This document shows, piece by piece, positions 1 through 50,601 of a DNA stretch of 50,601 bases. A program made the position numbers and the translations under genes. The first letter of the stretch is position 1, and each line of letters starts with the position of its first letter. The stretch comes from Haloimpatiens lingqiaonensis (GTDB lineage Bacteria; Bacillota; Clostridia; Clostridiales; Clostridiaceae), in NCBI RefSeq assembly GCF_901447495.1, contig NZ_CABDWS010000013.1:1-50601 (forward strand), read 5' to 3'. The notes under the pieces were generated by a model that saw only the letters and a program-made list of their open reading frames with translations, ran no database searches and was not told the DNA's origin.

Positions 1-40
1 GTATAATTTCTTTAATTTATTATTAATGGGAACTCACTAT

Positions 41-176
41 ATAAACAGATCTCTAACCTTCAGATGGAGTTTTTATACTCCATCTGAAGGTTAGAGATCG
101 TTATCCAGGGACGTAGCTGCCGTTATATCTCCCACTTTGTTAGAAGTGGGAGTGTTACGGCAGCTACGTCTCTGGA
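41..176. repeat. Two-hairpin intergenic repeat, copy 1
   Basis: This copy holds two adjacent hairpins. Hairpin A (48-99) has a perfect 22-bp stem with an 8-nt loop. Hairpin B (105-175) is a long stem with small internal interruptions and an apical CTCCCACTT/AAGTGGGAG stem. In this copy both arms of hairpin B are of the GACGTAGCTGCC type, so the base pairs. Further copies lie at 1497-1628 and 46154-46287. Hairpin A alone is at 25558-25614 and hairpin B alone at 42201-42277. All are intergenic and I see no ORF inside. A REP- or MITE-like element is the likely class, by inference. Positions 1-40 show nothing recognisable. Confidence 0.9.
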
Positions 177-186
177 GAAATATTTA

Positions 187-215
187 TAGAAAATTAATCC
201 CATGTGAATTATAAT
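187..215 (+). promoter_or_regulatory. Candidate sigma-A promoter of the flavin reductase-like gene
   Basis: A TATAAT -10 at 210-215 is preceded by a 17-bp spacer and a TAGAAA -35-like hexamer (4/6 match). It lies about 40 bp upstream of the ATG, just beyond the edge of the two-hairpin repeat. Confidence 0.45.
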
Positions 216-254
216 AGTATAAGTGTAAAAATTGAAACTAAGTGAGGTATATAA

Positions 255-860
255 ATGAGTAAAAAAATTTTTAAAGGCAGTGCTATGTTAAATCCTGTAC
301 CTGCCGTGTTGATAACTTGCAAAAATAAGGAAGGAAATGTTAATGTTTTTACTGTTGGATGGATAGGCACAGCTTGTACTAAACCTCCTATGATTACTGT
401 AGCCATACGACCTGAAAGACTTTCATATGATTATATAAAAGAAACCCAAGAATTTGTAGTTAATTTACCATCAAAATCTATGGTTAATATAGTAGACTTT
501 TGCGGGGTCCGTTCCGGAAGGGAAATAGATAAAATAGAAAAATTTAACCTTAAACTTTCTAATTCTGAAAATATCAATGTGCCTATACTAGAGGATTGCC
601 CTGTTTCATTGGAGTGTAAAGTAAAATCAATAACTCCCCTAGGAACTCATGATCTTTTTTTAGCTGAAGTACTGGCAGTTCACGTAGATGATAGTTTAAT
701 AGATTCTAATGGTAAAATTCATTATGAAAAAGCTAATCTAATAAGTTATTGTCATGGAGAATATTACCCAATGCCATCAAAATCTATAGGTAAATTTGGT
801 TTTTCTGTGCAAAAGAAGAAAAGAAAAATAAGCACAGGAAAAAAGCATACATGTAAATAA
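255..860 (+). CDS. Flavin reductase-like FMN-binding protein
   Basis: This is a 201-aa protein of the flavin reductase-like (split-barrel, DIM6/NTAB or flavoredoxin) family. Family members bind FMN and use NAD(P)H or pass electrons to partner proteins. The core covers about residues 8-165. It contains the FTVGWIGTACTKPPMITVAI stretch at about 32-51, typical of the flavin-binding loop, and the LISYCHGEYY segment near the end of the domain. The C-terminus is a short Lys-rich tail ending in HTCK. There is no signal peptide, so it should be cytoplasmic. The ATG follows a GTGAGGT ribosome site. It is a single gene followed by a terminator hairpin at 963-987. The physiological substrate cannot be read from sequence. 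Confidence 0.85.
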   Translation: MSKKIFKGSAMLNPVPAVLITCKNKEGNVNVFTVGWIGTACTKPPMITVAIRPERLSYDYIKETQEFVVNLPSKSMVNIVDFCGVRSGREIDKIEKFNLKLSNSENINVPILEDCPVSLECKVKSITPLGTHDLFLAEVLAVHVDDSLIDSNGKIHYEKANLISYCHGEYYPMPSKSIGKFGFSVQKKKRKISTGKKHTCK

Positions 861-861
861 G

Positions 862-1040
862 TAAGAGGTACTAGGTAAGAAGTAAAAAGTAAGAGATAAG
901 GATAAAACTCAAAGAGTTTTTTATAATTAATTTGTGAAAAGTAATAAGTAAGAGTTGTGGTGAAAATTCAGCAAAGCTGAATTTTTTCAAGAACTCTTAC
1001 TTATTACTTTTTACTTCTTACTTGCTACTTCTTGCTTCCT
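862..1040. repeat. AAGTAAGAAGTAAAA-type degenerate tandem tract with inverted arms
   Basis: The left half is built from AAGTAAGAAGTAAAAAG-like units. The right half carries the reverse complement (CTTACTTATTACTTTTTACTTC), so the whole tract can fold back. It also contains a small hairpin at 904-920 (AAAACTC/GAGTTTT) followed by T's. The same mini-hairpin and flanks recur at 9540-9600. Related tracts are at 6600-6640, 14660-14745, 41780-41800 and 42040-42135. No coding potential is visible. Confidence 0.8.
963..987 (+). terminator. Rho-independent terminator after the flavin reductase-like gene
   Basis: A 9-bp stem (AAATTCAGC/GCTGAATTT) with an AAA loop is followed by a T run on the plus strand. 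It lies between two convergent genes and could act weakly in the other direction too. Confidence 0.7.
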
Positions 1041-1062
1041 ACATTCTCAACTCCACATAGTT

Positions 1063-1440
1063 TTACTTAAATTTTTTAATTGAAGCATGATGTTCATGTG
1101 AATGATGATGATTGCACATAACTTTTTTATCTTTTAAGCTTCCTTCTAAATATGCTTTTGCCAGCTCTTCTATTTTACCAGAAGCTCCCCTTACAACTTT
1201 AAATCCCTTTTGTATTAACGGATCATAAGCGCCTTGTCCTATTCCCCCTGCAATAACCACTTCTACTTTTTCACTTTCTAAAAATTCTGCAAGCCCCTCA
1301 TGATTATGCTGTAAAGCTTCTGCAGAAACTTCCTTAATATCCACTACTTCATTTCCTTCTGTAGTTACTATGGCAAATTTTTCACTTTTACCAAAGTGTT
1401 GATTTAATTCTTCATTTAATTTTGGCATTGCAATTTTCAT
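1063..1440 (-). CDS. NifX/NifB-type dinitrogenase iron-molybdenum cofactor-binding domain protein
   Basis: This 125-aa protein belongs to the small NifX/NafY/NifB-C-terminal-like family, which binds metal clusters or their precursors. Residues 1-95 match the family layout: MKIAMPKLNEELNQHFGKSEKF at the start, and VEVVIAGGIGQGAYDPLIQKG in the middle. The C-terminus is a metal-binding-looking tail with Cys109 and six histidines (111-113, 115, 117, 118). No other nitrogen-fixation gene is nearby. In clostridia such stand-alone proteins are usually assigned to general Fe-S or metal handling, so the role is open. An AGGTGAT ribosome site precedes the ATG. It is transcribed alone, and its upstream gap holds a two-hairpin repeat. 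Confidence 0.85.
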   Translation of the reverse strand: MKIAMPKLNEELNQHFGKSEKFAIVTTEGNEVVDIKEVSAEALQHNHEGLAEFLESEKVEVVIAGGIGQGAYDPLIQKGFKVVRGASGKIEELAKAYLEGSLKDKKVMCNHHHSHEHHASIKKFK

Positions 1441-1496
1441 AAATTATCACCTCATACTGAATTTTTTATATCCCAAGCTAAAAAAATCATTTATTT

Positions 1497-1628
1497 ATAA
1501 ACAGAGCTCTAACTTTCAGATGGAGTTTTTACTCCAACTGAAGGTTAGAGCTCGTTATCCAGGGACGTAGCTGCCGTTATCTCCCACTTTGTTAGAAGTG
1601 GGAGTGTTACGGCAGGTAGTCATCGGAT
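1497..1628. repeat. Two-hairpin intergenic repeat, copy 2 (chimeric hairpin B)
   Basis: Hairpin A (1504-1553) starts GAGCTC and ends GAGCTC. Copy 1 has GATCTC and GAGATC, so one base pair has changed on both sides of the stem. Hairpin B has a left arm of the GGGACGTAGCTGCC type and a right arm of the GGCAGGTAGTCATC type, so its base does not pair fully although the outer TTATCC/GGATAA does. The rest of the gap 1441-1772 shows only AT-rich sequence. Confidence 0.9.
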
Positions 1629-1772
1629 AAATTAGCTTCCATACATTAAACTTATATTTTTTACGATAAAAAGTCAAATTTTATCCAAAAATTTCAATTC
1701 ACATATTGCTTGTTCGGATTTGAAAAAACTATAAAAAAAGATTTTGCATATAATCCTGCTAATACATTATCT

Positions 1773-3230
1773 TTAAATTCTCCTTATTATTCCTACTGCT
1801 TTACCTAAAATAAATATTCCCTCTTCATTAACAGGAATTGGACTGTATTTTTTATTTTCAGGATTTAAGAATACGCCTTTTTTACTTATACTAAGTCTTT
1901 TCAATGTGGCACTTCCAGATATATTAGCTGCAACTATATCATTATTATTTACATCCATTTGCTTATGTATCACCACAAAATCTCCATCATTAATATTGGC
2001 ATTTATCATACTGTCCCCTTTTACCTTCAATATAAAACAATCCTTAAGTCCTTTCATCCACTGTTTAGGAATAGAGAAATTACCTTCTAAAGACGGATCT
2101 ATATATATTGGTTCTCCTGCTGCAATATTTGTAAATACAGGAATTTTGGTTACTTCATCTTTACTATATTCTAAAACCTCTTCTTCATGGTTAACTACTA
2201 TTTCATCAGAACTTGAATAATCTTTCATCATGGTAACATTTGTTTTATGCCTCAAATCAAAGTATTGGAACTTCTCAAGAGCATCTATATTTTTAATCTT
2301 TCCGCATTGCTGTTCCGCATCTTGCATTTTATCCATATGTTTTTTATTCTTTAAATTAAATTTCTTAACTTTTTCTTGAAATACTGATGTATACAATCTT
2401 CCATTTTTCATAAATGGACAATATACAGACTCTCCATTTTCTATGTTAAAAGCTAATGTTAAACTTGAATAAGTCTCACCTTTCAATAAAGCCTTTAAAA
2501 AATTCCACTGTAAATATGTAAGTCTCTCACATCCATCCACTAAAATATGAACAAATCTTGGATTTAAATCAGCTTCCTTAGCAGCGTAAACCAGCATATC
2601 TTCATAGCTTACATAGAATAATTTGTCCATTTCTTTTTCATATAAATTTTTAACTAAGAAAATTCCTTCCCTGGCCTTACTACTTTTTCTAAGTCCATTG
2701 TGTTTTGGAGCCTTTTGATAACTGTCTAAATCTTCATAATTTAAATTTTTAATCCACCTTATTTCACTTAAAATAAGTTGTACTTTATCCTCTTTAAATA
2801 TCTTAATTCTCTTATAGTTTTCCTTAACCTTATTAATGCATTTTTCTAATATTTCTATTTCTATATTTTCATCCTTTAATATCTGCAATTTTAAATTATT
2901 TCTAACTTTATACTTAATAAAATATTCTTCTGCTAAAGCATCAATTTTAGATACAGTGGGCTCCTTAGATAAGGAAGTTAGCAAAGTATCATAACTATGT
3001 TTATTGCTATTTTCCATGTTTTCATAGAAATATTTTATATCTTCTAAATTTTTATCCTTAACTGCAGTAAAAAGTATTTCATCCTTTTGTGAAAAACAAT
3101 AATTATTTTTTATATATAATAATCTCTTTATTAAACTTAAGTTTTTTTCCTCTGATTCCTTTGCACTTAAAAGTGTTATTTTATTATTCTTCCATTTTAT
3201 AAATTTATCATAAATAGAACCAATTCTCAT
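1773..3230 (-). CDS. LexA-type S24 peptidase domain fused to a degenerate UvrD-like helicase region
   Basis: This 485-aa protein has two recognisable parts. The C-terminal 120 residues form an S24 (LexA/UmuD) self-cleaving domain. An Ala371-Gly372 cleavage pair sits in TNIAAGEP, a catalytic Ser407 in VKGDSM, and a Lys444 in ATLKRL. The Ser-Lys spacing of 37 equals that of E. coli LexA (S119/K156). Residues about 200-270 resemble the motif II region of UvrD/PcrA helicases (YVSYEDMLVYA, then HILVDGCERLTYLQW at 228-242). The Walker B glutamate is replaced (VDG rather than VDE) and no Walker A loop is visible, so helicase activity is unlikely. There is no N-terminal helix-turn-helix I can identify. 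It is probably a stress-responsive regulator or sensor, by inference. The ATG follows GGGAGGAAA, and a perfect palindrome lies upstream at 3296-3313. Confidence 0.8.
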   Translation of the reverse strand: MRIGSIYDKFIKWKNNKITLLSAKESEEKNLSLIKRLLYIKNNYCFSQKDEILFTAVKDKNLEDIKYFYENMENSNKHSYDTLLTSLSKEPTVSKIDALAEEYFIKYKVRNNLKLQILKDENIEIEILEKCINKVKENYKRIKIFKEDKVQLILSEIRWIKNLNYEDLDSYQKAPKHNGLRKSSKAREGIFLVKNLYEKEMDKLFYVSYEDMLVYAAKEADLNPRFVHILVDGCERLTYLQWNFLKALLKGETYSSLTLAFNIENGESVYCPFMKNGRLYTSVFQEKVKKFNLKNKKHMDKMQDAEQQCGKIKNIDALEKFQYFDLRHKTNVTMMKDYSSSDEIVVNHEEEVLEYSKDEVTKIPVFTNIAAGEPIYIDPSLEGNFSIPKQWMKGLKDCFILKVKGDSMINANINDGDFVVIHKQMDVNNNDIVAANISGSATLKRLSISKKGVFLNPENKKYSPIPVNEEGIFILGKAVGIIRRI

Positions 3231-3295
3231 ACCAGTTTCCTCCCATGAAGGTTTAATTATCTAACTCTAAGATTTTAATTCTCTGAAGAAACTAA

Positions 3296-3313
3296 TTTAT
3301 ACTCTAGTATAAA
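3296..3313. promoter_or_regulatory. Operator-like palindrome upstream of the S24/helicase-like gene
   Basis: The sequence TTTATACTCTAGTATAAA has perfect 8-bp arms around a 2-bp centre. It lies 66 bp upstream of the ATG and contains a TATACT hexamer that could serve as a -10. It is not a GAAC-N4-GTTC SOS box. Autoregulation by the S24 protein is inference. Confidence 0.45.
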
Positions 3314-3335
3314 GCCGCATCTTAGCTAACAAATT

Positions 3336-3590
3336 CTAAACCTCTATATTTTTTCTCATAATTAACTCTAGTTTCTCTTTTCTTTTCATTTGTTTTATTT
3401 TATACTCTCGCTTTAAAGCAGAGGACTTGTCCATACATTCTTCAAAATACACTAATTGTACAGGTAATCTACATCTAGTATATTTTGCCCCCTTGCCATT
3501 TAAGTGAGCTTTCAATCTATTTTCTAAATCATTTGTCCATCCTGTATATAAAGTATCATCAACACACTTTAATATATAAACATAACACAT
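3336..3590 (-). CDS. GIY-YIG nuclease-superfamily protein (UPF0213/YhbQ-like)
   Basis: This 84-aa protein consists of a single GIY-YIG domain: YVYILKC at 3-9, YTGWTNDLENRLKAH at 19-33 with the conserved arginine, and a YFEE segment at about 53-56. Stand-alone proteins of this size are widespread in Firmicutes, and their DNA substrate or repair role is not settled. I chose the ATG at 3590 because GGTAGGAATTTTT lies directly upstream. An ATG nine codons earlier (3617) has no ribosome site and would add a non-conserved leader. It is a single gene with its own promoter-like sequence at 3688-3717. Confidence 0.85.
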   Translation of the reverse strand: MCYVYILKCVDDTLYTGWTNDLENRLKAHLNGKGAKYTRCRLPVQLVYFEECMDKSSALKREYKIKQMKRKEKLELIMRKNIEV

Positions 3591-3687
3591 AAAAATTCCT
3601 ACCTTAGTCTTATTCATATATAATTTTACTTTACTCTCATTTACCCACCCAAGAGCATGGCTTCATGCTTAGATATGTTTTTTTAAT

Positions 3688-3717
3688 ATTATATCATAAA
3701 AAAAGACTGTAAACCAA
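3688..3717 (-). promoter_or_regulatory. Candidate promoter of the GIY-YIG gene
   Basis: On the minus strand an extended -10, ATGATATAAT (TATAAT at 3693-3688), is preceded by TTGGTT at an 18-bp spacing. It overlaps the azoreductase terminator. The same extended -10 decamer occurs in three other candidate promoters in this window. Confidence 0.55.
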
Positions 3718-3739
3718 TTACGTGCTTAGTCTACAGCCT
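3696..3739 (-). terminator. Terminator of the azoreductase gene
   Basis: Reading the minus strand, AGGCTGTA (3739-3732) pairs with TACAGTCT (3711-3704) and is followed by a run of T's (3704-3698). It lies just after the azoreductase stop codon. Confidence 0.65.
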
Positions 3740-3753
3740 CTTTAAATTCCTAT

Positions 3754-4419
3754 TTATTTTTTAAGTATAGGCTCTCTAGAAAACTTTTTAACTATCCCTT
3801 CCATTTCTTCATAAGCCATTTGGAGAGCTTTATCTTTCCCTACCTCTGGCATATCTACACCTTCAATTAGTACCTTTTGAAACTTTGTTATACCTAAAAA
3901 CTTAAAAATGTCGTGAAAGTAATCTACGCCATGATTTACATTTGCCCCCAATATCTTAGGATAAATGCCTCCTGATGATTGGATATATACCATATTTCTT
4001 TCTTTATTCTCCAAAAGTCCCTCTACATTTTGTTGTGAAATTCTTATAAGTTTATTATTAAGCATTATACAATCCAAATATCTTTTAAGTATTGATGGAA
4101 AACTTACACTCCACATAGGTGCAGCAATTACATATGTGTCTGCACTTAAAAATTGATCGCTTAACTGATTCATTCTATCTACAGCTTTTTTGTCATATTC
4201 AGATAGTGAATCATATTCGGCACCAGTAACTAATTCTGCCCTTCCCTTAAAATATTTATAAATTGGTTCTGGTATATACTCATTGTATAAATCCAGCTCT
4301 TCCACTGTATAATCAGTATTTTCCGCCATAAAGCGGTTTACAAAATATCTTCCAGCAGTCTTACTAGTAGACATATTTTCTGGCTTTGAATTTACGGAAA
4401 TGTATAATAATTTTTTCAA
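3754..4419 (-). CDS. azoR: FMN-dependent NADH-azoreductase
   Basis: This is a 221-aa flavodoxin-fold protein of the AzoR/AcpD family, which reduces quinones and azo compounds with NADH through FMN. The N-terminal KKLLYISVNSKPENMSTSK loop binds FMN phosphate. PMWSVSFPSILKRYLD at about 106-121 matches the family flavin-binding segment (E. coli PMYNFSIPSQLK...). IQSSGGIY follows at about 147-154. I chose the TTG at 4419 because a perfect GGAGGTGA lies 5 nt upstream. The more distal GTG at 4443 precedes this ribosome site and would make an unlikely leader. It is monocistronic with a terminator at 3696-3739. The natural substrate is unknown. Confidence 0.9.
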   Translation of the reverse strand: MKKLLYISVNSKPENMSTSKTAGRYFVNRFMAENTDYTVEELDLYNEYIPEPIYKYFKGRAELVTGAEYDSLSEYDKKAVDRMNQLSDQFLSADTYVIAAPMWSVSFPSILKRYLDCIMLNNKLIRISQQNVEGLLENKERNMVYIQSSGGIYPKILGANVNHGVDYFHDIFKFLGITKFQKVLIEGVDMPEVGKDKALQMAYEEMEGIVKKFSREPILKK

Positions 4420-4594
4420 AAAAATCACCTCCAAGTTATACACTTATTTTTTACACAATATAATAATTTATACCCATAAAAATATCTCTACATCTGAAAT
4501 TGATTATATTCCTATGTGCTCACTTGTATTTTTCATAAATCCTGTGTTATCATTATTTTTAGATTTTTAAAACATATAAAAAGGAAGTGTCAAC

Positions 4595-5488
4595 ATGAAT
4601 TTAAACAAAATAAAGGGCAATACTTATTACATAGATTCTCCTACTAATATAGGAGTGTATACCTTCAAAAACAAAAATTGCATACTTATAGACACAGGAA
4701 TAAACAACTCTTCAGCTAAAAAAGTAAATGAAGTGCTATTAAATAATAGCCTTCATCCTAAATACATAATAAATACTCATAATCATGGAGACCACTGCGG
4801 TGGAAATACATTTTTTACAGATAACTATCCAGGTTGCCAAGTGTTTTCTTCAGCTAATGAAAAGTTATATATAGAAAATCCATATATATATTCATCAATA
4901 CTTTATACCTCAAGTCCAATAAAGCCACTAGCAAATTCAGCTAAACCTTGCCCTGTGGATTTTATTTTAGATGAAGGAATAAATAAAATAGGTGATGATA
5001 AATTTGAAATAATTTCATTAAAAGGACATACTGTAGATCAAATAGGAATTATAACTCCTGAAAAAGTATGTTTTCTTGGGGATAGTATATTTAGTGATGA
5101 GATTTTAGACAAATACTCTCTTCCTTATTTAAACAATATAGAAGAAAGTTTAAGTACCTTAAATTTTTTAAAAACTGTAGAAGCAGACTTTTTCTTGCCT
5201 AGTCACAGTGAAAAAGTCTTAAGCAAAGAAGATTTATTAAATTTAATTGATAGAAATATACAAAACCTTCAGGATTATATAAATTTATTTCTAGAACTAT
5301 TAGACCAGCCTCTAACTAAAGAGGATTTAGTAGAAAACTTATGCATACTAAAAGACTTGCAAATAGACTTTAAAGCTTACCACATAACCTACTCTACAGT
5401 ATCTGCTTTTTTAGCTTATCTATATAATAAGGGCTTAGTAGATTTTTCTGTGGAAAACTTTAAACTTTATTATTTTAAAAAATCTTAA
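4595..5488 (+). CDS. Metallo-beta-lactamase-fold hydrolase
   Basis: This 297-aa protein has the MBL hydrolase core in residues about 1-205. The HxHxDH metal motif is His62, His64, Asp66, His67 (THNHGDHCGG). A further His lies in LKGHTVD at about 148, an Asp in FLGDSIF at about 165, and the last His in PSHSEK at about 204. The remaining 90 residues are helical (LLNLIDRNIQNLQDY) and may form a substrate-side domain, as in glyoxalase II-like or MBLAC-type enzymes. The substrate cannot be inferred. The ATG follows AAAAGGAAGTG. It is divergent from azoR, and its 3' side is occupied by a MITE-like repeat that may terminate transcription. Confidence 0.85.
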   Translation: MNLNKIKGNTYYIDSPTNIGVYTFKNKNCILIDTGINNSSAKKVNEVLLNNSLHPKYIINTHNHGDHCGGNTFFTDNYPGCQVFSSANEKLYIENPYIYSSILYTSSPIKPLANSAKPCPVDFILDEGINKIGDDKFEIISLKGHTVDQIGIITPEKVCFLGDSIFSDEILDKYSLPYLNNIEESLSTLNFLKTVEADFFLPSHSEKVLSKEDLLNLIDRNIQNLQDYINLFLELLDQPLTKEDLVENLCILKDLQIDFKAYHITYSTVSAFLAYLYNKGLVDFSVENFKLYYFKKS

Positions 5489-5554
5489 CCCTGACACATT
5501 TGAACCACCACCGAGACAAGCAACAGAGGTTTTCGGGTATTTTCATAAATAATA

Positions 5555-5650
5555 GGGCTGTTGCACTAAGAATAAATACTATGATATATTTTGCTAAAAT
5601 TAAAATTTCAAGACAATATATCATATATAAATTCTTTAATACAACAACCC
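5555..5650. repeat. MITE-like element of about 96 bp with terminal inverted repeats, copy 1
   Basis: The ends are GGGCTGTTGCACTAAGAAT and the complementary ATTCTTTAATACAACAACCC. The interior can also fold back. A second copy in opposite orientation is at 31192-31290, about 80 percent alike by eye. The pairing extends into the flanks (AAATAAT/ATTATTT). It lies between two convergent genes and touches the stop codon of the nucleotidyltransferase. No coding sequence is visible. The GGCTGTTGC-type end resembles insertion-sequence termini, but I cannot name a parent element. The part between 5489 and 5554 shows no feature. Confidence 0.85.
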
Positions 5651-5651
5651 A

Positions 5652-6221
5652 TTATTTCTCAATATTATACAATAATTTTTCTGTTCTATTTCTAACCTGT
5701 TCTGGAAGATTTCCTTTTAAGGCACTATTTATTAAATTAATATTATTGAGCCCATTTTTCAATAAATAATGCTCTATAATACCAACCTTATATTCTCTTC
5801 CCGGAATTAATTGATATATAATATACCAATCCTCCAAAGACGTTAAAGGAATACATTCCCCTTTAATATTTTTTATTGCAGTTATAGATTTATCATCAAA
5901 GCAATACTGATATTCACCACTATTATGCTTAATAATAAATCCAGCCATAATATCTATATCTACACCTTCTACCACATATTCATAAAAATATTTTGTTGCA
6001 TAAGTATCTGTTTTTTCTCTTAACTTTTTTCTTCCCAATCTTTTTAAAATCATATCCACTTTTTCTATATCTTTTATATGAACTAATATATCTATGTCAT
6101 TAGGTTTATCTATTAATCCATAATTATTTAAAACTACAGATGCTCCCACTGCCCATAGAATTTTTTCTTTATTTAATTCTTTAGCTAAATTAACTAATGT
6201 ATGAAATAAAATTTTTTTCAC
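5652..6221 (-). CDS. Nucleotidyltransferase-fold protein
   Basis: This 189-aa protein has the polymerase-beta-like nucleotidyltransferase signature. GAS at 26-28 is followed by NDIDILVHI with Asp42 and Asp44, and a third acidic pair lies in VDIDIMAGF at about 92-100. Its layout resembles stand-alone AbiEii/MNT-like or aminoglycoside-adenylyltransferase-like proteins of unknown target. No partner HEPN or AbiEi gene lies beside it, so a toxin-antitoxin role has no support here. The start is ambiguous. An in-frame stop lies two codons before GTG 6221, and that GTG overlaps the AGAGGGTGA ribosome-site sequence. An ATT at 6206 is spaced correctly for that site. It lies downstream of the tRNA-Sec terminator. 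Confidence 0.7.
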   Translation of the reverse strand: MKKILFHTLVNLAKELNKEKILWAVGASVVLNNYGLIDKPNDIDILVHIKDIEKVDMILKRLGRKKLREKTDTYATKYFYEYVVEGVDIDIMAGFIIKHNSGEYQYCFDDKSITAIKNIKGECIPLTSLEDWYIIYQLIPGREYKVGIIEHYLLKNGLNNINLINSALKGNLPEQVRNRTEKLLYNIEK

Positions 6222-6282
6222 CCTCTAAATAAATTTTTTTAAAAATTACTGCACAACCATCGTACAACTTTTTTAATGAATT

Positions 6283-6342
6283 TATTAAAAAACAACAAAA
6301 CCTACAAGCCTTGTAATCCTTGATATTACTTGCTTGCAGGTT
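6283..6342 (-). terminator. Terminator of tRNA-Sec
   Basis: On the minus strand AACCTGCAAGC (6342-6332) pairs over 11 bp with GCTTGTAGGTT (6309-6299), then TTTGTTGTTTTTT follows. It lies 12 nt beyond the encoded CCA of the tRNA. Confidence 0.8.
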
Positions 6343-6354
6343 ATTTATCTTTAT

Positions 6355-6451
6355 TGGCGGGAGTATGTGAGAATCGAACTCACCCGTCGAGGTCCTACCC
6401 CGGCAACACGGTTTTGAAGACCGGCAGGCACACCAGCACCTATCTACCCCC
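6355..6451 (-). tRNA. selC: tRNA-Sec (anticodon UCA)
   Basis: The 97-nt minus-strand sequence begins GGGGGTAGATAGG and ends ATACTCCCGCCA with CCA encoded. The anticodon loop CTTCAAA places TCA in the decoding position on the GCCGG/CCGG-containing anticodon arm. There is a long variable arm (GGGTAGGACCTC region) and a T-arm with GGTTCGATTC-type sequence (GAGTTCGATTCTC). The length and the long acceptor-T stack are typical of bacterial selenocysteine tRNA. It is charged with serine, converted by SelA and delivered by SelB, all encoded just upstream on the same strand. Confidence 0.96.
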
Positions 6452-6485
6452 ATATATATACTTTTTTCGTCAAATCACGAGTTTC

Positions 6486-6514
6486 ATTATATCATAGAGA
6501 AAACGTTTTTTCAA
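6486..6514 (-). promoter_or_regulatory. Promoter of tRNA-Sec
   Basis: On the minus strand a TTGAAA -35 (6514-6509), a 17-bp spacer and an extended TATAAT -10 (TG-A-TATAAT, hexamer 6491-6486) lie about 35 bp before the tRNA 5' end. This means tRNA-Sec can be made independently of selB. Confidence 0.75.
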
Positions 6515-6640
6515 CTATTTTTTATAAATGAAAATTTTAAATTCAATTCCTTTTTCCCTAAGGCAGTTGTTTGTATAAATCTTAATTTGTAGTGGAGAAA
6601 AGGTAAGAAGTAGGTAAAAAGTAAGAAGTAATAGTTAAAG

Positions 6641-6705
6641 ATAATTTTTCTTAATTGCATTACGAAAAATTTTAGAATTTAAATCTTTTATTGACAGTAG
6701 CCATA
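6641..6705 (-). repeat. Variable-core repeat, collapsed copy without core
   Basis: Read on the minus strand this joins the two conserved ends found in four other copies. One is the TGGCTACCGCCAATAAAAGATTT-like end (here GGCTACTGTCAATAAAAG). The other is the AAATTTTTCGTAATGCAATTAAG-like end. Little lies between them. It is flanked at 6718-6762 by ATATCAAATATC tandem units. Confidence 0.75.
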
Positions 6706-6717
6706 CTAAATATATAA

Positions 6718-6762
6718 ATATCAGATATCAAATATCAAATATCAGATATCAAATATCAATTA
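6718..6762. repeat. ATATCAAATATC degenerate tandem tract
   Basis: This is a run of ATATC(A/T)(A/G)AT-type units. Matching tracts border the same end of the variable-core repeat at 6950-6965, 41970-42004 and 42300-42332. Confidence 0.85.
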
Positions 6763-6891
6763 ATGTGGATTTTCTTCATTTTATTCAGAAAATCTTTAAG
6801 TTAGAAAAAGAAAGGTATAATAATATTTTTAGACAGAGCCGTTCTTTTAGTGTTCAGCCTCCAATCCCCAAATGATTTAGTGTAATTCTTA

Positions 6892-6946
6892 ATTTTTAGG
6901 CGCTAGGAATATATATGTACTAGGTACTAGGTGCTAGGTGAGGAGG
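6892..6946. repeat. ACTAGGTACTAGG degenerate tandem tract
   Basis: Units of the form TACTAGGTGCTAGG are present. The same motif recurs at 7040-7070 (inverted, degenerate), 41794-41813 and 42470-42535 (as CTAGC/CTAG repeats). No ORF is present. Confidence 0.7.
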
Positions 6947-6975
6947 GATTGATATTTGATATTTCTATATTTCTG

Positions 6976-7200
6976 TGGCTACCGCCAATAAAAGATTTTT
7001 AAAGCGCTAAAAGAAAAGTTATACTTACTTCATTTCTATACCTTCCTAGTAACTGGTTAGTACCCAGTACTTAAAAAAAATTAGTGTTTAAGGATTGTTG
7101 ACTAAAAGAACGGCTACGCCAAAAAAATATTATGAGCGCTTTCTTTTTTATAATTAAAGATTTTCCGTAACGAAGTGGAGGAAAATCATCCTTTAGTAGG
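6976..7200 (+). repeat. Variable-core repeat, expanded copy
   Basis: It begins TGGCTACCGCCAATAAAAG and ends with AATTAAAGATTTTCCGTAAC followed by GAAGTGGAGGAAAATCATCC. The interior is about 160 bp and unlike the interiors of the other copies. It is bordered by an ATATTTGATATTT tract on the left, as in three other copies. Confidence 0.75.
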
Positions 7201-7212
7201 TCGCCCCCCCAC

Positions 7213-7482
7213 AAAGTAAGTACTCTGTAACTGAAAAATCTGCTTTTAATGGAGTGATAAATGTGAAATTTAGGACTATTGAACTAGCCTTAGAACTTCT
7301 TTATTTGTCCATTTAAAGCACCGTTAAGAAGTTTTCATTGTCTGAGCGAGGAACGAGTGAGTTTGAAAACTTTAGGGGCTTTAAATGGACAAATATTAGA
7401 AGTTCTTGGCGTATTGTTCACAGTCCAAAATTTCACATTTATCACGGAATTAAAAGCAGATTTTTCCTATAGCACTTACTTC
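7213..7482. repeat. Imperfect palindrome of about 270 bp behind selB
   Basis: The left arm (7213 to about 7345) reads AAGTAAGTACT..., AAAAATCTGCTTTTAAT, GTGATAAATGTGAAATTT, AGAACTTCT, TTTGTCCATTTAAAGC. The right arm carries the reverse complement of each block in order and ends at about 7482. The turn is near 7348 within a GC-richer stretch (GAGCGAGGAACGAGTGAG). It starts 12 bp past the selB stop. One half recurs at 41668-41736. The arms differ at many positions, so it looks old or was assembled from two copies. The gap 6515-7212 otherwise holds only the other repeats listed. Confidence 0.88.
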
Positions 7483-7493
7483 ACAATATATTT

Positions 7494-9410
7494 TTACTGT
7501 GCTTTATATAAAACTCTCTTGCTATCTACTCTTCTAGTAAGCTTTTCTCCATCAAAATACTCAAGAAGAGCTACCACATATTTTCTGCTAGTATCTAAAA
7601 TCTCCCTAGCTTCTCCTGGGGTTATGCTTCCATTTTCTTTCATGTAGGCAATTATTTTATCTTTGGCCTCTTCATAATTGCTCTTAGAGAAAATGCATTC
7701 TTCATCAGTTTTAACCAAATCACCACTTAATATAAGTGCTTCAAATACAGTTTTAAATTCTTCCTTTTCCTTTTCTTTTTCCAGTAATTCCTTAAACTTA
7801 GGTGGAGTATATTTTCCATTTTGGTATTCCTTTAATATTTTATCCTTTAATTTTTCTTGTACTTCATTAAATTTTATTTGGAAACCATGGGCAGATATGT
7901 ACTTACCGTGCACATCAATGATTTCATTTTTTACAACCATATCCAATAATTCATCATATATTTTTTGCTTTAGACCTTTTCCAAAAATCTTTTCTTTTAT
8001 TTCTTCTTTTGATAATCCTGGTCTTAGTGGATATTTTGAATGATAGTCCTCTAAAATTTCTTGAAGCCTATCCATGCTTCTTTGCAAAAATTCTTTGTGT
8101 ACATATAAAGGTTCACCTAATGCAGTTAATTTTACCACCTTATTTCCTTCCACTAAGGCATCTATTTCCTCTTGAAGACTCTTTTCATTTTTTCCCAAAG
8201 CCTTTACAATAGCTTTAAAATCCGGGAAATTAGAACTTAACTTTTTAATAGTTGTTTCTATTATGCCACCTACCTGACCACTTTCCTTTAATTTTAATTC
8301 TTCTATATATTTTTCATCAAATCTCTTGGCTTTAACAGCCACTGGCTCAATTATACTGCCCCCACCTATGGTATGCATAGGAGAGTAACTTCTTATTACA
8401 AATCTATCATTTCTTTGAGCACACAGTGGTTTTTCCAATCTAAGCTGCACATAAGCCTCTTCTCCTGGATTAACTTCTTCCTTATCTAAAATTACAACCC
8501 TACATAAAATTTCTTCTGTCCCATGGTATAATCTAACCCTTTGCCTATTTTCCATTGGTCTATCTGCACTTTTTAAATAGTAAAACTTAGTATCTACCAT
8601 ATAAGAAGGTTCCATGACATTTTCCTTAGAAATTACATTTCCTCTTTCTATTTCATCCACCTTTACATTAGCTAGGTTTATAGCACATCTTTGACCTGCA
8701 TCTGCTTCATCTACAGACTTTTCATGGACTTGAAGTCCCCTTATTCTGGTCCTTATCTTAGATGGATATATCTCCACGTCCTCGCCAACTTTTACTTTTC
8801 CGCTTATAACTGTTCCAGTAACTACTGTTCCAAAGCCGCTTACAGAAAACACTCTGTCTACAGGCAATCTAAAGTGACCTTCCGTATCCTTAGATTCTAC
8901 CTCTTCTGTGGCATTATCTATAGCTTCTATAAGATTATTAAAACCATTTTTGTTTTTTGAGGATACAGGATAAATAGGTGCATTTTCTAAGAAAGTACCT
9001 TTAAATTCTTTTTTAATATCTTCTGTGACAAGCTCTATCCATTCCTCATCTACCAAGTCACTTTTAGTAAGAGCTACTATGCCCTTTTTTACATTTAGAA
9101 GTTGAAGTATTTCCATGTGTTCTCTGGTTTGAGGCATAATACCCTCATCTGCAGCAATTACTAAAACCACTATGTCTATACTGCTTATGCCTGCTAACAT
9201 GTTTTTTATGAATCTTTCATGTCCTGGCACATCTATAATTCCCGCTCTTCTTCCTGAAGGTAAGTCAAAAAAGGTAAATGCAATGTTTATGGATATACCT
9301 CTCTCCTGTTCTTCTTTCAGCGTATCTGTTTCTCTTCCTGTCAGTGCTTTTATAAGAGTTGTTTTCCCGTGATCTATATGTCCTGCAGTGCCTATTATTA
9401 AGTGCTTCAT
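7494..9410 (-). CDS. selB: Selenocysteine-specific elongation factor SelB
   Basis: This 638-aa GTPase carries Sec-tRNA-Sec to the ribosome at UGA codons marked by a SECIS hairpin. The N-terminal EF-Tu-like G domain shows GHIDHGKT at 9-16, RGISINIAFTFFDL (switch region), DVPGHERF at about 60-67 and TKSD at about 115-118. Domains II and III (VFSVSGFGTVVTGTV at about 187-201) follow. Residues about 390-638 form the four winged helices that bind the mRNA hairpin. The length is normal for the family. The ATG follows AATAGGAGTG. It follows selA after a 350-bp repeat-filled gap, so it may have its own promoter or depend on read-through. Confidence 0.97.
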   Translation of the reverse strand: MKHLIIGTAGHIDHGKTTLIKALTGRETDTLKEEQERGISINIAFTFFDLPSGRRAGIIDVPGHERFIKNMLAGISSIDIVVLVIAADEGIMPQTREHMEILQLLNVKKGIVALTKSDLVDEEWIELVTEDIKKEFKGTFLENAPIYPVSSKNKNGFNNLIEAIDNATEEVESKDTEGHFRLPVDRVFSVSGFGTVVTGTVISGKVKVGEDVEIYPSKIRTRIRGLQVHEKSVDEADAGQRCAINLANVKVDEIERGNVISKENVMEPSYMVDTKFYYLKSADRPMENRQRVRLYHGTEEILCRVVILDKEEVNPGEEAYVQLRLEKPLCAQRNDRFVIRSYSPMHTIGGGSIIEPVAVKAKRFDEKYIEELKLKESGQVGGIIETTIKKLSSNFPDFKAIVKALGKNEKSLQEEIDALVEGNKVVKLTALGEPLYVHKEFLQRSMDRLQEILEDYHSKYPLRPGLSKEEIKEKIFGKGLKQKIYDELLDMVVKNEIIDVHGKYISAHGFQIKFNEVQEKLKDKILKEYQNGKYTPPKFKELLEKEKEKEEFKTVFEALILSGDLVKTDEECIFSKSNYEEAKDKIIAYMKENGSITPGEAREILDTSRKYVVALLEYFDGEKLTRRVDSKRVLYKAQ

Positions 9411-9439
9411 TAAATCACTCCTATTTTTGAATTGTTGAA

Positions 9440-9484
9440 TTATAATTAGCTCAACTTCCGCATATAAATTTTAAGCGCTACATT
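9440..9484 (-). repeat. Short repeat TGTAGMGCTTRAAATTTAT (copy 1)
   Basis: Read on the minus strand it matches 27612-27655 at most of about 42 positions (TGTAG[A/C]GCTT[A/G]AAATTTAT then TTGAGCTAATTA). A partial copy lies at 13067-13092. The AAATTT blocks make it weakly palindromic. Confidence 0.55.
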
Positions 9485-9539
9485 AGCTGAATAAATGTTC
9501 TTAATTTAGAATTTAAAATATAAATTTGTAAGTTAGACC

Positions 9540-9765
9540 AAGTAAGAGGTAAAAAGTAAGAAGTAAAAGTGAAGGATAAAACTCAAGGAGTTTTTTTATA
9601 ATTAACTTATTACTTCTTACCTATTAGCTTTTTACTCTTACTTCTTATCTATTACCTATTACTTACCTGCAAATTTTATATTTTTATTTTATAACTGCAA
9701 AAGTTGAATTAATAATTATTAACTATTAGTTATTACTTATTACTTCTTACTTATCAACCTAACTA
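9540..9765. repeat. AAGTAAGAAGTAAAA-type tandem tract between selA and selB
   Basis: It is built from the same units and the same mini-hairpin (AAAACTC/GAGTTTT at 9578-9594) as the tract at 862-1040. The complementary TTACTTCTTACC units follow. It fills most of the 352-bp selA-selB gap, and nothing else recognisable is seen there apart from the short repeat at 9440-9484. Confidence 0.75.
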
Positions 9766-11145
9766 CTTCATAGTTAAAAATGCTTCTACTATTGTATCAA
9801 AATCCCTTTGGAACATAGTCCTTAAATCCATTATAACTTGATTATTATATACTCTAGTTACTATTGGAGTTTCATTCATTCTCAAATTATATTCAATTTG
9901 CTCTGGAGTAAACTCTTCACTAGTAATCTTTATTACATAGGTTTCTATTTTTTCTGTAGGCATAGAACCGCCACCTACCATAGAATAATCCTCTTCTATA
10001 TGAAAATTAAAATTCTTAACCTTATTTCTTAGCTTCCTTTTTAAACTTTCTGCCTTTTTCTTTATGGTTTCTTTACTGCTTAAAAGCATATTTAGTGTAG
10101 GTATGTTCTCTATAGCTTCCTTTTCATCTAAATACAATTTTAAAGTAGCTTCAAGGGCAGCAAGGGTCATTTTATCTATTCTAAGAGCCCTAGTTAATTG
10201 ATTTTTTTTCATTTTATCTATGTACTCTTTCTTACCTACAATTATGCCTGCTTGTGGTCCTCCAAGCATCTTATCTCCACTGAAAGTAACCACATCCATG
10301 CCCTTTTTCAAACTTTCTTGAACCGTTGGTTCATAAGTAAAGCCATACTTAGTGTAGTCTATTAAAACACCACTGCCAATGTCTTCATAAACAGGTACAT
10401 TATATTTTTTTGAAAGCCCTACTAATTCTTCTATGGAAACCTCTTCAGTAAAGCCTAATATTTTAAAATTAGAAGTATGTACTTTTAATAATACTCCTGT
10501 ATTTTCATTTATGTTATTTTCATAGTCATAAAGATGAGTCCTATTGGTAGTTCCCACTTCTACTAATTTAGCATTACTAAATTTCATAACTTCTGGAACT
10601 CTAAAAGAACCTCCTATCTCCACTAGCTGGCCACGAGATACAATTGCTTCTTTTCCATTACATAAGGTATTTAAAACAAGCATAACTGCCGCAGCGTTAT
10701 TGTTAACTACCATAGCAGCTTCTGCTCCAGTTATCCTAGTTATAAGTTCTTCTATATGACTATATCTAAGACCCCTTTTTCCCTGTTCTATATTGTATTC
10801 AAGATTATTATAATTCATAGAAACATTGTTTACCGCTTCTACTGCCTGATTACTTAATAATGACCTACCTAAATTGGTATGTATAACAGTACCTGTAGCA
10901 TTTATAACTTTTTTTAATTTAGGAGAATTATTCTTTTTCATAAGCTTATTAAAGGTTTTCAAAATTTCTTCCTTTGAAATACTTTCTATCTTATCCTTAA
11001 GAATTAAATCTCTATAGTAATCTATAGTTTCTCTAAGAGTGTCTATAACTAAAGTTCTCATGGTACTCTTTAATTCTTTTTCTACAATTTCTTCTTTTAA
11101 AAGTTCATCCACCTTAGGCAAATTTCTCAAAAGTTCTCTGTTCAT
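9763..11145 (-). CDS. selA: L-seryl-tRNA(Sec) selenium transferase
   Basis: This 460-aa PLP enzyme converts Ser-tRNA-Sec to Sec-tRNA-Sec with selenophosphate from SelD. The PLP-binding lysine lies at about residue 292 in [29 protein letters not shown] at about 81-95 is the family signature. The N-terminus ([16 protein letters not shown]) matches the tRNA-binding start of SelA proteins. That supports the ATG at 11145, which has AAAGGA 9 nt upstream, over the in-frame GTG at 11163. It lies 64 bp after selD and is probably co-transcribed. Family members act as large ring-shaped oligomers in the cytoplasm. Confidence 0.96.
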
Positions 11146-11209
11146 ATAATCAGTTCCTTTCACTTATCTCCGCGTAAATTAAACTGCTTAAGTTATATGT
11201 TTATATAAT

Positions 11210-12241
11210 CTATTCTACTACTATATATTCTCCAGTAAATGGAATAACCTCTCCTACTATAGCTGATTTAAGCTCTAATTTATTTAGTTCACTTAACATC
11301 TCATCTGCTTTATCTTTAGGAATAGATACTAAAAGTCCACCAGAAGTTTGAGGATCAAATATAATATCTTCAAGCCACTCTGGTACATCATTTAATTTAT
11401 ATTTTCCATCTAGATATATTCTATTGTTATAAGCTCCTGCTGGTACTAATCCCATTTGAGCATATTCCTTAGCTTCTTCTATGTAAGGAACATTATCTTT
11501 TAAAATTCTTATGGTCTTATCAGAACCACTAGCCATTTCATATATATGACCCATAAGTCCAAAACCAGTTATATCTGTACACGCACTTATAGGATATTTA
11601 ACCACTATCTCTCCAGCATATTTATTTAATGTAGACATATTTTTAATGGCTTTTTCATAAGCTTCTTTTGAAGCTAAATCTGCCTTTATAGTTGTATTTA
11701 TTATTCCTACACCCAATGGTTTAGTCAATACTAAGACTTCTCCATCCTTACATCCACAATTTTTTAAAACCTTTTCTGGATGCACAACACCTGTAACAGA
11801 TAGACCGTATTTAGGTTCATCATCTTCTACAGAATGACCTCCTACTACCACTGCTCCTGCTTCTAGTACTTTATCTGCTCCCCCTTTTAATATTTCTCCC
11901 AATACCTCAATAGGTAAGCAGTTAGGAAAACATACTATATTTAAAGCTACTGTAGGTTGTCCACCCATAGCATACACATCACTTAATGAATTTGCTGCTG
12001 CTATTTGCCCAAAAGTATATGGATCATCTACCACAGGGGTAAAGAAATCTAAAGTTTGTATTATAGCTATATCATCGCTTAACTTATAAACCGCTGCATC
12101 ATCGGATGTTTCAATGCCAACTATTAAATTTTTGTCACTCATTTTTGGTAGCTTATCTAAAATTTTTGAAAGGGTCTCCGGCCCTATTTTAGCTGCTCAT
12201 CCAGAGGTTTTAGTCATTTGTGTTAGTCTTTTGTTGTTCAT
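11210..12241 (-). CDS. selD: Selenide, water dikinase SelD containing selenocysteine (UGA at codon 15)
   Basis: SelD makes selenophosphate from selenide and ATP. An ordinary scan begins at the ATG at 12142, giving 310 aa and lacking the active-site loop. Extending upstream past one in-frame TGA (12199-12197) restores the canonical N-terminus. It begins [14 protein letters not shown], then UGA, then [13 protein letters not shown], from an ATG at 12241 preceded by GGGAGGTG. The UGA is exactly where Cys or Sec stands in all SelD enzymes (TSG-U/C-xxK), with the catalytic Lys three residues later. The full product is 343 aa. The ATP-binding region begins at [13 protein letters not shown], and [11 protein letters not shown] lies near the C-terminus. 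It is 46 bp after comEA and 64 bp before selA, so it is probably one transcript. Confidence 0.97.
12151..12199 (-). promoter_or_regulatory. Bacterial SECIS-like hairpin directly after the selD UGA
   Basis: Downstream of the UGA (12199-12197), CTAAAAT (12192-12186) pairs with ATTTTAG (12163-12157). Inside it AGGG (12185-12182) pairs with CCCT (12174-12171) around the loop CCGGAGA. The apical loop lies 15-21 nt after the UGA and contains a GG. That matches the position of bacterial SECIS loops, which SelB recognises. The inner stem is short, and an internal bulge lies on the 3' side. Confidence 0.8.
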
Positions 12242-12287
12242 AATTAAACACCTCCCTATATATACAGTAATTTTATAATATTAACCT

Positions 12288-12926
12288 TCATATGTCCACC
12301 TTATCTCTTAATTTGTTAAAGGTTTTTTCACCTATCCTATCTATTTTCATTAAATCTTCAATAGAAGAAAACCCTCCATTTTTTTCTCTAAAATCTATTA
12401 TTTTTTTGGCAGTGGCATCCCCAACACCTGGAAGAGTTTTTAATTCCTCTTCTGATGCAGTATTTAAATTTACTTTTCCATTTTTATCTTCCGAACTTTT
12501 GGAGCTTACTCCATTATTTGCTTGACTAGCATTTCCATTAGTACTAGCAAACTGTTTTTCCTCTTCTCCTATACTATATACATAAATTAAGTCCTCATCC
12601 TTTAATTTTTTAGACATATGTATCCTATCTAAATCCGCATCTTCTTTAAGTCCTCCAGCCTTATTAATTAGTTCATTTATTCTGCTATCTTTATTTAAAG
12701 TATACACTCCAGGTTTTTTTACAGCACCCTTTATGTCTACCACTATATTTGAACTAGATGATTCTGTTTTAAAGCTGCTTTTCTTAACTGTATCACTTTC
12801 CACAAACATATTTTCAGAAGTAACTTTCTTTTCTTGAGGTTTTGATATATTATACCCCACAATTAAAAATATTATTGATATAACTAGTATAACTAATGAA
12901 CCTATATATTTTTCCCTATTTCTCAA
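12288..12926 (-). CDS. comEA: ComEA-family helix-hairpin-helix DNA-binding protein
   Basis: This is a 212-aa membrane-anchored protein. One transmembrane segment (about 9-26, IGSLVILVISIIFLIVGY) leaves the rest outside. An SLBB domain (about 59-120, VVDIKGAVKKPGVYTL) is followed by a Ser/Asn-rich linker. The two C-terminal HhH motifs (about 150-212) include VNLNTASEEELKTLPGVGDA and IEDLMKIDRIGEKTFNKL. ComEA binds incoming DNA during natural transformation in Bacillus. Here no comEB or comEC follows. The start is TTG at 12926 with GGGGAG upstream. It heads the selD-selA cluster by spacing, which is not a functional link I can explain. A competence role is inference. Confidence 0.9.
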   Translation of the reverse strand: MRNREKYIGSLVILVISIIFLIVGYNISKPQEKKVTSENMFVESDTVKKSSFKTESSSSNIVVDIKGAVKKPGVYTLNKDSRINELINKAGGLKEDADLDRIHMSKKLKDEDLIYVYSIGEEEKQFASTNGNASQANNGVSSKSSEDKNGKVNLNTASEEELKTLPGVGDATAKKIIDFREKNGGFSSIEDLMKIDRIGEKTFNKLRDKVDI

Positions 12927-13193
12927 TTTATTCTCTCCCCTCCATAATATTTACTATAAGTAAAAAGTTATCATCGATATTTCTGCTAAAACTTTAAGCA
13001 TGCTTTGGAAACTCTTATGGCTATATGTTATTAAAAATCATTAACTCTTACTTCTTACCTTGTATAGTGTAGAGCTTAAAATTTATATTCGAAATAATAA
13101 TCACTAGTTATCATATTCTTTAATTTATGTTATATTTTTTTATAATTTATAGTTACATATCTTTAATTATTGCCATTATTTCATATTTTAGTA

Positions 13194-13222
13194 TCGATTA
13201 ATGCTACTTTTTTTGATATACT
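13194..13222 (+). promoter_or_regulatory. Candidate extended -10 promoter of the D,D-carboxypeptidase gene
   Basis: TG-A-TATACT (hexamer 13217-13222) lies about 30 bp before the ATG. The -35 position holds only TCGATT. The rest of the divergent gap 12927-13252 is AT-rich, with a partial short repeat at 13067-13092 and a short AAGTAAG-type trace. Confidence 0.45.
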
Positions 13223-13252
13223 AAAAAATATAAAACATTCAAGGAGGCAAAA

Positions 13253-14518
13253 ATGAAAAAGTTTCTAATTTCACTAGTCACATTTTTTTTAATATTTTGC
13301 AGTTATGCTAAAGCTTCTACTCCAACACAGCCAGCTGTTTCTGCTGATGGCGCTATAGTTTTAGATGCAAATTCAGGTAGAATATTATATTCTAAAAATA
13401 TAGATACACCTTATGCCCCTGCATCTACTACAAAAATAATGACTGCCCTTTTAACACTAGAAAACTGCAAATTAAATGACATGGTTACTGTAGGAAAAAA
13501 ACCACCGGTAGCCGATGGTAGCAAAATATACATATTCGAAGGAGAAAAATTAACTGTAGAACAATTATTATATGGTCTTCTATTAGCCTCTGCAAATGAC
13601 TGTGCTGAAGCATTAGCTGAGCATATAGGCGGCTCTATAGATGGTTTTTCTCAAATGATGAATAGAAAAGCCAAAGAACTAGGTTGCAAAAACACAAACT
13701 TTGTAAACCCTAGTGGCCTTTATGATGATAAACATAGAACTTCTGCTAGAGATTTAGCTTTGATAATGAAAGAACTTGTAAAACAACCTGAATACTCAAA
13801 GATTGCAAAAACTAGTTCTTACAAAATACCACCTACTAATGTATGCAAGGAAGAACGTCCTTTATGGAATGAGAATAAACTTGTACAACCCTATTCAAAA
13901 TTTTATTATAATATTTGTGAGGGAGGTAAAACAGGATATACTATACAATCTCTCCATTCTTATGTAGCTAGTGCTTCAAAAGATAATCATAGATTAATAG
14001 TTGCATTAACTCATGACAATAATAAAACATATTTTAATGATTCTTTAGCACTTTTTAAATATGCATATGAAAATTTTGATTTAGTGGAGCCTTACTTAAA
14101 GGGACAAACCATAGAAAATTATTCAATAAACAAGAACTCAAGCATACCTTTAAGCTTAGGGGAAAATTTTTACTATACTATAGAAAAAACCTTAGCCTCA
14201 AAAGCTTCTTTTAAAATAGAACCTAAACTAAATGAAAATTTAGGAAAAGCTTCTTTAAAGAAAGGTGATACTATAGGAACAGCACAAGTAAAATTAGATG
14301 GTAAATCTATAGGTGAGGTAAAACTATTAAGTGGAAAGGACTATACACCTAAAACCACTGCCTCTACTGTTCTAACTAATACCGTAAGTACAGGAAAAAC
14401 TATTTTAAAATATGTATTTTATGTATTTATTATAATTTTAGCTATTTATATAGTTCTTAGGATAATTTTAATAATAAAAAGAAAAAAAAGAAGAAAAAGA
14501 TTTAAATATAAAAAGTAA
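13253..14518 (+). CDS. Serine-type D-Ala-D-Ala carboxypeptidase (PBP5/DacF-type)
   Basis: This 421-aa low-molecular-weight penicillin-binding protein trims the terminal D-Ala from peptidoglycan stem peptides. It has a signal peptide (residues 1-22, cleaved near YAKAS). The three S11 active-site motifs are Ser58-x-x-Lys61 (STTK), Ser113-Ala-Asn115 and Lys226-Thr-Gly. The PBP5 C-terminal beta domain covers about 275-365. Unlike E. coli PBP5, which has an amphipathic tail, it ends with a predicted transmembrane helix (about 383-405) and a very basic cytoplasmic tail (KRKKRRKRFKYKK). AAGGAGG precedes the ATG. DacF-like forensic-space or vegetative DacA-like roles cannot be told apart from the sequence. 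Confidence 0.93.
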   Translation: MKKFLISLVTFFLIFCSYAKASTPTQPAVSADGAIVLDANSGRILYSKNIDTPYAPASTTKIMTALLTLENCKLNDMVTVGKKPPVADGSKIYIFEGEKLTVEQLLYGLLLASANDCAEALAEHIGGSIDGFSQMMNRKAKELGCKNTNFVNPSGLYDDKHRTSARDLALIMKELVKQPEYSKIAKTSSYKIPPTNVCKEERPLWNENKLVQPYSKFYYNICEGGKTGYTIQSLHSYVASASKDNHRLIVALTHDNNKTYFNDSLALFKYAYENFDLVEPYLKGQTIENYSINKNSSIPLSLGENFYYTIEKTLASKASFKIEPKLNENLGKASLKKGDTIGTAQVKLDGKSIGEVKLLSGKDYTPKTTASTVLTNTVSTGKTILKYVFYVFIIILAIYIVLRIILIIKRKKRRKRFKYKK

Positions 14519-14520
14519 GT

Positions 14521-14665
14521 CCACAATAAAAGATCTTTTAATCTATTAAAAGAAAAGGTATAACCACTTCAATTTAATGAATCAGTTATACCTTTTCCTA
14601 TTATACCATTGCTTACATTCAATTAAAGATTTTCCATAACGCAATGGAGAAAAATCCCCCTTACC
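14521..14665 (+). repeat. Variable-core repeat, copy with terminator-like core
   Basis: It starts CCACAATAAAAGATCTTTTAA and ends AATTAAAGATTTTCCATAAC followed by GCAATGGAGAAAAAT. The core is the hairpin at 14553-14596. A CTTCTCACTTCTTAC tandem tract (14666-14745) follows the right end. Confidence 0.75.
14553..14596. terminator. Bidirectional terminator hairpin between convergent genes
   Basis: AAAAGGTATAAC (14553-14564) pairs perfectly over 12 bp with GTTATACCTTTT (14585-14596). A T-rich stretch lies on each side. It serves the carboxypeptidase gene on the plus strand and possibly the rluD-like gene on the minus strand. It is also the core of a variable-core repeat. Confidence 0.75.
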
Positions 14666-14745
14666 TCTCACTTCTCACTTCTCACTTCTCACTTCTTACT
14701 TTTTACTTCTTACTTCTTACTTTTTACTTCTCACTTATTACTTCT
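14666..14745. repeat. CTTCTTACTTTTTACTTC tandem tract
   Basis: These are degenerate CACTTCTTACTTTTTACTTCT units, the reverse complement of the AAGTAAGAAG family. They run up to and slightly into the 3' end of the rluD-like gene, whose last codons (TEEVISEK) encode ACTTATTACTTCTTCT on the plus strand. Confidence 0.8.
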
Positions 14746-15650
14746 TCTGTATTAAAATTTTCTATTTTCGAAATCAACTCTTTCATGTCTTCTGGCATTC
14801 CACATTCTAATTGGACTATGTGTCCATCCCTAGGGTGAGGGAAGGACAATTTAAATGCATGTAAAGCCTGCCTTACTATATAGTCTTTTTCCTCTTTTCC
14901 ATATAGTATATCACCATATAGAGGATGTCCTAAGCTACTTAAGTGCACCCTTATTTGATGGGTTCTTCCTGTTTCTAATTTTAACTTAACCAAGTCTCCT
15001 CCAGCATAGCTTTCTAATACAGTATAATGAGTTATACTCTCCTGTCCCCTTACATCTATTACCCTTTGTATGCTATCATCATCAGTTCTATATATAGGCT
15101 TATCTATTGTGCCGGATTTTTGTTTTAAATTTCCATGTACTATGGCTAAATACTCCTTTTGAAAAGTTTCTTCCTTCATATCCCTAGCTAACGCCATATG
15201 GGCAAATTGGTTTTTTGCAATTAAAATAAGACCAGAGGTATCCATATCAAGCCTACTTACTAGCCTAACTATGCAATTTTCTCCTTTTTCTTTAAAATAG
15301 TATAGAAGTCCATTGGATAGAGTACCTGTTGGATAACTTCTAGTAGGGTGAACCACCATACCTGGAGCTTTATTTAAAACTATTACGTCCTCATCTTCAT
15401 ATACAATATGTAAATCCATTTTTTCTGGTGGTATATTTTGTTCCTCTTCCTTGTTTATCTTTATTTCTATTACATCCCCTACTGCAACTTTATTGTTTAA
15501 CCTAGCATTTTTACCATTTACTTTTATTCTTCTATCATTTATTGAGTTTCTTATAAACCTGCTGGACAATTGTAATGTAAATTTCAAGTATTCTTTTAGC
15601 TTAACTTCTTCTTGCCCTTTTTTAACTATATATTTTATTATATTATCCAT
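14724..15650 (-). CDS. RluA/RluD-family 23S rRNA pseudouridine synthase
   Basis: This 308-aa protein has an N-terminal S4 RNA-binding domain (about 12-70, LKEYLKFTLQLSSRFIRNSI) and an RluA catalytic domain. The catalytic Asp135 is in SRLDMDTSGL. LETGRTHQIRVHLSSLGHPL is the second conserved segment. I chose the ATG at 15650 because GGTGAGG stands just upstream. The longer ORF start at 15677 lies in the terminator hairpin of the preceding gene. It is likely to modify large-subunit rRNA as RluD does, but the exact uridines cannot be inferred within this paralogous family. Confidence 0.92.
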   Translation of the reverse strand: MDNIIKYIVKKGQEEVKLKEYLKFTLQLSSRFIRNSINDRRIKVNGKNARLNNKVAVGDVIEIKINKEEEQNIPPEKMDLHIVYEDEDVIVLNKAPGMVVHPTRSYPTGTLSNGLLYYFKEKGENCIVRLVSRLDMDTSGLILIAKNQFAHMALARDMKEETFQKEYLAIVHGNLKQKSGTIDKPIYRTDDDSIQRVIDVRGQESITHYTVLESYAGGDLVKLKLETGRTHQIRVHLSSLGHPLYGDILYGKEEKDYIVRQALHAFKLSFPHPRDGHIVQLECGMPEDMKELISKIENFNTEEVISEK

Positions 15651-15675
15651 AATTTTCCTCACCTTCATTAAAAGC

Positions 15676-15703
15676 AAAGGCCATGTAATTAAACATAGCC
15701 TTT
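15676..15703 (-). terminator. Terminator or attenuator between the LCP gene and the rluD-like gene
   Basis: On the minus strand AAAGGCTATGT pairs over 11 bp with ACATGGCCTTT and is followed by GCTTTTAATG. The T run is short, so read-through into the next gene is plausible. Confidence 0.55.
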
Positions 15704-15717
15704 TAATATCTCAAATT

Positions 15718-17004
15718 TTATTTAATATAATCTTGATCTTCACCTAACATAACGGTTATATCAGAATTGCCTTCTGAACCTGAGTTTTGTTCTATTTTAT
15801 TTATTTTGAATTCTCTTTTAATATTTTTAATGACGCTATCTTCTAAAGGCTTGTTAAAAATTATTTTACTCTCATTAACTCTTTCAGCATTGCCCGTCTC
15901 TATATGAGTATATCCCATCTTTCTTAAATATTCCGCATAGTTTGCTGCCAAACCAGATTTTTTAGTTGTATTTAATACTTTAATATTTAAAGATCCCTTA
16001 TCTATTGCCATCGTTTTAGATCCTCTAAGTTCCTTTAATAATTCTGTACTCTTTTCTTCATCATATATGAAATAAGAAGTTTTACCTATATATTTTCCCT
16101 CTCCTGCAAGAGTTGACATCTTAATATTTGAAGAATCTACTTTAGCTACAGACATACCATAGGATATTATTTCTTTAGGTGACATATTAGTAGTTATATA
16201 TTTAGAAGCTATATCTAATATATCTTTAAGTTTTAAAACTATACTAGGGCTTTTTGCCTTTTCTATAACTTTTTCTATAAATAAATGCTGATTTCTAATT
16301 CTTCCTATATCCCCTTCAGCTAATCCCGTGTTATCATTATTTTTTCTCCATCTAAAGAATTCCTCTGCCTTTTTACCATCTAGGTGAGCCACTGTTCCCT
16401 TTTTAAAGTGTATGCTTAAATTTTGGCCAGGATCATCGTAGTTCATATTATATTCTATAGGCATATCTACCCCTCCTATAGAATCTATTACCTTTCTAAA
16501 ACCTTCATAATCTAATTTAACATAATAATTTATATCTATTCCCAATAACTCTTCTACAGAATCAATAGCACCTTTCATTCCACCTAGAACATGAGCATTA
16601 TTTATCTTTTGAGCACCTCCATTTATTTCTACCTTCGTATCCCTTGGAACTGATACTATATGAGCTTTTTTCTCTTTAGGATCATAATGCATAACCATCA
16701 TTGTATCTGTCCTTTTAGGTACATTTGCTCCTTTAAGCTTAGGATCTCCAATATCCACCCCAACTATAAGTATATTTACTGGGTCATTTTTTTCTACCTT
16801 TGGAGTTTCTACTATGTCTTTTGGATTTTTATTATCCATATTTTGTCCCATCTTATATAAGGAATACCATGAATATGTGCCGAATCCTAATAACGCTATT
16901 AAAGCTATAAGTAGAATTCCTAGAAAAAATCTTTTAACTCTATTTTTCTTCTTTTTCTTTACAACTTTTTTCTTTACAATTTTTTTATTGCTTCTCTTGT
17001 CCAT
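15718..17004 (-). CDS. LytR-CpsA-Psr (LCP) family cell-wall glycopolymer transferase
   Basis: This is a 428-aa membrane protein. The basic N-terminus (KKKVVKKKKKNRVKRF) precedes one transmembrane helix (about 27-48), so the catalytic part is extracellular. The LCP domain (about 72-250) has RTDTMMVMHYDP, VSVPRDTKVEI and GDIGRIRNQHLFIE with the arginines and aspartates that bind the polyprenyl-phosphate substrate. Residues about 338-415 match the LytR_C domain (LNIKVLNTTKKSGLAANYAE). It attaches teichoic or other polymers to peptidoglycan, from family knowledge. The ATG at 17004 abuts the yqeK stop codon (TAGATG), with GGTGG upstream, so it is translationally close-coupled. Confidence 0.93.
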   Translation of the reverse strand: MDKRSNKKIVKKKVVKKKKKNRVKRFFLGILLIALIALLGFGTYSWYSLYKMGQNMDNKNPKDIVETPKVEKNDPVNILIVGVDIGDPKLKGANVPKRTDTMMVMHYDPKEKKAHIVSVPRDTKVEINGGAQKINNAHVLGGMKGAIDSVEELLGIDINYYVKLDYEGFRKVIDSIGGVDMPIEYNMNYDDPGQNLSIHFKKGTVAHLDGKKAEEFFRWRKNNDNTGLAEGDIGRIRNQHLFIEKVIEKAKSPSIVLKLKDILDIASKYITTNMSPKEIISYGMSVAKVDSSNIKMSTLAGEGKYIGKTSYFIYDEEKSTELLKELRGSKTMAIDKGSLNIKVLNTTKKSGLAANYAEYLRKMGYTHIETGNAERVNESKIIFNKPLEDSVIKNIKREFKINKIEQNSGSEGNSDITVMLGEDQDYIK

Positions 17005-17592
17005 CTATTCTTCCACCTTCAACTTTCCATTTATAATAGCGTAATTTCTAGCAGCTATGGTATCTCCATGTAAAAGTTCGCCCTTAGAAATCACATAATT
17101 AATAGTATTATCAAAAGCCATTATAAGTGCTTTATCCAAATCTTCAAAAGCTGCTTCTCTTAAATTCTCTACTCCATTAAAATTTCTTGAAGGTTCAATA
17201 TAATCACCTATGTATATGATTTTTTCCAAAGTTGTCATATTTCTCTTCCCTGTAGTATGAAACTTTATAGAATTTAGTATATCTCTATCCTTTATATTCA
17301 TAACTTTTTCTGCAATTATGGCACCAGCTAAACCGTGCAAAAGTTGAGGTTGTTTTTGGCTAACTTCATCTACTATATAACCTTCTTGCCTAACCATTTG
17401 TATTAATTTATCATTGCTTAGATTTTTGGCACAATCATGCACAATCCCTGCTATTTTAGCCTTTTGAACTAAGCTTTTATCATATTTTATGGCTAACTTT
17501 TCCGCTACATCTCGTACTCCTAAACTATGTTTAAATCTGGATTCTTTTAAATTAACTTTTAAGTAATTTAATATAGTCTCCTCATCCCACAT
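17005..17592 (-). CDS. yqeK: YqeK-type HD-domain Ap4A hydrolase
   Basis: This 195-aa HD-superfamily protein has the metal-binding His22 (RFKHSLGV), His52-Asp53 (IVHDCAKN), HGLAGA at about 86-91 and GDYIEPSRNF at about 129-138. The YqeK family hydrolyses diadenosine tetraphosphate symmetrically to two ADP. The position after nadD is the usual Firmicutes order (nadD-yqeK-rsfS). Here an LCP gene follows and rsfS is not seen in the expected position. AGGAGG precedes the ATG. Confidence 0.92.
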   Translation of the reverse strand: MWDEETILNYLKVNLKESRFKHSLGVRDVAEKLAIKYDKSLVQKAKIAGIVHDCAKNLSNDKLIQMVRQEGYIVDEVSQKQPQLLHGLAGAIIAEKVMNIKDRDILNSIKFHTTGKRNMTTLEKIIYIGDYIEPSRNFNGVENLREAAFEDLDKALIMAFDNTINYVISKGELLHGDTIAARNYAIINGKLKVEE

Positions 17593-17604
17593 ATATTAAT
17601 CCTC

Positions 17605-18207
17605 CTAAATGTATAGCTCCTTATGTTTTATGTACTCATCTACTCCTTTTGGAAGCAAATAATAAACTTCTTGTCCATTTTTTATCATGTTCTTTATTTC
17701 AGTGGATGAAATATCTAATAAAGGTATATCCAAAAATTCAATATTTTTCTTATATTTATTTTGGATAAATTCCTTCCATTTTAATATATCACATATATTG
17801 TAACCCGGTCTGTTAAAAACGATAAATTTACAATTTGATAAAATATCATCTACATTTTTCCAGGTTTCAATTTCCATTAAACAATCTACGCCTGTTATAA
17901 AATACCATTCTGTATCTTTTTCAGAGTTTTTAAAGTATTCTATAGTTTCATAACTATAACTCAATCCTCTTTTTTCTATCTCATAAGAGCTTAATTCAAA
18001 ATTCTTTTCTCCCTTTATTGCCTCAAAGATCATGTGGTATCTTAACTTGCTATCAGTTATAATTCTTTCTGTTTTATGAGGTGGATTGCCACTGGGAACA
18101 AATATTATCTTGTCTAAATTAAGCTTATATAGGGCCTGGTATGCTATATACAAGTGCCCTATATGTATAGGATCAAAGGTTCCTCCAAAAATAGCCTTCT
18201 TAGTCAT
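17605..18207 (-). CDS. nadD: Nicotinate-nucleotide adenylyltransferase
   Basis: This 200-aa NAD-biosynthesis enzyme adds AMP to nicotinate mononucleotide. The nucleotidyltransferase motif GGTFDPIHIGH is at 8-18. The PPHK loop is at about 43-46 and the C-terminal ISSTEIK motif at about 167-173. The start at 18207 puts the motif at its usual distance from the N-terminus. The ribosome site is only AAAGAAGA, and an ATG at 18225 would add MKEECN without a better site. It lies 33 bp after yhbY and 12 bp before yqeK in one operon. Confidence 0.95.
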   Translation of the reverse strand: MTKKAIFGGTFDPIHIGHLYIAYQALYKLNLDKIIFVPSGNPPHKTERIITDSKLRYHMIFEAIKGEKNFELSSYEIEKRGLSYSYETIEYFKNSEKDTEWYFITGVDCLMEIETWKNVDDILSNCKFIVFNRPGYNICDILKWKEFIQNKYKKNIEFLDIPLLDISSTEIKNMIKNGQEVYYLLPKGVDEYIKHKELYI

Positions 18208-18240
18208 ATTGCATTCTTCTTTCATTAAATAATTAAACTA

Positions 18241-18531
18241 TTATGGTAATTCTATTTTAGGTTTCTTTTGAGATTTTTTATATAAAACAAATTTATTTCC
18301 TATGCATTGAACTCCATCACATTTAATTTTTTCACATATGATATCTGAAGCTTCTCTTGCAGTAAATTCACTGTTATTTAATACACTTAGTTTTATAAGT
18401 TCTCTAGCTTCTAAAGCATCTTCTATTTGCTTTAAAAAAGGTTCATTTATGCCACCTTTACCTACTTGAAATATTGGAGTAATTGTATTAGCTAAGCTTC
18501 TTAAGTAACTTCTTTGTTTGCTTGTCATCAT
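18241..18531 (-). CDS. yhbY: YhbY-type CRM-domain ribosome assembly RNA-binding protein
   Basis: This is a 96-aa single CRM (CRS1-YhbY) domain. It has the GKGG loop (QVGKGGINEPF, about 23-33), an L-x-x-R-E-L-I-K-L segment and C-terminal GNKFVLYKK. The family associates with pre-50S particles. The neighbourhood (obg, rpmA, rplU) fits this role. GGGAGGAAA lies upstream of an ATG-ATG pair, and either could be used. Confidence 0.92.
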   Translation of the reverse strand: MMTSKQRSYLRSLANTITPIFQVGKGGINEPFLKQIEDALEARELIKLSVLNNSEFTAREASDIICEKIKCDGVQCIGNKFVLYKKSQKKPKIELP

Positions 18532-18549
18532 AATAAATGTTTCCTCCCA

Positions 18550-19827
18550 TTAAAATAAATATTCAAATTCAAAATCATTTAATCTAACTATTTCACCATC
18601 TTCTATTCCCATTTCCTTTAATTCTTCAAATATACCTTTATTTTTAAGTACTTTATGGAAATATTTTAGAGAATCTGGATCATTTACATTTACTGCACTT
18701 AGTAATCTATCTACAAAAGTTCCTTCTACTACATAAACACCATCTTCATCTTTTCTTATAGTATAAGTAAATTTCTTTTCTTCTGGTATATACATTTCTT
18801 CTTCTGGTATTTCAAGTTCTGAAACAGGTATTGTACTAAGCATTCTAGCACATTCCTTCATAAGGTCAGCTACTCCCTCTTGAGTTGCTGCTGATATCTT
18901 AAATATATTTTTGTATCCCATTTCTTCTAATTTATTTTTAAAGTTTTCAAAGGCTTCATCATCATAAAGCATATCACTTTTATTGGCTGCAACAATTTGA
19001 GGTCTATCCCATAATTTAACACTGTACTTTTTTAATTCATCGTTTATTTTTACAAAATCTTCAATAGGATCTCTTCCTTCTACACCAGAAATATCCACTA
19101 CGTGTATTAAAAGTCTAGTTCTTTCTATATGTCTTAAAAATTCTAGTCCTAATCCTACACCCTCTGCAGCACCTTCTATTATTCCTGGAATATCAGCCAT
19201 TACAAAAGCTGGTGCCTCAGGTACAGATACCACGCCTAAATTAGGCTTTAAAGTTGTAAAATGATAGTTAGCTATCTTAGGTCTAGCCTTTGAAACAGTA
19301 GAAAGCAGTGTGGATTTTCCCACGTTAGGGAATCCAATTAGTCCCACATCCGCCAAAAGCTTTAATTCAAGAATTATGAATCTTTCTTCTCCTGGCATAC
19401 CTGGTTCTGCAAAGGAAGGTGCCTGTCTTGTAGGCGTTGCGTATTTAGCATTACCTTTTCCGCCTTTGCCACCTTTTGCTATTACAAATTTATCTCCTTC
19501 ATGAGATAAATCAACCATTACTTTATTTGTTTCAAAATCTTTTATAACTGTACCTGTAGGAACTTTTATGTATAAGTCTTCTCCATCTTTTCCATAACAC
19601 TTGCTTTTTCCACCATTTTCCCCTGGTTCAGCTACATATTTTCTACGATATGTAAAGTCAAGTAAAGTAGTTAATTGTGAATCTGCTACCAAAATCACAT
19701 TTCCACCTTTACCTCCATCTCCACCATCAGGACCGCCTAGAGCAACATATTTCTCTCTTCTAAAGGATATAGCTCCATCTCCGCCTTTGCCGGATTTAAC
19801 AAATATTTTCGCTGTATCAATAAACAT
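18550..19827 (-). CDS. obg: Obg/CgtA-family GTPase
   Basis: This 425-aa GTPase takes part in 50S maturation and in the sporulation/stress response. The glycine-rich OBG domain is about 1-158 ([22 protein letters not shown]). The G domain has GFPNVGKST (G1, about 166-174), DIPGIIEGA (G3) and NKSD (G4, about 283-286). An OCT domain (about 345-425) is present, as in Firmicutes Obg. I chose ATG at 19827, 8 nt after AAGG. The in-frame GTG at 19836 overlaps that site. It heads the obg-yhbY-nadD-yqeK group and is separated from rpmA by 450 bp and a strong terminator. Confidence 0.96.
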
Positions 19828-20252
19828 ATTTTTCACCTTACCTTAATTAATATTTAGTTCAGTTCTAATACCTCTTTAATCTAAAATTCTCACTATATAA
19901 TTGTATATTATAAATTATGATTACATTAAATAGTTATTTAGTAACTGCTGTGCAATTTAAATAAAAGTTTTTATAACAATATTTTAATTTTAAACAAATA
20001 TTGCTATTATAGCGTATTCTAAATAATGCAACACAACATTTGTAATATATCCATTTTATAAAATCTATTAAAAAAATATATGTAAACAAATTTTAAATTG
20101 TTATTTTCTATTTCATTAAATATATTATTTACTAAATTAAACTTTTTATAATAATTATCCTTAAAACAAAATACTTCCTGCATTTGTCTTTATATATAAT
20201 CCCATAGCTTTTTTCCATAATTTCATCACAGGTTATTTCATATATAAGTTTT
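19828..20252. other. AT-rich intergenic stretch, no gene seen
   Basis: About 425 bp of very AT-rich sequence lies between obg and the rpmA terminator. All frames are broken by stops. It must contain the obg promoter if the terminator is efficient, but I could not pick a convincing -35/-10 pair. None of the repeat families of this window is present. Confidence 0.6.
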
Positions 20253-20275
20253 AAAAAAGCACCCCTGAAGGGTGC
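20253..20275 (-). terminator. Terminator of the rplU-prp-rpmA operon
   Basis: On the minus strand GCACCC, loop TTCAG and GGGTGC form the core of a hairpin with a TTTTTT tail (20258-20253). It is the strongest-looking terminator in this block and closes the ribosomal protein operon. Confidence 0.88.
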
Positions 20276-20280
20276 CTTTA

Positions 20281-20583
20281 CTATTCAGCTATTTCAACTT
20301 CTGCTTCAACTGGGTAGATACTTGCTTTTTTCTTGTCTCTTCCCATTCTTTCATATTTAACAACACCATCTATCTTAGCAAAAAGAGTATCGTCTCCGCC
20401 TCTTCCTACGTTAAGACCTGGGTGAATCTTTGTTCCTCTTTGTCTAACTAGGATATTTCCTGCTAAAACAAATTGTCCGTCTGCACATTTAGTTCCAAGT
20501 CTTTTAGATTCACTATCTCTACCGTTCTTAGAACTACCAACTCCTTTTTTATGAGCTAGTAATTGTAAGTTAACTAATAACAT
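20281..20583 (-). CDS. rpmA: Ribosomal protein L27 (bL27) with a cleavable N-terminal extension
   Basis: This is a 100-aa 50S subunit protein. The usual [15 protein letters not shown] start of L27 is preceded by MLLVNLQLL. That is the Firmicutes extension removed by the protease Prp, whose gene lies 3 bp upstream. The N-terminus of mature L27 reaches the peptidyl-transferase centre, so cleavage is needed for function in species such as Staphylococcus aureus (established knowledge). The motif here is LQLLA rather than the better known LQLFA. Confidence 0.97.
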
Positions 20584-20586
20584 GGG

Positions 20587-20913
20587 TTACACCTCCTCTT
20601 CGTGCACTTTTATATAACCACCGTAATTGCTCTGGATATTTTTTAATCCTAAAAGCAATGTTTCCATCAAAACTTGACATCTATCTATTTCCTCTGGAGA
20701 ATTATCTTCAATATTTATATTTATATAACCCTCTTCTGCAGAACAATCTGCCTGTATATTAAGTACTGTAAGAATTCCATCTCCTACGGAACATGAAATT
20801 GCAGTAGCTGCACTACAAACTATGTCGCTGCCCTCTTCAGAGTAATCTGAATGCCCTTCTAAGCTGATGCAAACAAGTTTCTCTTTTTTTCGTTTAGCTT
20901 TTACACTAATCAT
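20587..20913 (-). CDS. prp: Prp cysteine protease (YsxB), processes L27
   Basis: This 108-aa protein of the YsxB/Prp family has the catalytic dyad in GHSDYSEEGSDIVCSAAT. The histidine is at about 22 and the cysteine at about 34. Family members remove the N-terminal extension of L27. Gene order rplU-prp-rpmA, with gaps of 2 and 3 bp, is the conserved Firmicutes arrangement. Confidence 0.95.
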   Translation of the reverse strand: MISVKAKRKKEKLVCISLEGHSDYSEEGSDIVCSAATAISCSVGDGILTVLNIQADCSAEEGYININIEDNSPEEIDRCQVLMETLLLGLKNIQSNYGGYIKVHEEEV

Positions 20914-20915
20914 AA

Positions 20916-21227
20916 TTATGCTTCTATTGATTCAATTTGTAATCTAGTGTATGGTTGTCTGTGGCCTTGTTTTTTTCTAAAGTGCTTCTTACGTTTGTAT
21001 TTCATAACTATAACTTTTTTAGCTTTTCCTTGCTCAAGTACTTTAGCTACAACTTTAGCACCTTCAACTACAGGCTTTCCTACTACTAAATTACCATCCT
21101 TGCTTACTACAAGAACGTCAGTTAATTCAACTGTTGAATCAACTTCTGCATTTAATTTTTCAACGAATATAACGTCTCCTTGAGAAACTTTATATTGCTT
21201 TCCTCCTGTTGCTACAACTGCGTACAT
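20916..21227 (-). CDS. rplU: Ribosomal protein L21 (bL21)
   Basis: This is a 103-aa 50S subunit protein of normal length. It begins [18 protein letters not shown] and ends with the basic [19 protein letters not shown] region that contacts 23S rRNA. GGAGGTG lies upstream of the ATG. It is the first gene of rplU-prp-rpmA and is preceded by an L21-type leader. Confidence 0.98.
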
Positions 21228-21235
21228 TAAAATAC

Positions 21236-21305
21236 ACCTCCTCTATCCAGTCTCGCCATCAAAGGCACGCATTCTGCGTTTAAAACCTTATCTGAGCGGT
21301 CTACA
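21236..21305 (-). ncRNA. Ribosomal protein L21 leader
   Basis: The 5' untranslated region of rplU contains GACCGCTCAG, then CGCAGAATGCG (a small hairpin), then TGCCTTTGATGGCGAGACTGG before the ribosome site. I recognise this as the Firmicutes L21 leader, thought to be an autoregulatory element. It starts close to the expected transcription start of the promoter at 21312-21340. Confidence 0.72.
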
Positions 21306-21311
21306 AATGAC

Positions 21312-21340
21312 ATTTTATCACAACAAAACCCATTTGTAAA
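21312..21340 (-). promoter_or_regulatory. Promoter of rplU-prp-rpmA
   Basis: TTTACA (21340-21335), a 17-bp spacer and TAAAAT (21317-21312) with an extended TG-A lie on the minus strand. Both are in the short gap after the rng stop codon. Confidence 0.72.
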
Positions 21341-21347
21341 GGAAAAT

Positions 21348-22802
21348 TTACTCTTTTAAAATCCCCTCATAAACCTTACAACTTTCCAATTTTTTTAGTT
21401 GACTTATAAATAAAAGAGGCTCCACCTTAAAAAGTTCACTATTGTTAGTATATTGTAAATAAACTCTTTTATCCAATGCATCTATTTCTTTTATAAAAGA
21501 TAAAATATCTTCTGAAATACTTTTCTTATATTTCTCATCAATTTCAATATATATGGTATCCCCTTTACACTGTTCTTGAATTTTATATATAAGATTCTTT
21601 ATAAGAAATTCTATATAAGATAATCTCAATCGCTTTCCTTCACCATTACATTCTTTGCATTCTTCTTCTAAATAGCTATATATATCTTTTCCAACTCTTT
21701 TTCTAGTTATTTGTAAAAGTCCAAGAGGCGTAAATGGGTAAATTTTAGTTTTGTTTCCCTCATCACTAAAGCCTTTTTCTACTGCATTTATAATTGCTTC
21801 TCTATCCTGTGCCATATGCATATCTACAAAATCAATAATTATTATTCCTGCTAAATTTCTCAGCTTTATTTGCTTCACAATCTCTTCTGCCGCCTCTAAA
21901 TTTGTGTTTAGCACAGCTTTTCTCATTGATTCATGCCTTATATTTTGAGCAGTGTTTACATCCACCACATACATGGCTTCTGTTTTATCTATTACTATAT
22001 TTCCTCCTGATGGAAGAGAAATCTTATTATTTCTTAAATGAACTAGTGATTTTTCTATTTCATAATAGCTAAATAAGTTTTCAGTTTTATCATAAAGAGT
22101 TAACTTTGTACTTAGTAACTCTCTATTGATCATATAATCTAGCATGTAATCATAATACTCTTTGTTATTTGTAATTATTTCAGCAGAGGTATCATCTACA
22201 TATTCTCTTAAAACTCTATTTATAATTCCCCTGCTACTGTATAATAATTTAGGTTTAAGAGTATATGTTCCATCTTTTATTACTTTAAGATATATATTAT
22301 ATAGATACTCTATTTCCTTATTCATATCTTCTACCGTAACATCTATTGCTTTACTTCTTATGATTACACCAAAACTTTTATGTTTCTTTATGCCCTTTAT
22401 TATATTTCTTTTAAATTCAACATCTTCTATTTTTTTAGAAAAATTGATTCTATTATTAAAAGTAGTTAAAACACAATAACTGCCTTGAATACTTATCTCT
22501 GTGGTAACCCTTGGCCCTTTATCTCCAATAGCCTCCCTTACCACTTCTACTATAACATGATCCCCTTTTTTTATTTTATTTTCATTGGAATCCTGTAAAT
22601 GCATATAGCAGTTTTTTTCTGTTCCTATATCTATAAATGCACTATTATTAGCATTTATAATGTTTTTAACAATACCTTTATATATTTCACCTATATGAGG
22701 CTCTCGGTCTTCTTCCTGAATCAATATGGCTTTAAGCTCATCTTCTTTTTTTACTGCTACTCTAGTGCAAGTGCCTTGCTTCTCTATGTATATTTTTTTC
22801 AC
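21348..22802 (-). CDS. Ribonuclease E/G family protein (RNase G-like)
   Basis: This 484-aa endoribonuclease matches the catalytic half of RNase E/G. An S1 RNA-binding domain (about 37-115, GEIYKGIVKNIINANNSAFIDIG) is followed by the DNase I-like subdomain. Its metal-binding aspartates lie in VVDVNTAQ (about 280) and IIIDFVDM (about 327). The Zn-link cysteines lie in CKECNGEGK (about 385). The scaffold C-terminal half of RNase E is absent. It starts at GTG 22802 with a weak GGTGG site. It is placed between the radical SAM pair and rplU, as in many clostridia. Confidence 0.93.
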   Translation of the reverse strand: MKKIYIEKQGTCTRVAVKKEDELKAILIQEEDREPHIGEIYKGIVKNIINANNSAFIDIGTEKNCYMHLQDSNENKIKKGDHVIVEVVREAIGDKGPRVTTEISIQGSYCVLTTFNNRINFSKKIEDVEFKRNIIKGIKKHKSFGVIIRSKAIDVTVEDMNKEIEYLYNIYLKVIKDGTYTLKPKLLYSSRGIINRVLREYVDDTSAEIITNNKEYYDYMLDYMINRELLSTKLTLYDKTENLFSYYEIEKSLVHLRNNKISLPSGGNIVIDKTEAMYVVDVNTAQNIRHESMRKAVLNTNLEAAEEIVKQIKLRNLAGIIIIDFVDMHMAQDREAIINAVEKGFSDEGNKTKIYPFTPLGLLQITRKRVGKDIYSYLEEECKECNGEGKRLRLSYIEFLIKNLIYKIQEQCKGDTIYIEIDEKYKKSISEDILSFIKEIDALDKRVYLQYTNNSELFKVEPLLFISQLKKLESCKVYEGILKE

Positions 22803-22913
22803 ACTTTTCCACCACCCTATTGCAAATCCCTGCTCTCCAATGCCTAATTTAAATTTTCACATAGCTTATTACTTTCAATTAATAAAGCATAATTTTTACT
22901 ATGCAACAAAATT

Positions 22914-23627
22914 CTATAGGCTCTTAAAATATTCCTGTAAACTCACCAATTTCTTTCCCCTATAAGTATAAAGTTCTTTTCTTTGAATCTTTACAAATTT
23001 GTCCTTTTGAGCTCCCTCTGTATGGTCTTGTATGTATTCTGCAAGAATCTGAGGAGATAAATTATCTTTACTACCAGAGGTAACTAAAACTTCAATTTTT
23101 AAATAACCTTCATTAAACTGGAATTTTATTTTTTTAATTAAAGGTCTTATATTAAATTCCTTTTCACCATTTTTTGTTTTCTTAATCACATTCCATTCAT
23201 TACTATTTAATAATTCTTTTAACTGTATATCAACTTCTGAACCATTTTCATAAGGTATATGTATTGAATAATCTGATGCTTCAACTAACGCCATAGAAGC
23301 TGGTGTTTTCTTACCTTCAATGGTTTTAATCTTTATTACATCCAGTATTTTAATTCCTAAAGGAGAAGATTCTATTAATTTATCTAGTATATATTTTTCA
23401 TCTAATTCTTCTATTAAACTAAAATCAAAATACTCAGCGGAGGAGAAAACTCCAACACCTAAAGGTTGTGCTATAGATAAAGTTAAATGAGGATTGAATC
23501 CCTTTGAATATTCAGCTGGCAATTCCGACCTTCTTATTATTCTTTGTACTGTTCTTAAAAAATCTAAGTGGGATATGAATTTTATTTCATCTTCTTTAGT
23601 ACACTTAACTAAATAACGCACCTTCAA
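22914..23627 (-). CDS. TIGR03936/DUF2344 radical SAM-associated protein
   Basis: This 237-aa protein has the signature start VRYLVKCTKEDEIKFISHLDFLRTVQR, then PAEYSKGFNPHLTLSIAQPLGVG at about 37-59, of the DUF2344 family. It is always encoded beside, or fused to, the large TIGR03960 radical SAM protein. The gene overlaps the upstream radical SAM gene by 23 bp and starts at TTG 23627, so translation is probably coupled. The function is unknown; an RNA- or ribosome-related role is suggested only by the neighbourhood. Confidence 0.9.
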   Translation of the reverse strand: MKVRYLVKCTKEDEIKFISHLDFLRTVQRIIRRSELPAEYSKGFNPHLTLSIAQPLGVGVFSSAEYFDFSLIEELDEKYILDKLIESSPLGIKILDVIKIKTIEGKKTPASMALVEASDYSIHIPYENGSEVDIQLKELLNSNEWNVIKKTKNGEKEFNIRPLIKKIKFQFNEGYLKIEVLVTSGSKDNLSPQILAEYIQDHTEGAQKDKFVKIQRKELYTYRGKKLVSLQEYFKSL

Positions 23628-25467
23628 AACACTTCCCTTCTTTAAAATGCTTATTAGTATTTATGCCGCATAGCTTACAACCTTGTCTGCAATCTGGAGT
23701 AACCTCCGCATTTTTAGCTCTTTCATTTTCTTTAATTAAAAATTCCTTTGAAACCCCTACATCTATAAAATCCCATGGAAGTATTTCATCATAGCTTCTT
23801 TGTCTATATGCATAAAAATCTCCATCTACCCCGCACTCTTCTAGTGCTTCTTGCCATATCTGGAAATTAAAATATTGATTCCAACCATCAAACTTAGCTC
23901 CCTTTTGGAAAGCCTTTATAAGTACATCGCACATCCTTCTGTCACCTCTTGCAAATATAGCTTCCATATAGCTTACTGGTGACTCATGCCAATTATATGT
24001 AATTTGTCTACTCTTGATAGTATTTCTAAGTGTCTGTATTTTTTCCTTAACACTTTCCATATTATCCTGAGGACTCCATTGAAATGGTGTGAATGGTTTT
24101 GGTACAAATATAGAACTACTTAAAGTAACTTTAAGACCCTTTTGTCTTTCTGTCTTTGGGACTTTATAATATTCATCTACAACTTTATCTCCCAGTTCAG
24201 CTATGCCCTTAACATCCTCCATGGTTTCATAAGGAAGTCCTATCATAAAGTATAGTTTAACAGTACTCCACCCAGCTTTAAAAATACTGCTTACTGAATC
24301 TATTAAGTTTTCTTCTGTTACACCTTTGTTTATAACGTCTCTCATTCTTTGAGTTCCAGCTTCTGGAGCAAAAGTAATTCCTGTTTTTCTTACCTTTTGA
24401 ATTTCCTTTATTAAATCTACTGCAAAAGAATCTATTCTTATAGAAGGTAGTGATACCCCAACCTTTTTATCCTTATATCTTTCTATTAGTGAAAATATTA
24501 AATTTTTAATATCAGAATAATCACATATACTTAGGGAAGTAAGGGATATTTCTTCATAACCTGTTTTCTTAATAAGTTCATCTGCCAATTCCACTAACTT
24601 ATCAGTTTTCTTTTCTCTTACAGGTCTGTATATCATTCCTGCCTGGCAAAATCTGCAGCCTCTTGTACACCCTCTAAAAGTCTCTAGCATTATTCTATCA
24701 TGCACTATTTCTGTGTAAGGAACTATTAAATCTGTTGGATATTCTACTTCATTAAAATCTTTTATAATTCTTTTTGCAATTTTCTCTGGAAATTCTTCAC
24801 TAACAGGTTTAAATTCTTTAATAGTTCCATCTTGGTTGTAATCAGTTTTATAGAACTTTGGCACATAAGTTCCAGGTATCTTAGCTACTTCTCTTAAAAA
24901 TTCATCTTTAGATTTTCCCTGTTTTTTCATATCCTTATATAAGTCTAAAACATCATTTAAATGTTCTTCCCCTTCACCTAAGGAAAATAAATCTGCTATA
25001 TCATAAAGTGGTTCTGGATTATAAGCACAAGGTCCTCCACATAATACTATAGGATCTTCTTCACTTCTTTCTGAAGCTCTTATAGGTATTCCACTCATAT
25101 CTAGCATATTTAGTATATTTGTATAACTCATTTCATATTGCAATGTAAAGGCTATAAAATCGAATTCCTTAAGTGGATCCTTTGTCTCTAAAGCATACAT
25201 AGAAATTTCATTTTCTCTCATTAATTTTTCCATGTCTGGCCAAGGCGCAAAGGCTCTTTCACAAAAGGTATCTTCCCTTTTATTAAGCACATGGTAAAGT
25301 ATTTTTGTACCCAAATGTGACATTCCAACTTCATATACATCTGGGAAACAAAATGCAAATCTTATATCTACTTTATTTTTATCTTTATTGTAGGAATTAA
25401 TTTCTCCCCCAATATATCTTGCAGGTTTCTCAACTTTATATAAAATATCATCAGAAATCTTCTTCAT
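23605..25467 (-). CDS. TIGR03960-family B12-binding-like radical SAM protein
   Basis: This is a 620-aa protein. The N-terminal B12-binding-like region (about 20-150) contains the CFPDVYEVGMSHLGTKILY stretch. The radical SAM core begins at Cys267-x3-Cys271-x2-Cys274 (FRGCTRGCRFCQAG), which holds a [4Fe-4S] cluster and S-adenosylmethionine. More cysteines near the C-terminus (DCRQGCKLCGI, about 597-607) could carry a second cluster. AGGAGG precedes the ATG. The substrate of this widespread family is not known to me. It forms a two-gene unit with the DUF2344 gene. Confidence 0.92.
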   Translation of the reverse strand: MKKISDDILYKVEKPARYIGGEINSYNKDKNKVDIRFAFCFPDVYEVGMSHLGTKILYHVLNKREDTFCERAFAPWPDMEKLMRENEISMYALETKDPLKEFDFIAFTLQYEMSYTNILNMLDMSGIPIRASERSEEDPIVLCGGPCAYNPEPLYDIADLFSLGEGEEHLNDVLDLYKDMKKQGKSKDEFLREVAKIPGTYVPKFYKTDYNQDGTIKEFKPVSEEFPEKIAKRIIKDFNEVEYPTDLIVPYTEIVHDRIMLETFRGCTRGCRFCQAGMIYRPVREKKTDKLVELADELIKKTGYEEISLTSLSICDYSDIKNLIFSLIERYKDKKVGVSLPSIRIDSFAVDLIKEIQKVRKTGITFAPEAGTQRMRDVINKGVTEENLIDSVSSIFKAGWSTVKLYFMIGLPYETMEDVKGIAELGDKVVDEYYKVPKTERQKGLKVTLSSSIFVPKPFTPFQWSPQDNMESVKEKIQTLRNTIKSRQITYNWHESPVSYMEAIFARGDRRMCDVLIKAFQKGAKFDGWNQYFNFQIWQEALEECGVDGDFYAYRQRSYDEILPWDFIDVGVSKEFLIKENERAKNAEVTPDCRQGCKLCGINTNKHFKEGKCFEGALFS

Positions 25468-25557
25468 TATATTTCCTCCTCATGTTTTTTACATCTAATT
25501 ATTTTATCACATATGGCTATCATACACCAGTTAAAAACTTTAAAAGCTTATGATTTA

Positions 25558-25614
25558 TAAACAGAGCTCTTAGCTTCAGATAGAGTTTTTACTCCATCTG
25601 AAGGTTAGAGATCG
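25558..25614. repeat. Two-hairpin repeat, hairpin A only
   Basis: The hairpin at 25564-25613 starts GAGCTC but ends GAGATC, so the covarying pair is half changed. Hairpin B is missing. A CTCAATTCTCAACTCTCAATTGTCAATTG tract follows up to the M50 gene stop. Confidence 0.85.
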
Positions 25615-25633
25615 TTCTCTCAATTCTCAACTC

Positions 25634-26500
25634 TCAATTGTCAATTGTCAATTTTAATCTTAAATACTCCTCAATAGTTATATTACCATACACCTTTAAT
25701 GCATCTATTATTTCCTGCTCATAAATTATGTCTATAACATTCATCTCATCATTTAATACATAAAAAATATTATACCTGTTTTTATCTATTAAATTCATCA
25801 TAAATAGCAAATTTTTTTTACTACAAACAGAAACCGTTCTATTTTGTAAATACCCTCTTTTTAAAAAATTAACCCTTTTTTTAATAACATCCCCCATAAT
25901 TAAATAAACTATCCTTTCTCTTTCTCTACTTGAATAAACAATTATGAATAAGCCAATAAGACCTATGTTTAAATTGTACAAAAAAATACTTTTTTTATAA
26001 AACAATAAAAAGTAATAAAAAATAAAAGCAAAACCAATGACTAAACTAAAGTTTACCGTTATTATATTTGCTCTTTTATAATGAATTTTAATGTTTAGTA
26101 AATCCCTAAGTATCCTACCTCCATCTAAAGGCAAAGCAGGTATTAAATTAAATATTCCTAAGGCTAAATTAGTTATCTCTAATAATCTAAGCTGCTGTAA
26201 CTTAAAAATATTAAAAAATATATGAAAAGCTAATGCAACTATTATATTAAATAAAGGACCTGATACAGAAATAATTATATCTTCCAAAGGCGTTGCTTCA
26301 TCTAAATCTTTTAGCTTAAGCACCGTACCTATAGGCCATATTTCTATATCAAATCCTGAAAAACCTAAAAATCTAGCTGTAACATAATGTACTACTTCAT
26401 GCAGAAAAGCCATTATAAACGCCACTAAAAATTTACCTCTAAAGCCCATAACTAATAAACATAAAAATATAAGAAAAAAATATTTTTTAAACTTAACCAT
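25634..26500 (-). CDS. spoIVFB: Site-2 protease SpoIVFB-type M50 metallopeptidase
   Basis: This 288-aa polytopic membrane protein has an HEVVH zinc motif (His34, Glu35, His38) in the first helices and a third ligand, Asp126, in LIPALPLDGGR. A C-terminal CBS-like region (about 225-285) follows, as in Bacillus SpoIVFB. In Bacillus it cleaves pro-sigma-K in the outer forespore membrane during sporulation. The gene directly upstream encodes a SpoIVFA-like LytM protein 19 bp away. The order spoIVFA-spoIVFB after the mre/min genes matches Bacillus. Whether pro-sigma-K is the substrate in this organism is inference. Confidence 0.9.
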   Translation of the reverse strand: MVKFKKYFFLIFLCLLVMGFRGKFLVAFIMAFLHEVVHYVTARFLGFSGFDIEIWPIGTVLKLKDLDEATPLEDIIISVSGPLFNIIVALAFHIFFNIFKLQQLRLLEITNLALGIFNLIPALPLDGGRILRDLLNIKIHYKRANIITVNFSLVIGFAFIFYYFLLFYKKSIFLYNLNIGLIGLFIIVYSSRERERIVYLIMGDVIKKRVNFLKRGYLQNRTVSVCSKKNLLFMMNLIDKNRYNIFYVLNDEMNVIDIIYEQEIIDALKVYGNITIEEYLRLKLTIDN

Positions 26501-26519
26501 TCATTATCCCATTCTCCAT

Positions 26520-27284
26520 TCACATTGCTAATTTCAAAAAATCCTTGGGATCCTTATTTTCTCCCATATACATTATTTCAAAGTGTAGATGAGGTCCTGT
26601 ACTTTTACCCGTATTACCGCTTTTAGCTATATTTTCACCCTTCTTCACCTTTTGATCTTTTTTTACTAGTATTTCATTTAAGTGAGCATATTTAGTTTCT
26701 ATACCTTCACCATGGTCAATTACTATGTATTTACCAAGTTCCTTGTGCTCACCACACTCTTTCACTTTTCCATCAGCACATACCTTTATAGATGTGTTTT
26801 CCTTCACTGCTATGTCTACTCCATTGTGCATTTGCTTTTTACCTGTAAATGGGTCTACTCTTTCACCAAATTCAGAAACTAACTTTCCTACACAGGGTAC
26901 CTCATAATCATTTTTTACTACCTGTTTTACTGGCTCTTTTTTATTTATTTTATTTATAGCCTTTTCTATATAATCCTGGGACTTAGTTTTAAATTCTTTA
27001 AAATCAAAAGCTTTAACAGTCTCAAAGACCTTTTTATAATCAAAATTTTCATTAACTATTTTCTTAGAATAATTATAAACTTTCTGAGTAGTTGGTGTAA
27101 TAACAATCTTGCAAAGTAAAACTATTATAAATAGTATAAGCACTCCTGTTAAATCTCTTATTATCCTCCTGGTTATAAAGTCTTCCTTTTTTATATTTGA
27201 ATTTTTAGTATTTTTAGGATATACTCCTCTTTTGTTCAATATAGAATTGTAATATTCTCTATACTGTGGATTATAACTGCCCAT
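26520..27284 (-). CDS. spoIVFA: SpoIVFA-like M23 (LytM) membrane protein with intact zinc ligands
   Basis: This 254-aa protein has a cytoplasmic N-terminus of about 44 residues, one transmembrane helix (about 45-62), a coiled linker and a C-terminal LytM domain (about 130-250). All classical M23 residues are present: His153 and Asp157 (MHNGVDI), His201 (YAHL), His232 and His234 (GPHLHFE). It may therefore be an active endopeptidase rather than only the SpoIVFB regulator. The gene name rests on position before spoIVFB and on architecture. GGAGG precedes the ATG. The 430-bp upstream gap should contain its promoter, which would be sigma-E type if the role is conserved, but I found no clear match. 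Confidence 0.85.
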   Translation of the reverse strand: MGSYNPQYREYYNSILNKRGVYPKNTKNSNIKKEDFITRRIIRDLTGVLILFIIVLLCKIVITPTTQKVYNYSKKIVNENFDYKKVFETVKAFDFKEFKTKSQDYIEKAINKINKKEPVKQVVKNDYEVPCVGKLVSEFGERVDPFTGKKQMHNGVDIAVKENTSIKVCADGKVKECGEHKELGKYIVIDHGEGIETKYAHLNEILVKKDQKVKKGENIAKSGNTGKSTGPHLHFEIMYMGENKDPKDFLKLAM

Positions 27285-27429
27285 TTTTTACCTCCTATCT
27301 TTTATTACTGTTTATATATATTAATCTTATTAATCTTATATGCGGATTTTCATGTAGTTTTAATTTACACACCTGTAAATAACCAAAGTACTTCATATAT
27401 TTTTTAAGATACAATTATAAATCACCCAT

Positions 27430-27505
27430 TTCTAGTCGCCACTCCCCATTCCCTAGTCCCCAGTCCATAATCACCGTTCCCCAGTAGCCAGTGTCTAGTA
27501 CGTAA
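27430..27505. repeat. CACTCCCCAGTCCCTAGT degenerate tract
   Basis: GC-richer short units (CCCCATTCCCTAGTCCCCAGTCC) resemble the CTAG-type tandem tracts elsewhere in the window. Apart from this tract, the short repeat at 27612-27655 and a terminator, the gap 27285-27714 shows nothing I recognise. Confidence 0.5.
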
Positions 27506-27611
27506 CCACTAAAATTTTATTTGAGGCAATCTTCATTTTGCCTTTACACAAAAACTTTATCAATTAATTATTCAACTCTCACATTTATAAAATAAAAACA
27601 TTTATTTATCT

Positions 27612-27655
27612 ACTGTAGAGCTTGAAATTTATGTGCAAAATTTGAGCTAATTAAA
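27612..27655 (+). repeat. Short repeat TGTAGMGCTTRAAATTTAT (copy 2)
   Basis: Its sequence is TGTAGAGCTTGAAATTTATG followed by TGCAAAATTTGAGCTAATTA. It matches the minus strand of 9440-9484 and partly 13067-13092. Confidence 0.55.
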
Positions 27656-27694
27656 AAAACTGTTTCTAAAGTTGTACACTTTAAAAACAGTTTT
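27653..27694 (-). terminator. Terminator after mgsA
   Basis: On the minus strand AAAACTGTTTTTAAAGT pairs with ACTTTAGAAACAGTTTT with one mismatch, followed by TTTT. It ends the long maf-to-mgsA run before spoIVFA. Confidence 0.78.
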
Positions 27695-27714
27695 AAGCTA
27701 TTCATTTATGATAT

Positions 27715-28095
27715 TTAATTATTATTGCAGTGACTTCTTAATGCCTTTGCAAAAACTTCTGCTGTTCCAACATTAGTAGCCAATGGTACGTGGTGCACAT
27801 CACATAATCTTAAAAGTGCAGATACATCTGGCTCGTGAGGCTGAGCTGTAAGTGGATCTCTTAAAAATATAATTAGATCTAATTCCCCTAAAGCTACCTT
27901 AGCTCCAATTTGCTGATCTCCACCTAAAGGTCCTGAAAGAAACCTATGTACTTTTAGTCCCACTATTTCATTTAAGAGCCTTCCTGTAGTTCCTGTAGCA
28001 TATAGTTCATGCTCAATAAAAATATCTTTATACCTTTTTACAAAATCAATAATATCATCTTTCTTATTATCATGTGCAATAAAGGCTATTTTCAT
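27715..28095 (-). CDS. mgsA: Methylglyoxal synthase
   Basis: This 126-aa enzyme converts dihydroxyacetone phosphate to methylglyoxal and phosphate, a bypass of lower glycolysis under phosphate limitation. The catalytic Asp60 lies in [18 protein letters not shown] at about 34-40 and the TNVGTAEV phosphate loop at about 106-113 are in place. AAGGGGGGA lies upstream of the ATG. It follows rodA by 12 bp, an arrangement also seen in other clostridia. Confidence 0.96.
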
Positions 28096-28107
28096 ATAAA
28101 TCCCCCC

Positions 28108-29217
28108 TTAGAAATTTATTTTTTTTCTTCTCATACAAACATTTAACACTAAACCTATAGCCATAAAACTTGACAGTATAGAACTTCCCCCATAACTCAT
28201 TAATGGTAGCGTTATACCTGTTATGGGCATAATGCCTATGGTCATGCCTATATTTTGAATTAATGAAAACAAAAATGTGGATGTAACTCCTACACATATT
28301 ATAGCTCCAAACCAATCCTTAGAGGTTCTGGCTATTTTTATAAATCTATATATCAAAACTCCATATAATGTTAACAAAACTAATGCACCTACAAGTCCCC
28401 ACTCTTCTCCTACCACAGAAAAAACGAAATCTGTATGAGCTTCTGGAATAAAGCTTAAAGCCGTTTGGGTTCCTTTTCTAAATCCTTTTCCCAGTATTCC
28501 ACCAGATCCTATGCCTATTAAAGATTGTGTAAGCTGCAGATTTGAACCCAGTGCGTCTTTTTCCGGATGCAAAAAAGATGTCAATCTCTGTTGTTGATAA
28601 TCATGAATAATACCTGAATTCCACACTATAGCTATAAATACTACTAAACTAGCTAGCCCACCAAATATAACTTTAAGGTCTAGTCCTGATATAAAGAATA
28701 TTCCTAAAACTATGAAAAAGCATACCATAGTCATACCCATATCTGGCTGGATAACTATAAGCACCATAGGGACTAATGCATAAAATACCAAAGTAAAAAA
28801 ATTCTTAGGCTCATTAATTTTGCCCTCCATGTCATCTATCTTTTTGGCCAGCATAAGTATAAGACCTAATTTAGCAAATTCCGAAGGCTGTATAGCCCTG
28901 CTGCCTATACCTATCCAGGATTTAGCTCCTTTACTTACTTTACCTATAACAAAATCATTTAAAATAAGTAAAAATACCCCTGCCCAATATATCAAAGTTG
29001 AATAATTTCTAATCACATTGTAATCTATAGTTAATATTATATATACCACAGCTAATCCTAATAAAAGCCACAAAAGCTGAAGCTTAAAATATTTTATTCC
29101 ACTAGTAGCACTAAAAATATTTAAGGCTCCAAATACTACTATAATTATAGAAATTATTAATACGGAAAAATCTATTTCCTTTAAAAGTCTTTTGTTTATC
29201 TTAAGTTTATCTAACAT
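28108..29217 (-). CDS. rodA: Rod-shape-determining SEDS glycosyltransferase RodA
   Basis: This 369-aa polytopic membrane protein of the SEDS family (about ten helices) polymerises lipid II during side-wall growth together with a class B penicillin-binding protein (PBP2, encoded nearby at 31296). Conserved stretches include the family loop IPEAHTDFVFSVVGEEWG at about 272-289 and the end segment GGSSILSSF. I chose the ATG at 29217, 9 nt after GGAGGT. The longer TTG-started ORF begins inside that ribosome site. A promoter-like TGCTATAAT lies at 29254-29259. Confidence 0.95.
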   Translation of the reverse strand: MLDKLKINKRLLKEIDFSVLIISIIIVVFGALNIFSATSGIKYFKLQLLWLLLGLAVVYIILTIDYNVIRNYSTLIYWAGVFLLILNDFVIGKVSKGAKSWIGIGSRAIQPSEFAKLGLILMLAKKIDDMEGKINEPKNFFTLVFYALVPMVLIVIQPDMGMTMVCFFIVLGIFFISGLDLKVIFGGLASLVVFIAIVWNSGIIHDYQQQRLTSFLHPEKDALGSNLQLTQSLIGIGSGGILGKGFRKGTQTALSFIPEAHTDFVFSVVGEEWGLVGALVLLTLYGVLIYRFIKIARTSKDWFGAIICVGVTSTFLFSLIQNIGMTIGIMPITGITLPLMSYGGSSILSSFMAIGLVLNVCMRRKKINF

Positions 29218-29253
29218 ATAATAGACCTCCAAAACTTCATCACTACAAATGAT

Positions 29254-29262
29254 ATTATAGCA
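29254..29262 (-). promoter_or_regulatory. Candidate extended -10 promoter for rodA-mgsA
   Basis: TG-C-TATAAT lies on the minus strand in the 114-bp gap between minE and rodA, about 40 bp before the ATG. The -35 region is poor, so this rests on the extended -10 only. Confidence 0.45.
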
Positions 29263-29331
29263 TATATATTTAAAAAAAAGCTACGTGTAACTAATATAAA
29301 TTTACACATAACTTTCATTATTCATAGCTAT

Positions 29332-29601
29332 TTAATATCTATTTTTCATTTTCTTAATGGGGATACTTGCTATTAAAGCTGGTTTACATCCATCACATTC
29401 ATCTGTTTTAGCAAGTTTCACATTTAATCCCTCTTTGTCTATTTCTGCATAATTAGATATAACTTTAAGCAATGCTTCCTTAATGTCCTCTAAAAAATCT
29501 TGTGAAAAGTCACTTCTATCGTGTATTAAAATTAATTTTAGTCTTTCCTTTGCCATATCCTTAGAGGTCTGCTTGTTAGAGAATATTTTAAAAAAATCCA
29601 T
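29332..29601 (-). CDS. minE: Cell division topological specificity factor MinE
   Basis: This 89-aa protein begins MDFFKIFSN, a membrane-targeting N-terminus, followed by the MinD-contact segment (MAKERLKLILIHDR, about 16-29) and the C-terminal dimer domain. MinE stimulates the MinD ATPase and confines MinCD to the poles. Bacillus lacks MinE and uses DivIVA/MinJ, whereas many clostridia have MinE. GGAGGTAG precedes the ATG. It is 12 bp downstream of minD. Confidence 0.95.
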   Translation of the reverse strand: MDFFKIFSNKQTSKDMAKERLKLILIHDRSDFSQDFLEDIKEALLKVISNYAEIDKEGLNVKLAKTDECDGCKPALIASIPIKKMKNRY

Positions 29602-29613
29602 TCCACTACCTCC

Positions 29614-30411
29614 TTATTTTCTACCAAAAAGCTTCATAATGGATGCTAGAAAACCTGTTTTTTCATCATTTACAGTTTCAAAAGGTATTTCCTCTCCCGT
29701 TATTCTTTTTGCTATATTTTTAAATGCTTTACCTGCTGTGGCCTTCTCATCCAAAACAATAGGTTCTCCTCTATTAGTAGATATGGTTATACTTCTATCG
29801 TCAGGTACAACACCTATTAATTTTATTGCAAGACTATCAAGTATGTCATCTATATCCAACATATCTCCATTTCTAGTCATCTCATAATTTATTCTATTTA
29901 TAATAAGCTGATGATCTTCAACACCCTTTGCATCTAATTTTCCAATAACTCTATCTGCATCCCTTACAGATGTAACTTCTGGATTTACTACAACTATAGC
30001 TCTATCGGCTCCTACTATAGCGTTTTCAAAACCCTGTTCGATACCTGCAGGGCAATCTATTATAACATAATCAAATTCCTCTTTTAATTTGGTAACCAAC
30101 TTCAAAACATCTTTAGCATTTATATCACTTTTATCTCTTGTTTGAGCTGTAGGTAATAAAAATAAACTTTCAAATCTTTTATCTCTTATTAAGGCTTGTT
30201 TAAGTCTGCAGCGTTCTTCTATTACATCAATAATTGTAAAAACTATTCTATTTTCAAGTCCCATAAGTACATCTAAATTTCTAAGACCAGTATCTCCATC
30301 CACTAAAACAACTTTTTTACCCATGGCAGCTAATGCAGTGCCTATATTTGCAGTAGTTGTTGTCTTTCCTACTCCACCCTTACCTGATGTTATTACTATC
30401 GCTTCTCCCAT
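29614..30411 (-). CDS. minD: Septum site-determining ATPase MinD
   Basis: This is a 265-aa ParA/MinD-type ATPase. It has a deviant Walker A (SGKGGVGKTTT, 9-19), VDGDTGLRNLD at about 38-48 and DCPAGIEQGF at about 119-128. The C-terminal amphipathic membrane-targeting helix is ASIMKLFGRK. It recruits MinC to the membrane and is regulated by MinE. GGAGGTA lies upstream of the ATG. Confidence 0.97.
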   Translation of the reverse strand: MGEAIVITSGKGGVGKTTTTANIGTALAAMGKKVVLVDGDTGLRNLDVLMGLENRIVFTIIDVIEERCRLKQALIRDKRFESLFLLPTAQTRDKSDINAKDVLKLVTKLKEEFDYVIIDCPAGIEQGFENAIVGADRAIVVVNPEVTSVRDADRVIGKLDAKGVEDHQLIINRINYEMTRNGDMLDIDDILDSLAIKLIGVVPDDRSITISTNRGEPIVLDEKATAGKAFKNIAKRITGEEIPFETVNDEKTGFLASIMKLFGRK

Positions 30412-30427
30412 ATACTATATACCTCCA

Positions 30428-31060
30428 TTAAATAAATTTATTTGGCAAATAAGGTTCTACTATTATACTTTCACCTTTTATTCTAGCCACCTCTGGATAT
30501 TGAGGTTTAACCTCATCCTCTGGAGCCCTTGTTATTACATTTGCTATTTGTATTATTTGAGGTTGAAGTTTAAAAGCTGCTATTATAGCATTTATATTGC
30601 CAGTACTTCCTGCATGCACATAGCCTTTTAAAACTCCAAGGACAATTATATTTCCTTCTGCAGATACCTCCGCTCCTGGATTAACGTCACCTATTATAAC
30701 CAAATTTCCTGGGTAATTAACTATTTGACCACTTCTTACGGACCTTCTAATAAATTTGGTACGCCCTTCATATATACCTGCAAATATTTTATCGCTTTTT
30801 TCATTTATATCTTCAAAGATACAATCTTGTATTAGTAGCTCATCAAACAATGCATCCTTAAGTTTTCTAAGTTCTCTTTCATTTATGTATTTTAGTTGAG
30901 TAGTTATTCTAAGTGTAGTTCCTTTATAAAATTTTTTTCCCCTAGATAATTTTTTTATTAAGGCTTCAATCATATCTTCAAAATCTTTAAATGCTTCCAT
31001 ATTTATAATTATATTCAATCCTTCTTTGTTTCCTTTAACCAATATACTATTGCGTACCAT
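30428..31060 (-). CDS. minC: Septum site-determining protein MinC
   Basis: This 210-aa FtsZ inhibitor has an N-terminal domain (about 1-95) and a C-terminal right-handed beta-helix (about 105-205, with [20 protein letters not shown] and [18 protein letters not shown], the typical MinC repeats). I chose the ATG at 31060 with GGAGGTC upstream. The longer open frame to 31204 has no ribosome site, encodes a non-conserved leader and runs into the MITE-like repeat. minC-minD-minE form one unit. Confidence 0.95.
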
Positions 31061-31191
31061 AATTAAATTAGACCTCCATAAGCCAACATAATTTATTATT
31101 TCAACATACACATGCAAAATCCTTCTTTTTAGTGCTTTTTTTAATAATACTATAATATGAAATTTATTGTCTATAAAATATATAAAAAAAT

Positions 31192-31290
31192 GAGGCTGTT
31201 GCATTAAAGAATTTACCTACGATAAATTGTTTTGAAAATTTAAATCTATCTCAATATATCGTAGTATTTATTCTTAGTACAACATCCCCA
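31192..31290. repeat. MITE-like element with terminal inverted repeats, copy 2
   Basis: This is the opposite-orientation partner of 5555-5650, with ends AGGCTGTTGCATTAAAGAAT and ATTCTTAGTACAACATCCCC. The flanks continue the pairing (AAAAAAAT/ATTTTTTT). On the minus strand it forms a long hairpin followed by T's, so it could act as the mrdA terminator. It lies 5 bp after the mrdA stop and splits the otherwise tight mre-mrdA-min block. Confidence 0.85.
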
Positions 31291-31295
31291 TTTTT

Positions 31296-34151
31296 TTAAT
31301 TTACTTCTTTTTTCAAATCTTTTTCTTTTTTAATATCTCCACTTTTATCCTTTGAATCATCACTTTGCTTGTCTTTTTCTTCACTTTTAGCCGAAGCTTC
31401 ATGATTTTTTTCTGTTTTTAAAGTATAATTATACTTTGGAACATAGGATGGATATTCCTTTTTCAATCTCTCTGAAAAATACTTTTCATAAATTGCCCTA
31501 GCCACAGGTGCTATATAACCACCATGGCCTGCGTCAAATCCAACTACCGCAACAGCTATTTCTGGATTTTCTGCTGGTGCATATCCTACATATACTGCAA
31601 AAGCTGATCTTCCAAATTCATTTTGCTTAGCAGAGAAGGTAGCTGTTCCTGTTTTACCTGCTGTTTTAATAGGGAATCCATCAAAAGCCTTTGTAGCCGT
31701 TCCACCCTCGCCAGTAACAGCCTTCATACCTTCTTTTACTGCTTGGTCTGTAGATGGCTTAATATTTATCTCATCAACTACTTTAGGTTTCTTTTCTTCT
31801 GTAACATTCCCTTCTTCATCATAAGCACTTTTAAATAAATGAAGTTCATATCTGTGACCACCATTAGCTATAGTAGCTGCATAACTTGCCAGTTGCACTG
31901 GAGTAAAATTATGTTCACCTTGACCTATGGAAGCATTTATTATATTACCTGGAGTATAAATTTGAGTATTTGCATCCCATATACAAAAATCTATAGTTGC
32001 TACTGCTGCATTTTCTATATCCTTTTCTGTATATTTACTCTTAGTATCTTTGTCATACGTATCTATTAATCTCTTCAGATTATTTTTTAATTCTTTTGTA
32101 TATTTTATTGAATTTTCCGCTTTAGACTTTAAATTTGAATCTGATTTTATTGTACTTTCTATAGTTTTCTTTATATCTTTCTTTATTTCTGTTACATTGC
32201 TATCTTCTTCTTTTTCTCTTATATTTATGTCTATAGGAGTAAATCTCTTATTTCTAGCTGGTTCATATCCATTTTTCAATATATCCCTAGCGGTATAATA
32301 AAATAATATTGTACTATTTTTTATAGAATCATTAAAATTATATGCTCCACCTTTTTTTTCTGGTATCTCTATTCCTGTATAATTACCAAGTCCATATTTT
32401 TCAGCATATTTTTGTAGTGTATTAAAGGCCTTTTCTAATGAAGTATCTTTATACTTTTCATATAATAAAGAACCTATATTATAAAAGAAATAGTTACAGG
32501 ATTCTTTTAAAGCTCCTACCACACCTATAATACCGTGTCCACCATGCTTCCAGCAACTCCATTTCCCATTATACTTTTCAAATGTACCTGTGTCATTGAC
32601 AGTAGTATTTATGTCAATAACTCCATCCTCCAATCCTGCTATAGCAGTAAGTGGTTTAAAAGTTGATCCTGGTGGAGTTAATCCATAGGTAGCATAATTA
32701 TAAAAAGATTTAGGAACTATGTCATACATGTCTTGTCTTATAGTTTTATTATCCTTAATACTTTTATCTAAAGGAAATAATTCATTTAGCTTTTTCTCTA
32801 TATCGCTTTCACCAGAAGCTAATCCCATTTTCTTTATATAATCTCTTCCAAATTCATTTAAATCTGGATTGAAATATTTTTTCATAGTTTCATCATTTAA
32901 TTTTCCTGGAATAGTAAATATGTTAGGATCAAAACCCGGTCTACTAACTAGAGCTAATATTTCACCAGTTTTAATATCTACAGCTACTGCTGCTCCTCTA
33001 GTAGCATTTGCTGTATATATACTTGAATCTGTTGGATCTGGTCTTGGGTTTTTTCTTAATTCTGCCAAAGTATCATCCATTGCTTTCTCCGCAGCATTTT
33101 GAATATTAGCATCTATGGTAAGTTTTACATTTTCTCCTTGATAAGGGCTCTTTTTAAATAACTCCTCAACTATTCTACCATATTTATTAACTTTTACAGT
33201 TCTCTGTCCCTTAGAACCTCTAAGTCTATTTTCAAAGACCCTCTCTATTCCAGCAGTACCTATATAATCAACGCTAGCGTCATAACCTTTTTCCTGATAT
33301 CTATCCTTGTCCATAGAATTTATTTTAGATATGTATCCTACTACAGAAGAAGCTAATTCTCCATTAGGATAATATCTTATAGGCTCATTTGAAACATCTA
33401 TTCCTGGTAATTCACTTAGTCTTTCATAAAATTTGAAAGCAGTTTCTCTTTTTATGTTTTTAGCTATTATTACAGGTTTATATCCTGAAAAACTCTGCAT
33501 CTTAACAGCATCCTTAAGCACCATATATCTAAGGCTATCTTCTAAAGAAAACTTTTGCTTATTTATTTTATATTCTTCTTCTAAAAATTTAAAAGTTTCC
33601 TCTGGACTTATCTTCATAATCCTATCATGGATATTTTTAATTTTATCTGCATCCTTTTTTGAGTCTAATTCATTATATTGCTTATCATATAACTTTTTAG
33701 CTTCTCTATCTGCAAGCCCTCTATCTATTTTAAATCTAAGTTCCAACCATTCCCTATCTTTTGCTTTTGCTGCATTAAATTCAAATCTAAAAGGATTTAC
33801 TTTTAAAGGAAAATCATTTTCTTGAATTTCATCATTTTCATCTAATATTTTAAAAGCAACCTTCATTGTATCAAAAAAAACTTTTTCAGTTTCTTTAGTT
33901 TCCATATAAGTTAAGTTAAAACTTTGCTTGCTAGTAGCTAAAATCACTCCATTTCTGTCGGTAATATCTCCCCTTGGAGCAGGAGTGGATATATCTCTTA
34001 TGTAATTGCTATCAGCTCTTACTTTATACTCATCTGCTTTAACTATCTGCAAGTAAACTAATCTAGATACAATACTAGTTATAATCACAATATTACAAAC
34101 TATCAATGCAGTATATCTTGTAAATTTCTTTTTCTTATTTTTATCTTGCAT
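31296..34151 (-). CDS. mrdA: Penicillin-binding protein 2 (class B transpeptidase)
   Basis: This is a 951-aa membrane-anchored transpeptidase for side-wall peptidoglycan. It has one transmembrane helix (about 13-35) and a dimerisation/pedestal region (RGDITDRNGVILATS at about 60-74). The active-site motifs are Ser496-Thr-Phe-Lys499 (PPGSTFKPL), Ser551-Cys-Asn553 and KTGTATFS near residue 840. It is longer than E. coli PBP2 (633 aa). There is a charged helical insertion at about 640-710 inside the transpeptidase domain and a Lys/Glu/Asp-rich tail of about 45 residues. AGAGGAGAG precedes the ATG. It works with RodA and MreBCD. Confidence 0.95.
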   Translation of the reverse strand: MQDKNKKKKFTRYTALIVCNIVIITSIVSRLVYLQIVKADEYKVRADSNYIRDISTPAPRGDITDRNGVILATSKQSFNLTYMETKETEKVFFDTMKVAFKILDENDEIQENDFPLKVNPFRFEFNAAKAKDREWLELRFKIDRGLADREAKKLYDKQYNELDSKKDADKIKNIHDRIMKISPEETFKFLEEEYKINKQKFSLEDSLRYMVLKDAVKMQSFSGYKPVIIAKNIKRETAFKFYERLSELPGIDVSNEPIRYYPNGELASSVVGYISKINSMDKDRYQEKGYDASVDYIGTAGIERVFENRLRGSKGQRTVKVNKYGRIVEELFKKSPYQGENVKLTIDANIQNAAEKAMDDTLAELRKNPRPDPTDSSIYTANATRGAAVAVDIKTGEILALVSRPGFDPNIFTIPGKLNDETMKKYFNPDLNEFGRDYIKKMGLASGESDIEKKLNELFPLDKSIKDNKTIRQDMYDIVPKSFYNYATYGLTPPGSTFKPLTAIAGLEDGVIDINTTVNDTGTFEKYNGKWSCWKHGGHGIIGVVGALKESCNYFFYNIGSLLYEKYKDTSLEKAFNTLQKYAEKYGLGNYTGIEIPEKKGGAYNFNDSIKNSTILFYYTARDILKNGYEPARNKRFTPIDINIREKEEDSNVTEIKKDIKKTIESTIKSDSNLKSKAENSIKYTKELKNNLKRLIDTYDKDTKSKYTEKDIENAAVATIDFCIWDANTQIYTPGNIINASIGQGEHNFTPVQLASYAATIANGGHRYELHLFKSAYDEEGNVTEEKKPKVVDEINIKPSTDQAVKEGMKAVTGEGGTATKAFDGFPIKTAGKTGTATFSAKQNEFGRSAFAVYVGYAPAENPEIAVAVVGFDAGHGGYIAPVARAIYEKYFSERLKKEYPSYVPKYNYTLKTEKNHEASAKSEEKDKQSDDSKDKSGDIKKEKDLKKEVN

Positions 34152-34166
34152 ATAATCTCTCCTCTT

Positions 34167-34658
34167 TTAAAACTTCCAATCTTTTTTCATGTATTCTTTG
34201 GTAGAAAGCTTATATACATAGGCATATACAAATATCCCAATAAGCATATTGTAAATGCTTGTAAATATAATTTTTGCAGGCTCCATATAAAACTTTAATA
34301 CATAGGAAAAAGAATATATTAAAACTCCCTTTAATATACTGGCTGCAAATATAGTTAAAATAGGTATAAGTTTTTTTTCTTTAAATATAACTTTTCCTAT
34401 TTGAGATGCTAAGAAGCAAAGAATCATATTTACAAAACAATTTATTCCAAAAAATCCTTGAAAATAAATGTCCTGTAAGACTCCTGATAATATACCTATT
34501 TGTATTGCAGAATTCTCATCCTCTGCAATAGAATAACTTATTGCAAATATAAAAAGTAAGCTTGGATAAAATTCTTTAATATTTATAAAAGGTATTACAG
34601 TATTATCCAGTATTAAAAACGTTATAGATAAAACAAACACTGTTATTATTCTTTTCAC
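34167..34658 (-). CDS. mreD: Rod shape-determining membrane protein MreD
   Basis: This is a 163-aa protein with about five transmembrane helices and the MreD-like segment GILSGVLQDIYFQGFFGINC at about 54-73. It is part of the elongasome with MreB, MreC, RodA and PBP2. It starts at GTG 34658 with AAGGTG 9 nt upstream. Identity is supported by position between mreC and mrdA as much as by sequence. Confidence 0.9.
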   Translation of the reverse strand: MKRIITVFVLSITFLILDNTVIPFINIKEFYPSLLFIFAISYSIAEDENSAIQIGILSGVLQDIYFQGFFGINCFVNMILCFLASQIGKVIFKEKKLIPILTIFAASILKGVLIYSFSYVLKFYMEPAKIIFTSIYNMLIGIFVYAYVYKLSTKEYMKKDWKF

Positions 34659-34674
34659 ATTACATCACACCTTA

Positions 34675-35541
34675 TTATTTTATCTTTCTAGTTTCTTTAG
34701 GAATCAAAACAAACAATTCTTCTAGTTTATTAAAATCTACATAAGGCTCAATTACAGCATTTTTCATCATTTTACCCTTATCTGTTTCAATACTTACTAT
34801 TTTGCCTATTCTTATTCCTTTTGGGTATACTCCTGGCTCTACGTCTTTTGATGATACATCCACAAGTCCTGTCAATACTTCGTCTCCTACCTTAACCTTT
34901 GAATCCATAGGTAGATAATGCAGCCTTGCAAATAACTTATTATTTTTGTCCTTATATCCCTTGACTATCCCAGTGTTTTCTTTTGTACCTACTATGTATC
35001 CTCCTACTGCAATATTTTCATTTTCTATAGTTTGTACTATAGCATAATTATCTGCTACAGAAGTAACTTGACCTACTAATCCAAAAGAATTTACCACTGC
35101 CATTCTTTTGTCTATTCCATCTTTTTTACCCTTATTTATTATAAATCCATTTAAGTAGTCGCTTCCACTTTTACCTATGATACCACATCCTAAATGATCA
35201 TACTCTGAATTTTGATCTTTATAATTCAGCATTTGCTTTAATCTTTCATTTTCATCTGTTATCATAAATTGTCTAGTAAGCTTATCTTTCAGTTCTTCGT
35301 TTTCTTTTTTTAGTTTAATATTTTCCTCTTTAACTTCTGAAAAGTTTTTTAGAAAACCAATAGAATTTTGTACTTCATAACAAATATCATATATAAATTT
35401 TTGTACAGAATTCAAAGTTACACCTACGCCATTTTCTATTGCAGAAATCTTTTGCCTTTTTGCAGAGTAGCCTATTAGGGCTAAAAATGCAACTGACAGC
35501 ACAATAATTGCGACTGTCAGTTTTTTCTTAAAAAGCTTCAT
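34675..35541 (-). CDS. mreC: Rod shape-determining protein MreC
   Basis: This 288-aa bitopic protein has a transmembrane helix at about 9-25 and a coiled coil at about 65-105 (EENIKLKKENEELKDKL). The extracellular double beta-barrel domain (about 115-280) includes GSDYLNGFIINKGKKDGI and VNSFGLVGQV. It scaffolds PBP2 activation. The ATG lies 2 bp after the mreB stop codon, with only a weak AGAG site, suggesting translational coupling. Confidence 0.95.
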   Translation of the reverse strand: MKLFKKKLTVAIIVLSVAFLALIGYSAKRQKISAIENGVGVTLNSVQKFIYDICYEVQNSIGFLKNFSEVKEENIKLKKENEELKDKLTRQFMITDENERLKQMLNYKDQNSEYDHLGCGIIGKSGSDYLNGFIINKGKKDGIDKRMAVVNSFGLVGQVTSVADNYAIVQTIENENIAVGGYIVGTKENTGIVKGYKDKNNKLFARLHYLPMDSKVKVGDEVLTGLVDVSSKDVEPGVYPKGIRIGKIVSIETDKGKMMKNAVIEPYVDFNKLEELFVLIPKETRKIK

Positions 35542-35543
35542 GC

Positions 35544-37258
<1,715 letters not shown>

Positions 37259-37269
37259 AACTATTCCTC

Positions 37270-37848
37270 CTATAATAAATTTACCCCCATATCCCTCATC
37301 ATAAAATTCAATTTATTTAAAGGCAAACCTACTACATTGTAGTAACATCCCTCTATTTTCTCTACAAAAATACCGGCGAATCCCTGTATTCCATATGCAC
37401 CTGCTTTATCCATCGGTTCTTTAGTTTCTATATATTTTTTAATATCATCATCTGATATATGACTAAATTTAACCTTTGTACAAACACATTCACTTAAAAA
37501 TTTATTTGTTTTAGTATTTATAATGGTAATTCCTGAATAAACTTCATGCCACTTTCCGCTTAAAGATTTAAGCATAAAAAAAGCATCTTGTTCATCTTTA
37601 GGTTTACCCAAAATATTTCCTTGAAGTGATACTACTGTATCACATCCAATTACTAAAGCTTCATTTTTTAAGTTTGCACTTACAGTTTCCGCCTTACCCT
37701 TAGATAGTTCCTTTACATACCATTGAATATCACCTTTATATTTCACTGTGTCCTCTTCGAAAGTACTTACAACAACAGTAAAATTTTCAGTTACTTTTCC
37801 AAGTATTTCCTTTCTTCTTGGGGACGCTGATGCTAAAACTAAATCCAC
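37270..37848 (-). CDS. maf: Maf/YhdE-type nucleotide pyrophosphatase
   Basis: This 192-aa protein is of the Maf family, which hydrolyses dTTP/UTP or modified nucleotides. SASPRRKEIL is at 7-16, the acidic VIGCDTVVSL segment at about 66-75, and GAYGIQGFAG at about 147-156. The start is GTG at 37848 with AGGAAG 7 nt upstream. It heads the long maf-radC-mre cluster. Maf may link to the cell-division block by conserved neighbourhood only. Confidence 0.94.
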   Translation of the reverse strand: MDLVLASASPRRKEILGKVTENFTVVVSTFEEDTVKYKGDIQWYVKELSKGKAETVSANLKNEALVIGCDTVVSLQGNILGKPKDEQDAFFMLKSLSGKWHEVYSGITIINTKTNKFLSECVCTKVKFSHISDDDIKKYIETKEPMDKAGAYGIQGFAGIFVEKIEGCYYNVVGLPLNKLNFMMRDMGVNLL

Positions 37849-38017
37849 GTTATCACTTCCTAAACATAATACATATTAATATTATTGTCAAAAACTTCAT
37901 AAAAATAGTCATTCAAAATATATCATTTATCCCCATACAAAATCTATCTTATATAGTTTACCATTTAATATTATCATAAACAAGTATTCAACAAATTTAT
38001 TTAAAAACTTTTAAAAA

Positions 38018-38692
38018 TTATTTTATGGAAATTAAACTATTATATATAAAATTATACCCTGAAGAAACTTGCTCTCTAGATATTTCATTAGGAAGCTTGT
38101 TCACATAGTCCTTAAGAGATTTTAAAACTTGTATATTTTTACTTTTTTCATCCACAGCCTTTAGAGAACTATTCCATTTTTTTAATTTTTCAGTTTTAAA
38201 TGCCTTTACATTTTTATCTGAGAATTGACTTAAAACATCTAAATTGGCATTTATAAGTTCAATAATTTCTAAATTACAAAGATCCTCTCCTTTTATTTTA
38301 AAAGTTAATTTAGTGTTTTGAATTTCTTTTTTATTTAGAATGCTTACTGTTTTCTCTAAGTCCTCCTCTTTATATATACCCAATATTACTTTAAACTTAT
38401 CATCTACTTTTACTATAAAAGAACTTCCATAGGGTTTCAATGTATTTACTAAAGTATCTGCATATTCTTTACTTAAAAATACTCCACATTGAATAGCATA
38501 AAAATTTTTTTCTTTTTTCCCAGTTGTATTTTTAATACTAATTTCCTTAGGTGAAGTATTTTCAGCTTTATTCAATATTTTTATTCCCTTACCATTTCCA
38601 ATAACTATCAACATTGCAGCCACAAGCAATATGATTACTGCTATAAACCTTTTATTAGTTTTTCTCTTAACATTATATCTAGTGTACTTCAT
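38018..38692 (-). CDS. SPOR-domain membrane protein
   Basis: This 224-aa protein has a very basic start, one transmembrane helix (about 15-33) and a SPOR domain (about 62-132, FYAIQCGVFLSKEYADTLVN) outside. SPOR domains bind denuded glycan strands at division septa. The C-terminal 90 residues are helical and unassigned. AAGGAGGTAAAATT precedes the ATG. It lies upstream of maf with a 170-bp gap and may be a separate unit. Confidence 0.85.
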   Translation of the reverse strand: MKYTRYNVKRKTNKRFIAVIILLVAAMLIVIGNGKGIKILNKAENTSPKEISIKNTTGKKEKNFYAIQCGVFLSKEYADTLVNTLKPYGSSFIVKVDDKFKVILGIYKEEDLEKTVSILNKKEIQNTKLTFKIKGEDLCNLEIIELINANLDVLSQFSDKNVKAFKTEKLKKWNSSLKAVDEKSKNIQVLKSLKDYVNKLPNEISREQVSSGYNFIYNSLISIK

Positions 38693-38777
38693 AATTTTAC
38701 CTCCTTGTTATTAAACTATATTTATTATTACTTTATGTAAACCATAAATAGAACAATATAATTTAGGAGATTTTGTA

Positions 38778-38807
38778 TAAAAAAAAATCTCGAATACATC
38801 GAGATTT
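38778..38807 (-). terminator. Terminator of the NlpC/P60 gene
   Basis: On the minus strand AAATCTCGA pairs with TCGAGATTT around a 5-nt loop, then a run of T's follows. It is just after the stop codon at 38815. Confidence 0.87.
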
Positions 38808-38814
38808 TGTATAT

Positions 38815-39402
38815 CTAATTTAAAATCCTTCTAGCCTTTGCATATCTTGAGCTATAGTAACTTTGAGACAAATCACTTATTATTACCCTATGACCTCCAG
38901 AAGACGCATGAATAAATTTGCCATTTCCTACATACATCCCTACATGTGCCAAATACCCTGTGGTGTTAAAGAATATAAGATCCCCCGGCATAAGTTCATT
39001 TCTTTTTACCGCTTTCCCTAATTCTGCTTGTGATCCAGTGTAATGAGGAAGACTTATTCCTACATTTCTGTATACATATAATGTTAAACCTGAGCAATCA
39101 AAAGCATTAGGTCCTTCTGCACCCCAAACATATGGCTTTCCTAGAAAACCCTTGGCATAATCTATTAATCCCATTCCCCTTTGGTATGCACTATTATAAT
39201 CTCCGCCTCTAGAAGCTCTATTACTAACCAAACTATTATTCTGAGTATTTATAGATTTATTTACTTTTATGCTAGTAGAACGAATTTTTGAAACTCCGTT
39301 GTTTTTTAGTATAGTATCTGCCTTTGCCACATTAAGTTTTCCAATGGAAAGTATCATACCTAAAGCTAATACTAAAATAACCTTTTTTCTACTAAAGTTC
39401 AT
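38815..39402 (-). CDS. Secreted NlpC/P60 peptidoglycan endopeptidase
   Basis: This 195-aa protein has a signal peptide (residues 1 to about 28, cleaved near AKA-D). A spacer of about 45 residues precedes an NlpC/P60 domain. The catalytic residues are Cys103 (FDCSGLTLYV), His153 (LAHVGMYVG) and His165 (FIHASSGG). Such enzymes cut D-Glu to meso-diaminopimelate bonds in stem peptides. No SH3b or other wall-binding domain is present. TAGGGGG precedes the ATG. The promoter is unusually good (39465-39494) and overlaps an inverted repeat. Confidence 0.93.
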   Translation of the reverse strand: MNFSRKKVILVLALGMILSIGKLNVAKADTILKNNGVSKIRSTSIKVNKSINTQNNSLVSNRASRGGDYNSAYQRGMGLIDYAKGFLGKPYVWGAEGPNAFDCSGLTLYVYRNVGISLPHYTGSQAELGKAVKRNELMPGDLIFFNTTGYLAHVGMYVGNGKFIHASSGGHRVIISDLSQSYYSSRYAKARRILN

Positions 39403-39457
39403 AAAAAAACCCCCTAATAAAATGTAACTTTTTCTTAACCCATTCCCCTTTTTATCA

Positions 39458-39494
39458 CTATATAATTATAGTTTATATAGTTAAATGCTGTCAA
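39458..39494 (-). promoter_or_regulatory. Promoter of the NlpC/P60 gene with an overlapping inverted repeat
   Basis: TTGACA (39494-39489), an 18-bp spacer and TATAAT (39470-39465) lie on the minus strand. CTATATAA-N7-TTATATAG (39458-39480) spans the -10 and part of the spacer, so it could be an operator. No regulator can be named. Confidence 0.72.
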
Positions 39495-39574
39495 GTACCC
39501 TAACCAAACTCCCATTTCCTTAGATTTACGGATTTTTTCTTAATTATTCATATATATATGCTACCTTGTCCAAA

Positions 39575-40093
39575 TTAATTCTTACTTTTTATTTCCTCTT
39601 TTAATAATATAAAAGTCTTATCCTTTTCTTTTACATTTACGATGTCATCACATATCTTTACCAATAAAAAACCATTTTTATTCCAAAAATTCAATTCATC
39701 CTTTTCATCACTAGAAATTATCACATAAAATTTTCCTATATTAAATTCCCTAAATATTTTAATTATTTTTTTCAGTAGGCTATTTTTAATATATTCAGTA
39801 TTTACATTATCTTTTAATCCAAAATATCTTATCCAAAATTCATTATAATCTTTAAATTCTATTGCTCCTTTAAACAATCCAATGATATGGTTATTTCTAG
39901 TTATTTTTAAAAACACCTCCCCTTCTCCAAGATAATATTCTAAAAATCTATCACAAAAATCTTTAAAGTCTAAATTTTCTCTTCCATCTTTATATACATT
40001 ATTATCTTTTACCCAATTATATACTCCCACCAAATCATCTTTATTTATACTCTCAATACATATATCTTCAAATTTCAAATCGACTTGAAACAT
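39575..40093 (-). CDS. GNAT-like N-acetyltransferase (weak)
   Basis: This 172-aa protein resembles the GNAT fold by pattern. IESINKDDLVGVYNWVKD is the first strand and helix, GEVFLKITRNNHIIGLFKG is the central beta strands, and FWNKNGFLLVKI is the typical final helix-strand (FYEKxGF-like). The acetyl-CoA loop (RxxGxG/A) is not clearly present, so activity is uncertain. It could be a degenerate or unusual member. It is monocistronic, divergent from pepA. Confidence 0.6.
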   Translation of the reverse strand: MFQVDLKFEDICIESINKDDLVGVYNWVKDNNVYKDGRENLDFKDFCDRFLEYYLGEGEVFLKITRNNHIIGLFKGAIEFKDYNEFWIRYFGLKDNVNTEYIKNSLLKKIIKIFREFNIGKFYVIISSDEKDELNFWNKNGFLLVKICDDIVNVKEKDKTFILLKEEIKSKN

Positions 40094-40202
40094 ATCTCCT
40101 CACACCTCCAAGCAATTAAAATTTCTATATTGCCTCCATAAATTCCTTTTTTAACTGATATTTTTATAATAAATATTTTCAATTGTTAAATTAAATATAT
40201 AA

Positions 40203-40230
40203 TTGTGGTAATATTATAATTAGTTATACT
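40203..40230 (+). promoter_or_regulatory. Candidate promoter of pepA
   Basis: TTGTGG (40203-40208), a 16-bp spacer and TATACT (40225-40230) lie just before the AGGGGGTG ribosome site. A TATAAT at 40215-40220 is an alternative -10. Confidence 0.4.
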
Positions 40231-40247
40231 TAATAGGGGGTGTTTTT

Positions 40248-41642
40248 ATGGTAAGTGTGGAAAAGAAAATTCTCAATTCAAATTTATTAATTTTTAAATT
40301 TGAAAACTACAATCTATCTTATCCAAAGGAAATAGAAGAATTTTTAAAATTCTCAACAAACAAGGGAAAATTTAAGGAATTTGAAACTTTAACCACTATG
40401 GGAAAATCCAGTTACGAAAAAATATACATAATAGGACTGGGACTAACAGAAGAATTTAATACATCTGTACTATTTAAGTCTTTAGGCTTGGCACTTAAAA
40501 ATATCAGGGAATCCATAGAATCTCTTGATATCTTAGATAATTTTAATGATGATTTTGGATTTACTATAGGCGAAAGTATATCCTTATCTTTATACAAATT
40601 TAAGGGTTTTAAAAATGATTTTTCTCCAGTTAAATTAGAAAAAATAAACGTAATATCTTCTTGTAGAGAATCTATCGAAAGAGGATTAATTTCAGGAGAA
40701 AGTATAAACTTTTCTAGGGAAATAACTAATCTTCCTTCAAATATTGTAACACCAAAATATTTAGCTCAAAAATCTCAAGCTATAGCCACTGAAAACTCTT
40801 TAGATATAACTATATATGATAAATACATGTTAGAAAAATTAGGTATGAATTCAATAATAAATGTAGGAAATGGTAGCTGTCATGAACCATATTTAATAAT
40901 ACTACAATATCTAGGTGATCCAGACAGCAAAGAAATCACCGCTCTAGTTGGAAAAGGTATTACTTTTGATAGCGGCGGACTTTCACTTAAACCATCTAAA
41001 GGAATGCATGGCATGGTAGGTGATATGGCTGGAGCTGCTTCTGTTTTAGGCGTTATGAAAGCCATAGGTAAATTAAAGCCTAAGAAGAATGTAATAGCTT
41101 TAATTCCTACTGCTGAAAACATGCCTTCTTCAAAAGCATATAAACCTGGAGATGTAATTAAAAGCTATAGTGGCAAAACTATACAAATAATCTCCACTGA
41201 TGCAGAAGGCAGACTTATTTTATGCGATGCAATAACCTATGCTAAGGAACTAGGTGCTACTACAATTATAGATGTGGCAACTTTGACAGGTTCCTGTGCT
41301 AATTTCTTGGGTAGTATAAATATTGGTTTATTCTCTAATTCAAATAAATTAGCTGAAAAATTAATATCTTCTGGTAAAGAAACGGGAGAATATTTGTGGA
41401 GATTGCCAAATAATGATGAGTATATTGAACAATTAAAAACTCCTAGTGCCGATCTTAAAAACTCAGGAGATAGCTGCGGTGCAATAGTTGCCAGCATGTT
41501 TTTACAATGTTTTGCAGAGGATGTAAATTTCGCACATTTAGATATAGCTGGCTGTTCTTCTGCTAGAGAATATTCAGACGTATACGAAAAAGGCTCCAAC
41601 GGAAAACCCGCAAGAACCCTAATAAACTACCTTATTAAATAA
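40248..41642 (+). CDS. pepA: Leucyl/cytosol aminopeptidase (M17)
   Basis: This 464-aa enzyme is a two-metal hexameric aminopeptidase in its family. The catalytic domain begins at about 150. It contains VGKGITFDSGGLSLKPSKGM (lysine and metal Asp, about 231-250), a metal Asp in MVGDMAGAA and STDAEGRLILCDA (about 311-323, metal Asp/Glu and catalytic Arg). The N-terminal regulatory domain is less conserved. AGGGGGTG precedes the ATG. It is monocistronic, followed by about 900 bp of repeats and a distant hairpin terminator (41881-41922). Confidence 0.94.
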   Translation: MVSVEKKILNSNLLIFKFENYNLSYPKEIEEFLKFSTNKGKFKEFETLTTMGKSSYEKIYIIGLGLTEEFNTSVLFKSLGLALKNIRESIESLDILDNFNDDFGFTIGESISLSLYKFKGFKNDFSPVKLEKINVISSCRESIERGLISGESINFSREITNLPSNIVTPKYLAQKSQAIATENSLDITIYDKYMLEKLGMNSIINVGNGSCHEPYLIILQYLGDPDSKEITALVGKGITFDSGGLSLKPSKGMHGMVGDMAGAASVLGVMKAIGKLKPKKNVIALIPTAENMPSSKAYKPGDVIKSYSGKTIQIISTDAEGRLILCDAITYAKELGATTIIDVATLTGSCANFLGSINIGLFSNSNKLAEKLISSGKETGEYLWRLPNNDEYIEQLKTPSADLKNSGDSCGAIVASMFLQCFAEDVNFAHLDIAGCSSAREYSDVYEKGSNGKPARTLINYLIK

Positions 41643-41667
41643 CAAGAGTATATTGTGACGTAATGGC

Positions 41668-41736
41668 ATAGGAAAAATCTGATTTTAATTCCGTGATAAA
41701 TGTGAAATTTTGGACTTGAACAGTACGCCAAGAACT
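41668..41736 (-). repeat. Half copy of the large palindrome
   Basis: GGAAAAATCTG, TTTTAATTCCGTGATAAATG, TGAAATTTTGGACT and TACGCCAAGAACT match in order the reverse complement of the right arm at about 7395-7475. The sequence then changes abruptly to a GACAATTGACAATTG tract. Confidence 0.85.
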
Positions 41737-41739
41737 AAG

Positions 41740-41813
41740 GGACAATTGACAATTGAAAATGGACAAGGGACAATTAAGTAAGAAGTAAAAGATTAGGTAC
41801 TAGGTGCTAGGAA
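41740..41813. repeat. GACAATTGACAATTG, AAGTAAG and ACTAGGTGCTAGG tracts
   Basis: Three different degenerate tandem tracts lie side by side. Each has relatives elsewhere (25617-25655, 862-1040, 6892-6946). Nothing coding is present. Confidence 0.7.
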
Positions 41814-41814
41814 A

Positions 41815-41960
41815 GAATAATTTTCCTCCACTGCGTTACAGAAAACCTTTAATTGAATATGAAGAATGGTATAGTAAGAAAAGATATAACTGTTTCATTA
41901 AACAAAGCAGTTATATCTTTTCTTTTAGGGCTTAAAAAATCTTTTATTGGCGATAGCCAG
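41815..41960 (-). repeat. Variable-core repeat, copy after pepA
   Basis: Read on the minus strand it starts TGGCTATCGCCAATAAAAG and ends AATTAAAGGTTTTCTGTAAC followed by GCAGTGGAGGAAAATTATTC. The core is the hairpin at 41881-41922. The ATATCAAATATC tract lies at its GGCTA end (41970-42004), and an ACTAGG/AAGTAAG tract at the other end. Confidence 0.82.
41881..41922. terminator. Hairpin in the core of the variable-core repeat
   Basis: AAGATATAACTG pairs with CAGTTATATCTT over 12 bp, followed by TTCTTTT on the plus strand. It could end pepA transcripts 240 nt beyond the stop codon. Confidence 0.6.
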
Positions 41961-41969
41961 CGAAAATAT

Positions 41970-42004
41970 AGAAATATCAAATATCAAATATCAAATATCA
42001 ATTA
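41970..42004. repeat. ATATCAAATATC tandem tract
   Basis: Units of ATATCAAAT border the GGCTA-type end of the variable-core repeat. The tract continues into ATTAATG, as at 6718-6762. Confidence 0.85.
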
Positions 42005-42039
42005 ATGTTTAAATTCCTATGGAATTTCTTAAATTAGAA

Positions 42040-42135
42040 TTTGTGGAAGAAGTAAGAAGTGACAAGTGACAATGGACAATTGACAATTGACAATTGACAA
42101 TTGAGAATTAAGTAAGGGTTAAGAAGTAATAGGTA
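42040..42135. repeat. GAAGTAAGAAGTGACAATGGACAATTG tandem tract
   Basis: An AAGTAAGAAGTGACAAGTGAC stretch passes into four CAATTGA units and back to AAGTAAGGG. It resembles 41740-41813. Confidence 0.75.
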
Positions 42136-42200
42136 AAATTTCAGAAGTTTAGCACTTAAAAAGTTTTTTTTGGCGTAGCCCGCTGATTTATAATGAAAGA

Positions 42201-42277
42201 TTTATCCGATGACTACCTGCCGTAACACTCCCACTTCTAACAAAGTGGGAGATAACGGCAGGTAGTCATCGGATAAA
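42201..42277. repeat. Two-hairpin repeat, hairpin B only, fully palindromic
   Basis: This 77-bp near-perfect palindrome has outer arms of TTTATCCGATGACTACCTGC and complement, and inner arms of CTCCCACTT/AAGTGGGAG. Both arms are of the GATGACTACC type, whereas copy 1 has both arms of the GACGTAGC type. Hairpin A is absent. Confidence 0.9.
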
Positions 42278-42346
42278 ATGAAAAAAATCCACATTATTTG
42301 TTATTTGATATTTGATATCTGATATTTATTATCTATATATTTAGCC

Positions 42347-42477
42347 TGGCTACCGCCAATAAAAGATTTAAGTTAAGCCAAAAAGCTAACATAATTTCAC
42401 ATTGTGAAATTATGTTAGCTATCTTTTTTACATTCTAAAATTTTTCGTAATACAATGAAGAAAAATTATCCTTTACT
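42347..42477 (+). repeat. Variable-core repeat, copy with a 16-bp perfect hairpin core
   Basis: It starts TGGCTACCGCCAATAAAAG and ends TAAAATTTTTCGTAATACAA followed by TGAAGAAAAATTATCC. The core hairpin at 42385-42419 is unrelated in sequence to the other cores. An ATATTTGATATC tract (42300-42332) precedes it, and a CTAGC tract (42470-42535) follows. Confidence 0.82.
42385..42427. terminator. Strong bidirectional hairpin, likely terminator of the Met-rich gene
   Basis: A perfect 16-bp stem (42385-42400 with 42404-42419) has a 3-nt loop and a TTTTTT run to the right. On the minus strand it is followed by TTTTTGG. The minus-strand gene ending at 42551 reads into it. Confidence 0.7.
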
Positions 42478-42550
42478 AGCCCACTAGCCCACTAATTTGG
42501 GCCCTCTAGCACTCTGTCCAACTAGCACTCTAAAAATAGTGACTCCGCCA

Positions 42551-43219
42551 CTATTTTTCATAGTATGTTAATGTAAGTCTTATGATTCTTCTGCAAATTC
42601 TTCTAGCCTCATCATATGGAACGCCATAACTTCTTAGCATCCTAAATACGCCTGGATTATAACGCTCTATTTCTCTTAAAATTTTATCCACATCTTTTGG
42701 TCTATATCTAAGTTTCTCTTCTTCACTGTTATATCTAATAACATTCATCTCATCCTCATTGCTTTCTCCATTTTCCCTATTTGACATTTCTGATTCCATT
42801 TCAGGTACCATAGGCATCATTGGTCCTTCACCCATATTAGGCATCATAAATGGCATCATAGGGGGTTGCATATTTTCCATAAACATCTGAGGTGGCATTT
42901 GCCCCATTGGTCCCATAGGGCCCATAGGGTTTTGAGCCATTTGCATACAATACATCATGCATGGCATCATATATGACATCATAGGCATATTGGCTGGATT
43001 CATATTTCCTGGACACATTGGATTAATCATGCCTGCTGGCTTCATAGCACCTGCTGAATTCATATTAGGAGTATTATACATTCCATCATAATCAATATTA
43101 TTTTCCATAGGATAATTATTCATATTGGGGTTCATATTTAAATTCATTTCTCCAGGTGAAATTGGTACCATTTCATATTCATCCTCAATATCTATTTCCT
43201 TTCTAATATCCATATCCAA
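42551..43219 (-). CDS. Met/Pro/Asn-rich protein, possible spore-coat component
   Basis: I do not recognise this 222-aa protein from a named family. Residues about 20-140 are extremely rich in Met, Pro, Asn and Gly. They include repeats such as PMGPMGPMGQMPPQM and MMPFMMPNMGEGPMMPM, plus three cysteines (PMCPG, MPCMMYCMQM). The C-terminal 55 residues are a charged helical block (PKDVDKILREIERYNPGVFRML, RRICRRIIRLTLTYYEK). No signal peptide or membrane helix is visible. Low-complexity Met/Pro composition with a small structured end is seen in clostridial coat or morphogenetic proteins, which is a guess here. The start is TTG at 43219 with GGAGG 9 nt upstream. Confidence 0.7.
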   Translation of the reverse strand: MDMDIRKEIDIEDEYEMVPISPGEMNLNMNPNMNNYPMENNIDYDGMYNTPNMNSAGAMKPAGMINPMCPGNMNPANMPMMSYMMPCMMYCMQMAQNPMGPMGPMGQMPPQMFMENMQPPMMPFMMPNMGEGPMMPMVPEMESEMSNRENGESNEDEMNVIRYNSEEEKLRYRPKDVDKILREIERYNPGVFRMLRSYGVPYDEARRICRRIIRLTLTYYEK

Positions 43220-43325
43220 ATAAATTTACCTCCACAAAATAATACTACACTAACAACATATGCATAATATGCTCTTTTGATACATAGTTTGTATACTGTT
43301 AAATAAATATTATTTCAATGAATAT

Positions 43326-44348
43326 TTATAACAACTCTATACCTTGCTCCATGCAATCTTTTATTATATCTTCTGTCCACAGTGAGGCTTGTACTTCTCC
43401 TATATGAGCTTTTCTAAGGAAAAACATACATATTCTAGATTGTCCAATTCCCCCACCTATGGTATAAGGAAGTTTTCCTTCCAATAACATTTTATGATAT
43501 TCCAATTCTTTTCTATACTGACAGTTTTCTTTTTCTAATTGATAAAGTAAAGCTTCTTCATCTACTCTTATACCCATAGATGATAGTTCTAATGCACAGT
43601 TTAAAACTGGATACCAAAATATTATATCTCCATTTAAACTCCAGTCATCATAATCCGGAGAACGTCCATCATGTTTTTTCCCTGATTTTAATGTATCACC
43701 TATCTTCATTATAAATACAACTTTTTTATTTTTAGCTATGGCATTTTCTCTTTCTTTTGATGTAAGATCTGGATACATGTCCTCTAGTTCTTGCGTAGTT
43801 ATAAAACTTATTTCCTCCGGCAATATCTTTTCTATATGAGGATACTCCTTATGAACAATATCCTCTGTATTTTTAAATACACTGTATATATACCTAACTA
43901 CTTCTTTAAGCTGTTTTTCATTTCTACATTCCTTACTTATTACCTTTTCCCAGTCCCATTGATCCACATATATAGAATGTATATTGTCTAATTCCTCATC
44001 TCTTCTTATGGCATTCATATCTGTGTAAAGGCCTTCACCCTCTACAAAATCATATCTATATAATGCAGTTCTTTTCCATTTAGCTAGGGATTGAACTATT
44101 TCTATACTTTCCTCTTTTCCTAAATCTAAAGCATCAAAGGACACAGGTCTTTCATATCCATTTAAATTGTCATTAAGCCCTGTAGCACTCTTTACAAATA
44201 AAGGCGCAGATACTCTAGTTAAGTTCAATTTTTTTGAAAGTTCCCTTTCAAAATAATCCTTAACTTTTTTTATAGCTTTTTCTGTTTCTTTTAAACTCAA
44301 GCTTGATTTATAACCTTTTATCACTTGAAACTTTTTGCTTTTGTTCAT
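43326..44348 (-). CDS. asnA: Aspartate-ammonia ligase
   Basis: This 340-aa enzyme makes asparagine from aspartate, ammonia and ATP. It is related to class II aminoacyl-tRNA synthetases. Conserved segments are [12 protein letters not shown] (about 42-53), ERPVSFD (about 66-72), [12 protein letters not shown] (about 90-101), DQWDWEKVI (about 129-137) and [14 protein letters not shown] near the C-terminus. The length is close to the E. coli 330 aa. AGGAGGAAG precedes the ATG. Expression is controlled by an asparagine-specific T-box in the leader (44471-44770). Confidence 0.97.
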
Positions 44349-44470
44349 AACAACTTCCTCCTAAACCTGATTGTTTTTTATAAATTGATCCTAAGCTTAT
44401 TTCTTTTAAATAGCCAATTTATACTAATTGCATTAAAACTAACAAACTCTCAAAAAGCTGTTTTTTTGTA

Positions 44471-44770
44471 AAATAAAAAGCCTCCCATCCCCAAAGGGAC
44501 GAAAAGCTATATTTTCGCGGTACCACCCTAATTAACTTGCAAGCAAGTTCACTCTAAGCTACAGTACGGAACTATGAATTCGATACTGCCCATTCTTTAA
44601 CGGTTTGGTTCCGTCTGAGCCTAATTTTGCATTTTTTAAATGCAATTTCAGTCAGAAACTCCAAGATGTTCTTCAATACAAGTTTCATACTAATCTCTCA
44701 CCATCATTAGCTCGCTTTAAATTCACTTTATATTTACTCTTCTCTTCACAGTTTTTATTTCTTAAATTTT
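44471..44770 (-). promoter_or_regulatory. T-box riboswitch (asparagine, specifier AAC) controlling asnA
   Basis: On the minus strand the leader has an AGTA motif and a GATGGTGAGAG distal loop. A specifier-loop segment GAACATC offers AAC (Asn). The hallmark T-box AGGGTGGTACCGCG is at 44530-44517. A terminator hairpin (44508-44479) has a TTTTTATTTT tail (44478-44469). Uncharged tRNA-Asn should stabilise the antiterminator and turn on asnA. The AAC specifier agrees with the downstream gene. Confidence 0.95.
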
Positions 44771-44776
44771 TATTAG

Positions 44777-44805
44777 ATTATATCATGTAGTTATTTATCT
44801 GTAAA
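44777..44805 (-). promoter_or_regulatory. Promoter of the asnA T-box leader
   Basis: TTTACA (44805-44800), a 17-bp spacer and TATAAT (44782-44777) with an extended TG-A lie on the minus strand, immediately before the start of the T-box leader. Confidence 0.8.
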
Positions 44806-45007
44806 TATATTTTTGAAATTTATTTTTATACATCTTGCATTCTAGTTACATTTTTACTTATGGACATTAACCCATTTAAAATTAAATTCCTTATTCACTA
44901 TTACATACTAATTTGTAAAAAATATTGTAATAATCTTTATACCCAAATTAACTAACTTTATGTTATAATTTAACTTAAAGTTCATATTTATATTGCAGGA
45001 GGTAGCT

Positions 45008-45964
45008 ATGTTCGGTAATATTCGCAACAAACTTAATAATATTTGGAACATCATTGATAACATTTGGAATAACTATGGATATTTAATTTTTGGAGGTTTT
45101 TTTGCAATAAGTGCTTGTATAGCGCTATTTAATGGTCAATCTACTACTAGCATTATATATACATTAATGCTTGCATTTGCTGGATTCACAGCAAAAAAAG
45201 ACTTAAAAAAAGATGTACGAGCTATAAATTTTTTAATATGGTGTATACCAATAATGGCATTTCTAATGTTTATTCAAAAACATGGATATACTATATGGGG
45301 AAAAGTATTGCAATGGCAGATGACAAAAGGGTTGGGCTGGAACTGGAACGAAACCTTTAAAAATATTCCTTTTAATGATGCTAGCTTTACAAGAATCTAT
45401 CAAGCTAAATGGCTAAATGATTTTTTCACTTTTGTCTATAATAATGGATTTGTAGTTCCTGTACTAATTCCTATATATAGAGCTGTTTTGTGTAAGGATA
45501 AGAGAAAAATGATAAGATATATTCTCTCAGCTCATGTATTGCAAATCTTTTTAATAAGCCCTTTTTATGCAGCAATACGTCTTCAAGAAGTTTGGTATGT
45601 GCTTGGAAATCCTGACAGACTTCAAAGGAACTTTACACCGCAGCAAGCAGCTGGATGGACACTAAACTGTTTTCCATCTATGCATACTTCCATAGCTTTT
45701 GCCATGTTTCTAGTGGTTTTACATGAAAAAGATAAGATATTTAAATATGCTTGGTCTTTTTTCTGTTTAAGCGTAGTTTATTCTACCATGTACATGGAAA
45801 TACATTGGGTAATAGACGTAATAGCTGGAATTGTACTAGCCTTAGTAACTGTTAAATTAGTAGATTTTATTTTTAAACTCTTTGATAATGCGATTTTAAA
45901 CAAAACATCTAAAGCAAAGATTAATTACTTGTACTGTAATCCTGAAAAAAAAATAAAATTTTAA
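45008..45964 (+). CDS. PAP2-family membrane phosphatase/phosphotransferase
   Basis: This 318-aa protein with about six transmembrane helices carries PAP2 superfamily motifs: NCFPSMHTSIAFA at about 213-225 and EIHWVIDVIAGIV at about 255-267. The first motif (KxxxxxxRP) is not obvious, which fits the PAP2_3/Aur1-like subgroup that moves phosphoalcohol headgroups between lipids. A true phosphatase is also possible. I chose the ATG at 45008 because AGGAGGTAGCT is directly upstream. The TTG 15 bp earlier precedes that site. It is monocistronic with a clear terminator. Confidence 0.85.
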   Translation: MFGNIRNKLNNIWNIIDNIWNNYGYLIFGGFFAISACIALFNGQSTTSIIYTLMLAFAGFTAKKDLKKDVRAINFLIWCIPIMAFLMFIQKHGYTIWGKVLQWQMTKGLGWNWNETFKNIPFNDASFTRIYQAKWLNDFFTFVYNNGFVVPVLIPIYRAVLCKDKRKMIRYILSAHVLQIFLISPFYAAIRLQEVWYVLGNPDRLQRNFTPQQAAGWTLNCFPSMHTSIAFAMFLVVLHEKDKIFKYAWSFFCLSVVYSTMYMEIHWVIDVIAGIVLALVTVKLVDFIFKLFDNAILNKTSKAKINYLYCNPEKKIKF

Positions 45965-45970
45965 AATAAA

Positions 45971-46003
45971 AAACTAGACTTTTTACATTATTAAGTCTAG
46001 TTT
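45971..46003. terminator. Bidirectional terminator between the PAP2 gene and tRNA-Leu
   Basis: AAACTAGACTT pairs with AAGTCTAGTTT over 11 bp. T's follow on the plus strand and the opposite strand is also T-rich. It serves the PAP2 gene and the convergent tRNA-Leu. Confidence 0.85.
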
Positions 46004-46026
46004 TTTATTTTATCCTATGTAATTTT

Positions 46027-46113
46027 TGGTGCAGATGATGGGACTTGAACCCATACGTCCTTACGGACACTACCCCCTCAAGATAGCGCGTCTGCCGATT
46101 CCGCCACACCTGC
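46027..46113 (-). tRNA. tRNA-Leu (anticodon GAG)
   Basis: The 87-nt minus-strand sequence begins GCAGGTGTGGCGGAATCGGC and ends CATCTGCACCA with CCA encoded. The anticodon loop TTGAGGG is closed by CTATC/GGTAG and places GAG at 34-36. The long variable arm (TGTCCGTAAGGACGT) is class II and typical of leucine. The T-arm is GGGTTCAAGTCCC. Confidence 0.95.
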
Positions 46114-46153
46114 ATAATATTAAATTTTCAATTTTAAATTTTACATTTATTTT

Positions 46154-46287
46154 ATAAACAGATCTCTAACCTTCAGATGGAGTTTTTACTCCAACTGAAG
46201 GTTAGAGATCGTTATCCAGGGACGTAGCTGCCGTTATCTCCCACTTTATTAGAAGTGGGAGTGTTACGGCAGGTAGTCATGGGATAA
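46154..46287. repeat. Two-hairpin intergenic repeat, copy 5 (chimeric hairpin B)
   Basis: Hairpin A (46161-46210) is of the GATCTC/GAGATC kind. Hairpin B again has a GGGACGTAGC left arm and a GGTAGTCAT right arm, as in copy 2. The element starts about 40 bp upstream of the tRNA-Leu gene, in the place where its promoter would be expected. Confidence 0.9.
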
Positions 46288-46311
46288 ATACAAAAATTCA
46301 ATTATATACTA

Positions 46312-46923
46312 TTATTTAGAACTTATATGAAAGTTTTTAAACATATCCTTAATTAACTGAGTTTTATTTTTTCTTTGATTGTTATACAAGGTTTTGTATA
46401 TATTGTGACTAATCTTTACCTTCTTTACATATTTATCTGTTTCTTTAAAAGGTATATAATGAAGATTTTTCCCATCCTTGGAGTGTTCAGGGTCTTTTAG
46501 CCACTTTGAAACTCTTCCTCTACCTGCATTATAAGCTGCTAGTACTAAATCCATATCCTTAAATTCCTTTTGAAGATTTTTCACATACCAACATCCCATT
46601 TTAATATTGGTTTCTGGGTTATAAAGTATATTTTCTTGAAAATTTATCATTTGCATTTTTTCTGATATCCACTTTGCAGTTTCAGGTGTTAACTGCATGA
46701 GTCCATAGGCATCTTTATTGGATTTAGCTCTATCATTAAAATTACTTTCAGTCTTTATTATAGCAGCTATAAGCATAGGATCTAATTCATTTTCTTTTGA
46801 ATATCTCTCTATATATTCTTTATATTTATATGGGTACATGTTTTTAGCTATATTTTCTACATTTAAAATTGCTAAAATTACTGCAAATATTATAATAATT
46901 AAAACCAATTTTCTTTTTTTCAT
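46312..46923 (-). CDS. Membrane-anchored lytic transglycosylase (SLT domain)
   Basis: This 203-aa protein has an N-terminal signal anchor (about 5-22) and a single soluble-lytic-transglycosylase domain (about 38-185). Catalytic Glu59 is in IIKTESNFND. GLMQLTPETA at about 74-83 and AAYNAGRGRV at about 134-143 follow. It cleaves glycan strands to 1,6-anhydro-muropeptides. The ATG overlaps the coaE stop (ATGA), so the two are translationally coupled. The coaE-SLT pairing is common in clostridia. Confidence 0.94.
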   Translation of the reverse strand: MKKRKLVLIIIIFAVILAILNVENIAKNMYPYKYKEYIERYSKENELDPMLIAAIIKTESNFNDRAKSNKDAYGLMQLTPETAKWISEKMQMINFQENILYNPETNIKMGCWYVKNLQKEFKDMDLVLAAYNAGRGRVSKWLKDPEHSKDGKNLHYIPFKETDKYVKKVKISHNIYKTLYNNQRKNKTQLIKDMFKNFHISSK

Positions 46924-47528
46924 AGGTGGCCCTCATCCTTTTTAATCATTGCTATTATATAATTTATCTGATTTATTGTACTAATTAAATCTTTACTATT
47001 ATCTATTACAAAGTCCACATATTTCTTTTTTTCTTCCAAATCCATTTGCGAATTTGTTCTATCTAAAACCTGTTTTCTTGTAAAGTTATCTCGCTTCATA
47101 ACTCTTTCTATTTGAGTTTCTCTATCTACCCAAATCAATATATTCTTGTGCATATGCTTATATATACCTTGCTCAATTAGCGTAGGAGCATCTAATATAC
47201 ATATATCTTCTCCAGCCTCTTCGTAGGTTTTAAATCTTAAGTCTATTTCTTTTTTTATATATGGCATTATTATACCTTCTAGGGCTTTTCGTCTTTCTTC
47301 ATGCATAAAAATAAAATTTCCAAGTTCTCTTCTTTTTAAATTGCCCTGGTTATCAAAAAATTCTTCCCCAAAGGTTTCTTTTATTTTTTCTTTTATTTTT
47401 GGATATATATTCAAAACCTCTCTGGCTATAAAATCTGCATCAATAATTTTAATACCCTTATCCTTCAATATATTAGAAATAGTACTTTTACCACTACCTA
47501 CCCCACCAGTTAGTCCTATTTTAAGCAC
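46920..47528 (-). CDS. coaE: Dephospho-CoA kinase
   Basis: This 202-aa P-loop kinase carries out the last step of coenzyme A synthesis. The Walker A GLTGGVGSGKST is at 5-16, DADFIAREV at about 34-42, DAPTLIEQG at about 110-118 and RDNFTRKQVLDR at about 140-151. The length is normal. It lies 88 bp downstream of polA, in the usual Firmicutes order polA-coaE. Confidence 0.96.
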   Translation of the reverse strand: MLKIGLTGGVGSGKSTISNILKDKGIKIIDADFIAREVLNIYPKIKEKIKETFGEEFFDNQGNLKRRELGNFIFMHEERRKALEGIIMPYIKKEIDLRFKTYEEAGEDICILDAPTLIEQGIYKHMHKNILIWVDRETQIERVMKRDNFTRKQVLDRTNSQMDLEEKKKYVDFVIDNSKDLISTINQINYIIAMIKKDEGHL

Positions 47529-47616
47529 AAAATCACCCCATTACTTTAGTCGAGAGTGAAGAATGGAACGTTGAGAGTTAAAATTCCAATTCCCCACTTG
47601 CAATTATAAGTTCAAG

Positions 47617-50223
47617 TTATTTAGCTCCATACCAGTTTTCACCTACATTAATATCCACCTCTAAAGGCACTGAAAGTTTTACCACATTTTCCATTTCATC
47701 TTTTATCATGGATTTAACCTGTTCTAATTCATCTTTATATACATTTAAAATAAGCTCATCGTGTACTTGAAGTATTAAACTACTTTTTAAAGCTTTTTCA
47801 TTTAATTTTTTATACACATTTACCATGGCCATTTTAATTATATCCGCTGCACTTCCTTGAATAGGTGTGTTCATGGCAAGTCTCTCCCCAAAGGACTTAA
47901 CTATTTTATTAGATGAATTTATTTCCGGTATAAATCTTCTTCTATTTAGTATAGTTTCTACATAAGAATTTTCTTTTCCCTTTTCTATGATATTATCTAG
48001 ATATTCCTTAACCTTAGGGTATCTTTCAAAATAAGTGTCTATATATTGTTTAGCTTCCTTTTTAGACACTTTTATATCCTGTGAAAGGCTAAAGTCACTT
48101 ATACCATATACTATTCCAAAGTTTACAGCTTTAGCCCTGCTTCTCATAAGTGATGTAACCTGATCTATAGGTACTCCAAACACTTCAGATGCCGTTTTAG
48201 TATGTATATCACTATGATGCTTAAATGCATTTATCATATTTTCATCTCCAGCTATATGTGCAAGAACTCTAAGTTCAATTTGTGAATAGTCTGCAGATAA
48301 AATAACACATTCCTCATTTTCAGGAACAAAAACCTTCCTTATTTCTCTTCCCATTTCATATTTTATAGGTATATTTTGAAGATTAGGTTCTGTACTGGAA
48401 AGTCTCCCTGTGGTGGTAACTGTTTGATTAAAACTAGAGTGTATTTTACCATCCTCGTCTATTACATTTTTAAGTCCTTCCACATAGGTAGAATAAAGCT
48501 TTGTTATTTGTCTGTAATTCATTATTTTTTCTATAATAGGGTGCTTATCCAATAATTTTTCCAAAACCTCTGCATTAGTAGAATAACCTGTTTTAGTCTT
48601 TTTTACCACCGGTAAATCTAGCTTTTCAAACAATATTTTTCCTAATTGTTTAGGAGAATTTATATTAAACTCCTCTTGAGATAGTTCATAAATATCCCTT
48701 TTAAGTTCATCAATCTCTAAGCTAAACTTTTCACCTAATCCGTTTAATATTTCTCTGTTTACTTTGAATCCAAGGGTTTCCATGGAAGCTAATACTTCTA
48801 TCAGCGGCTGCTCCACTTTATATAAAAGCTCATTCATATTTAATTCTTCTATCTTTTCATGAAATACATCATTTAATTTCTCTAAAAGAATTACCTTTTT
48901 AATATTATCTTCTATTTCCTCTCCTTTTACACTTTTAAATAAATATTGTTCTAAAATATCTTCTAATTTATATTCCCCTTTAGAAGAATCAATTAGGTAG
49001 GCCTGTATTTCTGTATCAGATGCTAATCCCTTAAGCTCTATGCCCAGTTTTCTAAGAGCTGTATAAGCACTTTTTACTCCGTGAGAAATCTTTTTTATAT
49101 TTAAGTTTTCCATTATATCTTTTAAAATTTCAATGGTTTTTTCTCTGTTTTCCTCCATAAGTTTATCAACTGGTATAAAGAAATTTTCATTATTACAGTG
49201 AATATATATATCTTTCAAGTTACATTTAGAATATACAGTTTCATTTTCTATTTTAAATAGCACAAATATAGTTTCTTTAAAAAGCTTATAAAATTTCTTT
49301 AATTCTTCTACATCAGCTATTTCTTTATAGTTACACTGAATTTCTTCTTCATGTCCCCTTGGCAATTTGTCTAAAAAACTTTTAAATTGAAGTTTTATAA
49401 ATAATGTTCTAAGTCCTTCTATGTCAAAATTTTCTTTAGACCTTATGGAATCCATGTCTATTTCTATAGGAACTTCAGTTATTATGGTTGCTAATTTTTT
49501 ACTAAAAATAGCCTGTTCACTGAAATTAGTCAAGTTTTCCTTAAGCTTCTTTCCACTGATATTTTCTATATTCATAAGCACATTCTCTATGCTGCCGTAT
49601 TCCTTTATAAGCTTATAGGCTGTTTTCTCTCCTACTCCCGGCACCCCTGGTATATTGTCAGAAGTATCTCCCATAAGTCCCTTTACATCTATGAACTGTT
49701 TAGGCGTAACACCTAATTCCTCTATCATTCTTTTCTCATCATACACCTCTGTTTGAGTCATACCCTTTTTATTTATAATAACTTTAACATTATCCGTGGC
49801 TAGCTGAAGTGCATCCCTGTCTCCTGTAACTATGTAAACCTCTATTCCCTTTCCCTCTGAAAACACCGAAAGGGTTCCTATTAAATCATCCGCTTCAAAA
49901 CCTTCTATTTCAAATATATCTATAGCTAATTTATTTAATACTTCCTTAATTATTGGCATTTGCTCAGAAAGCTCTGGAGGCATCTTTTTTCTTCCTGCTT
50001 TATATTCACTATATTCTTTATGTCTAAAGGTAGGCGCCTTTTTATCAAAAGCACAAACTATATAATCAGGTTTTATTTCCTCTTTCATTTTAAAAAGCAT
50101 GCTTAAAAAACCATAAATAGCATTGGTGTGTATTCCTTCTGCATTTGTAAGTTCTGGCAAAGCATAAAAAGATCTGAACATTAAACTATTGCCATCTAAA
50201 ATCAGTAATTTTTCTTTATCCAT
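47617..50223 (-). CDS. polA: DNA polymerase I, proofreading domain apparently inactive
   Basis: This 868-aa enzyme acts in Okazaki fragment processing and repair. Residues 1-290 form the 5' nuclease (LLILDGNSLMFRSFYALP, GFEADDLIGT, GLMGDTSDNIPGVPGVGEKTA). Residues about 300-460 occupy the 3'-5' exonuclease position but lack the DxE of motif I and the other carboxylates. Proofreading is therefore probably absent, as in Geobacillus polymerase I. The polymerase domain (about 490-868) has motif A DYSQIELRVLAHIAGD, motif B RSRAKAVNFGIVYG and motif C LQVHDEL. GAGAGGAG precedes the ATG. Confidence 0.97.
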   Translation of the reverse strand: MDKEKLLILDGNSLMFRSFYALPELTNAEGIHTNAIYGFLSMLFKMKEEIKPDYIVCAFDKKAPTFRHKEYSEYKAGRKKMPPELSEQMPIIKEVLNKLAIDIFEIEGFEADDLIGTLSVFSEGKGIEVYIVTGDRDALQLATDNVKVIINKKGMTQTEVYDEKRMIEELGVTPKQFIDVKGLMGDTSDNIPGVPGVGEKTAYKLIKEYGSIENVLMNIENISGKKLKENLTNFSEQAIFSKKLATIITEVPIEIDMDSIRSKENFDIEGLRTLFIKLQFKSFLDKLPRGHEEEIQCNYKEIADVEELKKFYKLFKETIFVLFKIENETVYSKCNLKDIYIHCNNENFFIPVDKLMEENREKTIEILKDIMENLNIKKISHGVKSAYTALRKLGIELKGLASDTEIQAYLIDSSKGEYKLEDILEQYLFKSVKGEEIEDNIKKVILLEKLNDVFHEKIEELNMNELLYKVEQPLIEVLASMETLGFKVNREILNGLGEKFSLEIDELKRDIYELSQEEFNINSPKQLGKILFEKLDLPVVKKTKTGYSTNAEVLEKLLDKHPIIEKIMNYRQITKLYSTYVEGLKNVIDEDGKIHSSFNQTVTTTGRLSSTEPNLQNIPIKYEMGREIRKVFVPENEECVILSADYSQIELRVLAHIAGDENMINAFKHHSDIHTKTASEVFGVPIDQVTSLMRSRAKAVNFGIVYGISDFSLSQDIKVSKKEAKQYIDTYFERYPKVKEYLDNIIEKGKENSYVETILNRRRFIPEINSSNKIVKSFGERLAMNTPIQGSAADIIKMAMVNVYKKLNEKALKSSLILQVHDELILNVYKDELEQVKSMIKDEMENVVKLSVPLEVDINVGENWYGAK

Positions 50224-50256
50224 ATCCGTGCTCCTCTCTATGGTACATATAAATTC

Positions 50257-50286
50257 ATTATATCATAAAAACTGTTTATCTATTAA
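50257..50286 (-). promoter_or_regulatory. Candidate promoter of polA
   Basis: The extended -10 ATGATATAAT (hexamer 50262-50257) lies on the minus strand about 35 bp before the polA ATG. TTAATA sits 18 bp upstream as a weak -35. Confidence 0.5.
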
Positions 50287-50444
50287 TTTGCTAATTTTAA
50301 GACAATGACTCTATATTAATATTTTACACTTATATATAAAAACATTCACTTTATAATGTATTATTCATAAAAATTTATTATTTACTTAACTTCTTTAATT
50401 TAAGAAGTTGAAATACCAATTGTAGATTCAAATTCCTTGGCAGG

Positions 50445-50473
50445 AATATAGTTACAGTGTTTCACACTATATT
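50445..50473. other. Hairpin in the polA upstream gap
   Basis: AATATAGT pairs perfectly with ACTATATT around a 13-nt loop. A second small hairpin (AACTTCTT/AAGAAGTT) is at about 50390-50409. They follow the truncated ORF and could be its terminator region or the end of a mobile element. Neither has a clear T run. Nothing else is recognised between 50287 and 50500. Confidence 0.4.
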
Positions 50474-50500
50474 GGTCCTATAAATAACTTGAAAATTTTT

Positions 50501-50601
50501 CTAAGAAGCTAATTTCAGCTCATCAAGTATTAATTCTATGGGTACATTGTTTTTAGCTTGCTCATAAATAAAATGCACTAATTCTTTAGCCGCTAGGCTT
50601 T
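50501..50601 (-). CDS. C-terminal fragment of an unknown protein, truncated by the window edge
   Basis: On the minus strand one frame stays open from the right edge (codons from 50599) to a TAG at 50503-50501. It encodes 32 residues beginning SLAAKELVHFIYEQAKNN and ending in ELKLAS. The composition (amphipathic helix, no low complexity) looks like real coding sequence, and the other two minus-strand frames carry stops at once. No family can be named from this fragment. Confidence 0.5.
   Translation of the reverse strand, partial: SLAAKELVHFIYEQAKNNVPIELILDELKLAS

Follow-up and report, generated by a model that had tools for sequence, protein, structure and literature searches.

SelD, the selenophosphate synthetase, is a selenoprotein in many species and carries Sec always at the same position; Sec forms make up 19% of the SelD genes in a reference set, according to the available part of that source (PMC4561486). 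The UxxK motif of SelD is listed in the accessible text of a second source, which also gives a model of the bSECIS element with a loop of 3-9 nt, a stem of at least 4 bp, a G in the first two loop positions, a spacing of 16-37 nt and an energy of at most -7.5 kcal/mol, and which notes that not every bSECIS element conforms to this model (PMC13188914). Among described gene clusters, the selDABC cluster of Eubacterium acidaminophilum, which we cite through the reference list of PMC12013277, has the order selD-selA-selB-selC.

The locus described here lies in a 50,601-nt stretch of Haloimpatiens lingqiaonensis DNA (contig NZ_CABDWS010000013.1), hereafter the window. Judged from its sequence, its selD is a real and well-supported case of a well-described kind, and is ordinary as such. 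The protein does not differ from other Sec-containing SelD proteins (TIGR00476), sharing their family, domains, Sec position and UxxK motif; the one thing that sets the gene apart from those of other Clostridia is where exactly the putative SECIS element lies and how it is shaped.

The selD locus and its genomic context

The selD reading frame opens at an ATG (12241-12239), meets a TGA as codon 15 and then runs through 328 sense codons to a TAG stop (11212-11210); a ribosome site, GGGAGGTG, ends 7 nt upstream of the ATG (Table 1). A sequence-only reading had proposed such a frame, with one TGA read through, 33 codons gained and a good ribosome site in front, and its coordinates proved exact, as did the length of 343 residues. 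Aligned with other SelD proteins, as that reading had suggested, the read-through product matches relatives as well as the solved selenide, water dikinase chains 2yye (residues 6-333) and 3u0o (2-342). It scores 409.6 bits against NCBIfam TIGR00476 (cut-off 125) and contains the Pfam domains PF00586 (AIRS) and PF02769 (AIRS_C), both above their cut-offs. U15 and K18, within TSGUAAK, constitute the UxxK motif, and the placing of the UGA at the Cys/Sec position of the active-site loop likewise stood, homologues having either UGA or a Cys codon there. The nearest named relative found is Clostridium sp. KNHs214, whose SelD is 87% identical.

Table 1. Features of the selD locus, in window positions.
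Feature	Position	Strand	Evidence
selD, 343 residues including the predicted Sec at codon 15, stop included	11210..12241	(-)	frame, family models, solved relatives
In-frame UGA, predicted to be read as Sec	12197..12199	(-)	TGA in 149/170 distinct homologous genes, Cys codon in 21
Shine-Dalgarno-like GGGAGGTG	12249..12256	(-)	read by eye from the sequence
Candidate SECIS hairpin AGGG-CC-GGA-GA-CCCU, nt +12 to +26 after UGA	12171..12185	(-)	synonymous freeze, kept pairs, recoding null; weak as a single fold
selA	9763..11163	(-)	TIGR00474, 644 bits, cut-off 267.9; PF03841
selB	7494..9410	(-)	TIGR00475, 355.9 bits, cut-off 242.25; SelB winged-helix domains
tRNA-Sec (selC), anticodon TCA	6355..6451	(-)	ARAGORN

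The gene heads a selD-selA-selB-tRNA-Sec cluster encoded on a single strand, so that selA, selB, selC and selD are all present in the genome. The gene order is the one cited above for E. acidaminophilum, from which the cluster differs in a repeat-rich spacer of about 1 kb between selB and selC. The GTG at 11163 is the first possible start of selA, with an in-frame ATG at 11145, and the tRNA-Sec is also recognized by RF01852 at 6359-6451 (62.4 bits, gathering score 47). Linkage of these genes is common among 80 selD loci: of the 76 that have enough sequence, 67 have selA at most 400 nt downstream of selD, and selB comes after selA in 67 of 71.

Several further features of the window were recorded. 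The spacer between selB and selC (6800-7470) contains nested inverted repeats and no listed ORF of 100 aa; used as a query, it matches 165 places in its own genome, counting itself, several of them about 320 bp long and 90-97% identical, and it looks like a member of a high-copy palindromic (MITE-like) repeat family. Just after the tRNA-Sec, a 189-aa frame (5652-6221, minus strand) bears a weak likeness to nucleotidyltransferases (PF14907, 29.2 bits, below the cut-off of 31.2). Elsewhere, a T-box leader (44492-44758, 129.6 bits) precedes the gene for an AsnA-type aspartate-ammonia ligase (43326-44348), both on the minus strand.

Other selenium users were sought in the same genome. GrdA and GrdB adjoin each other (L111, G000:C10:29042-32482) and have one in-frame UGA each, SelU is present, and Fdh-alpha (TIGR01591), looked for as a further user, gave no match in this genome. 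A hairpin with a UGGA loop is predicted after the GrdA UGA; for GrdB, a hairpin with a GGU loop was considered and dropped, the fold preferring another form.

A candidate SECIS element just downstream of the UGA

For comparison, 197 sequences were reduced to 170 distinct selD genes, in which the codon at the Sec site is TGA in 149, TGT in 14 and TGC in 7; since the loci are the best-scoring ones plus 60 hand-picked places, these proportions are no census. An earlier set yielded a usable match in 130 of 131 sequences (L119 being the exception), 107 of them distinct. The genes were considered in groups of 52 near relatives, 40 second-group genes and 12 Cys genes, with the divergent UGA genes L124, L126 and L127 left out.

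The sequence-only reading had also called a SECIS-like hairpin and proposed a fold of 12199-12151. A hairpin does lie inside that fold, and comparison with relatives upholds it, but as a single fold it has no excess stability over dinucleotide shuffles (z of -0.53, 0.18 and 0.38, and 0.70 for a second fold), and single-sequence folding was rejected as proof of a SECIS element. Against synonymous recoding the hairpin is moderately unusual. Of 1000 recodings, 18 were as stable over +10 to +30, 48 over +1 to +48, 51 over +7 to +30 and 113 over +7 to +42, and the paired structure itself (5 of 6 pairs) arose in 51 of 5000. The element is claimed here without the longer lower stem drawn by the single-sequence fold.

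Stronger indications come from the relatives. Among the 52 distinct near relatives, the window included, codons soon after the UGA are fixed at synonymous sites: AAA in 52/52 for Lys, ATA in 52/52 for Ile, GGG in 45/47 for Gly, CCG in 51/52 for Pro, GAG in 43/43 for Glu and ACC in 38/38 for Thr, as compared with downstream usage of 70, 63, 11, 6, 20 and 20%, respectively, in the same stretches. The 12 Cys genes show no such freeze. The near stretch is more stable than its synonymous recodings (rank at most 0.05) in 33 of the 52 near relatives and not in the other 19, and reaches that rank in 8 of 40 second-group genes and in none of 12 Cys genes. Across 65 genes with a hairpin of this near type, pair 14-24 is G-C in 48, A-U in 10 and G-U in 7, and pair 15-23 is G-C in 53, A-U in 7, G-U in 3 and unpaired in 2. 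The loop is GGA or GGG in 61 of them, and the C16-A22 mismatch in the stem is unpaired in 39. Of 390 cells, 341 are paired; when the partner was slid by 1 to 3 positions, 142 to 258 remained so.

Set against the published bSECIS model, in the portion of PMC13188914 that was accessible, the window hairpin appears to be a borderline case. In its minimum-energy form it has 4 bp, a 7-nt loop (CCGGAGA), a spacing of 15 nt and an energy of -3.8 kcal/mol, so that loop G, spacing and energy fall outside the limits. With the C17-G21 pair formed, the loop becomes GGA and the spacing 17, both within the model, and the fold over 48 nt of the window reaches -7.6 kcal/mol. It resembles the bSECIS consensus, as given there, in being a stem-loop that follows closely on the UGA within the coding sequence and has GG near its apex, and departs from it in its shortness and weakness and in the C-A mismatch of its stem. 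A further departure is that other clades appear to serve the same selD UGA with a hairpin located further downstream.

Alternative hairpin places at the same codon

This far hairpin, at +26 to +44, occurs in 77 genes and is stronger than the near one, with a GU-N loop (GUU in 65). Its pairing is nearly complete (611 of 616 cells, against at most 357 with slid partners), and pair 30-40 occurs in six standard pair types. At rank 0.05 against recodings, the far stretch stands out in 39 of 40 far genes, in none of the 52 kin of the window gene and in 1 of 12 Cys genes. A third hairpin, with all 32 cells paired and a GCUU or GCUA loop, lies at +20 to +39 in 4 genes of one clade (family f58), and the near hairpin is shifted by one position in two distant genes. 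Loop spacings of 17, 27 and 33 nt are all inside the 16-37 nt given in the accessible text of PMC13188914. Near-type genes come mostly from the window's family and Clostridiaceae. The tree set has 76 far-type genes, of which 17 are from family f21 of the same class and 10 from named Lachnospiraceae, the remainder coming from Tissierellia, Clostridiaceae, Eubacteriaceae and further families, including the window's own (6).

Altogether, 148 of 149 distinct UGA genes have a hairpin at one of four placements; when each gene is recoded synonymously according to its own codon usage, 25.3 would be expected to have one. The placements and thresholds were chosen by eye from these very sequences, and the recoding null, although run with the same thresholds, cannot undo that choice. 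For Cys genes the corresponding figures are 6 of 21 and 3.4 expected, which lends little support to SECIS remnants in them; such remnants are reported for some Cys genes in the available text of PMC1794560. Near and far hairpins occur together in 11 of the 77 far-type genes, against 3.6 expected.

The codon freeze, the kept pairs and the excess of hairpins over recoding together support the view that the stem-loop after the UGA is kept by selection. A different account of the same codons, that they serve something other than a SECIS element, such as a protein loop or another regulator, with the true SECIS elsewhere or absent, would accommodate the weak stem of the window hairpin, its ordinary stability against shuffles and the poor fit of its minimum-energy form to the model as available to us. 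It is nonetheless improbable: pairs 14-24 and 15-23 persist through exchanges in the 65 genes, relatives that lack the near hairpin mostly have a stronger one downstream, a single UGA gene lacks a hairpin at all four placements, the window's kin have no excess structure in the far stretch, and the GG of the loop recurs in the UGGA loop that is predicted to follow the UGA of GrdA in this genome.

Reading of the UGA

The GTDB family was represented by 206 genomes, among them that of the window, and 128 of these gave a selD match. By a manual count of the listed rows, 86 of the 128 (again with the window) have the UGA form, and the other 42 have only a stop-free form, the match in one of these (G026) not covering the site. 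That several clostridial and other SelD enzymes carry Sec there, as the sequence-only reading had stated, agrees with the available text of PMC4561486. With the UGA kept in so many genomes, a sequencing error or a chance stop is excluded.

That the UGA is a real stop, with a 310-aa protein from the ATG at 12142 as the functional product or with the gene in decay, is very improbable. A standard gene caller does give only this 310-aa ORF, and most near relatives retain the ATG at 12142 (51 of 52 have Met in that column). Against this stand the 33 codons upstream of it, which align with solved SelD chains and relatives from residue 1-5 on and are under extra constraint at synonymous sites, and the absence, by eye, of any ribosome site before 12142 comparable with that of the upstream start. 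The shorter form would also lose U15 and K18, the UxxK residues, and for that reason would probably be an inactive stub, as had been proposed. Finally, the sequence-only reading had named a second, Cys-containing selD elsewhere in the genome, together with decay of this frame, as evidence against it; when the assembly that holds the window (3.29 Mb, 99.76% complete) was searched, the UGA gene was the only selD found, with no Cys copy, and this genome needs selenophosphate for GrdA, GrdB and SelU. For annotation, the point is practical, since a caller that stops at the UGA yields a SelD of 310 aa without its catalytic residue.

Equally hard to credit is readthrough in which Cys, Trp or some other residue mostly takes the place of Sec: the stop-free forms among relatives are common enough that Cys would be tolerated, but selA, selB and tRNA-Sec share the cluster with selD, hairpins accompany nearly all UGA genes and few Cys genes, and a UGA of this kind is also found in GrdA and GrdB of the genome.

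Some family members carry more than one selD. Two UGA-form copies each are present in G095, G097, G129 and G130, and G123 has a UGA form plus a stop-free form; these five genomes are natural cases in which to ask why a second SelD is kept. In another family member, the UGA-form selD (L132, G103:C65:75191-78345) is interrupted by an insert of about 1.9 kb with a TnpB-like frame (Cas12f1-like TNB, OrfB_IS605) and a RAGATH-18 RNA; an Rfam search of the insert gave no group I intron match. In IStrons, inserts are removed from the RNA.

Proposed mechanism and self-dependence

The window gene is thus, with high confidence, a Sec-containing selenophosphate synthetase whose gene heads a selD-selA-selB-selC cluster, its UGA probably decoded by way of the hairpin 12-26 nt downstream, as alignment, conservation in relatives, the adjoining selA, selB and tRNA-Sec genes and the comparative SECIS evidence all indicate. 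Ribosomes would start at 12241, SelB bound to the hairpin would deliver Sec-tRNA-Sec at codon 15, and translation would continue to the full 343 residues, placing Sec in the selenium-binding loop near the N-terminus. SelD would then convert selenide and ATP to selenophosphate, which would feed SelA, and with it the Sec of SelD itself, GrdA and GrdB, as well as SelU, for selenouridine in tRNA.

As selenophosphate would supply, through SelA, the Sec of SelD, the making of SelD would itself require SelD. If selenium were lacking, translation would end after 14 residues and the pathway would close down; with selenium, a little SelD would lead to more. A cell deprived of all its SelD might start again from inherited protein or by placing some other residue at the UGA. 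We consider it a sound inference that the feedback loop proposed earlier would be a positive one, of self-dependence. A similar idea has been in print since 2006, from Zhang and Gladyshev's group (PMC1794560); in the accessible part of that paper, the dependence of the pathway's first enzyme on the pathway's product is a reason why the Sec trait can be maintained for SelD.

Did the hairpin move?

The placements were mapped on a tree of 136 SelD proteins, thinned from 168 rows after L132 and L195 were dropped as short. The hairpin codons were left out, the tree was built by a quick search under LG+G4 with SH-aLRT as the only branch support, and genes with both hairpins were scored as far-type. 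Placements are clustered on this tree far beyond shuffles. With Cys genes set aside, at least nine changes between the four placements are required (the minimum possible being three), and at least seven between near and far. With Cys as a state and only well-supported branches considered, at least two changes are required for the near type and at least three for the far type, and losses to Cys may account for some of these. The tree carries a long-branch warning, 46 of its 133 inner branches are weak and its root was placed just for display, so neither how many moves took place nor which way they went can be read from it with certainty.

Gene transfer between lineages alone would not change the place of a hairpin on the gene tree. 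On balance, we favor the reading that the hairpin has occupied at least three alternative places at one orthologous selD Sec codon, with the apical loop starting 18, 28 or 34 nt past the UGA, and has repeatedly shifted from one to another in the course of evolution. The genes with both near and far hairpins are candidate intermediates. Change of SECIS place among selD genes was not found in the searched literature, which included the available text of PMC4561486, PMC1794560, PMC13188914, PMC12013277 and PMC9312934 and lay mostly outside subscription journals; such a change between clades at one Sec codon may therefore be new.

If the hairpin did move, SECIS placement would be labile, and an element could be gained anew inside a coding sequence without loss of Sec. 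The selD genes would then form a natural series in which a recoding signal shifts while the protein and its UGA stay fixed, and would allow one to ask how far from the UGA SelB can work.
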